The position numbers were made by a program, and so were the translations under genes. The notes under the pieces are model-generated. The model ran no database searches. It had not been told where the DNA came from and was given only the letters and a program-made list of their open reading frames with translations. Below, one piece after another: positions 1 to 34,063 of a DNA stretch of 34,063 bases. Position 1 is the stretch's first letter. Each line of letters opens with the position of its first letter. The stretch covers positions 1-34,063 of the forward strand of contig PUND01000092.1 of assembly GCA_003551645.1 (NCBI GenBank), written 5' to 3'. This stretch comes from Phycisphaerae bacterium. Lineage in GTDB: Bacteria > Planctomycetota > Phycisphaerae > SM23-33.

Positions 1-79
1 GCAACTTCCTTCAGACCCCGCCTCACGGCGGCAGCCCTTGCTGTTTGGCTAACGGTTCCTGTCATCAAGGTCCGTAGAG

Positions 80-116
80 GACTTGCACCTCCAAGTCATC
101 GCGCCATGCCCGGCGC
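80..116. repeat. pair of adjacent short hairpins (repeat-like)
   Basis: Two small perfect hairpins sit side by side. GACTTG at 80-85 pairs with CAAGTC at 92-97 around CACCTC, and GCGCC at 101-105 pairs with GGCGC at 112-116. Compact double hairpins of this kind are typical of dispersed intergenic repeats or mobile-element ends, but no second copy lies in this window, so identity is open. Nothing coding is supported in 1-127. Confidence 0.3.
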
Positions 117-127
117 ACCCACATAAA

Positions 128-156
128 GACGGGCCGGCCTTGAAGACCGGCCCGTC
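128..156 (-). terminator. intrinsic terminator of the first PEP-CTERM gene
   Basis: A perfect 10-bp stem (GACGGGCCGG at 128-137, CCGGCCCGTC at 147-156) encloses a 9-nt loop. Read on the minus strand it is followed by TTTATGT, a short U-rich tail. It lies about 130 bp past the stop of the leftward PEP-CTERM gene and is the best terminator candidate for it. Confidence 0.6.
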
Positions 157-286
157 CGGATGCCTCCTTTTGTCTCACTGCCGGCCGCTTTCCGGCAACC
201 GCCGGGGTTCCTCCGCGGCACGGCGGAGCTTGTTCAGCACAGCCCTTGGCTCCTCATGCGCCCCGCCGGGCTGTTCCTCAAACCGT

Positions 287-989
287 TCAGCTTCTCTTTC
301 GGCGGAGCAGGACACCCAGCCCGCCGATCGCCAGCAGACCCATCGTCGCCGGCTCGGGGATAATCAACTGGGCCGGATTGGCCCCTTCAGGGCCTTGTAC
401 CCACACGATGGTGCGATCCTCTGCGCCCTCCAGGCCCGGGGCGCGGAGGATGAGGTTCAGTTCCCGCTCCTCATCAACTGCATTCTGGGCCGCTTCCCGC
501 AGGGCCTCGGAACTGAGCGTGAACGTATCGCCCAGGTCTGGGTTATGCAGGTCCAGGACGGTACTTGCCAGGACTGGGCCGAAGTCGCCACCGGGCGGGT
601 CCCAGGCCACTCCAAAGCCGGTCCTCGAGCCAGTTTGCCCCGCCATCGACCGCATAGCGGAAGCCGCGGTCCAACTCGTGGACCTGGATCGTCTGTTCGC
701 CTGGGTCGGCGTTCGCGAAGCCGTCGTCACGGTCGATGTAGTACCAGAGTGTGGCGTCGGGTACGGTGAACGGGCCTACATTGCTCAGATCGAACGACTG
801 AAGCCCCCGAAGGGTGCCCCCATCACCAACGGTTCCGGCCCATGTGATGGCATTGCCGGTGCCGTAACTCTCGGGGTTGTCAGCGCGGATGCCGCTCTGG
901 CCTGCGACATCCAGTATCGGTCCCGCCATGGCCTGGACAGGCACCATTACAAGGGCTGTCAGCGCCGCCAGCACAATTAACTTCCTCAT
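287..989 (-). pseudogene. frameshifted PEP-CTERM exported protein
   Basis: The upstream frame starts at ATG 989, with AAGGAGA about 7 nt before it, and encodes a signal peptide (MRKLIVLAALTALVMVPVQA) plus a beta-rich body. The downstream frame carries the rest, ending IPEPATMGLLAIGGLG and LRRKRS. The frames meet near 620-635, around a Trp-Leu-Glu-Asp stretch; one extra base (or two missing) explains the break. The body, with a DRDDG stretch and a VHEL segment, resembles DNRLRE-type beta-sandwich domains, but this is tentative. PEP-CTERM tails have the PEP motif, a hydrophobic helix and a basic end, and are thought to be cut by an exosortase at the membrane. Either a decayed gene or a sequencing indel; promoter and terminator look intact, so error is quite possible. 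Confidence 0.75.
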
Positions 990-1107
990 GATACTTCTCC
1001 TTTGCGTCCGCTGGGATAGGTTTCGCGTTCCGGTGAGCAGCGGATTCACTCGCCGGACGCGGGACTCCAAAAAGTGTCCAGTCTAGTTTCCTCGATCCAG
1101 CTTCAGT

Positions 1108-1136
1108 ATTTTACCACGGCTTCCGGATAACGGCAA
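1108..1136 (-). promoter_or_regulatory. sigma-70 promoter of PEP-CTERM gene 1
   Basis: On the minus strand, TTGCCG (1131-1136), a 17-bp spacer and TAAAAT (1108-1113), with TG one base before the -10 (extended -10). The predicted start is near 1101, giving a leader of about 110 nt before ATG 989. The same promoter is conserved in the second module copy. Confidence 0.6.
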
Positions 1137-1226
1137 GCCGAAAATGTCGCTATGCGATTCATTTTCGCTCGCCGTCGGCGGCCCATGTGCCGCCCGCCGG
1201 CTCACTGTAACTTGTAAACCGTTTCC

Positions 1227-1247
1227 GCCGGGCCTCTTGCGCCCGGC
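1227..1247 (-). terminator. hairpin downstream of PEP-CTERM gene 2
   Basis: Perfect 7-bp stem GCCGGGC / GCCCGGC with a 7-nt loop, about 20 bp past the stop at 1268 on the minus strand. No U-tract follows, so it may be a weak terminator or an mRNA 3'-end stabiliser. An identical hairpin follows the next gene at 2321-2341. Confidence 0.45.
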
Positions 1248-1267
1248 CAATAGCTGTGCGAAGCCGT

Positions 1268-2077
1268 TCAGCTTCGCTTTCGGCGGAGCATCAAAGCAAG
1301 CCCGCCGATGCCCAGCAGACCCATCGTCGCCGGTTCGGGGATTACCAGCATATCCCGCACAATCAGATCGCTGTTGGAGTCGCTGTCGCCGCCGAAGACT
1401 ATGCTCGACGGCCAGCCGTTATCCCATGCAGCCATCGTCTCCGTCGGGATTGTGACCGGGTCTGTGGTCTGGTCGGCCGTGAACGCGGCGTATGTGCCGT
1501 CGCCGGCATAGTTGAAGTCCACACCGTATTGGACGGTCCTGTCCACAGGGTCATAGAGCATACGGACCGCAGTGACAGTCACCTGCGTCTGGTCGGCGTC
1601 CCCGATGTAAGACCACTCCTCCAGTTCTTCCCTGCCTTCGGGGTACGGCTGTATCACTTCCAGGCCACTCGGCTCCTGGTTTAGAACCAGGTACACCCCG
1701 TGGGCTTCGCCGCGGTCCGGCACACCATATTCGCCGATTTCACCGCTGCCGAGTCCCAGGAACAACTGGCTGTCATCGCCCCAGCTCGTTCCCAGTTGTG
1801 TCTCGACCGTAAGATAGACCTCCAGATACATCTGATGGTACTCGGTACCGTCGGTGCGGACGTAGTTGCGGGCATCGTCCCCATCGCCGGCGAACACGAT
1901 ACCGTCACCTGTGTAGTCAGGGGCCCTGTCGGAACTATCCGAGGCGAGACTGAATCCCGCCGGCAGCTCGTCGCCGGTGAACGACTCCTGTATTATCACC
2001 GCCGCTGAAGCCGGCGCCGCCAGCATCACCGCGGCGATTGCCGCCGCTGCCATCGCGAAGTGCTTTCCTCTGCACAT
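1268..2077 (-). CDS. PEP-CTERM sorting domain-containing exported protein (gene 2)
   Basis: A 269-residue protein. The start is ATG 2077 with AAGGAG 7 nt before it. Residues 1-26 form a signal peptide (MCRGKHFAMAAAAIAAVMLA then AAPASAA), cleaved near ASA|A. The middle is acidic and beta-rich, with a lamin- or lectin-like look (SFTGDELPAG near the start, a long stretch of paired strands), but I cannot name the family. The C-terminus has IPEPATMGLLGIGGLALML and the basic end RRKRS, a classic PEP-CTERM tail for exosortase-dependent sorting. Neighbours on both sides are the same class with unrelated bodies. Its promoter is at 2203-2231. The role is probably extracellular or cell-surface; substrate unknown. 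Confidence 0.9.
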   Translation of the reverse strand: MCRGKHFAMAAAAIAAVMLAAPASAAVIIQESFTGDELPAGFSLASDSSDRAPDYTGDGIVFAGDGDDARNYVRTDGTEYHQMYLEVYLTVETQLGTSWGDDSQLFLGLGSGEIGEYGVPDRGEAHGVYLVLNQEPSGLEVIQPYPEGREELEEWSYIGDADQTQVTVTAVRMLYDPVDRTVQYGVDFNYAGDGTYAAFTADQTTDPVTIPTETMAAWDNGWPSSIVFGGDSDSNSDLIVRDMLVIPEPATMGLLGIGGLALMLRRKRS

Positions 2078-2202
2078 GTCACTGCTCCTTTTCCATCCGC
2101 CGGGATTTGCGTCCCGGTTCGACGAGGGCTAATTCACTCGCCTGACCTGGGATCCCGGAAATCGCAAGATCCTGCTTCTAGTTTCCGGAGTCGAGGTTCA
2201 GT

Positions 2203-2231
2203 ATTTTAGCACGACTTCCGGATAACGGCAA
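2203..2231 (-). promoter_or_regulatory. sigma-70 promoter of PEP-CTERM gene 2
   Basis: Minus strand TTGCCG (2226-2231), 17-bp spacer, TAAAAT (2203-2208), again with TG one base upstream of the -10. The predicted transcription start is near 2196, leaving about 119 nt of leader before ATG 2077. Confidence 0.6.
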
Positions 2232-2320
2232 GCCCGAATGTCGCCATGCGATTCATTTTCGCTCGCCGTCGGCGGCCCATGTGCCGCCCGCCGGCTCACT
2301 TTAACTTGTAAACCGTTTCC

Positions 2321-2341
2321 GCCGGGCCTCTTGCGCCCGGC
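2321..2341 (-). terminator. hairpin downstream of PEP-CTERM gene 3
   Basis: Same 7-bp stem and 7-nt loop as at 1227-1247, located about 20 bp after the stop at 2362 on the minus strand. No clear U-tract. Confidence 0.45.
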
Positions 2342-2361
2342 CAATAGCTGTGCGAAGCCGT

Positions 2362-3006
2362 TCAGCTTCGCTTTCGGCGGAGCATCAAAGCAAGCCCGCC
2401 GATGCCCAGCAGACCCATCGTTGCCGGTTCGGGAATGCCCGTTATTTCGCCGGTGCCTTTGGACCTGAAGAAGGATAGATACTCGTCGTCATCACTGCTC
2501 CACTCACGTACGTTCGTGGAAAAGGAGACCGAGATCGGTTCAGCAATCGTCAGATCAAACGGTAGTTGCTGACCAACAAGTTCCGCGGCCGAGCCGGCAA
2601 AGACGAACCGGACACTCTGCGTCAACGGGACGTACGCGACGGTTACCTCATCCAGAAGCAGAGACAGAAAGTCACCGCCTCCCAGGTTCAGATAGAGGGT
2701 GCCGTCAGTTGCGCTGGTAACTTGCCCGCCGCCCACGGGGATATCGTAAACATCCGGGATGTCGAGGTCCATCGAGACGCCGTAGGTGTCATCGTCGCGA
2801 ACTCCCACCTTCGTCTCGTCGTCGAAGAACGTAACGTTGGTCAGCGGATCGGGGCTATCCACACCCGTGATAGTGCTGCCATCGTAGGCCAGATCGACAC
2901 CGCCAAGCTCAATCTGGATCATCGCCGCCGATGCCGCCGCGGGCAGGCCCACCAGGACAAGCGATCCAACCGCCAACAATGCCAGCAATCTGTTTGTGTG
3001 TCTCAT
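2362..3006 (-). CDS. PEP-CTERM sorting domain-containing exported protein (gene 3)
   Basis: ATG 3006 is chosen over upstream in-frame codons because AAAAAGGAG lies just before it and a signal peptide begins there (MRHTNRLLALLAVGSLVLVG, cleaved near ASA|A). The mature protein is about 185 residues, acidic, with Gly-rich beta segments and DDE/DDD runs that could bind calcium (inference). It ends with IPEPATMGLLGIGGLALML and RRKRS, identical to gene 2. The body is unrelated to genes 1 and 2 and I do not recognise a family. Unlike the other two, it has a near-consensus promoter (3352-3379) and a leader of roughly 340 nt with several hairpins, so post-transcriptional control is possible. Confidence 0.88.
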   Translation of the reverse strand: MRHTNRLLALLAVGSLVLVGLPAAASAAMIQIELGGVDLAYDGSTITGVDSPDPLTNVTFFDDETKVGVRDDDTYGVSMDLDIPDVYDIPVGGGQVTSATDGTLYLNLGGGDFLSLLLDEVTVAYVPLTQSVRFVFAGSAAELVGQQLPFDLTIAEPISVSFSTNVREWSSDDDEYLSFFRSKGTGEITGIPEPATMGLLGIGGLALMLRRKRS

Positions 3007-3157
3007 GACATCTCTCCTTTTTCTGCGGTCCCACTGGAACCGGCATCTGACGCGGGGGGAATTCGGCACACACGGCCGAGTTGCGCCCTCGCAATTGTCT
3101 CACCTTTCTGAACTACGCGGGGCCGCGCGGACTACCGGCCGCACATACAGCGCCGCG

Positions 3158-3170
3158 TGAACACTGTTCA
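3158..3170. promoter_or_regulatory. 13-bp perfect palindrome, possible operator
   Basis: TGAACACTGTTCA is a perfect palindrome about 150 bp upstream of PEP-CTERM gene 3, inside its predicted leader. It could bind a dimeric regulator. Its GAAC-N3-GTTC spacing is one base shorter than Gram-positive LexA boxes, so a LexA role is not claimed. Confidence 0.3.
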
Positions 3171-3186
3171 TACTTACTAAGAACCT

Positions 3187-3342
3187 GGCCGGATGTGACC
3201 CCGCCTGCGGCGGGCTGGCCAAGAAAGGCAGGGCGAGTGAGCGAAACTCGGCCTTTCCCACTATCACGACGCCGGTGGCTCAACCCGGCGCCGTCAGCCC
3301 TCGGCCTCTTCGCCCTTCCTCCAAAAGGACAGGCCTCGGACT
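3187..3342 (-). ncRNA. structured leader RNA candidate upstream of PEP-CTERM gene 3
   Basis: Downstream of a near-consensus minus-strand promoter, the predicted leader carries consecutive hairpins. A 10-bp stem with one G-U pair joins 3266-3275 to 3285-3294. A two-part stem joins GAAAGGC 3223-3229 and CGAGT 3234-3238 to ACTCG and GCCTTTC 3246-3257. CCCGCC 3200-3205 pairs with GGCGGG 3209-3214 inside an outer TGGCC/GGCCA helix. A weaker AGGCC/GGCCT pairing brackets 3302-3335. I recognise no known riboswitch, RNase P, SRP or tmRNA core. It may be a cis-regulatory RNA, an independent small RNA, or an inserted repeat. Confidence 0.35.
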
Positions 3343-3351
3343 ACAAGCGTA

Positions 3352-3379
3352 ATCATACCACGACATCCGTACATGTCAA
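3352..3379 (-). promoter_or_regulatory. near-consensus sigma-70 promoter firing toward PEP-CTERM gene 3
   Basis: Minus strand TTGACA (3374-3379), 16-bp spacer, TATGAT (3352-3357), with TG one base before the -10. The A/T-rich stretch at 3380-3421 upstream could act as an UP element. A GACAT-N6-ATGTC inverted repeat (3362-3377) overlaps the spacer and -35 and could be an operator. The predicted start is near 3345. Confidence 0.65.
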
Positions 3380-3399
3380 GCAAAATCGCATTGAAATCC

Positions 3400-3421
3400 C
3401 GAAATTTTTCAAAAAGTTTCG
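3400..3421. other. A/T-rich imperfect palindrome; flanking DNA without genes
   Basis: CGAAA at 3400-3404 mirrors TTTCG at 3417-3421 around T and A runs, with two mismatched positions. It lies 20-40 bp upstream of the -35 above. The rest of the gap to 3698, downstream of the sulfatase, contains small G/C hairpins (for example CCGGC/GCCGG at 3527-3539) but no supported gene and no convincing sulfatase terminator. Confidence 0.3.
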
Positions 3422-3698
3422 CCCGTGGCTTCTGCTAATGCAAGCGGCTGAAAAGGCACCACTTACAAACACAACCGGCGCGGCCCTGCCCGGCAGGCGG
3501 CAGGTAGAAAATCCCCTGAATCCCCCCGGCTCGGCCGGTACGACGTTGCCCGCCCGCTCACGCGGCTCCACGGCGCCACGTGTTCGGACAATCGTCCAGC
3601 CCCATACCAGGCCCTGCCCGGAATACCCGGACAACGCATACTAAAGCGCGTATCAGTTTGCCCTGGTGAAAACCACCGCAACTCGAGGCAACGCAGAA

Positions 3699-5243
3699 TC
3701 ACGTCCGCCGGACCGCCTCTTCCGGCCCGTCGGCGTTCATGTCCCTTTGATCCTGCTCATCATAGAATTTCCGGGGAAACTCCCGAAGATCGGTATCATG
3801 GGGCACCACGTCGGAAGTTTCCATGTACCAGGTGAGCATCCGCTCCTTCAGCCGGGCGAGCGTCTCGGCGAGGGCGGGTTCGTCGATGCGGTTGTTCAGC
3901 TCGGCCGGGTCGTCACGCAGGTCGTAAAGCTCGTCGGTCTCGTAATGCCGCCGGACGTACTTGAAGTCCCGCGTGCGGCACATTGCGGCCTTGGTGTGTT
4001 CCGGCCCCTCGCTTCGCTGGAGGTTGACCCTCGGCCAGTACAGCCCCTCCGGGTCCTCGCTGGATGAGCTGCCGAGTTCCATGCAGTGGGTCTCACCATG
4101 GAGCCGGCCGCCCTCGCAGAATACCGCGTCGCGATGCTGGTCGGTATCGCCTGCCAGCACCGACCGCAGCGACCGGCCGAAGTGCGTCCAGTCGGGCTTT
4201 ATGTCCGCGAAGTCCATAACCGTGGCGGTCATGTCTATAAGCTCGACCATGGCATCGCGGATGCCCGGCCGGGCGCCGGCATCGGCCGGGGGCTTGACGA
4301 TAAGCGGCACGCGGGACAGGCAGTCCTCAAAGGTGTTCTGCGTCTTTTCGACCAGCGAGTAATCGCCGGTGAAGTCGCCGTGGTCGGCGAAGAAGAAGGC
4401 AGCCGTATCGTCGTATATCCCCGCCTCCCGCAGCGCTTCAAGCAGGATGCGCCACTGGTCGTCCACCCGCGCGCACATGCCGTAATAGGTCGCCCGCAGT
4501 TCCCGCCAGCGGTCCTCGGTCCAGCCCCGCATGCGCTGGCGGTCGCGGATGCCCCTCAGCAAGCTGGGCTTTTTGTCCCAGTCCGGTTCGGGCGTGCGCG
4601 GCGGCAGCTTTGAGCGGTCGATGGCGCTGTAGTACGGCTCTTCCACGCAGTACGGCGGGTGCGGGAAGCCGATGGGCACGTAGATGCACAGGGGCTTGTC
4701 CTTCGGCGCGTTGCGGATGAACTCGGCCGCGGCCAGCACGTGGCACCAGTCGCCGTCGAGGTAAACATCCTCGCCGTCGTCCTTTTCGAGCTTGCCTCGG
4801 TAGAAGCTGTAGTAGTTGTCGCCTTCGGGGTCGCCTCGCCAGGACCTGTCGCCGTGGCTGTCGCGCTTGCGGGGGTTGATGCGGGCCTTGACGTCGGCGA
4901 ATGCGGACCAGCCGTTCTGGCCCGGCACGAGGTCGTTCTTGCCCGCCCAGCAAACGAAATAGCCGCTGTCCTTCAGCGCCTTCAGCAGCACCGGCTCGTG
5001 CGGCCGAAGCATGTGATACATAGTGCGGTGTCCGGCGGTATGCGGATACCAGCCGGTCATGAAGCTGCACCTGCTCGGTGTGCAGACGGTGTTCTGGCAG
5101 AAGGAGTTCCGGAAGGATACCGCGTCGGTCCGGACAGATTCGTCCATGTTGGGTGTAACGGCGCCTTCGTTGCCTACGTGGCCGAGGACATCGCCGCGAT
5201 ACTGGTCCGGGTTGAAAAGCAATAGATGGGGTCGGTCACTCAT
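3699..5243 (-). CDS. sulfatase family protein (type I, formylglycine-dependent)
   Basis: About 514 residues from ATG 5243 (an in-frame GTG at 5261 adds six). It hydrolyses sulfate or phosphonate esters by a type I mechanism; the natural substrate is unknown. Residue numbers are from the GTG. The N-terminal metal-binding strand is LLLFNPDQYRGD (13-24). The nucleophile motif is C60-T-P-S-R64, where Cys would be converted to formylglycine. DHGD (293-296) with Lys306 completes the metal and sulfate site. The pattern DQ-R-D and DHGDFTGD is closest to choline-sulfatase or phosphonate monoester hydrolase-like sulfatases. No signal peptide is visible, so it is probably cytoplasmic. It diverges from an oxidoreductase and shares its -35, suggesting a linked catabolic function. 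No strong Shine-Dalgarno decides the start. Confidence 0.9.
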   Translation of the reverse strand: MSDRPHLLLFNPDQYRGDVLGHVGNEGAVTPNMDESVRTDAVSFRNSFCQNTVCTPSRCSFMTGWYPHTAGHRTMYHMLRPHEPVLLKALKDSGYFVCWAGKNDLVPGQNGWSAFADVKARINPRKRDSHGDRSWRGDPEGDNYYSFYRGKLEKDDGEDVYLDGDWCHVLAAAEFIRNAPKDKPLCIYVPIGFPHPPYCVEEPYYSAIDRSKLPPRTPEPDWDKKPSLLRGIRDRQRMRGWTEDRWRELRATYYGMCARVDDQWRILLEALREAGIYDDTAAFFFADHGDFTGDYSLVEKTQNTFEDCLSRVPLIVKPPADAGARPGIRDAMVELIDMTATVMDFADIKPDWTHFGRSLRSVLAGDTDQHRDAVFCEGGRLHGETHCMELGSSSSEDPEGLYWPRVNLQRSEGPEHTKAAMCRTRDFKYVRRHYETDELYDLRDDPAELNNRIDEPALAETLARLKERMLTWYMETSDVVPHDTDLREFPRKFYDEQDQRDMNADGPEEAVRRT

Positions 5244-5306
5244 GGTCGGGTCTTTGAACACTCCGGCATGCGGGATTGTTTGCCAAAAGGTACGGTTACG
5301 CCGCCG

Positions 5307-5335
5307 AATATAGCCAGGTAATTCGATGGTTGCAA
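5307..5335 (-). promoter_or_regulatory. sulfatase promoter sharing its -35 with the divergent promoter
   Basis: Minus strand TTGCAA (5330-5335), 17-bp spacer, TATATT (5307-5312). TTGCAA is its own reverse complement, so the same six base pairs also serve the rightward promoter. The predicted start is near 5300, leaving about 57 nt before ATG 5243. Confidence 0.6.
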
Positions 5336-5358
5336 CGCGACGGCCGCCGCACTAGACT
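5330..5358 (+). promoter_or_regulatory. oxidoreductase promoter sharing its -35 with the sulfatase promoter
   Basis: TTGCAA (5330-5335), 17-bp spacer, TAGACT (5353-5358). The predicted start is near 5365, about 20 nt before ATG 5385, with AAGGG in the short leader. Confidence 0.6.
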
Positions 5359-5384
5359 TGCCGCAAACAGGCAAGGGTTTTTAT

Positions 5385-6554
5385 ATGAAACCGATGAACA
5401 CCGTACGATTCGGGATTGTCGGGCTGGGCGCCATCGGCCGGGCGCATGCCGACAGGATATACTCAGCCGGCGAGGAGAGCATGCGGCTCGGCGCCGTCTG
5501 CTCCGATGACCCCGCCGACGCCAAGCGGGCGGCCGAGGAGTTCGATGTGCCCCACTTCTCCCGCGTCGAGAAGATGTACGACTCCGGCCTCATCGACGCG
5601 GTGATAGTCGCAACACCGCACTACTGGCACCCGATTCATACCATAGCCGCCGCCCGCCGCGGGTTGCACGTCTTATGCGAGAAGCCGCTGGCGGCGACGA
5701 TAGGCCCGGCAAGGACGATGGTGGAGCAATGCCGCCGGGCCGGCGTGGCCTTCGGCGCGATGCTCCAGCACCGCACACGCGCGGTCATGAGCACCATGAA
5801 GCGAATAGTCGCAGACGACGAGCTTGGCCGGCTTTTCCGCGTATCGCTGACATGCTCCGACTGGTTCCGAACGCGTGCCTATTACCAGAGCCAGCCGTGG
5901 CGGGGAACCTGGGACGGCGAGGGCGGCGGCGTGATGCTGAACCAGGCGCCGCACCACCTTGACCTGCTGACCTGGATCGCCGGTCTGCCGAAGCAGGTGT
6001 TCGCCTACGCGCCCACCCGCCTGCATGATATAGAGGTGGAGGACACGGCCGCGGCCGTGCTGGACTACGGCGACGGCATGTTGGGCAGCATATACGCCTC
6101 GACCGCCGAGACACCCGGCTACGAGGAGCTTGTCGTCGTCGGCGACGGTGGTACGCTGATAGCCGAAGGCGAACGACTCGTCCGTGGCAAGGCCGCCAGG
6201 CCGGCCTCTATGCACGCCAAGGAATGCGAAGGGTTCGAAGGCCCCTGCTGCACGTGGGACAACGTGGAGCTGGACGGCGGGGGCGGCGAACACGTTGAGG
6301 TCATCCGCCGATTCGCCCTGGCGATACTTCGCGGTGAGCCGATGGTCGCCACCGGCGAGGATGCGCTCGCGGAGCTGGAGCTGTCCAACGCCGTGTATCT
6401 TTCGGCATTCCGGAACCGCCCGGTGGACCTGCCGATAAGCGCGGCCGCGGTGGACCGCCTGATGGCCGAGCTGGAGCGAAAGCACTCAGACGGCAGCGGC
6501 GGCGGACTGCGCAAAAAAACCCGACGCGCACTTAACCGACTGCTAAAGCAATAG
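5385..6554 (+). CDS. Gfo/Idh/MocA family oxidoreductase
   Basis: 389 residues from ATG 5385, chosen because AAGGG sits 7 nt upstream; the TTG at 5358 overlaps the predicted -10. The N-terminal Rossmann fold has the dinucleotide loop GLGAIG (13-18). The E-K-P motif (99-101) marks the family's NAD(P)-sugar active site. The region N186-Q-A-P-H-H-L-D193 fits the conserved catalytic His/Asp segment of the C-terminal alpha/beta domain. Such enzymes oxidise or reduce sugars, inositols or their derivatives; the substrate cannot be read from sequence. No signal peptide. The gene is followed by an enolase-superfamily gene and faces a sulfatase, so a pathway that removes sulfate and then oxidises and dehydrates a sugar acid is a reasonable inference. 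Confidence 0.92.
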   Translation: MKPMNTVRFGIVGLGAIGRAHADRIYSAGEESMRLGAVCSDDPADAKRAAEEFDVPHFSRVEKMYDSGLIDAVIVATPHYWHPIHTIAAARRGLHVLCEKPLAATIGPARTMVEQCRRAGVAFGAMLQHRTRAVMSTMKRIVADDELGRLFRVSLTCSDWFRTRAYYQSQPWRGTWDGEGGGVMLNQAPHHLDLLTWIAGLPKQVFAYAPTRLHDIEVEDTAAAVLDYGDGMLGSIYASTAETPGYEELVVVGDGGTLIAEGERLVRGKAARPASMHAKECEGFEGPCCTWDNVELDGGGGEHVEVIRRFALAILRGEPMVATGEDALAELELSNAVYLSAFRNRPVDLPISAAAVDRLMAELERKHSDGSGGGLRKKTRRALNRLLKQ

Positions 6555-6687
6555 CCGGAAGCCAGGCCCGCTCTGCGAAGCTCCGACGCTTCGGGACGAA
6601 GCAGGGAGCCGGCAGGGCCACATGCCGGAGCTAAAAGGAACTCGCCGGCTTGCCGGCAGGACCCATACAAGGAAACGAGGCGAAATT

Positions 6688-8097
6688 TTGACACTGGAGA
6701 CCGACATCCGACCGACGGCCGTGGAGCTTTACCTGCTTGGCGTCGAGACACGCGTGCCGCTGAAATTCGGCGCCGAGACACTGACCGAGGTAACCTGCGC
6801 GCGGGTGCGGATGACCGTGGCCGACGCGGCCGGAAACACCGCCGACGGGTGGGGTGAGACACCACTGAGCGTGCAATGGGTCTGGCCCAGCACGCTGGGC
6901 TACAGCGAACGTCACGATGCGCTGGTCCAGTTCTGCGGACAACTGGCGGAGGCCTGGGCCGCCTTCGACATCGCCGGGCACCCCGTTGAGATCGGTTATG
7001 ACTTCATCTCCGGGCCGCTGGCCGAGCTGCTGAAGGGCTTCAACGCCGGCCGTGCCGAGCAGGGCCGGGAGCCGATGCCGTACCTGGCGGCTCTGGTGTG
7101 CTGCTCGGCGTTCGACATCGCCCTGCACGACGCCTGGGGAAAGCTCCACGGGCTGGATGTGTACGAGACTTACAACGCCCGGTACATGTCCCGCGACCTG
7201 TCGGCCTTCCTTACACCGGCGCCGGATGCGGATGTGGACTTCGCCGGGCGGTTTCCGGACGAGTTCCTGGTCTTTCCACGGCCGAGTAAACTGCCGGCCT
7301 GGCACCTGGTCGGCGGCAGGGACCCGATCGGGGAATCCGAGCTTACCGGGGATGAACCCGACGACGGATACCCCGTATTGCTGGCCGACTGGATCGACCG
7401 GGACGGGCTGAAGTGCCTCAAGGTCAAGCTCCGAGGAAACGACGCGGAGTGGGACTACGACCGGCTTGTCCGGGTCGGGCGCATCGCCCGCGAGCACGGG
7501 GCGCTGTGGCTCTCGGCCGACTTCAACTGCACCGTCCGCGAGCCGGATTATGTAAACCAGGTGCTCGACCGGCTGATGGCCGAGCACCCGCACATCTGGC
7601 AGATGATCCTCTACGTCGAGCAGCCATTCCCCTACGACCTGGAAGCCAACCCCATAGACGTCCGCTCCGTATCGGCCCGCAAGCCGCTGTTTATGGACGA
7701 AAGCGCACACGACTGGCGCCTGGTCAAGCTCGGCCGGCGGCTCGGCTGGACCGGCGTGGCGCTGAAGACCTGCAAGACCCAGACCGGGGCGCTGCTTTCG
7801 CTTTGCTGGGCGAAGGCCCACGGCATGACGCTGATGGTCCAGGACCTGACCAACCCTATGCTGGCGCAGGTTCCGCACGTCCTGCTGGCCGCCCACGCCG
7901 GGACCATCATGGGCGTGGAGACAAACGGCATGCAGTTCTACCCGGACGCCTCGGCCGCCGAGGCGGAGGTCCATCCCGGCCTGTACACCCGACGCGACGG
8001 CAAAGTAGTGCTCGATACCGTCTCCGGCCCGGGGTTCGGATACCGGCTCGACGAAATCCGCCGCACGTTGCCGGAACCGATGGCGAGCTTTCCATAA
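6688..8097 (+). CDS. enolase superfamily protein (mandelate racemase/muconate lactonizing-like)
   Basis: 469 residues from TTG 6688, preferred because GGAAACGAGG precedes it and the family-like N-terminus begins here; ATG 6622 would add 22 atypical residues. These enzymes abstract a proton alpha to a carboxylate, commonly dehydrating or epimerising sugar acids. Numbering from TTG: K245-V-K247 is the catalytic K-x-K, D278/N280, E311 (YVEQPF) and D337/E338 (FMDES) are metal-ligand candidates, and K360 (ALK) is the Lys of the last barrel strands. It is longer than the usual 360-400 residues, with an insertion around 190-225. The 133-bp gap after the oxidoreductase holds GCCGGC-type inverted repeats but no clear promoter, so co-transcription is likely. 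Confidence 0.82.
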   Translation: MTLETDIRPTAVELYLLGVETRVPLKFGAETLTEVTCARVRMTVADAAGNTADGWGETPLSVQWVWPSTLGYSERHDALVQFCGQLAEAWAAFDIAGHPVEIGYDFISGPLAELLKGFNAGRAEQGREPMPYLAALVCCSAFDIALHDAWGKLHGLDVYETYNARYMSRDLSAFLTPAPDADVDFAGRFPDEFLVFPRPSKLPAWHLVGGRDPIGESELTGDEPDDGYPVLLADWIDRDGLKCLKVKLRGNDAEWDYDRLVRVGRIAREHGALWLSADFNCTVREPDYVNQVLDRLMAEHPHIWQMILYVEQPFPYDLEANPIDVRSVSARKPLFMDESAHDWRLVKLGRRLGWTGVALKTCKTQTGALLSLCWAKAHGMTLMVQDLTNPMLAQVPHVLLAAHAGTIMGVETNGMQFYPDASAAEAEVHPGLYTRRDGKVVLDTVSGPGFGYRLDEIRRTLPEPMASFP

Positions 8098-8158
8098 GGT
8101 CCAAATAATCGCGACAGTCCATGACCACCGGCAGTCCATCCGCAACCCGCAGCGTCGA

Positions 8159-8187
8159 TTGACACCGTCGGCGATCGGCTGTAGGTT
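8159..8187 (+). promoter_or_regulatory. sigma-70 promoter of the NtrC-type regulator (leaderless)
   Basis: TTGACA (8159-8164), 17-bp spacer, TAGGTT (8182-8187). ATG 8197 lies only 9 nt after the -10, so transcription should start within a few bases of the start codon. No Shine-Dalgarno sequence is present. Confidence 0.6.
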
Positions 8188-8196
8188 GATTCGCCT

Positions 8197-9579
8197 ATGG
8201 ACGCTCCGGAAAACGTAACGGCGAGGATACTCATCGTCGAGGATGAGCAGGCGCATGCCGAGGCCATCGAGGAAGGCCTCGGTCGGCTCGGACACGAGTG
8301 CGTGGTCGTCCACGACGGCCCCAGCGCGATAGAGAGAATCCGCTCCGAGCACTTCGACGTGATCGTCACCGACCTGGTGCTTGGCACCGAGGAGGACGGC
8401 ATGGCGGTGCTCTCGGCCGCCGGCGAGCACGCCCCCGGCAGCAAGGTGGTGCTGATAACCGCGCATTCGTCGGTCCAGACCTGCCGGACGGCCCTTCAGC
8501 AGGGCGCGTTCGACTACATAGAAAAGCCGCTGGATATCGAGGAGCTTCGCACGGTGGTCTCCCGCGCCGTCGAGCACACCGCCCAGCGACGGGTCATCCG
8601 CGAGCTTAAGCAGCGGCTGGACGAGAAGTTCGGGTTCGACAACATCATCGGCCGAAGCCGCGAGATGCTCCACGTGCTGAACGTGGTCCGCCGGGTGGCG
8701 CCGGCCGATCTGCCGGTGCTGCTTCTGGGTGAGTCCGGGACCGGCAAGGAGCTTGTCGCCAACGCCATCCACCAGAACTCACCGCGCGCGGACAAACGGT
8801 TCGTGGCCATAAACTGCGCCGGCCTGAGCGAGACGCTGCTGGAGGATGAGCTGTTCGGGCACGTCAAGGGCGCCTACACCGGGGCCACCGGCGACCGGGC
8901 CGGCCGCTTTGAACACGCCGACGGCGGCTCGCTTTTCCTGGATGAGATCGGCGATATGTCTCTGGCGATGCAGGCCAAGCTGCTCCGCGTGCTGGAGAAC
9001 GGCGAGATCGTCCGCGTCGGCTCAAACGACGCCGTCCGTGTGGATGTGAGGGTCATCTCCGCGACCAACTCCGAGCTGGCCGAAAAGGTCGAGAATAAGG
9101 AGTTCCGCGAGGATCTCTATTTCCGCATCAAGGGAGCGACCATCGAGTTGCCGCCCCTGCGCGAGCGGCGAGAAGACATCCCCCTGCTCATCGATCAGTT
9201 CATCCGTCGGGCCAACGAGACCCACGGCACCAACATCAAGGGCATATCACCGGAGGCCCGAAAGGTGCTGATGGCGTACCCCTGGCCCGGCAATGTCAGG
9301 CAGCTCCGCAACACCATCGAGAACATGGTGGTTCTCGCCGCCGGCGACGCATTGACGGTCGATGACCTGCCGCCGGAGATCCACCGCCGCCCCGAAGACG
9401 CCGCCGGCGGCCAACTGGGCGCCCTTGCGGGCATATCGCTGGAAGATGCCGAGAAGGAACTCATCCGCAACACGCTCAAGATGACTGAGGGCAACCGCGA
9501 GCAGGCCGCCAGGGTCCTGGGCATCGGCCAACGGACGCTATATCGCAAGATAAAGGAATACGACCTGCGCGACGTTTAG
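8197..9579 (+). CDS. sigma-54-dependent response regulator, NtrC family
   Basis: 460 residues in three domains. The receiver domain (8-125) has acidic E15/D16, phospho-acceptor D59 and Lys110. The AAA+ domain (about 150-375) has Walker A GESGTGKE (178-185), the sigma-54 contact loop GAYTGA (225-230, a Tyr variant of GAFTGA) and Walker B GGSLFLDE (243-250). A Fis-type helix-turn-helix (about 425-458) ends the protein. It would activate RNA polymerase with sigma-54 at -24/-12 promoters after phosphorylation. No partner histidine kinase is present, so it is an orphan here. I found no clear -24/-12 site in this window. The terminator at 9580-9601 follows at once. The convergent neighbour is the TpsA adhesin gene, which gives no evidence of regulation. 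Confidence 0.95.
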   Translation: MDAPENVTARILIVEDEQAHAEAIEEGLGRLGHECVVVHDGPSAIERIRSEHFDVIVTDLVLGTEEDGMAVLSAAGEHAPGSKVVLITAHSSVQTCRTALQQGAFDYIEKPLDIEELRTVVSRAVEHTAQRRVIRELKQRLDEKFGFDNIIGRSREMLHVLNVVRRVAPADLPVLLLGESGTGKELVANAIHQNSPRADKRFVAINCAGLSETLLEDELFGHVKGAYTGATGDRAGRFEHADGGSLFLDEIGDMSLAMQAKLLRVLENGEIVRVGSNDAVRVDVRVISATNSELAEKVENKEFREDLYFRIKGATIELPPLRERREDIPLLIDQFIRRANETHGTNIKGISPEARKVLMAYPWPGNVRQLRNTIENMVVLAAGDALTVDDLPPEIHRRPEDAAGGQLGALAGISLEDAEKELIRNTLKMTEGNREQAARVLGIGQRTLYRKIKEYDLRDV

Positions 9580-9601
9580 AGCCGACGCCGGCTATTTGTT
9601 T
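9580..9601 (+). terminator. intrinsic terminator of the NtrC-type gene
   Basis: AGCCG (9580-9584) and CGGCT (9589-9593) form a 5-bp hairpin beginning right after the TAG stop, followed by ATTTGTTT. On the opposite strand no U-run follows, so it probably serves the rightward gene only. Confidence 0.55.
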
Positions 9602-9633
9602 ATGCGTGTATCGGGGCGTTCGGGCTGTAACGG

Positions 9634-12600
9634 CTATCGGTTATCGGGTAGCCGGCCCTCGCTGTAGTCGTCGGTTATGTCGCCGCCGCCGGCCTCTTCC
9701 TCGTCGGAAAAGGCCGTGCCCAGCACATCTTCCATCCGCAGCCGGTGCGGCAGCGTCGGCGGATCTGCGGCCCGCAATTCCTCAAATATTCCCTCTTCGG
9801 TGAACTCGTAGGTGGACGCGTCGAGCACCCGTCCGGCCGCCAGCAGAACCGGCATCTGCGACAAATTGCCTATTGTCATGTTCGGCGTTCCCTCTTCCAC
9901 GCCCGTGATTCCGCCGGTCACGCTGATGACGATGGCTTCCGGGCCGTCGCCGCCGAAGGTTACCGGCCCGGTCAATGTCAGGTCATTGCCGACGATTATA
10001 TCCAGCCCGTCGTCCGGCCAGACCCAGCCGTCGGCCATCAGCACATCCCCCGGCTGACGCCGAAGGAAGGTAATGTCGGTTGGTGCGGTTATATCGACGC
10101 TGCCGGTCGCGCTTACATCGCCCAGGACGACCGATTCCGCCTCCATCTCCAGCGAGCCGAGGATAGTGAACTTCTCGTGAAGCCCGGCCTGGAACTCATC
10201 GACGTCGAAGGCGATCTCGAACGCCGGATCGTCAACCACATTCCCCTGCTCGTCGCGCCGCGCGGCGACGATTGTAGCCACACTCGGCACCTCCGGTCGG
10301 CCGTCGGTGTTTATCAGAAGCTCCGACAGCGGCTCCGAGCCACCGACGTCGGCCGCGAAGCTGACCACCGGCAGGTCCGGGCCTGCGTAATCGGTGTCCG
10401 CTTTCAGCGTCAGCGACACCGGCCCGGACTCGCTGTCCACGGTGTTGTTGAAAAAGATTCCGTCCGCGCCGGCATCGGTGATGGCGACATCCTCGGCCAG
10501 TATGACCGGGTCGTTGAACACGGCGGCCCCCGGTGTCGGCCCGGCGCCTACGTCCATATCAGCGTGCAGCCGCGTGGTACCGGCCGCATCGGTCCAGATG
10601 CTCGCCAGACCGAGTACATCGTCGCGGAAGTCGGTTGTGCCGTCGTCGTAAACCCGAAGCGACCGGGCGATGGAATCCTCGCCTATCGGCTCCCAGGCGC
10701 CATCCTCGAACTCGACTGCCTCGGTGGAGACGACCTGTCCGTCGAAGTCGATGCCGGAACCCTCAACAACCGTGTCGGCGGCCAGTTTCAGCGTGCCGTG
10801 ATATGTCTGGGAACCAGCCGTGGTCACCTCTTGGCCCTGGAGATGAATATCCTCTCCTGCGGCGTCGATTTCCAGATCGCCCAGGGGCGCTTCCCGACCG
10901 ACGGCATGCATCAGCCGCACAGTATCATCCGCCGCTACGGTAAGGTCCGAGGTAAGCCCCTCACCGCTGTCCAGTGCTCCGTCAAAGACCACCTCGCCGT
11001 CCGCGGTCAGCACGGCGGACTGCTCCAGCACGATGGCCGGGTCCGTCCGGCCGAGCAGATAGTCCAGTTCGGACATCGTTCCCCAGAAGCAATAGCCCTG
11101 GGAGCCGGTGGTGGTTACGTCCGCCCCGTCGAAGGTAACCTTATCCGCGGCCACCTCCAGTGCTCCAAGCTCCAGTGGCGCCGACAACGTAATCTCCGGC
11201 GATGCCAGTATCGCTTCCAGCCCCGGCACGCTTAGATGCGTCGCCATGTCGGAATCGACCTCGAACGGCGAAAGCGCGCCGATACCCAGAGTCAGCCCGT
11301 CCATGCCGCCCGGGAACTGCCCGGCCGACGGCACCATATCCACACCAGGGGCCGGGCCCTGAAGGATGAAGACCGCGTCCGGACGCGTATCGCCGCCTTC
11401 GGCGCCGCGGAATGTCACGTTTTCGACCCCGATGACTCGACCTTCGCCCGGCTCGGCGTCATATCCCTGGTCTTCATACGCCATCCGCACACCGGCAGTC
11501 AGGAGCAACTCGTCAACGTCAAACTCCACCGAATCGCCGATGACCATATCGGCGTCCGCATCGCCCATGGACTCGCCCTGCCAGGTCTCTTCCATGCCGC
11601 CAAACAGGAACACCGAGGTCGCCTCGGGGACTGAAAAGGTAACGTCGTCGCCGATAGTCAGCCCGGCCGCCCCGATCGCATAAATGCGATCCTCATACAT
11701 CCCGAAGCCGAACCACGTATCCGTATCACCGGCCGGCTCGGTGGCCGTGAGGTCGGCTTCGATCTGGAGCGTGTTCTCGGCCTGCATGAAGATATCGCCG
11801 GCAGTCACCGGACCGTCTATGAGCACATCGTGGCCATCAACTTCGAACTCCCCGTCCGCATCTACCGTGCCCAGGATATCGACTTGATGGCCCCTGACAT
11901 CGACCACACCCGGGTCGCCTGAGACCTCGAAGGTTCCGTCCAGCACCACATTGCCGTGGTCAACTTCCTCCGGACGGTCGAACCGGGCGTCGCACTCAAG
12001 TACGCTTAGGCCCGTGACGGTGGCGTCGATGCCGATGTCCCCGCCGCCGGTCTGTATGCTCAGGACAGAGTCCAGATCGCTGCTTACCGAGCCGTCGATG
12101 GTAACCGTCCCGCCGCGCTGGCCATGTTGGCCGGTTATCGGATCAAACGTGGCGGTGAAGATAATGGCCTGCTCGCTTTCCAGCGCGACGTCGCCGGACA
12201 ATGTCACATCGCCGCCAGCATCCCCCACTCCCGTAAACACATAGCCGTGCAGCTCGATATCGTCGGCCGTCACCGAGGCGCCTCCTTCGAGCAGGTTCAT
12301 CGAGGGGAGCCGCACCAGACCCGCGGATGTGACGGCCAGCGACTCCAGCGGCTCCAATTGCCCGATAAGGTCCGCCGGGTCGGGTCTTAACGAGACCAGT
12401 CCGTCGCCGGCGTCGATGGTCAACGACCTTCCAAACTCGGCCGAGTCGGCGTCCAGGCCGGTCATCTCGTCGAAATCCACGTTACCGCTGTCGCCTGTGG
12501 CATGGTTGGTGTCAATGCTGATATCCCCGGCGATCGATACCGGTGTGAAGCCATCAAGCGACACGTCGCCGCCATCGGCCCCGGCGACGGTTGTCAGGTC

Positions 12601-14901
12601 GCCGCGAAGCGTCAAGCCGTCGGGGGCGCTAAACGTGATACCACCGTCGGCCGTATGGATCGCATCGACCGCTACGGTCTGCCACGAATCGGCGACCAAT
12701 CCGTGCAGCGGCTCCACTCCGCCGGCGACCCCGTCGATGATGATGTCGCCGTTGGTGGCCTCAAGCTGCAAAGTATGGGCGCCGTCAATGGTGTCGTGGA
12801 AGGTGATATTCACTCCGTCTATGCTCGTGTCTTCTTCCAGAACGACCGGAGTGTGGAAATCCACATCCCCGACCATTGCGTCGATGTCGCCGTAAAGCCG
12901 GATATTCCCACCGGCGCCGGCATCGACCCACGACGGCGTCAACGCGGGCAGGTGGACATCGCCGTCGAAGGATCGCAGTTTGAGTCCGTAGTCCCACGCG
13001 CCGTCGATACCGCCGGGCTGGTTCAGGTCGATGTCGTCGGCCACCGATATCCAGATGCGCCCGTGGCTGGGGGCGATTGACCCGTCCTCCGCAAGCGTAA
13101 ACCCGCTGCCGGCGGCAGAGCCATGGACGATAAAATCGCCGTAGCCGGTATCGATTTCGGAGTCCACGGTAACCATCCCGCCCGGATCACCGTCACGTCC
13201 GGTGATAAGCCGAAGTGTCAGCGAGTTTCCGCCGAACGAGTCGTAAATCCGACCGGTGATGTCGATGTCCTTGTGCGCCCAGAGAGCCAGCTCGCCTTCG
13301 CCGATGCCCTGGTAGTCCAGATCCGCCTCGAAGGAGATGTTTCCGTCCTCATCGCCGGCATCACCCGTCTTGACGGTAACGACGGCGTTGCCCATCAGAG
13401 CGGTCCTTATGTCCGCGACGTCGATAGTGGCGCCCTCGGCGGTCGATTCCATCAGCATATCGGGCGTGAACGCCTGCAGGTTGTCCCATTCCTGCTGGTC
13501 GTCCGGGTCGTCGAGGTCCAGCCCCAGCATCTCGGCGGTCAGGTCCAGTTGATCGGTGAGGTCGTAGCTTCCCGGCAAGGGCGTTTCCACGTCCTCGGTC
13601 GGGCCGTCGATTATCCGGACGTTGCTGGGGTCTATGAGCCACTGCCCTCCTCTTCCCGCGGCAGCCGATACGTCCGGCGAACCGGACAGGTCCATGTAAT
13701 CCGCCGAGGAGGTCTCCACAAAGCCGCCGTCACCGCCCTCGGCGCCACCGCGGGCGGAAATCTGTCCGTAGCTGTAAGTGGCCAGATCGGACCAGACGAC
13801 CACCTCGCCGCCGTCGCCTTCGGCAACCGCGTCGGCGTTGACGTTTGAGGAGGAGCTTACAAAGGTCCCCAAGGCGTTCCTTTCAGGCCCTGCGCCCTCG
13901 GCCGCGCCGCCTATGAGCACCCTGCCGCCGCCGCTGTGTCCGGAAACGTCGGTGTCCCCGGAATGTATCACCGTCTCGCCGAGCAGCTTCACTTCGCCGC
14001 CTGTGCCGCCGGCTTCGTGATCCGAAGCGTCGATATCGCCGGCTTGAACGACGGCGCCGTCGCCGGAGAACGTAACGTCGCCGCCGTCACGAGCCCGCAC
14101 CTCGCCAGTGTTGCGTATCGCCATCGAGTACACGTCACCGGCGGAGAAGACGACCTCGTCGCCGCGGACCGTGCCCTGGTTGTCCACGCCCACGCCGCTT
14201 TGTGAAGATTCACCCCTACTCCCGGACTCGGTCCTGCCGGTCGAGGCGTCGAGGTCGTCCACAAGCACTCGGACACGTGAATCGCGCTCGGACAGGTACA
14301 CGCGCGAGCCGGACGAGAGGGTCACTATACCACGATCCGAAACGAGCAATCCGGTATTAGCGACCTCCCGGCCCATCAGGTGAATGCCGTCCCTGGCGAG
14401 TATCGTGCCGTGGCTCTCGACAACGCCCTCGGTGGTGAAACGGTCGATGCCGTCAAGAAAGTCCTCGTCGGTGATATCGCCGGCGGCCGCATGAAGCCGG
14501 GCCACATCCACCACGCTGTCCGGCCCGAAAGTCACGCCGGCGGGATTGACGAAATAGACTATTCCATTGGCCGTCAGCGTTCCCATTATCTGCGACGGCT
14601 CCGCGGACGATATCCGGTTCAGAACCCGCGAGGTTTCACCGGGCTGGACAAACTGCACGCTCGAATCTTCAGGCACGTCGAATCGGTTGTACTGGATTAT
14701 CGTCCCATCGGAGCAGGTGATCTTCGTGTGCCCGTCCTCGTGCGAGAACTCCGCCGACCCTGACCTCACACGGTCCACCTGAATGTCTCCGGCGTGGGCC
14801 GCCGCCAGCGACACCAGCACCACAACCGCCGCCAGACGGAAAGCCCCTCCCGGCCGCAACCGCCTGAGCGAACTCCCGGAAAACCTGTCACTGGTAATCA
14901 T
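9634..14901 (-). CDS. TpsA-type exoprotein with filamentous haemagglutinin N-terminal domain
   Basis: 1755 residues from ATG 14901 (AAGAGG 7 nt upstream). Residues 1-37 are a signal peptide ending AHA|GD. Residues 40-190 match the two-partner secretion (TPS) domain: repeated short strands, SQIMGTLTANG, and NPAGVTFGP (119-127), equivalent to the NPNG signature of FhaB/HMW1. The rest is a long acidic, Gly/Asp/Thr-rich array of short strands, as expected for a right-handed beta-helix. No C-terminal anchor, PEP-CTERM tail or toxin domain is visible; the end is hydrophilic (GGGDITDDYSEGRL). The cognate transporter is encoded just upstream, so the pair forms one secretion system. Product: secreted or surface-held fibre, function unknown (adhesin is the usual role). 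Confidence 0.92.
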   Translation of the reverse strand: MITSDRFSGSSLRRLRPGGAFRLAAVVVLVSLAAAHAGDIQVDRVRSGSAEFSHEDGHTKITCSDGTIIQYNRFDVPEDSSVQFVQPGETSRVLNRISSAEPSQIMGTLTANGIVYFVNPAGVTFGPDSVVDVARLHAAAGDITDEDFLDGIDRFTTEGVVESHGTILARDGIHLMGREVANTGLLVSDRGIVTLSSGSRVYLSERDSRVRVLVDDLDASTGRTESGSRGESSQSGVGVDNQGTVRGDEVVFSAGDVYSMAIRNTGEVRARDGGDVTFSGDGAVVQAGDIDASDHEAGGTGGEVKLLGETVIHSGDTDVSGHSGGGRVLIGGAAEGAGPERNALGTFVSSSSNVNADAVAEGDGGEVVVWSDLATYSYGQISARGGAEGGDGGFVETSSADYMDLSGSPDVSAAAGRGGQWLIDPSNVRIIDGPTEDVETPLPGSYDLTDQLDLTAEMLGLDLDDPDDQQEWDNLQAFTPDMLMESTAEGATIDVADIRTALMGNAVVTVKTGDAGDEDGNISFEADLDYQGIGEGELALWAHKDIDITGRIYDSFGGNSLTLRLITGRDGDPGGMVTVDSEIDTGYGDFIVHGSAAGSGFTLAEDGSIAPSHGRIWISVADDIDLNQPGGIDGAWDYGLKLRSFDGDVHLPALTPSWVDAGAGGNIRLYGDIDAMVGDVDFHTPVVLEEDTSIDGVNITFHDTIDGAHTLQLEATNGDIIIDGVAGGVEPLHGLVADSWQTVAVDAIHTADGGITFSAPDGLTLRGDLTTVAGADGGDVSLDGFTPVSIAGDISIDTNHATGDSGNVDFDEMTGLDADSAEFGRSLTIDAGDGLVSLRPDPADLIGQLEPLESLAVTSAGLVRLPSMNLLEGGASVTADDIELHGYVFTGVGDAGGDVTLSGDVALESEQAIIFTATFDPITGQHGQRGGTVTIDGSVSSDLDSVLSIQTGGGDIGIDATVTGLSVLECDARFDRPEEVDHGNVVLDGTFEVSGDPGVVDVRGHQVDILGTVDADGEFEVDGHDVLIDGPVTAGDIFMQAENTLQIEADLTATEPAGDTDTWFGFGMYEDRIYAIGAAGLTIGDDVTFSVPEATSVFLFGGMEETWQGESMGDADADMVIGDSVEFDVDELLLTAGVRMAYEDQGYDAEPGEGRVIGVENVTFRGAEGGDTRPDAVFILQGPAPGVDMVPSAGQFPGGMDGLTLGIGALSPFEVDSDMATHLSVPGLEAILASPEITLSAPLELGALEVAADKVTFDGADVTTTGSQGYCFWGTMSELDYLLGRTDPAIVLEQSAVLTADGEVVFDGALDSGEGLTSDLTVAADDTVRLMHAVGREAPLGDLEIDAAGEDIHLQGQEVTTAGSQTYHGTLKLAADTVVEGSGIDFDGQVVSTEAVEFEDGAWEPIGEDSIARSLRVYDDGTTDFRDDVLGLASIWTDAAGTTRLHADMDVGAGPTPGAAVFNDPVILAEDVAITDAGADGIFFNNTVDSESGPVSLTLKADTDYAGPDLPVVSFAADVGGSEPLSELLINTDGRPEVPSVATIVAARRDEQGNVVDDPAFEIAFDVDEFQAGLHEKFTILGSLEMEAESVVLGDVSATGSVDITAPTDITFLRRQPGDVLMADGWVWPDDGLDIIVGNDLTLTGPVTFGGDGPEAIVISVTGGITGVEEGTPNMTIGNLSQMPVLLAAGRVLDASTYEFTEEGIFEELRAADPPTLPHRLRMEDVLGTAFSDEEEAGGGDITDDYSEGRLPDNR

Positions 14902-15052
14902 GTTCCGACCTCTTATCGCTGTAAACCACTCTCAAAAGCCGATGCTCAGCCAGTCAGGGCGTCCCGCCCTTCTCCGGTCTCCGCCGACGCTTCCTCCCGG
15001 CGGTGAAACTCGGACGGCTTCGGATATCGTCGACGGATTCCTGTAAGCTTGC

Positions 15053-16954
15053 TCAATAAAACGCGCGGATATTAAGGTGCAGCCGGTTGTTGCCGGCCCC
15101 AACCCGCTCCGAGCCGGTCTCGGCCGACTTCAGCGTCACGCCCCAGTCCAGCCGGGCGCTGATATTCCGCCACAACAGAAGCTCCGCGCCCACACCGGCG
15201 CTGATAAGCGTGGGGCTGTGCTCGTAGGGTAACTGATCGTTCTGCCAGACACGTCCGACGTCCATGAACGGCCCTACCGCTATGTTCCAGTCCGTCGGGC
15301 CAAGCGGCCGCTCCGGACGGAAGCGGAACCCGCCCGGTTCTGTCGCCGGCTCGACGTTGCCCGTCGAGGCCGGCTCTTCCGGCGAAAGCAGCCGCGCCAA
15401 CAGGACCCTGTACTCAACGGTTGCCACAATGCCGCTGTCGCCGGAGGCGAACGACTCCGGGTAGCCGCGAACAGTGGTCGCCCCGCCGATGGCCTTGGTG
15501 AAGGTGGGCGTCAGCCGCCTGCCGAAGGGCGTGTACTGCCCTCTGATCGAACCCTTAAGCTGGTGGGCCAGTGTGGGGTCTTCGTCGCCGTGACCCCACT
15601 GATCGTCCAGCAGCGGCTCGAGGAACACGCTGCCGCCGACATCCGCACGGAATGTGAACCAGGAGCGGTCGGTGTCCATCCTGCCCAGCCCGTCAAGCTC
15701 ACTGCGGGATGTTCCGGCCAGGCCCGGCATGTTGACCTCGGTAAGCAGTGAACCGCTGAAGCTACCCAGCGACGTGTTGCGGCTGGCGCGGATTCCGGCG
15801 TAAGGCAGCAGGAATTCCGTCTGATGGCTTTCCTCGAACAAATCGTCCCTCAGCTTGTCCTGCCTGAACTGCAGGCCGCCAACGGCGTCCACAAAAAGCC
15901 TGCCCCGCTGCAGGAAGTTCCAGTTAATCTCGCCTCCGAAGAACATGCTCTCGCCCCGGAATTCTGTGTCGAATACCCCGACGTCAGAGGCGGTGTACCT
16001 ACTCCAGCCGCCGAATGCCTTCCAGCGGATGCGCGGGTGTGAGCGCAGCGGCCTTTCGTAGCTGAGGTTCAGGGCGTGAACCTGATCGAAACCGGCCGTC
16101 AGGTAGTCGGCCCAGAAGATATCGTCCGCACCGGTCAGGTTGTAGTGGACCCAGCCGATCCGCTGTCGCCAGCGCGACGTCTGGGGCGTGCCGGTGTTGG
16201 AGAACTCCCCATATACCGTCCAGGGCTTTTCCTCGGTGATGACGTAGTCGGCCTCCACGTCGCCCGGCTCCCTGCCCGGCTCCAGCGTCAGATCAACCTG
16301 CCGGCGGGGGTGGCGGCTTAGAAACTCCATGTGGCGTTCCACGGCCGATATCCTCACCGGCCAGCCGTATTTCAGCGGCGAATCCGCAAGCAGCCGCTGG
16401 TGCTCTGGCTGGTTTATCCGCTCCTGCTCATCCGGGCCGCTAGCGACCGTGCGTATCCTGGATACAATGCCCTCGGTGACACTGACCTCCAGGACGCCCT
16501 CGGAGTCCTCGGCCGTCAACGCATCCAACTGATCGCGGGTTACGGTCGCCCGGACGGCGGCCAGCCCAACCTCCTGGTGGGCGACCAGCACCGACTCGAC
16601 AATCGCCCCGACCGCCGGATAAGTCAGAAGCATGCCGCCTTCCTCGGTGTATTCGCCGATATCGACCAGAGTCAGTTCACGGGCCGGCTCATCTTCGGCC
16701 GCTGGCCGCCACGGCTCGCCGTCGGCGTCCGGGGGGACAAGACGGACCGTCGCCCAATTGCGCACCTGCTCGGGGGTCATCCCCTTGCCGCTCAGACCCA
16801 CTATCCTGACCTGCCTTACAAGGACCGTCGGACCGGCCTCCAGGCCGGGCGGCCCATCCGCGGCGCCCGATTTCGGCCCAACCATAAGCAGGCCCGCAAA
16901 AAGCATGGTCCCGAGACATATCCGCCGAAGCTTGCGCGTTTGATTCTCAGCCAT
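15053..16954 (-). CDS. TpsB-type outer-membrane transporter (ShlB/FhaC/HecB family)
   Basis: 633 residues from ATG 16954 with AAAGGA 5-6 nt upstream. The signal peptide is residues 1-31. The region from 43 to about 240 holds two POTRA-like modules: a first one opening VLVRQVRIVGL, and a second including VSVTEGIVSRIRTV (158-170). Residues 245-633 form the 16-stranded beta-barrel; VRGY (495-498) is the conserved loop-6 motif of the Omp85/TpsB superfamily, and the chain ends in an aromatic residue (IRAFY) as outer-membrane barrels do. It would export the TpsA protein across the outer membrane. The gap to tpsA is 151 bp with a small hairpin (14956-14970) and no clear promoter, so one operon is likely. 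It supports a true outer membrane in this organism. No good promoter was seen in 16955-17234. Confidence 0.92.
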   Translation of the reverse strand: MAENQTRKLRRICLGTMLFAGLLMVGPKSGAADGPPGLEAGPTVLVRQVRIVGLSGKGMTPEQVRNWATVRLVPPDADGEPWRPAAEDEPARELTLVDIGEYTEEGGMLLTYPAVGAIVESVLVAHQEVGLAAVRATVTRDQLDALTAEDSEGVLEVSVTEGIVSRIRTVASGPDEQERINQPEHQRLLADSPLKYGWPVRISAVERHMEFLSRHPRRQVDLTLEPGREPGDVEADYVITEEKPWTVYGEFSNTGTPQTSRWRQRIGWVHYNLTGADDIFWADYLTAGFDQVHALNLSYERPLRSHPRIRWKAFGGWSRYTASDVGVFDTEFRGESMFFGGEINWNFLQRGRLFVDAVGGLQFRQDKLRDDLFEESHQTEFLLPYAGIRASRNTSLGSFSGSLLTEVNMPGLAGTSRSELDGLGRMDTDRSWFTFRADVGGSVFLEPLLDDQWGHGDEDPTLAHQLKGSIRGQYTPFGRRLTPTFTKAIGGATTVRGYPESFASGDSGIVATVEYRVLLARLLSPEEPASTGNVEPATEPGGFRFRPERPLGPTDWNIAVGPFMDVGRVWQNDQLPYEHSPTLISAGVGAELLLWRNISARLDWGVTLKSAETGSERVGAGNNRLHLNIRAFY

Positions 16955-17234
16955 TTGCGTCCTTTAGGGAAAATCCGCCTTGTGTGTATGCTCGCGCCCT
17001 GTGACAACGTCGGCGCCTACAGCCGCCCCCGCGTGAGTTCAGATGCGTCATGACCGGCAATTCCGCTCTCCGCGCGCCTCCGTGCATAGCGGTTGCCCCA
17101 TACTGCACGGCGGCGCAAAAATAAGGTTCAAAGACACCCGCCGGGCTGCACTGCCGGGCCGTCATGTACGAACCTTAGTGCCGACACCCGCGAATGCAAG
17201 CCAAAATGCCGCTTTGTCCGGCGGCTGGAGCGGT

Positions 17235-17780
17235 TCAATCGCCGGCGCCGGCAAGCTTCCGCAGCGTGCGGTCGAAGACCTCGAAATCGCCCTCGCCGAA
17301 CAACACAAAGCGCACGTGACCGACGCCGGACAGCCGCTCGGCCTCTTCGATCACGGTCCGCAGCGCTATCTCCGCCGCCGGTTCTATCGGATACCCGAAC
17401 ACCCCGGCCGATATCGCCGGAAAGGCCACGGAGCGCAAGCCGTTTTGCTCGGCCAGAGAGAGCGCATTGCGGTAGCACGAGGCGAGCAGTTCATCCGCCG
17501 GCTCATCCGAACCGTACACAGGCCCAAGACAATGAATCACATGGCGGTTCGGCAAATCGTGTGCGCCGGTTATGACCGCCTGCCCCGGCCGGATTGGGGC
17601 CAGCGGACGGCATTCCTCCTCCAGCCCCGAACCGGCGGCTCGGTGGATGGCCCCCGCAACACCGCCGCCGATGCGCAGCTCGGCGTTGGCGGCGTTGACC
17701 ACCGCGTCCATATCCGGCTGGTCGGCGATATCGCCCCGCACGCACTCAACTGTAACGCCATGCACGTTACGACTGGTCAT
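17235..17780 (-). CDS. macro domain protein (ADP-ribose / O-acetyl-ADP-ribose hydrolase-like)
   Basis: 181 residues, essentially one macro domain. The start is ATG 17780 with AGGGAG 7 nt upstream. NAAN (29-32) and GGGVAGAIH (38-46) form the ADP-ribose loop with the catalytic Asn; SAGVFGYP (about 124-131) is the second ligand-binding loop. The family binds ADP-ribose and often removes acetyl or ADP-ribose groups; the exact substrate is unknown. Without signal peptide it is cytoplasmic. It stands alone: the gene upstream (kinase) diverges and the TpsB gene lies 280 bp downstream on the same strand. No ADP-ribosyltransferase toxin is seen next to it. Confidence 0.93.
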   Translation of the reverse strand: MTSRNVHGVTVECVRGDIADQPDMDAVVNAANAELRIGGGVAGAIHRAAGSGLEEECRPLAPIRPGQAVITGAHDLPNRHVIHCLGPVYGSDEPADELLASCYRNALSLAEQNGLRSVAFPAISAGVFGYPIEPAAEIALRTVIEEAERLSGVGHVRFVLFGEGDFEVFDRTLRKLAGAGD

Positions 17781-17925
17781 GGTCGGCTCCCTGATTTGCC
17801 TGTGACAATTCTTTCGGATCGATTAACGCGCCTTGGCCGCCGCCGTCGGCGACCATCAGGCGACGGCGAGTCTATATCAGCAGGCCCTGGAATGCAGCCC
17901 CATGCCCGCGTCGCGGCCGGCCTCG

Positions 17926-17954
17926 TTGAAATCAGCGGGGTGCCCTGCTATCTT
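17926..17954 (+). promoter_or_regulatory. sigma-70 promoter of the PfkB kinase gene
   Basis: TTGAAA (17926-17931), 17-bp spacer, TATCTT (17949-17954). The predicted start is near 17961, giving a leader of about 86 nt before GTG 18047. Confidence 0.55.
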
Positions 17955-18046
17955 GTCGCCTCGCGGCCGGGAGCCGGCAGCGGACCCGGTCGCCTTGAAG
18001 GTTTCCATCACCACTTTATCGAAACAAAGGCGAAAGGAGCTTTACC

Positions 18047-19126
18047 GTGAGTATCGAACTTCGCAGCGATTGCGACTATGCCCTGCTCGTACCGACCAGC
18101 ATGGGCGTGCGGTTCACCCCCGAAAACGCCCAGCCGTTCCACTGCGGCCGGCGGTTCATCCTCCAGGCGACCAGCGCCGAGACCAACGTCGCCAGCGTGT
18201 CGGCGTACCTGGGGCTGCCGGTGAAGGTGCTGACGACCTTCGTGAAGGGTTCGCCCATAGCCCGGTTCATCAAGGACGATCTCGCCTCTCGCCACATGGA
18301 CTACGAAGGCCCGGAAGTGGATCAGGGCGGGCCGTGGGGCTACCGGCACCAGTTCAACCTCGCCGACAGCGGGCTGGGCACCAGAGGCCCGCGCGTGTGG
18401 AACGACCGCGCCGGCGAAGTCGGCCGGACGCTCAACGCAAAGGACTTCGACCTCGACCGCATCTTCGGAGATGAGGGCGTCCAGTTAGTGCACATCTCCG
18501 GGCTGGTCGGGGCGCTTTCGCCGGAAAGCAGCCAGTGCTGCCTGGAGATAGCCCGCGCGGCCAAGAAGTACGGTACCAGGATCAGCTTCGACCTGAACCA
18601 CCGGGCGTCTTTCTGGGAAGGCCGGGAGAAGGAGCTTCGCGACATCTTCACCGAGATCGCCGGCGTCGCGGACCTGCTGATAGGCAACGAGGAAGACTTC
18701 CAGCTCTGCCTGGGGCTTGAAGGCCCGGAGGCCGGCGGCAAGGGCCTGGCCGACAAGATCGACGCCTTCAAGGAGATGATCAACCGCGCGAAGAAGGAGT
18801 ATCCCAACGCGACGGTCTTCGCCAACACGCTGCGGGAGGTCGTCTCGGCGAACCACCACCTCTGGGGCGCGATCATGTCCGAGGGCGACGACTTCCACGT
18901 GGTCGAGCCGCGCGACATAACCGTCATGGACCGCATCGGCGGCGGCGACGGGTTCGTCGGCGGGATGCTCTACGGCGTCCTGAAGGGCTGGGAACCGGAA
19001 AAGTGGGTCCGCTTCGGCTGGGCGACCGGCGCGCTTGCGACGACCATGCTCACCGACTACGGCCAGCCCGCCGACGAAGACCAGGTCTGGTCAATCTGGG
19101 AAGGAAACGCGAGGGTGAAACGGTAG
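18047..19126 (+). CDS. PfkB family carbohydrate kinase (2-keto-3-deoxygluconate kinase-like)
   Basis: 359 residues from GTG 18047, with AAAGGAG 7 nt upstream. Ribokinase fold. The C-terminal signature DRIGGGDGFVGG places the catalytic Asp in a GGGD anion hole, a variant of GAGD common in 2-keto-3-deoxygluconate kinases. The N-terminal half has the substrate-lid strands and the Asn-rich ATSAETNVASVSAYLG helix that binds sugar. It would phosphorylate a keto-sugar acid using ATP. That fits the enolase-family dehydratase and oxidoreductase 10 kb away, though a direct link is inference. The stop is followed by dispersed repeats, not by an obvious terminator. Confidence 0.9.
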   Translation: MSIELRSDCDYALLVPTSMGVRFTPENAQPFHCGRRFILQATSAETNVASVSAYLGLPVKVLTTFVKGSPIARFIKDDLASRHMDYEGPEVDQGGPWGYRHQFNLADSGLGTRGPRVWNDRAGEVGRTLNAKDFDLDRIFGDEGVQLVHISGLVGALSPESSQCCLEIARAAKKYGTRISFDLNHRASFWEGREKELRDIFTEIAGVADLLIGNEEDFQLCLGLEGPEAGGKGLADKIDAFKEMINRAKKEYPNATVFANTLREVVSANHHLWGAIMSEGDDFHVVEPRDITVMDRIGGGDGFVGGMLYGVLKGWEPEKWVRFGWATGALATTMLTDYGQPADEDQVWSIWEGNARVKR

Positions 19127-19181
19127 CCGGTGCTCAGGAGCCAGTAGCCGGGCTTGCCGCGACGAAGCCGCAGGCGGAGAC

Positions 19182-19265
19182 GGGAATCTGGAACCGGGAA
19201 CATGGAACCTGGAACCGGGAACATGGAACCTGGAACGCGGAACAGGGAACACGGAACCTGGGACC
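19182..19265. repeat. 21-bp tandem repeats with a GGAAC core
   Basis: Two perfect 21-bp units (19190-19210 and 19211-19231) and diverged flanking units, with a sub-period of about 7 bp (GGAACNN). Just before it, at 19134-19150, is CAGGAGCCAGTAGCC, a sequence seen again near 33470 and inverted near 33935. This is noncoding, low-complexity DNA between the kinase and the IS remnant. Confidence 0.8.
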
Positions 19266-19294
19266 AGCGGCCGACACTAAAGCGGCGATGTAAC

Positions 19295-19388
19295 CCCTCC
19301 CTCGTCGGGGGGGAGGGTGGCCCGAAGGGTCGGGAGGGGGTGTGCCCTCTCCCGGTCCTTGCGGACCGACCTCTCCCAGAGGGAGAGG
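19295..19388. repeat. multi-hairpin intergenic repeat
   Basis: Three perfect stems in a row: CCCTCCC/GGGAGGG (19295-19301, 19311-19317), CGGTCC/GGACCG (19353-19358, 19363-19368), and CCTCTCCC/GGGAGAGG (19370-19377, 19381-19388). It looks like a dispersed palindromic element. Being between the kinase stop and an IS end, it may also stop readthrough, but no U-tracts follow. Confidence 0.6.
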
Positions 19389-19403
19389 AGTTGCCCGGGT
19401 CCG

Positions 19404-19640
19404 ATCCGGGTACATAGGTAACAGAACAGTCCGGGCACATGGGTAACAGTTTTGGGATAGTCATGGCTGAAAGGAGCATCAGCCATGCCTTGGACGGAGA
19501 CCTGTGCGATGGACGAACGTATCCGCTTCGTGGTCGAGTACGACCGAGACGAGTTATCGATGACACAACTGTGCGCTAGATACAACATCAGCCGCAAGAC
19601 CGGCTACAAGGGGCTGCGTCGGCGGGAAGCGATGCGTTCA
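19404..19640 (+). mobile_element. left-end remnant of an IS481-family insertion sequence
   Basis: Two near-identical stretches (CCGGGTACATAGGTAACAG at about 19408 and CCGGGCACATGGGTAACAG at about 19430) precede the transposase start. They look like the end sequences bound by IS481 transposases. Only the first 60 or so codons of the transposase remain, so the element is broken. The right border is uncertain, somewhere before the next gene's ribosome site at 19644. Confidence 0.7.
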
Positions 19641-19670
19641 CGGAAAGGTGATGCGGATGCCTGCGAATAA
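19485..19670 (+). pseudogene. IS481-type transposase, N-terminal fragment
   Basis: 61 residues (MPWTETCAMDERIRFVVEYD onward) match the start of IS481 transposases: an N-terminal helix-turn-helix with the ISRKTGYK motif that recognises the element ends. The DDE catalytic domain, normally about 200 residues more, is missing. The fragment ends at TAA 19670, overlapping the next gene's start by 14 bp in another frame. No function expected beyond possible DNA binding. Confidence 0.8.
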
Positions 19671-21024
19671 GCGGACGGGCGGTGAGACGGCTGTTCGGGA
19701 ATACGACGTTGTGGTGGCCGGCGGCGGCACGGCCGGCGTGGTGGCGGCGCTTGCGGCCGTGCGCAACGGGGCGAAGACCTGCCTTATCGAGTCCAAGGGC
19801 TATCTCGGCGGGCTGGTGGTCGAGGGCGGCACGGCCCTGCACAGCTTCTACAACCTCTACACCGGCTTCGAGGGCGTCGAGAAGCGCCAGGTCGTCCGCG
19901 GCATCCCGCAGGAGATAATCGACCGCCTGGCCGAGGTCGGCGGCACCAGCGGGCACGGCGAGATGCTCGTCGGGTTTGACTACGACTCGGTCTGCACAGT
20001 CGTCGACACCGAGCTTTACAAGCTCATCGCCCACCGGATGCTCCGCGAGGCGGGCGTGGATGTGCTGGTCAACACGCTGCTGACCGGCGCCGACAGCGAC
20101 GGCGGGCGGGTGAAAGCCGCCGTCGTCGAGAGCCGCTCCGGACGGGAGAAGCTTACCGCCGGGTGCTTCATCGACTGCACCGGCTACGGCGACCTGTCGG
20201 CCTGCGCCGGCGCCGCATACACCGAGCCGAACGACCACCCGGTCGCCAACAGCATGGGCGTCGGCGGCGTGAGCATGGAAGGCCTGCACGACTGGCTGAA
20301 GGAACGCGACGCGATATCCGAGCACGCCGTCGGCCGGCGCAGCGGGCGGGACGGCCGGATAATCCGTCTCCAGGCCATCAAGAGCAAGCTGCCGAAGGAC
20401 TTCGTGGACCGCGCCCGCGAAATCGGCTTCTGGCCGGTGACCACGACCGTGCACGACGATTACTTCATGTTCGTCAAGCTCAACTACAAGCTGCCGGTCA
20501 GCCCGACCGACCGCGACGCCGTCGCCGCCGCCGAGATTGAACTGAGGCATCGCCAGTACGAGGCGTTACAGCTTATCCGCGAGTACATCCCCGGCTGCGA
20601 GAACGCGTTCATCGCGCGGACAAGCCCGTCGGTGTGCATCCGCCGCGGACGGCTGATAGAGTGCGACTACGACCTGACGGTGGACGACATAATCGGTGCC
20701 AGGCATTTCGACGACGATGTGATGGCCTACGGCTTCCACGACGCCGCGCCGCACTTCCAGATAGCCGGCGGCGGGACGTACGGCCTGCCCTACCGGGCGC
20801 TGCGCGTGGCGGGGCTGGACAACCTGCTGGCCGCCGGCATGCTGATAACCTCCCACTACGATGCGCACATGTCCACGCGCAACACGGTCTGCTGCATGGG
20901 TCAGGGCCAGGCCGTCGGGACCGCGGCCGCCCTCTGCGCCGCCGACGGCTGCTCGACGCGCGACCTGTCCTACGAGAAACTCCGCACCGCCCTGGAGGCC
21001 GGCGGCGTGTATTTCGAGAGTTGA
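19657..21024 (+). CDS. FAD-dependent oxidoreductase
   Basis: 455 residues from ATG 19657 (AAAGG at 19644-19648; GTG 19648 and ATG 19651 are also in frame). The N-terminal Rossmann motif GGGTAG (22-27) with Glu46 at the end of the second strand binds FAD. A second FAD-binding segment lies near the end (LLAAGMLITSHYDAHMSTRN and GQGQAVGTAAALCA). It resembles the FAD_oxidored family that includes proteins found with sugar-degrading genes in Planctomycetota; the substrate is unknown. No signal peptide is seen. Its upstream DNA is an IS481 remnant, so its native promoter may have been replaced. The next gene starts 18 bp downstream, so the two are co-transcribed. Confidence 0.88.
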   Translation: MPANKRTGGETAVREYDVVVAGGGTAGVVAALAAVRNGAKTCLIESKGYLGGLVVEGGTALHSFYNLYTGFEGVEKRQVVRGIPQEIIDRLAEVGGTSGHGEMLVGFDYDSVCTVVDTELYKLIAHRMLREAGVDVLVNTLLTGADSDGGRVKAAVVESRSGREKLTAGCFIDCTGYGDLSACAGAAYTEPNDHPVANSMGVGGVSMEGLHDWLKERDAISEHAVGRRSGRDGRIIRLQAIKSKLPKDFVDRAREIGFWPVTTTVHDDYFMFVKLNYKLPVSPTDRDAVAAAEIELRHRQYEALQLIREYIPGCENAFIARTSPSVCIRRGRLIECDYDLTVDDIIGARHFDDDVMAYGFHDAAPHFQIAGGGTYGLPYRALRVAGLDNLLAAGMLITSHYDAHMSTRNTVCCMGQGQAVGTAAALCAADGCSTRDLSYEKLRTALEAGGVYFES

Positions 21025-21042
21025 ACACCGAAGGAGCCGCAC

Positions 21043-21918
21043 TTGCGAATCGAACGCAATGCCGGGCCGACGCTGACCGGAGTCGAACTCGATGTCGGCG
21101 ACGAACTGTTGTTCACGCTCGCCGACGGCCAGACGCGGCACATCGCCGTCCGCAGCGCCTGGGCGAACCCCAGCGAGTTCGGGCAGACCCCCGAAGGCGG
21201 CCCGGAGGGCGTCATCCGCTACCGCATCCGGGCGGACCTGGAGATTGACGGGCATCTGGTCCAACTCGTCCGGACCATCCCGTCGCGGGAGAGCTTCCGC
21301 TCGCCGCCGTGCTTTTTGGGACTTCGCGTCTGGCTGGACGCGGTTGACGATATCTTCGGTTTCCTCGCGGAAAACCACGGCCAGTGCCGCCCGAAGCGCA
21401 AGGTCCGGCTGGCTCTCTGGGACGCCCGGCGGCGGATATGCCCGACGCTGCTGCACCCGTGGTGCCCCCTGCCGGCCGGCGGGCTGCGGGTGCGGGACTG
21501 TTACCGGGGCGAGGACACCTGGCTGGGGCCTTACGACGGCTCGGAATGCCACGGCGGGCTGGACATCAACCACCCGGCCGGCACGCCGCTGTGGACGCCG
21601 CTGCGGATAGACGAGCACGAGATGTTCGCCCGCGTCGCCGGCGGCGAAAACAACAACCGCTGGCGCGGGCTTCACCACTGGCCGGACGGCTCCACGTGGG
21701 TGCTTCAGTCGCACCACATAATCCGCCTGCTGATTCCCGAAGATGAGCCGATAGCCGCCGGCACACACTACGCCGAAGCCGCCGGCGTGCTATCCGGGGC
21801 ACACGAGCACAGCCACTTCGTCTTCCGCATCCGAGAAGGCGACGAGGAAGTAATGCTCGACCCCTGGCTGCTGTTCTGGCAGATGTACGAGGATCGGCGG
21901 TTGACGGAAGCGGACTGA
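21043..21918 (+). CDS. M23-like (LytM-fold) protein of unknown function
   Basis: 291 residues from TTG 21043 with AAGGAG 8 nt upstream. Residues 1-120 are beta-rich with no family I recognise. The second half has the zinc signature of M23/LytM peptidases: H170-x3-D174 in CHGGLDINHPAGTPLWTP, and H256-x-H258 in HEHSHFVF. Known M23 enzymes are exported and cut peptidoglycan cross-links, yet no signal peptide or membrane helix is present. The gene sits 18 bp after the FAD oxidoreductase, suggesting a metabolic or non-peptidase role for the fold. Active-site residues look intact, so hydrolysis of some other amide bond is possible. Confidence 0.65.
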   Translation: MRIERNAGPTLTGVELDVGDELLFTLADGQTRHIAVRSAWANPSEFGQTPEGGPEGVIRYRIRADLEIDGHLVQLVRTIPSRESFRSPPCFLGLRVWLDAVDDIFGFLAENHGQCRPKRKVRLALWDARRRICPTLLHPWCPLPAGGLRVRDCYRGEDTWLGPYDGSECHGGLDINHPAGTPLWTPLRIDEHEMFARVAGGENNNRWRGLHHWPDGSTWVLQSHHIIRLLIPEDEPIAAGTHYAEAAGVLSGAHEHSHFVFRIREGDEEVMLDPWLLFWQMYEDRRLTEAD

Positions 21919-21997
21919 AGAGCTTCGAAGGCAGCGCCGATATGCAAGCTAGGGAACACGTCCTTTTACGACGACGTCTAATCAGGAGCCGGCCGGC

Positions 21998-23767
21998 ATG
22001 GGCTGGGAAGCGTGGCTGACATTATCGGTCGTGGTGCTGGTGATCGGCGTGCTTGCCTTTACGCGCGTCGCGGCGGACCTGGCGCTTGTCGGCGGGGTGG
22101 CACTGCTGCTGGCCGCGAGGGTGATAACACCGGCGGATGCGCTTGCCGGTCTGTCGAACCCCGGCGTCATCACGGTGGGTGTGTTGTTCGTCGTGGTCGC
22201 GGGCATCCAGCGGACCGGCGCGGTGGGCTGGATCGGCTCGAAACTGCTGGGTCGGCCGAAGACGCAGCTCGCCGCACAACTGCGCGTGATGGGGCCGGCC
22301 GCGGCCATGAGCGCCTTTCTGAACAACACCCCGGTGGTGGCGATGTTCATCCCGGCGGTGAGGGACTGGTCGCATAAGCTCCGCCTGCCCGCCTCGAAGC
22401 TGCTGATACCGCTGAGCTACGCGGCCATCCTCGGCGGGACCTGCACGCTTATCGGAACCAGCACCAACCTGGTGATCAACGGCCTGCTCATGACCGAGAT
22501 GGGTCGCGAAAGCTTGGGGATGTTCGAGATTTCGGCGCTTGGCCTGCCGGCCGCGGCGGTTGGGCTGGGTTTCCTGATGCTTCTGGGCAGGCGTCTGCTC
22601 CCTGACCGCCGACCTGCGGTGTCGGTCGGCGACGACCCGCGAAACTACACCATAGAGATGATCGCCGAGCCGGGCGGTCCGCTTGTCGGAAAGACCATCG
22701 AGCAGGCCGGGCTGAGGCAGCTTACCGGGCTTTACCTGATGGAGATCGACCGCGACGGCGACGTCATGCCGGCGGTCGGACCTGAAGAGAAGCTCCGCGG
22801 CGGCGACCGCCTGGTGTTCGTCGGAATCGTGGAGTCGGTAACGGAGCTTCGCAAGACCAAGGGGCTTGCGCCGGCGACGGACCAGACCTTCAAGCTGGAC
22901 ACACCGGCGGGCAACCGCTGCCTCATCGAGGCGGTGGTCTCGGACACCTGCCCGCTGGTCGGGCGGTCCATCCGCGAAGGTCGCTTCCGCAGCGTGTACA
23001 ACGCCGCGGTCATCGCGGTGGCGCGGACCGGGCAGCGCGTCCGGAAGAAGGTCGGCGACATCGTGCTCCGCCCCGGCGACACGCTGCTTCTGGAAGCACA
23101 TCCGTCGTTCGTCGAGCAGCAGCGGAACTCTCGCGACTTCTACCTCGTCGGCGCGGTGCGGAACTCCAGCCCGCCGCGCCACGAAAAGGCCCCGCTGGCA
23201 ATGGTGATCCTCGCAGCGATGGTCGCGGTCGTATCGCTGGGCTGGATGGACATGCTGGTGGCGGCGATGCTTGCGGCGGGGGTGCTGATAATCACTCGCT
23301 GCCTTCACGGCGCTGAGGCGCGCCGCAGCGTGGACTGGCACGTGCTGATAGCGATAGCGGCGGCGTTCGGAATCGGACGGGCCATCGCCGCCACCGGACT
23401 GGCCGAGTACTTCACATCCGCGGTGCTCTCCGCCATAGGCGACAGGCCGTGGGTGGCGCTGGCGGTGGTGGCGGCGCTTGCGTCGGTTCTCAACGGCGTC
23501 GTAACCAGCAACGCCACGGCGGTGCTGGTGTTCCCGCTGGCCGTCAGCACCGCCCGGGACCTCGATGTGAGCATCATGCCGTTCGCCCTGGCGGTGATGG
23601 TATGCTCGGCCGGGAGCTTCGCCACGCCCATGGGCTACCAGACCAACCTGATGGTTTATGGACCCGGCGGATACCGCTTCGGCGACTTTGTGCGAATCGG
23701 CCTGCCGATGAACCTGCTGATATGGGCGACAGCGGTCGTGCTGGCGCCGCTTATCTGGCCCTTCTAA
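21998..23767 (+). CDS. SLC13/DASS family transporter with two RCK_C (TrkA-C) domains
   Basis: 589 residues from ATG 21998 (AGGAG upstream). Membrane halves flank a cytosolic insert. N-terminal helices (1-200) include LNNTP (108-112) and GTSTNL (153-158); the C-terminal half (about 400-589) includes TSNAT (503-507) and TPMGYQTN. These repeated Asn-Thr/Ser motifs bind sodium and carboxylate in the divalent-anion symporter superfamily. Residues about 218-285 and 300-375 are two RCK_C domains, which bind regulatory ligands. It probably imports a carboxylate or sulfate with Na+; the substrate is unknown. It follows the M23-like gene by 79 bp and may share its operon. Confidence 0.9.
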   Translation: MGWEAWLTLSVVVLVIGVLAFTRVAADLALVGGVALLLAARVITPADALAGLSNPGVITVGVLFVVVAGIQRTGAVGWIGSKLLGRPKTQLAAQLRVMGPAAAMSAFLNNTPVVAMFIPAVRDWSHKLRLPASKLLIPLSYAAILGGTCTLIGTSTNLVINGLLMTEMGRESLGMFEISALGLPAAAVGLGFLMLLGRRLLPDRRPAVSVGDDPRNYTIEMIAEPGGPLVGKTIEQAGLRQLTGLYLMEIDRDGDVMPAVGPEEKLRGGDRLVFVGIVESVTELRKTKGLAPATDQTFKLDTPAGNRCLIEAVVSDTCPLVGRSIREGRFRSVYNAAVIAVARTGQRVRKKVGDIVLRPGDTLLLEAHPSFVEQQRNSRDFYLVGAVRNSSPPRHEKAPLAMVILAAMVAVVSLGWMDMLVAAMLAAGVLIITRCLHGAEARRSVDWHVLIAIAAAFGIGRAIAATGLAEYFTSAVLSAIGDRPWVALAVVAALASVLNGVVTSNATAVLVFPLAVSTARDLDVSIMPFALAVMVCSAGSFATPMGYQTNLMVYGPGGYRFGDFVRIGLPMNLLIWATAVVLAPLIWPF

Positions 23768-23874
23768 CCTCCGCAACGGAACGTTACCGGTTCGGACGCG
23801 ATTCGTCTGCTGCTGTAACAGGCCCCGCCGGCGTCCCAGGCCGACCTCACCGCACGGTCCGCTATTTGCCGATA

Positions 23875-23939
23875 ATGTGCCCTTGCTTAGCCGCCGATGG
23901 CTGATAGTATGGCCGCCGTCATGTTCGATAAGGGCACAT
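23875..23939. repeat. 10-bp perfect inverted repeat bracketing the trpS promoter
   Basis: ATGTGCCCTT (23875-23884) and AAGGGCACAT (23930-23939) are exact reverse complements separated by 45 bp. The left arm overlaps the -35; the right arm lies in the leader-peptide frame (codons 4-7). It could be a pair of operator half-sites for DNA looping, or chance. Confidence 0.45.
23883..23910 (+). promoter_or_regulatory. trpS promoter with extended -10
   Basis: TTGCTT (23883-23888), 16-bp spacer, TAGTAT (23905-23910), with TG at 23902-23903 making an extended -10. The predicted start is near 23917, only about 4 nt before the leader-peptide ATG 23921. Confidence 0.6.
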
Positions 23940-23974
23940 ACCTCGACCGTTGGTCCTGGCGCCGGGGTCGGTGA
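23921..23974 (+). CDS. putative Trp leader peptide upstream of trpS
   Basis: A 17-codon frame, MFDKGTYLDRWSWRRGR, begins 10 nt after the predicted -10 and has no Shine-Dalgarno sequence, so it would be read as a leaderless message. Codons 11 and 13 are Trp (TGG at 23951 and 23957). The TGA stop (23972-23974) falls in the loop of a 7-bp hairpin (GGGTCGG 23965-23971, CCGACCC 23979-23985). Trp-rich short frames ahead of a Trp-related gene are the hallmark of ribosome-mediated attenuation. Not a leader I recognise; inferred from position, Trp content and complementarity to the trpS ribosome site. Confidence 0.5.
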   Translation: MFDKGTYLDRWSWRRGR

Positions 23975-24039
23975 AGAGCCGACCCGATCCGAGTGTTTCC
24001 GCGCCTTTGCCTTTTTCCAGACCGCCGTTCAGAGGACCA
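23951..24039 (+). promoter_or_regulatory. possible translational attenuator of trpS
   Basis: TGGTCCT (23951-23957), covering the first Trp codon, the Ser codon and one base of the second Trp codon, is exactly complementary to AGGACCA (24033-24039), which includes the trpS Shine-Dalgarno AGAGGA. If these pair, trpS is shut. A ribosome stalled at the Trp codons for lack of charged tRNA-Trp would cover the left strand and free the ribosome site. The hairpin at 23965-23985 lies inside the loop and could bring the arms together. No good U-tract terminator was found, so the model is translational. Confidence 0.4.
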
Positions 24040-24041
24040 CC

Positions 24042-25019
24042 ATGAGAGTATTATCCGGAATTCAGCCGTCGGGCCTGCTGCACATCGGCAACTACTTCGG
24101 CGCCGTCCGCCAGTTCGTCCGTCTTCAGGAGGCCGGCAACGAGTGTTTCTACTTCCTGGCCAACTACCACGCGCTAACCTCGCTCCAGAGCAAACAGGAA
24201 ATGGAGCGGCTGACCTGGCACCTGGCCGCGGGGTATCTGGCCCTGGGCATAGACCCCGAGCGCAGCGTGTTCTTCGTGCAATCCGACGTGCCGCAGACGA
24301 CAGAGCTGTGCTGGATACTCAACTGCGTCACGCCCGTGGCGCTGATGGAAAAAGGCACCAGCTACAAGGACAAGGTCGCCCGTGGACTGCCGGCGAACAT
24401 GGGACTGTTCGACTATCCGGTGCTCCAGGCGGCCGACATTGTCATATACGACGCCGACCTGGTGCCCGTGGGGGCCGATCAGAAGCAGCACGTCGAGATG
24501 ACCCGCGACATCGCCGCGAAGTTCAACCGCGTGTTCGGTGAGGAGGCACTGGTCCTCCCCGACGCACAGATAGTGCCGGAGGTGGCGATAGTGCCCGGCA
24601 TCGACGGGCAGAAGATGTCCAAGAGCTACGACAACACCATCGAAATCTTCCAGACGGACAAGCGGACCAAAAAGCGCTGCGCGCAGATAGTCACCGACTC
24701 CACGCCGCTGGAGGAGCCGAAAGACCCGGAAAAATGTAACGTCTTCGCCCTGCTGAAACTGTTCGCCACCGGTGAGGAGCTTAAGGAAATCGCCGGTAAG
24801 TACCGCGCCGGGGGTTACGGCTACGGACACGCCAAGCAGCGGCTGGCCGAGCTGATTAACGAACAGTTCGCCGAGGCCCGGTACCGCTACGCCGAGCTTG
24901 AGAAAAATCCCAACGAGGTCCGCGACATCCTCCGCGAAGGCGGACGCAAGGCCCGCGAAGCGGCCGAACGCACCATGCAGCGCGTCCGCTCGGCGGCCGG
25001 CGTCGTCAGGCATCATTGA
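24042..25019 (+). CDS. trpS: tryptophanyl-tRNA synthetase
   Basis: 325 residues from ATG 24042 (AGAGGA 6 nt upstream); longer upstream reading is not supported. It attaches tryptophan to tRNA-Trp using ATP. Class I signatures are clear: PSGLLHIGN (9-17, the HIGH-like loop) and KMSKS (about 191-195). Length matches bacterial TrpRS. The C-terminal part is the helical anticodon-binding region. The gene is preceded by a short Trp-containing frame and a matching complementarity to its ribosome site, suggesting control by charged tRNA-Trp. The gap 23768-23874 before its promoter shows no gene. Confidence 0.97.
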   Translation: MRVLSGIQPSGLLHIGNYFGAVRQFVRLQEAGNECFYFLANYHALTSLQSKQEMERLTWHLAAGYLALGIDPERSVFFVQSDVPQTTELCWILNCVTPVALMEKGTSYKDKVARGLPANMGLFDYPVLQAADIVIYDADLVPVGADQKQHVEMTRDIAAKFNRVFGEEALVLPDAQIVPEVAIVPGIDGQKMSKSYDNTIEIFQTDKRTKKRCAQIVTDSTPLEEPKDPEKCNVFALLKLFATGEELKEIAGKYRAGGYGYGHAKQRLAELINEQFAEARYRYAELEKNPNEVRDILREGGRKAREAAERTMQRVRSAAGVVRHH

Positions 25020-25167
25020 GGTAGTTGCGATAGAAGCAATCGAAATAACCGCTTGAAGCCCGGCCATCTCAATTAGCGGGTCCGCAGCGCGGCCGACATG
25101 CCGGCTACCGGATACCCTTCGATTCGCCGCGCCCGCTCAGGGCAAGCTGGCTACTGATTGCCGCTGC

Positions 25168-25176
25168 TGTTACTCT
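25168..25176 (+). promoter_or_regulatory. extended -10 element of scpA (leaderless)
   Basis: TG (25168-25169), one base, then TACTCT (25171-25176). ATG 25185 lies 8 nt downstream, as expected for a leaderless transcript. No clear -35; an extended -10 can compensate. No Shine-Dalgarno is present beyond GGGG next to the ATG. Confidence 0.4.
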
Positions 25177-25184
25177 TTCGGGGC

Positions 25185-26075
25185 ATGAGCGAATACCGCG
25201 TCAATCTGCCGGTTTACAACGGGCCGATGGACCTGCTGCTCTACCTCATCCGCCGCGATGAGGTGGACATCCACGACATCCCCATCAGCCGCATCACCGA
25301 GCAGTACCTCGGTTACGTCAAGCTGCTAAAGGCGCTGGACCCGAACCTCGCCGGGGACTTCCTGGTGATGGCCGCGACGCTGATGGAGATAAAGACGCGG
25401 ATGCTGCTTCCGGCGCCCGAGCAGGACGAGGAGCAGGCCGAGGGCGTCGATATAGACCCCCGCGCCGAACTGGTCCGCCAGCTCCTGGAGTACAAGAAAT
25501 TCCGGGACGCCGCGGACGACCTCCGCTCCGCGGCCGAGACACAGGCCATGCGCTTCGAACGCAGACCGGCACTGCCGGAGGAGGTTACCGAGCGGGACTA
25601 CGACCTGGAAGACGTCCAGGTCTGGGACCTGCTGGACGCCTTCGACCGGATGATGAAGTCCATCGGCCAGGACATCCGCCAGCACGAGGTCATCTACGAC
25701 GACACCCCCATCGAACTGCACGCCGCCGACATCCGGGACCGGCTGCAGCGAGAGGGCGGACTGACCTTCGGACAGATATTCGAAGGCCGAACCACCCGCG
25801 GCGAGATCATCGGTTTGTTCCTGGCGCTTCTGGAGCTGATGAAGCGCAAGGAGATACTGGTCGTGCAGGAGGGGAACTTCGATGAGATACACATCCATCT
25901 GAACCCCGACCCGCCGGACGAGAACGCCGGGGACGACCGCCACCCGACCGAAGGACCGCCTGGCGAGTACATCCCGCGGACCGACTCCGAGGACACCGGC
26001 CCGGCCGAGTACGACGACAGCCCGGACGAGGACGACGATGAAGATACGACGGAAGATTCAGGAGTTGGGGCTTGA
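25185..26075 (+). CDS. scpA: segregation and condensation protein A (kleisin)
   Basis: 296 residues from ATG 25185; the frame is open 9 codons upstream but that part overlaps the putative -10. ScpA bridges SMC heads and ScpB in the condensin-like complex that compacts and segregates chromosomes. The N-terminal domain has the family's NLPVYNGPMDLLLYLIRRDE signature and the helix that binds the SMC neck; residues about 190-240 hold the C-terminal winged helix (LTFGQIFEGRTTRGEIIGLF). A highly acidic tail (about 245-296) is extra relative to typical ScpA of 240-260 residues. scpB is not next to it. Its last 38 bp overlap the RidA-family gene. Confidence 0.95.
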   Translation: MSEYRVNLPVYNGPMDLLLYLIRRDEVDIHDIPISRITEQYLGYVKLLKALDPNLAGDFLVMAATLMEIKTRMLLPAPEQDEEQAEGVDIDPRAELVRQLLEYKKFRDAADDLRSAAETQAMRFERRPALPEEVTERDYDLEDVQVWDLLDAFDRMMKSIGQDIRQHEVIYDDTPIELHAADIRDRLQREGGLTFGQIFEGRTTRGEIIGLFLALLELMKRKEILVVQEGNFDEIHIHLNPDPPDENAGDDRHPTEGPPGEYIPRTDSEDTGPAEYDDSPDEDDDEDTTEDSGVGA

Positions 26076-26496
26076 ACTGCCCGAGCCGCCCCGTCCCGTA
26101 GGCGCCTACATACCGGCGGTGCGGACCGGCAAGCTGGTCTTTACCGCCGGTCAGTTGCCCGTCCGCGACGGCGAGCTTGTCGCCGCGGGTAAGGTCCCGG
26201 CCGACGTGTCGGTGGAACAGGCCGCCGATGCCGCCCGTCAGGCGGTGCTGAACGCCCTGGCGGCGGTCGAGACGGCCGCCGATTCCGCGGACGACATAGC
26301 GAGGGTTGTGCGGATGAACGTGTTCGTCAACTCATCGGCCGGCTTCACCGAGCAGGCCGGGGTCGCCAACGCCGCCAGCGGGCTTCTTCGGGACATCTTC
26401 GGTGACGCCGGCACACACAGCAGATGCGCAATCGGCGCCGCGGAGCTTCCGCTCAACGCCGCTGTGGAGATTGACCTGGTGGTGGAGCTGCGATAA
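26038..26496 (+). CDS. RidA family protein (YjgF/UK114)
   Basis: 152 residues from ATG 26038, inside the end of scpA (38-bp overlap, different frame), suggesting translational coupling. RidA proteins form trimers and deaminate reactive enamines/imines made by PLP enzymes. Conserved elements are TAGQLP (36-41) and the active-site Arg129 in HSRCAIGAAELPLNAAVEID with Glu145. The opening (GLELPEPPRPVGAY) fits the YjgF-like subgroup a little longer than canonical RidA of about 128 residues. The function of this subgroup is less clear than RidA itself. A hairpin at 26503-26519 follows. Confidence 0.92.
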   Translation: MKIRRKIQELGLELPEPPRPVGAYIPAVRTGKLVFTAGQLPVRDGELVAAGKVPADVSVEQAADAARQAVLNALAAVETAADSADDIARVVRMNVFVNSSAGFTEQAGVANAASGLLRDIFGDAGTHSRCAIGAAELPLNAAVEIDLVVELR

Positions 26497-26502
26497 GGCG
26501 GC

Positions 26503-26519
26503 ACGGGCTTTTCGCCCGT
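26503..26519. terminator. hairpin between convergent genes
   Basis: ACGGGC (26503-26508) and GCCCGT (26514-26519) form a 6-bp stem around TTTTC, 7 bp after the RidA-family stop and between two convergent genes. A second stem (CCCGG/CCGGG, about 26524-26537) follows. There is no U-tract, so bidirectional termination is only probable. Confidence 0.4.
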
Positions 26520-26563
26520 CAGGCCCGGAGAACCGGGGCAAGAACATCAGGCGGGAATCAGGA

Positions 26564-27478
26564 TCAGTCCGCATCCGCCTCGGCCGGCTGCGAGGCGGTT
26601 TCCTCTTCGGTGTCCAGCCCGAGCACGCGGGGAGTGGTTTTGATATCAGGCGCGGTCCGCGGCGGGCGGCCGCGATTCGGGTCGATATCTTCGGGAACGG
26701 AGAACTCGACCTGCCCGCTTTCGCCGTCGCGCGGGATGAACACCGAAAGCTCCTGCAGGTATTCGACATGCAACTGCCGCCAGGTCGTCGCCGGTACTCT
26801 CAGCCGCCACAGGACCCGGCTCTGGTTGGGCAGCTTCTCCCAGCCGCCGAACCGCTCGACAAAGTACCAAAGCTCAATCCGCCAGATGTAACGCGAGTCG
26901 CCGGCGTAGTCCGGGCGTCTTCGCATCCGCTCCAGAAGCACGGTGGCCCGCGGCCCGTCGCCGTGCACGTAGAGCACACGGGCGAGTTCCAAAAAATCCT
27001 TCTCGGCCGACGATTCGATCCACTCGACTATCTGTTCGGCGTCGCGCCGGGCGAACTCGTAATCCCGCTCGGGCGGCAGGTCGAGCTGCTCGCGCCGTAT
27101 CCGCGCTAGCCGAAGGAAACGCGAATCAACGAAGGACAGGTCGATGCCCTCGTAGCGTCGGCGGTCGGTCGTAAGCAGCACCAGGTCATAAGCGGCGTCG
27201 CCGGGCAGCGGCCCGAAGACGAACCGTCCGGTCTCGGTGTCCAGCTCTTCCGGCTCGTAGCGACGGCCGGTCTCGCGACTGACGGCGGAAAGCTCGGCGA
27301 TTGCTTCGGCGGGGGTAATACGCCCGCGGATGTGGCCCGGCCGGGCGGCGGGCAGCGGCTGGTCTTCGGGCAGATCGGCATCGCCGCCGGCCCCCGCGGC
27401 CAGTAACGCCAACATGCACACGCACGCCAGCAGCCGCCCCCGGCTACGGACGGAATCGTATGTGCGAATCCGCGACAC
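26564..27478 (-). CDS. putative exported protein of unknown function
   Basis: 304 residues from GTG 27478, chosen because GGAG lies 6 nt upstream and a signal peptide follows (SRGRLLACVCMLALLAAGAG, cut near residue 31). Upstream in-frame codons run into the flavin reductase gene. Residues about 45-110 look like a small beta-sandwich of the carboxypeptidase-regulatory type (HIRGRITPAE ... TGRFVFGPLPGDAAYDLVLL). The middle (110-240) is charged and helical with Arg/Glu/Trp-rich segments; the tail is Pro/Glu/Ala-rich. I do not recognise a family. It is the last gene of a likely purF operon (11-bp gap after the flavin reductase). Confidence 0.7.
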   Translation of the reverse strand: MSRIRTYDSVRSRGRLLACVCMLALLAAGAGGDADLPEDQPLPAARPGHIRGRITPAEAIAELSAVSRETGRRYEPEELDTETGRFVFGPLPGDAAYDLVLLTTDRRRYEGIDLSFVDSRFLRLARIRREQLDLPPERDYEFARRDAEQIVEWIESSAEKDFLELARVLYVHGDGPRATVLLERMRRRPDYAGDSRYIWRIELWYFVERFGGWEKLPNQSRVLWRLRVPATTWRQLHVEYLQELSVFIPRDGESGQVEFSVPEDIDPNRGRPPRTAPDIKTTPRVLGLDTEEETASQPAEADAD

Positions 27479-27489
27479 GGCATTCTCCG

Positions 27490-28029
27490 CTATCGGCCGC
27501 TCAGCAGGTCGGCGGCGCCGCTGACGGCGTAGGAGCCGAGTATCCTGCCCCAGTAAACCCGGTGGAAGTCGCCGTCCTGGTAGGCGCCCGAGCGGATTTC
27601 GTCGGTGAGCTTTTCCGGCAGCACGTCGTTGCTGTGGACCACCCGGCACTCGTAATGGACCGGACACTCCGCCACCACCGGGGCCAGGACGCTGGCGGCT
27701 TTTTCGGCGGTAAGCCCAAGCTCGGTGAACTTGTCCACATCAGCCCCGCTGGTCGAGCCGGCCGACGCGCACGCCCGGGCAAGCGACTCGGTGGGCACAT
27801 TCACCGAGAAACACCCGGTGTGCTCTATGCACCGGAAGGTGTAACGGCTGGGCCTGACCAGCACTATCCAGGCCGGAATGCCCCAGATGCTGCCCAGGGC
27901 GCCCCAGCCGATGGTCATTATATTCGGCTTTCCCTGCGCGTCGTAGCTGCCCAGCAGAAGGCCGCGACTCGTCATCGCGTCCGCGACCAGCGAGTAATGC
28001 TCGGTATAGTCGATGCGCTCCTTGGCCAT
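27490..28029 (-). CDS. flavin reductase family protein
   Basis: 179 residues from ATG 28029 with AAGGAG 8 nt upstream. The fold is the FMN-binding split barrel of flavin reductases: NIMTIGWGALGSIWGIPAWIVLVRPSRYTF supplies the FMN-phosphate and isoalloxazine contacts, and CFSVNVPTESLA is a conserved strand-turn. Such enzymes reduce flavin with NAD(P)H or bind FMN for other redox work; the partner is unknown. It starts 19 bp after the purF stop, and its own stop is 11 bp before the next gene, so all three are probably one operon. Confidence 0.9.
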   Translation of the reverse strand: MAKERIDYTEHYSLVADAMTSRGLLLGSYDAQGKPNIMTIGWGALGSIWGIPAWIVLVRPSRYTFRCIEHTGCFSVNVPTESLARACASAGSTSGADVDKFTELGLTAEKAASVLAPVVAECPVHYECRVVHSNDVLPEKLTDEIRSGAYQDGDFHRVYWGRILGSYAVSGAADLLSGR

Positions 28030-28048
28030 CGCCGTGCTCCTTTTCCGA

Positions 28049-29620
28049 CTATTCGTAAGTGCGTCCGGCCTTTCCGACCGAGAGATTGCCGCGGGCGTTT
28101 TCAATCAATCTGTTGCCCCAGGGCGTGGGGTATCGGCCGGTAACACAGCCCAGGCAAAGCTGCTCAGTATCCTTGCACAGACACGGCCCCAGGTCGTCCA
28201 CTGTAACGAAACGCAGTGAGTCCACTCCCAAGGCCTCCGCCATGCGATCCAGCATCTGTTGCGACGGCCGGCCGTCGTAGTCGTCACCGGTGAACCGGGG
28301 GGCGAACAACTCGCCCAGAGTGGACATATCGACGCCGTAAAAGCACGGCGCTACCACCGGCGGACAGGCCACCCTGACGTGCACCTCCCGCGCGCCGCCG
28401 CGGCTGCGAAGCCGGCTCACCAGCGCCGCCAGCGTGGTCGAGCGGACTATCGAATCCTCTATCAGGAAAACTCGCTTGCCGTCAAGCACCGACGGAAGCG
28501 GCGTGTACTTGCTCCTGGCGGCGTCGGTGCGGGTGACGCCCGGCTGGATGAAGGTCCGCCCGATGTACCTGTTGCGGATAAGCCCCTCAACAGCGCGGAT
28601 GCCGGCCTTGAACGCATATGCGTCGGACGACGCCTTGGCGGTATCCGGCACCGGAACCACCACCGCATCGTCGCCGCCCGGCTCATCCTCCAGCTCGGCC
28701 AGCCGCTCGCCCAGACGTGCCCGAGCGGTATAGACGTCCGAACCGTCGATGCCGCTGGCTACGTTCGAAAAATATACCCACTCGAAGAAGCAGTACGAGC
28801 GCTTAGGCGCCTCGGCAAACCGCTCGAACCGCAACCGGCCGTCCTCAACCACGGCCATCGTGCCTGGCTCTATGGGCTTGACGTCCGTGAACCCCAGATT
28901 GGTAAGCGCCACCGATTCGCTGGCCGCCGCGAAGAGCCGCCCCTGCACCGCCCAGTTCATCGGACGGAAGGCCTGAGGATCGCGAGCGACAAACATCCGC
29001 CCCATGGCGTCCAGGAACGCCAGGTTGTAAGCCCCGTCCAAGCTGCGCGAAACCGACGCCATTACATCCAGCAACGAGGGAACGTTGTCACCGCGAAGCC
29101 GATACGCCAGGGCGTGCATTATCATCTCGGTGTCGGTGTTCAGCGAGAAATGGTAGTGCCGCTTGGACAGCAGCCCCTCCCGCAGGTCCGAGAGGTTCGC
29201 CAGTTGCCCGTTGAAGGCGAAGCTGAACCACTTCCACAACCGGCCGTGCTTGCGCTCGAACGGCTGGGCGTAGCGGATGTCGTCTGCGCCGCAGGTGGCG
29301 TAGCGGGTGTGCCCGATGGCCGCACCGCCGGCGTATTCGGCCAGGATGGAGCGGAACTTCGAAGGGTGGGCCATCCTGAACGCCTCGGCGACCGTGCCGA
29401 TGTTCTTGTATGTCTGTAACAGGAACGGACGGTCCTGGCTCCAACTGGTCAGTCCCGCCGCGAGTTGTCCACGGTTTTGCAGGTCAAGCAGCATGCGCGG
29501 CACGAGGCCGGCCGTGTTGCCGTCCACCACATCCTGCGACGCCGAACCTTCCTCGCCCGCCGGCTCGTCAAGCCAGTAAAGCGCCGCCACGCCACATTCG
29601 TGCATCAGTTCTTCGCTCAA
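28049..29620 (-). CDS. purF: amidophosphoribosyltransferase ([4Fe-4S] type)
   Basis: 523 residues from TTG 29620, chosen because GGGAGGG lies 5 nt upstream and it leaves a short propeptide MSEELMHE before Cys9, the glutaminase nucleophile in ECGVAAL. This enzyme makes 5-phosphoribosylamine from PRPP and glutamine, the first step of purine synthesis. The PRPP loop is VFLIEDSIVRSTT (384-396), close to the usual VDDSIVRGTT. Cys277, Cys426, Cys489 and Cys492 match the four [4Fe-4S] ligands of the Bacillus-type enzyme, and VTGRYPTP follows the last pair. The glutaminase half is diverged (LQNRGQLAAGLTS, GHTRYATCG), so a specialised paralog cannot be excluded. Confidence 0.88.
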   Translation of the reverse strand: MSEELMHECGVAALYWLDEPAGEEGSASQDVVDGNTAGLVPRMLLDLQNRGQLAAGLTSWSQDRPFLLQTYKNIGTVAEAFRMAHPSKFRSILAEYAGGAAIGHTRYATCGADDIRYAQPFERKHGRLWKWFSFAFNGQLANLSDLREGLLSKRHYHFSLNTDTEMIMHALAYRLRGDNVPSLLDVMASVSRSLDGAYNLAFLDAMGRMFVARDPQAFRPMNWAVQGRLFAAASESVALTNLGFTDVKPIEPGTMAVVEDGRLRFERFAEAPKRSYCFFEWVYFSNVASGIDGSDVYTARARLGERLAELEDEPGGDDAVVVPVPDTAKASSDAYAFKAGIRAVEGLIRNRYIGRTFIQPGVTRTDAARSKYTPLPSVLDGKRVFLIEDSIVRSTTLAALVSRLRSRGGAREVHVRVACPPVVAPCFYGVDMSTLGELFAPRFTGDDYDGRPSQQMLDRMAEALGVDSLRFVTVDDLGPCLCKDTEQLCLGCVTGRYPTPWGNRLIENARGNLSVGKAGRTYE

Positions 29621-29657
29621 TGGACCCTCCCGGACCGCGTCGATCGGGAAAAACGGA

Positions 29658-29666
29658 ATCGTACCA
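29658..29666 (-). promoter_or_regulatory. extended -10 element upstream of purF
   Basis: Read on the minus strand, TG, G, then TACGAT: an extended -10 with a start near 29651 and about 30 nt of leader before TTG 29620. No good -35 is visible. A second candidate, TATGAT near 29705, exists farther upstream. Confidence 0.35.
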
Positions 29667-29823
29667 GAACCCGGCCGTCCAGTCGAGCAGCCAAGTCCCG
29701 TCAACATATCATACTACCGCCGCGGGCGGGCGAGATGTAGTGGGCTGCCGTTCTATCCGCCGCAAGGCGGGGACAGGAACAAACACCGTCTCACCTCGAC
29801 CGGAACAGTGATAAACCGCGCCG

Positions 29824-30699
29824 TCAACGGATGAAAACCCTCCTCGGCCGAAGGGTCAGACCGTCTTCGGCGACTTCACCGATTGCCAGCAGTCTTCCGC
29901 CGCCGTCGATTACCGCCGCCTCACCCACCTCGGCCGGCCGCGACAGCCGGACACTGTTGCCGTTGGCAATTTTCGCGGCCGTGTCATCGTCCGCCACAAC
30001 GTGCTGCACGCCTTCCATCGCCCGCAGCGGCTCTATCAGGTCGCGCCGCGGGTCGAGCCGGTCCAGGGATACCGCATCGGCCAGCGTGAACGCCCCCACC
30101 CTCGTCCGAGTGAGCCGGGAGCAGTAGCCGCCGCAGCCAAGCCGCTCGCCGATATCCCGCGCAAGCGCCCGGATGTACGTGCCCGCCTCGCATTGAACGT
30201 CGATTTCCAGCTCCCGCGGGTCGTATCGCACCGGCTTGAGTTCGTGGATGGTCACTGTCCGGGCCGGCATCTCCGCACGCAAACCTGCGCGGGCGAGCTT
30301 GTACGCCCGCCGGCCGTCGATGTGGACGGCAGAATGCGCCGGCGGCGCCTGGTCTATGCGGCCGACGAAATCGCCCAGCGCCTCCAGGACCGCCGGCTCG
30401 GACGGCGGCTCGACACCGGTGGGAGTGATCCGCCCTTCCACATCGTCGGTGTCGCTGCGGGCGCCGAGCGTGACGGTGGCGAGGTATTCCTTTCGGCCGC
30501 GGACGACCCGCTGGGCAAGCCGGGTCGCCGGTCCCAGGCAGAGCACCAGCACGCCGTCGGCGAACGGGTCGAGCGTTCCGGCGTGGCCGACCTTGACGCC
30601 CCTGCCGAGGTGGCGTCTGACGGCCGCGACCACGTCGTGGCTGGTCGGCCCGGTCGGCTTGTTGATATTCAGGAAGCCGAACATTTTCCTTCGTTTCAT
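29824..30699 (-). CDS. truB: tRNA pseudouridine(55) synthase
   Basis: 291 residues from ATG 30699 (GGGAAG just upstream; ATG 30684 is five codons inside). TruB converts U55 in the T-loop of tRNAs to pseudouridine. The signature GHAGTLDP is at 38-45 with catalytic Asp44; YKLAR, GTYIRALARDIG and other family motifs follow. The C-terminal 60 residues form a PUA-like domain (VRLSRPAEVGEAAVID). It is divergent from a DUF2203 gene and is not next to rbfA/infB, where truB often sits. The promoter candidate is at 30748-30776. Confidence 0.96.
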   Translation of the reverse strand: MKRRKMFGFLNINKPTGPTSHDVVAAVRRHLGRGVKVGHAGTLDPFADGVLVLCLGPATRLAQRVVRGRKEYLATVTLGARSDTDDVEGRITPTGVEPPSEPAVLEALGDFVGRIDQAPPAHSAVHIDGRRAYKLARAGLRAEMPARTVTIHELKPVRYDPRELEIDVQCEAGTYIRALARDIGERLGCGGYCSRLTRTRVGAFTLADAVSLDRLDPRRDLIEPLRAMEGVQHVVADDDTAAKIANGNSVRLSRPAEVGEAAVIDGGGRLLAIGEVAEDGLTLRPRRVFIR

Positions 30700-30747
30700 A
30701 CCGCTTCCCGGATCGCCGTCGGCGGACCGGGAACACGGATTACACCC

Positions 30748-30776
30748 ACAATACCGCCGCCACGAATAGACAGTAA
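30748..30776 (-). promoter_or_regulatory. sigma-70 promoter of truB
   Basis: Minus strand TTACTG (30771-30776), 17-bp spacer, TATTGT (30748-30753). The predicted start near 30741 gives a leader of about 42 nt. Confidence 0.45.
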
Positions 30777-30949
30777 GCGAACGTTGAAGCAAAGCCCTTT
30801 TGGTGCCAGTCGAGGTCCCGGTCGGCAATGGTTGTCCCGCGCCGAGAGGGGCTAACCCGTCCGGGATGTCGAATTTTCCTTATCTCCGGGGTCCGCATTG
30901 GACGATTCAAAGCAGCGTTGCCCGAAAACCTCCTCGGAGCCATACGCCG

Positions 30950-31408
30950 ATGAAACGCTGCGAACTGGACATCCTGGACGTAACCATTCCGGGCAGGCCC
31001 ATGCGGAGCTTCACGCTCGCCCAGGCCAACCGTTCGCTGGTGCTGCTGCGGCGGGTGGTCGAAGACGTGGTGGACGCCTATCAACGCGCCGTTGAGCTTC
31101 AGCAGGTCATCGAGTGCGCCCGGCTCGGCCCGGACTACGGCCAGCGGCGACAGGCGGACACCCGGCTGACCGAGACCGTCGAGGAGCTTCAGGGGTATCT
31201 CTGGGAACTGGACGAGATGGGCGTGGAGCTGCGCGACTGGCAGGCCGGCCGGGTGGAATTCCCCGCGCGGGCGGCCGGACGGCACATCCGGCTCAGTTGG
31301 CAACTCGGCGACCCGGAGGTGCTTTACTGGCACGAGATTGACAGCGACTGCGAAGAACTCCGGCACATCGATACGCTGCCCGGCCGGCGGCCGCAGCCGG
31401 TAAACTGA
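30950..31408 (+). CDS. DUF2203 family protein
   Basis: 152 residues from ATG 30950; CGGAG lies about 10 nt upstream, so the start is moderately supported (ATG 31001 is an alternative). The conserved DUF2203 layout is present: FTLAQANRSLVLLRRVVEDV near the start, a coiled helical middle, then GVELRDWQAGRVEFPARAAGRHIRLSWQLGDPEVLYWHEID. The family is small, cytoplasmic and without known function. It stands alone, divergent from truB. Confidence 0.85.
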   Translation: MKRCELDILDVTIPGRPMRSFTLAQANRSLVLLRRVVEDVVDAYQRAVELQQVIECARLGPDYGQRRQADTRLTETVEELQGYLWELDEMGVELRDWQAGRVEFPARAAGRHIRLSWQLGDPEVLYWHEIDSDCEELRHIDTLPGRRPQPVN

Positions 31409-31591
31409 CGGAACACTCAGGGAGCAAGCCGGTTTCCGCAACATCTGTTCGGCTCAGTCGGGTTCTGCGCCGACACCACCGGCACTTCAGTAACGGCCCG
31501 TTTTCGGCAATCGGTCGGCGATCCGGGGGCATGCCACCGGGGCGCGTCGGGGTAGTTCAACGTCGTATTCCGGGATTGTCACCGATTGTGG

Positions 31592-31600
31592 TGCTATACT
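31592..31600 (+). promoter_or_regulatory. extended -10 promoter of the ferritin-like/encapsulin cluster
   Basis: TG (31592-31593), C, TATACT (31595-31600). No good -35 at the right distance. The predicted start near 31607 leaves about 100 nt before ATG 31709; GGACAACC occurs twice in this leader (about 31613 and 31691). The rest of 31409-31591, after the DUF2203 gene, shows nothing further. Confidence 0.5.
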
Positions 31601-31708
31601 TCTGTGAGAAAGGGACAACCTTGCACGGTAAGTTCTTAGCTGCCAATCATAGGCCGATTTGTCAGCGCTGAAGGCCGTTCGAGACGACAGGACAACCAGG
31701 AGAGGATA

Positions 31709-32191
31709 ATGACCGAGCAATTTGAAGTGGCGGAATTGGTCAAAATCGGAATCGAGGACGAGCGCAGCGGCGTGGCGTTTTACAGCCGGCTGGCCGAGAA
31801 GGTCGAAAACAGCGGTCTGCGGGGCATCTTCGCCGACCTCGCGGAACAGGAGAAATACCACCAGCGGCGCTTCGAGGAAATGCTCCAGCGACTCGGCGGC
31901 GTCAGGACGCCGGAGGAGTATCCGGGCCAGTATATGGCTTACCTGTCGGCGCTGACGTCGGGGCGGGCGTTTCCGGACCCCGAAGGTGCCGAACGTGCCG
32001 CCGACGAATGCGAATCGGACGCCGCGGCCGTCGCACTGGCCGGGCGGTTCGAGCGGGACACCATCATACTCATGAACGAAATGCGGTCTCTGGTGCCCAA
32101 GAAGGACGGGCAGATCGTTGACGAGTTGATACGCGAAGAGCAGAATCACCTGGTAACGCTGTCCGAGGCGAGGCGGAAAGTCCACGGATAG
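31709..32191 (+). CDS. rubrerythrin-like ferritin-superfamily protein
   Basis: 160 residues, ATG 31709 with AGGAGAGG just upstream. A four-helix diiron protein with two ExxH motifs: E48-x-x-H51 and E144-x-x-H147, plus helix-1 Glu18 and helix-3 Glu115 as bridging ligands. This is the rubrerythrin core without the rubredoxin iron domain, so it may reduce peroxide or bind iron with another electron donor. It begins the encapsulin cluster, 41 bp before the encapsulated ferritin. It has no SVGDL-type targeting tail, so it is either outside the shell or loaded by another route. Confidence 0.88.
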   Translation: MTEQFEVAELVKIGIEDERSGVAFYSRLAEKVENSGLRGIFADLAEQEKYHQRRFEEMLQRLGGVRTPEEYPGQYMAYLSALTSGRAFPDPEGAERAADECESDAAAVALAGRFERDTIILMNEMRSLVPKKDGQIVDELIREEQNHLVTLSEARRKVHG

Positions 32192-32232
32192 AAAGACGCT
32201 GGCCCTCAAGTGAAGGAAAGGAACACGAAGGA

Positions 32233-32610
32233 ATGCCTGAATTCGTAAACCCATTCAGCGGAAGTGTGCCACGCAAGATAAACGACGCCGAGCTGCTGCG
32301 AGCATTGCGACTGGACGTAGCGGCCGAGCACGAGGCGGTCCACCTGTACATGGCGCACGCCGAAGCCACCGACAACCCGCTGGCGAAGAAGGTGCTCATA
32401 GACATCGCCAACGAGGAGCGCGAGCACATCGGCGAGCTGCAGCGACTGATAAGCATTCTCGACCCCGAAGAGGACAAATTCGTCGCCCACGGCGTCGAGG
32501 AAGTAAACGAGATGGCCGAGGAACTGAAAGGCGAAACCGCCGGCTCGGACGAAGATGAAGCCGACGACGAATCGGACGACGTCCCCAGCGTCGGAGACCT
32601 GAAGGAATAA
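32233..32610 (+). CDS. encapsulated ferritin-like protein (EncFtn)
   Basis: 125 residues, start ATG 32233 after AAGGAAAGGA. The helical hairpin has Glu32, Tyr39, Glu62 and His65, the same positions as the ferroxidase ligands of Rhodospirillum rubrum EncFtn. Such subunits assemble into decamer rings with iron sites between subunits and oxidise Fe(II) inside an encapsulin shell. An acidic linker (100-116) leads to the C-terminal tail PSVGDLKE, which resembles encapsulin targeting peptides (consensus near SVGSL). The shell gene follows 28 bp later. Together with the shell it forms an iron-storage nanocompartment. Confidence 0.93.
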   Translation: MPEFVNPFSGSVPRKINDAELLRALRLDVAAEHEAVHLYMAHAEATDNPLAKKVLIDIANEEREHIGELQRLISILDPEEDKFVAHGVEEVNEMAEELKGETAGSDEDEADDESDDVPSVGDLKE

Positions 32611-32638
32611 GCGCCCGCGCGGCGAAAGGAGACGTACT

Positions 32639-33460
32639 GTGAGTGGCGAGAAGCTGCATAGAGAAGACGCACCGTTTTCGGAAAAGCTCTGGCGGCGAAT
32701 TGACGAGCGGGTCATCGATGCGGCCAGAAGCCAGTTGTCGGCCCGCCGTCTGCTGCACATCGAGGGACCCATGGGCTTCGGCACCAGGTCCGTCGGCGCC
32801 GGCGAGAGCCACGTGGAGACCTCCCCTGTGGACGACAGCGTCTCGGTCTCGGTCGGCGAGCCGATGCAACTTGCGCTGATCGAGCGCGAGTTCCGCCTCT
32901 CGGCCCGCGACGTGGCCGCCTTCGAGAGCGGCCGCGGACCGATTGACCTTACACCCGCGACCGAAGCGGCACTGGCCTGTGCGGAACAGGAAGACGATCT
33001 GATCTTCAACGGCTCGAAATCGCTGTCGGCCGAGGGACTGCTGACGGCCAAGGGCACGCTTAAGGCCCCTCTGTCGAGCTGGCAGGAGGTCGGCAAGGCC
33101 GCCGACGATGTCATCGCCGCGGTCACCAAGCTCGACGAGGCCGGCTTCCACGGACCTTACACGCTCGCGCTGGCGCCTTCGCTGTACAACCTGCTCTACC
33201 GGCGGTACCCCCAGGGCGACCGGACCGAACTGGAGCACATCCGGCAGATAGTCGGCGACGGCGTGGTCAAGGCCCCGGCGGTCAGGGACGGCGGCGTGCT
33301 GGTCGAATCGAGCCGCGCGCTTTCCTCGATCCTGGTGGGCCTGGACCTTACCACCGACTTCATCGGCCCGGCCGGCAGCGCATACGAACTGGTCGTTATG
33401 GAGAGCGTCGCGCTGTGGCTGAAGGCGCGGTCGGCCGTCTGCGTGATGAAGAGAAAGTAG
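32639..33460 (+). CDS. family 1 encapsulin shell protein
   Basis: 273 residues from GTG 32639 with AAAGGAGA 8 nt upstream. It self-assembles into a protein cage with a phage HK97 fold. Recognised segments are the N-terminal arm (APFSEKLWRRIDE), the RRLLHIEGPMGFGT turn, the E-loop region, ARDVAAFE, and ATEAALACAEQEDDLIFNG, which contributes to the cargo-binding groove. Length is typical (about 260-270). The targeting tail of the upstream ferritin would bind the inner wall. The operon order rubrerythrin-EncFtn-shell suggests joint expression for iron sequestration or oxidative stress. No terminator is visible before the repeats that follow. Confidence 0.94.
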   Translation: MSGEKLHREDAPFSEKLWRRIDERVIDAARSQLSARRLLHIEGPMGFGTRSVGAGESHVETSPVDDSVSVSVGEPMQLALIEREFRLSARDVAAFESGRGPIDLTPATEAALACAEQEDDLIFNGSKSLSAEGLLTAKGTLKAPLSSWQEVGKAADDVIAAVTKLDEAGFHGPYTLALAPSLYNLLYRRYPQGDRTELEHIRQIVGDGVVKAPAVRDGGVLVESSRALSSILVGLDLTTDFIGPAGSAYELVVMESVALWLKARSAVCVMKRK

Positions 33461-33502
33461 TAGTCAGGAACCAGGAGCCAGTAGCCAGACAGAGCAGGCA
33501 GG

Positions 33503-33607
33503 TACTACCGGGAGCACAGTATGTTGAACATTCTTTAAGTGTCGGGCAGGCCCTCCATACGTGGCAGCTTGAACCCGGTGTTCAATATACCCCGCTCTGA
33601 GTGGTAA
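33503..33607. repeat. 105-bp direct repeat, copy 1
   Basis: Identical to 33781-33885 except one base (offset 278). Within each copy GTATGTTGAACA near the left is mirrored by TGTTCAATATAC near the right, so each unit has imperfect inner inverted repeats. This resembles a small non-autonomous element. Between encapsulin and this repeat (about 33465-33487) lies CAGGAGCCAGTAGCC, a dispersed sequence also found at 19134. Confidence 0.85.
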
Positions 33608-33612
33608 CTAGG

Positions 33613-33772
33613 CCATGGCTTTAGCCATGGTGTCGCAAGTCGGAGTGTATGCGAGGATCCAGCCCGTTTTAACGGGCTTGCCTCGACGCCGAACGCGGCC
33701 GGGAGAAGGGCGTTAAAACGCCCTGCCTTGATAAACCGCAGCGCGCCGGTCAAACCACGGCTGAAGCCGTGG
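33613..33772. repeat. four-hairpin REP-like element between the direct repeats
   Basis: Four 8-bp perfect stems with 2-nt loops: CCATGGCT/AGCCATGG (33613-33630), AGCCCGTT/AACGGGCT (33661-33678), AGGGCGTT/AACGCCCT (33707-33724) and CCACGGCT/AGCCGTGG (33755-33772). The outer two are similar in sequence and flanked by GG/CC in mirror orientation. The whole 174-bp block sits between the two 105-bp direct repeats. This matches bipartite REP elements mobilised by RAYT-type transposases, but no transposase is nearby. Confidence 0.7.
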
Positions 33773-33780
33773 CCTGGTTT

Positions 33781-33885
33781 TACTACCGGGAGCACAGTAT
33801 GTTGAACATTCTTTAAGTGTCGGGCAGGCCCTCCATACGTGGCAGCTTGAACCCGGTGTTCAATATACCCCGCTCTGAGTAGTAA
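33781..33885. repeat. 105-bp direct repeat, copy 2
   Basis: Second copy of 33503-33607. With the four-hairpin block between them the structure is repeat-hairpins-repeat, as if the hairpin element had inserted into, or been duplicated along with, this sequence. Confidence 0.85.
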
Positions 33886-33981
33886 GTTGCCGGGGCTGCG
33901 GACCGCGGATCAGCCCGACGACGCACAAGACCGCCTCCTGGCTACCGGCTCCTGCGTTTCCCTATTGTGGACTTTAGCCAG

Positions 33982-34009
33982 TTTTAAGGTCGTTTTGTGC
34001 TGATAAAAA
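33982..34009 (+). promoter_or_regulatory. possible promoter of a gene beyond the window
   Basis: TTTTAA (33982-33987), 16-bp spacer, TAAAAA (34004-34009), with TG at 34001-34002. The window ends with GGGAGGT, which could be a ribosome site for the next gene. No complete gene is visible in 33886-34063. Confidence 0.3.
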
Positions 34010-34063
34010 ACATGCCGACAACCCGATGTCATTGTTGTGAAGACAAGAGACCGGGAGGTCGGC

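What the first reader, a model, noticed from the sequence alone, without database searches (positions are those of the whole stretch)
5307..5358. Two divergent promoters built on one palindromic -35 hexamer
TTGCAA (5330-5335) reads the same on both strands and sits exactly 17 bp from a TATATT -10 on the left and a TAGACT -10 on the right. Polymerase could not occupy both promoters at once, so the sulfatase and the oxidoreductase/enolase operon may compete or be switched by a single factor binding there.
Basis: partly seen in the sequence, partly recalled or inferred. Interest (0 to 1): 0.7.

Follow-up and report, generated by a model that had tools for sequence, protein, structure and literature searches.

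The report
Divergent promoters sharing one -35 box
Two genes facing away from each other appear to be started from a single symmetric RNA-polymerase docking site, and the same layout recurs on other gene pairs, notably at one conserved gene pair in related bacteria, so it looks like a real, little-described type of two-way promoter and not a coincidence.

Summary
It exceeds chance. The pattern ANNNTA-N17-TTGCAA-N17-TANNNT occurs four times in this 2.8-Mb genome (about 0.02 expected; 0 for the reversed pattern), each time between divergent genes. In 35 genomes of the family it occurs 17 times. Equally specific controls (hexamers offset +1 or +3, abutting, or spacers of 20) give 3, 0, 0 and 1. 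In 344 genomes of the class it occurs 130 times against 21 for the reversed control. The layout is conserved at orthologous pairs: trpF<->Gfo/Idh in 7 genomes of the family, where the trpF -10 lies 3-7 nt before the ATG (leaderless), and an S55-peptidase gene pair in other families. TTGACA, not TTGCAA, is the ordinary -35 here. TTGCAA is the only hexamer that gives TTG on both strands in one register. The sulfatase-oxidoreductase pairing itself was found in no other genome, so a dedicated sulfatase/enolase switch is not supported. Best reading: a bidirectional promoter with one shared, symmetric sigma-4 site, occupied in one orientation at a time; a -35-centred variant of known -10-centred bidirectional promoters. 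No transcript data exist.

The parts
5330..5335 (.). Shared palindromic -35 hexamer TTGCAA (8-bp palindrome GTTGCAAC, 5329-5336)
   Evidence: Sequence, inverted repeat I4; layout enriched in genome, family and class
5307..5312 (-). -10 of the leftward (sulfatase) promoter, TATATT, 17 bp from the -35; predicted start about 5300
   Evidence: start position inferred from the usual -10 to +1 distance
5353..5358 (+). -10 of the rightward (oxidoreductase) promoter, TAGACT, 17 bp from the -35; predicted start about 5365
   Evidence: TAGACT also serves the Gfo/Idh gene in L226 (G018), L227 (G019) and L235 (G001)
3699..5243 (-). Sulfatase gene (514 aa, C-T-P-S-R motif), ATG at 5243
5385..6554 (+). Gfo/Idh/MocA oxidoreductase gene (389 aa), ATG at 5385, AAGGG 7 nt upstream
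6622..8097 (+). Enolase-superfamily gene, 67 nt after the oxidoreductase; same gene order in G001 and G011

Best explanation
The site is a bidirectional sigma-70-type promoter built on one two-fold symmetric -35 hexamer. SHOWN: exact geometry; strong enrichment of precisely this register (shared hexamer, 17 bp each side) over other registers and spacings; presence at four divergent gene pairs of this genome; conservation at orthologous divergent pairs in other genera; leaderless placement of trpF starts right behind the -10. INFERRED: sigma region 4 binds TTGCAA in either orientation; the -10 on the chosen side is then melted, so each event transcribes either the sulfatase or the oxidoreductase/enolase operon, and the two orientations exclude each other at the binding step. 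The relative quality of the two -10/spacer halves sets the ratio. TTGCAA is used because it is the only hexamer that offers TTG on both strands in the same register; its cost is two mismatches to TTGACA in each direction, so both promoters should be weak to moderate. Coupling is therefore a property of the promoter itself and not of a dedicated sulfatase switch.
For: Own genome: 4 sites, 0 in the reversed control, about 0.017 expected, P about 4e-9, or 3e-5 with a very generous background. Family, 35 genomes: 17 sites; controls with the same number of fixed bases: offset +1 (TTGNCAA) 3, spacers 20/20 1, abutting -35s (CAATTG) 0, offset +3 0. Collapsing the trpF orthologues to one still leaves 11 against a control mean of 2.4, P about 4e-5. 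Class: 130 against 21. Free -10 positions of the own sites match TATAAT 12/24, against 18% expected, P about 4e-4. trpF/Gfo pairs found by protein homology, not by the pattern: 7 of 13 have the full layout, and in those trpF starts 3-7 nt after its -10. A second conserved pair (S55 peptidase / unknown) carries it in other families. TTGACA is the general -35 of this genome (8 at spacer 17 against about 0.7 at other spacings); TTGCAA alone is not enriched.
Against: No transcript data. Each half of the window site is imperfect (9/12 and 8/12). The window pair is found in no other genome, so this instance has no footprint of its own. Six of 13 trpF/Gfo intergenic regions lack the layout. Enrichment is by short patterns, and part of the class-wide count comes from orthologues and AT-rich genomes.
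Confidence: 0.7

Rival explanations
1. TTGCAA with its flanks is the operator of a dimeric regulator that acts on both genes, and the match to a -35 is secondary.
For: The hexamer is palindromic. Flanks are biased at the trpF locus (CTTGCAAT), and the spacer on one side is conserved at the S55-peptidase locus (GA.AAAA). Offset +1 (TTGNCAA), which would allow better -35s, is not enriched, so something may favour exactly TTGCAA.
Against: At most an 8-bp palindrome in the window, short for a dimer site. Flanks differ between the four own loci. The fixed 17 bp to a -10-like hexamer on both sides is the optimum for a -35 (PMC12825309). The gene pairs share no function.
Confidence: 0.15
2. Only one of the two window promoters is real (probably the leftward TATATT one); the other half of this instance is coincidence.
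For: The right half scores only 8/12 and the scanner does not list it. A TANNNT at a given place has a background near 1%.
Against: Four two-sided sites in the genome where about 0.02 are expected. The same TAGACT serves Gfo/Idh genes in three relatives. The oxidoreductase needs a promoter within 141 bp and has a short leader with AAGGG before its ATG.
Confidence: 0.12
3. Coincidence of two ordinary promoters in a crowded intergenic region, with no meaning in the exact sharing.
For: Divergent pairs with short gaps will sometimes have promoters whose -35s fall together, and TTGCAA is then the only fit (inference). Only four alternative layouts were counted.
Against: Neighbouring registers should then be as common, but offset +1, offset +3 and abutting layouts give 3, 0 and 0 against 17. 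The layout is conserved at orthologous loci.
Confidence: 0.05

Closest known systems
Bidirectional promoters with a shared, pseudo-symmetric -10 element (Warman, Grainger and colleagues; PMC12825309, PMC10268837)
   Same: One core promoter element serves polymerase in both orientations because of DNA symmetry; binding in one orientation excludes the other.
   Different: There the -10 is shared and starts lie 7-25 bp apart (mode 18). Here the -35 is shared, there are two separate -10s, and predicted starts are about 65 bp apart. The published definition counts separate divergent promoters as not bidirectional.
Classical overlapping divergent promoters (e.g. the conjugation switch of plasmid pLS20, PMC4207663; title and start of abstract only seen)
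   Same: Two divergent promoters occupy overlapping DNA.
   Different: Its title names a genetic switch with DNA looping; here no regulator is evident, and the layout recurs on unrelated gene pairs.

Membership tests
Sigma-70-type promoter pair | -35 and -10 hexamers near consensus with a 16-18 bp spacer on each strand | tested here: met
   9/12 and 8/12 matches, spacers 17. TTGACA-17-TANNNT is the general signal of this genome.
Sigma-70-type promoter pair | Transcripts start about 7 nt downstream of each -10 | not testable with these tools
   No RNA data. Indirect support: trpF ATGs lie 3-7 nt behind the -10 at the orthologous layout.
Bidirectional promoter in the published sense (shared -10) | Divergent starts 7-25 bp apart around a shared, symmetric -10 | tested here: not met
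   The two -10s are 40 bp apart and predicted starts about 65 bp apart (definition).
Bidirectional promoter in the published sense (shared -10) | Orientations exclude each other | not testable with these tools
   Follows from the shared hexamer and polymerase size; not measured.
Shared -35 divergent promoter (class proposed here) | One TTGCAA, 17 bp to a -10 on both sides, between divergent genes, enriched over other registers | tested here: met
Operator-controlled divergent switch | Linked regulator or long dyad operator, and conserved gene pair | tested here: not met
   Only an 8-bp palindrome at the site; the pair is found in none of the relatives searched. A sigma-54 response regulator gene lies 3 kb away with no shown link.

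The most novel reading that the evidence does not exclude
A whole bacterial class uses a distinct, evolutionarily maintained promoter type, the palindromic -35 (TTGCAA) divergent promoter, in which one sigma-4 site is used in both orientations; exact sharing is selected over better-scoring staggered layouts because it ties the two genes' expression together by exclusion at binding.
Probability: 0.35. Interest if true: 0.75.

Novelty: new variant of a known kind. Interest (0 to 1): 0.55.

Why it matters
Bidirectional bacterial promoters have been described through symmetry of the -10. Here is comparative evidence for a second way, symmetry of the -35, with register-specific enrichment and conservation at orthologous gene pairs. 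If true, it predicts from sequence alone which divergent genes are tied by mutual exclusion, and it supplies natural test cases (trpF/Gfo, S55 peptidase pair) for whether polymerase competition is kept by selection.

Tried and rejected
Search for the sulfatase-Gfo/Idh pair in relatives: found in none. Idea that TTGCAA is simply the lineage's normal -35: rejected, TTGACA is. Idea that the window oxidoreductase is a recent duplicate of the trpF-linked copy (G000:C36): the tree does not support it; the window protein sits on a long branch at an unresolved place. The terminator-like hairpin at 5357-5375 begins upstream of the predicted start, so it would not be transcribed whole. Literature searches for divergent promoters sharing one -35 found no prior description in the held library; subscription papers are mostly not held, and Warman et al. 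2021 was not readable.

Full report
CHECK OF THE OBSERVATION. The sequence reads AATATA GCCAGGTAATTCGATGG TTGCAA CGCGACGGCCGCCGCAC TAGACT at 5307-5358. Both spacers are 17. Read leftward the promoter is TTGCAA-17-TATATT (9/12); read rightward it is TTGCAA-17-TAGACT (8/12). The consensus scanner lists only the leftward one. The sulfatase ATG is at 5243 (minus), the Gfo/Idh oxidoreductase ATG at 5385 (plus), and an enolase-superfamily gene follows 67 nt after the oxidoreductase. Predicted starts are about 5300 and 5365, giving leaders of about 56 and 20 nt.

IS IT CHANCE? In the window's own genome (2.83 Mb, G000) the pattern ANNNTA-N17-TTGCAA-N17-TANNNT occurs four times: C149 (this site), C36, C4 and C73; its reversed control occurs 0 times. 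From the density of TTGCAA and of TANNNT next to it in a 0.5-Mb sample of the same genome, about 0.017 such sites are expected, P about 4e-9; with a far more generous background the P value is about 3e-5. All four lie between divergent genes: sulfatase / Gfo/Idh; trpF / Gfo/Idh; phosphoribosyltransferase / secreted protein; galE-like epimerase / secreted protein ('secreted' is my reading of the N-termini). At positions the pattern leaves free, the eight -10s match TATAAT in 12 of 24 cases against 18% expected.

IS EXACT SHARING SPECIAL? In 35 genomes of the family there are 17 sites (reversed control 1). Layouts with the same number of fixed bases give: -35s staggered by one (TTGNCAA) 3 (control 5); spacers of 20 instead of 17, 1 (control 3); abutting -35s (CAATTG) 0 (control 1); staggered by three 0 (control 2). 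Collapsing the orthologous trpF sites to one still leaves 11. In 344 genomes of the class I summed 130 sites against 21 for the reversed control, in 91 genomes (sums made by hand from the table). Sites occur in families of very different base composition.

CONSERVATION AT ORTHOLOGOUS LOCI. Starting from the oxidoreductase protein and not from the pattern, 13 loci have trpF divergent from a Gfo/Idh gene. Seven carry the full layout (own C36, G018, G010, G001, G019, G024, G031). Four keep a trpF -10 next to its ATG but lack TTGCAA and the partner -10 (G004, G007, G015, G025), and two have no such trpF -10 (G005, G006; G006 keeps a TTGCAA-17-TAAACT towards the oxidoreductase) (for G001 the script took a nearer ACACTA, and the match with ACTATA 3 nt from the ATG is). 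In the seven, trpF begins 3-7 nt behind its -10, the expected place for a leaderless message, which argues independently that the -10 is real. A tree of the oxidoreductases places these loci in one part of the family but leaves the window protein on a long, unresolved branch. A second orthologous pair, a SpoIVB/S55-peptidase-like gene facing an unidentified gene, carries the layout in other families of the class (seven loci checked by their proteins: L288, L289, L293-L295, L297, L298; about 16 more recognised only by similarity of the site).

WHAT TTGCAA IS. The ordinary -35 of this genome is TTGACA: TTGACA-TANNNT peaks at spacer 17 (8, against about 0.7 at other spacings), while TTGCAA alone shows no peak. 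Because a usable -35 begins TTG, the only hexamer that offers TTG on both strands in one register is TTGCAA; this follows from base pairing alone. So TTGCAA is best explained as the compromise that one -35 must adopt to serve both directions. Not explained is why the +1 stagger, which would permit TTGACA one way and TTGTCA the other, is not used more.

HOW IT PROBABLY WORKS. Holoenzyme binds the shared hexamer in either orientation; the -10 on that side is melted; while one polymerase sits there the other direction is closed. The first two steps are inferred from standard sigma-70 promoter structure, the last from geometry. Whether exclusion has consequences depends on strength: for E. coli bidirectional promoters, basal activity is too low for competition, which appears only when one direction is activated (PMC12825309). 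With 4/6 -35s both window promoters should be modest, so competition may be slight unless an activator acts.

Sharing of the hexamer and exclusivity stand. A dedicated sulfatase/enolase switch does not. Sulfatase orthologues exist in seven other genomes of the class and enolase orthologues in 43, never in this arrangement where the flanks could be read, and the layout serves unrelated, often housekeeping pairs.

COMPARISON. The nearest known kind is the bidirectional promoter with a symmetric -10 and starts 7-25 bp apart (PMC12825309, PMC10268837). This is the same principle moved to the -35. It fails the published definition and is therefore filed as a variant, not a member. I found no prior description of a conserved shared -35 in the searchable literature, but that library is incomplete.

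LIMITS. No RNA data; the genome is a fragmented assembly of unnamed lineage (gene content such as PEP-CTERM proteins and many sulfatases suggests Planctomycetota, my inference, untested); enrichment rests on short patterns and a limited set of control registers.

Noticed in passing
L289, L288, L298, L294, L295, L297, L293 (site near position 1501 in most): A divergent pair (SpoIVB/S55-peptidase-like gene and an unidentified gene beginning MKAEHRH) carries a shared TTGCAA with a partly conserved 17-bp spacer (GA.AAAA) in other families of the class.
   Followed up: partly
L164:6309-6368; L226, L232, L237, L238: trpF appears to be leaderless: its ATG lies 6-7 nt behind the -10 in several genera; an exonuclease-like and an aldolase-like gene in G003 (L228, L239) show the same 6 nt.
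   Followed up: partly
window 5357-5375: CTTGCC-7-GGCAAG dyad overlaps the -10 and predicted start of the oxidoreductase promoter; could be an operator, flagged as terminator-like by the scanner.
   Followed up: partly
window 5257-5280: 24-bp imperfect palindrome AACACTCCGGCATGCGGGATTGTT in the sulfatase leader.
   Followed up: no
window 8197-9579: Sigma-54-dependent response regulator gene directly downstream of the enolase gene, same strand.
   Followed up: no
window 9634-14901: 1755-aa protein with a TPS (two-partner secretion) domain at its N-terminus.
   Followed up: no
window 1268-2077 and 2362-3069: Two PEP-CTERM sorting-signal proteins on the minus strand.
   Followed up: no
loci L034-L113 (other phyla): Among loci around Gfo/Idh genes of other phyla, TTGCAA-17-TANNNT is enriched (20 against about 6 at other spacings), unlike in the window's class; the cause is unknown.
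   Followed up: no
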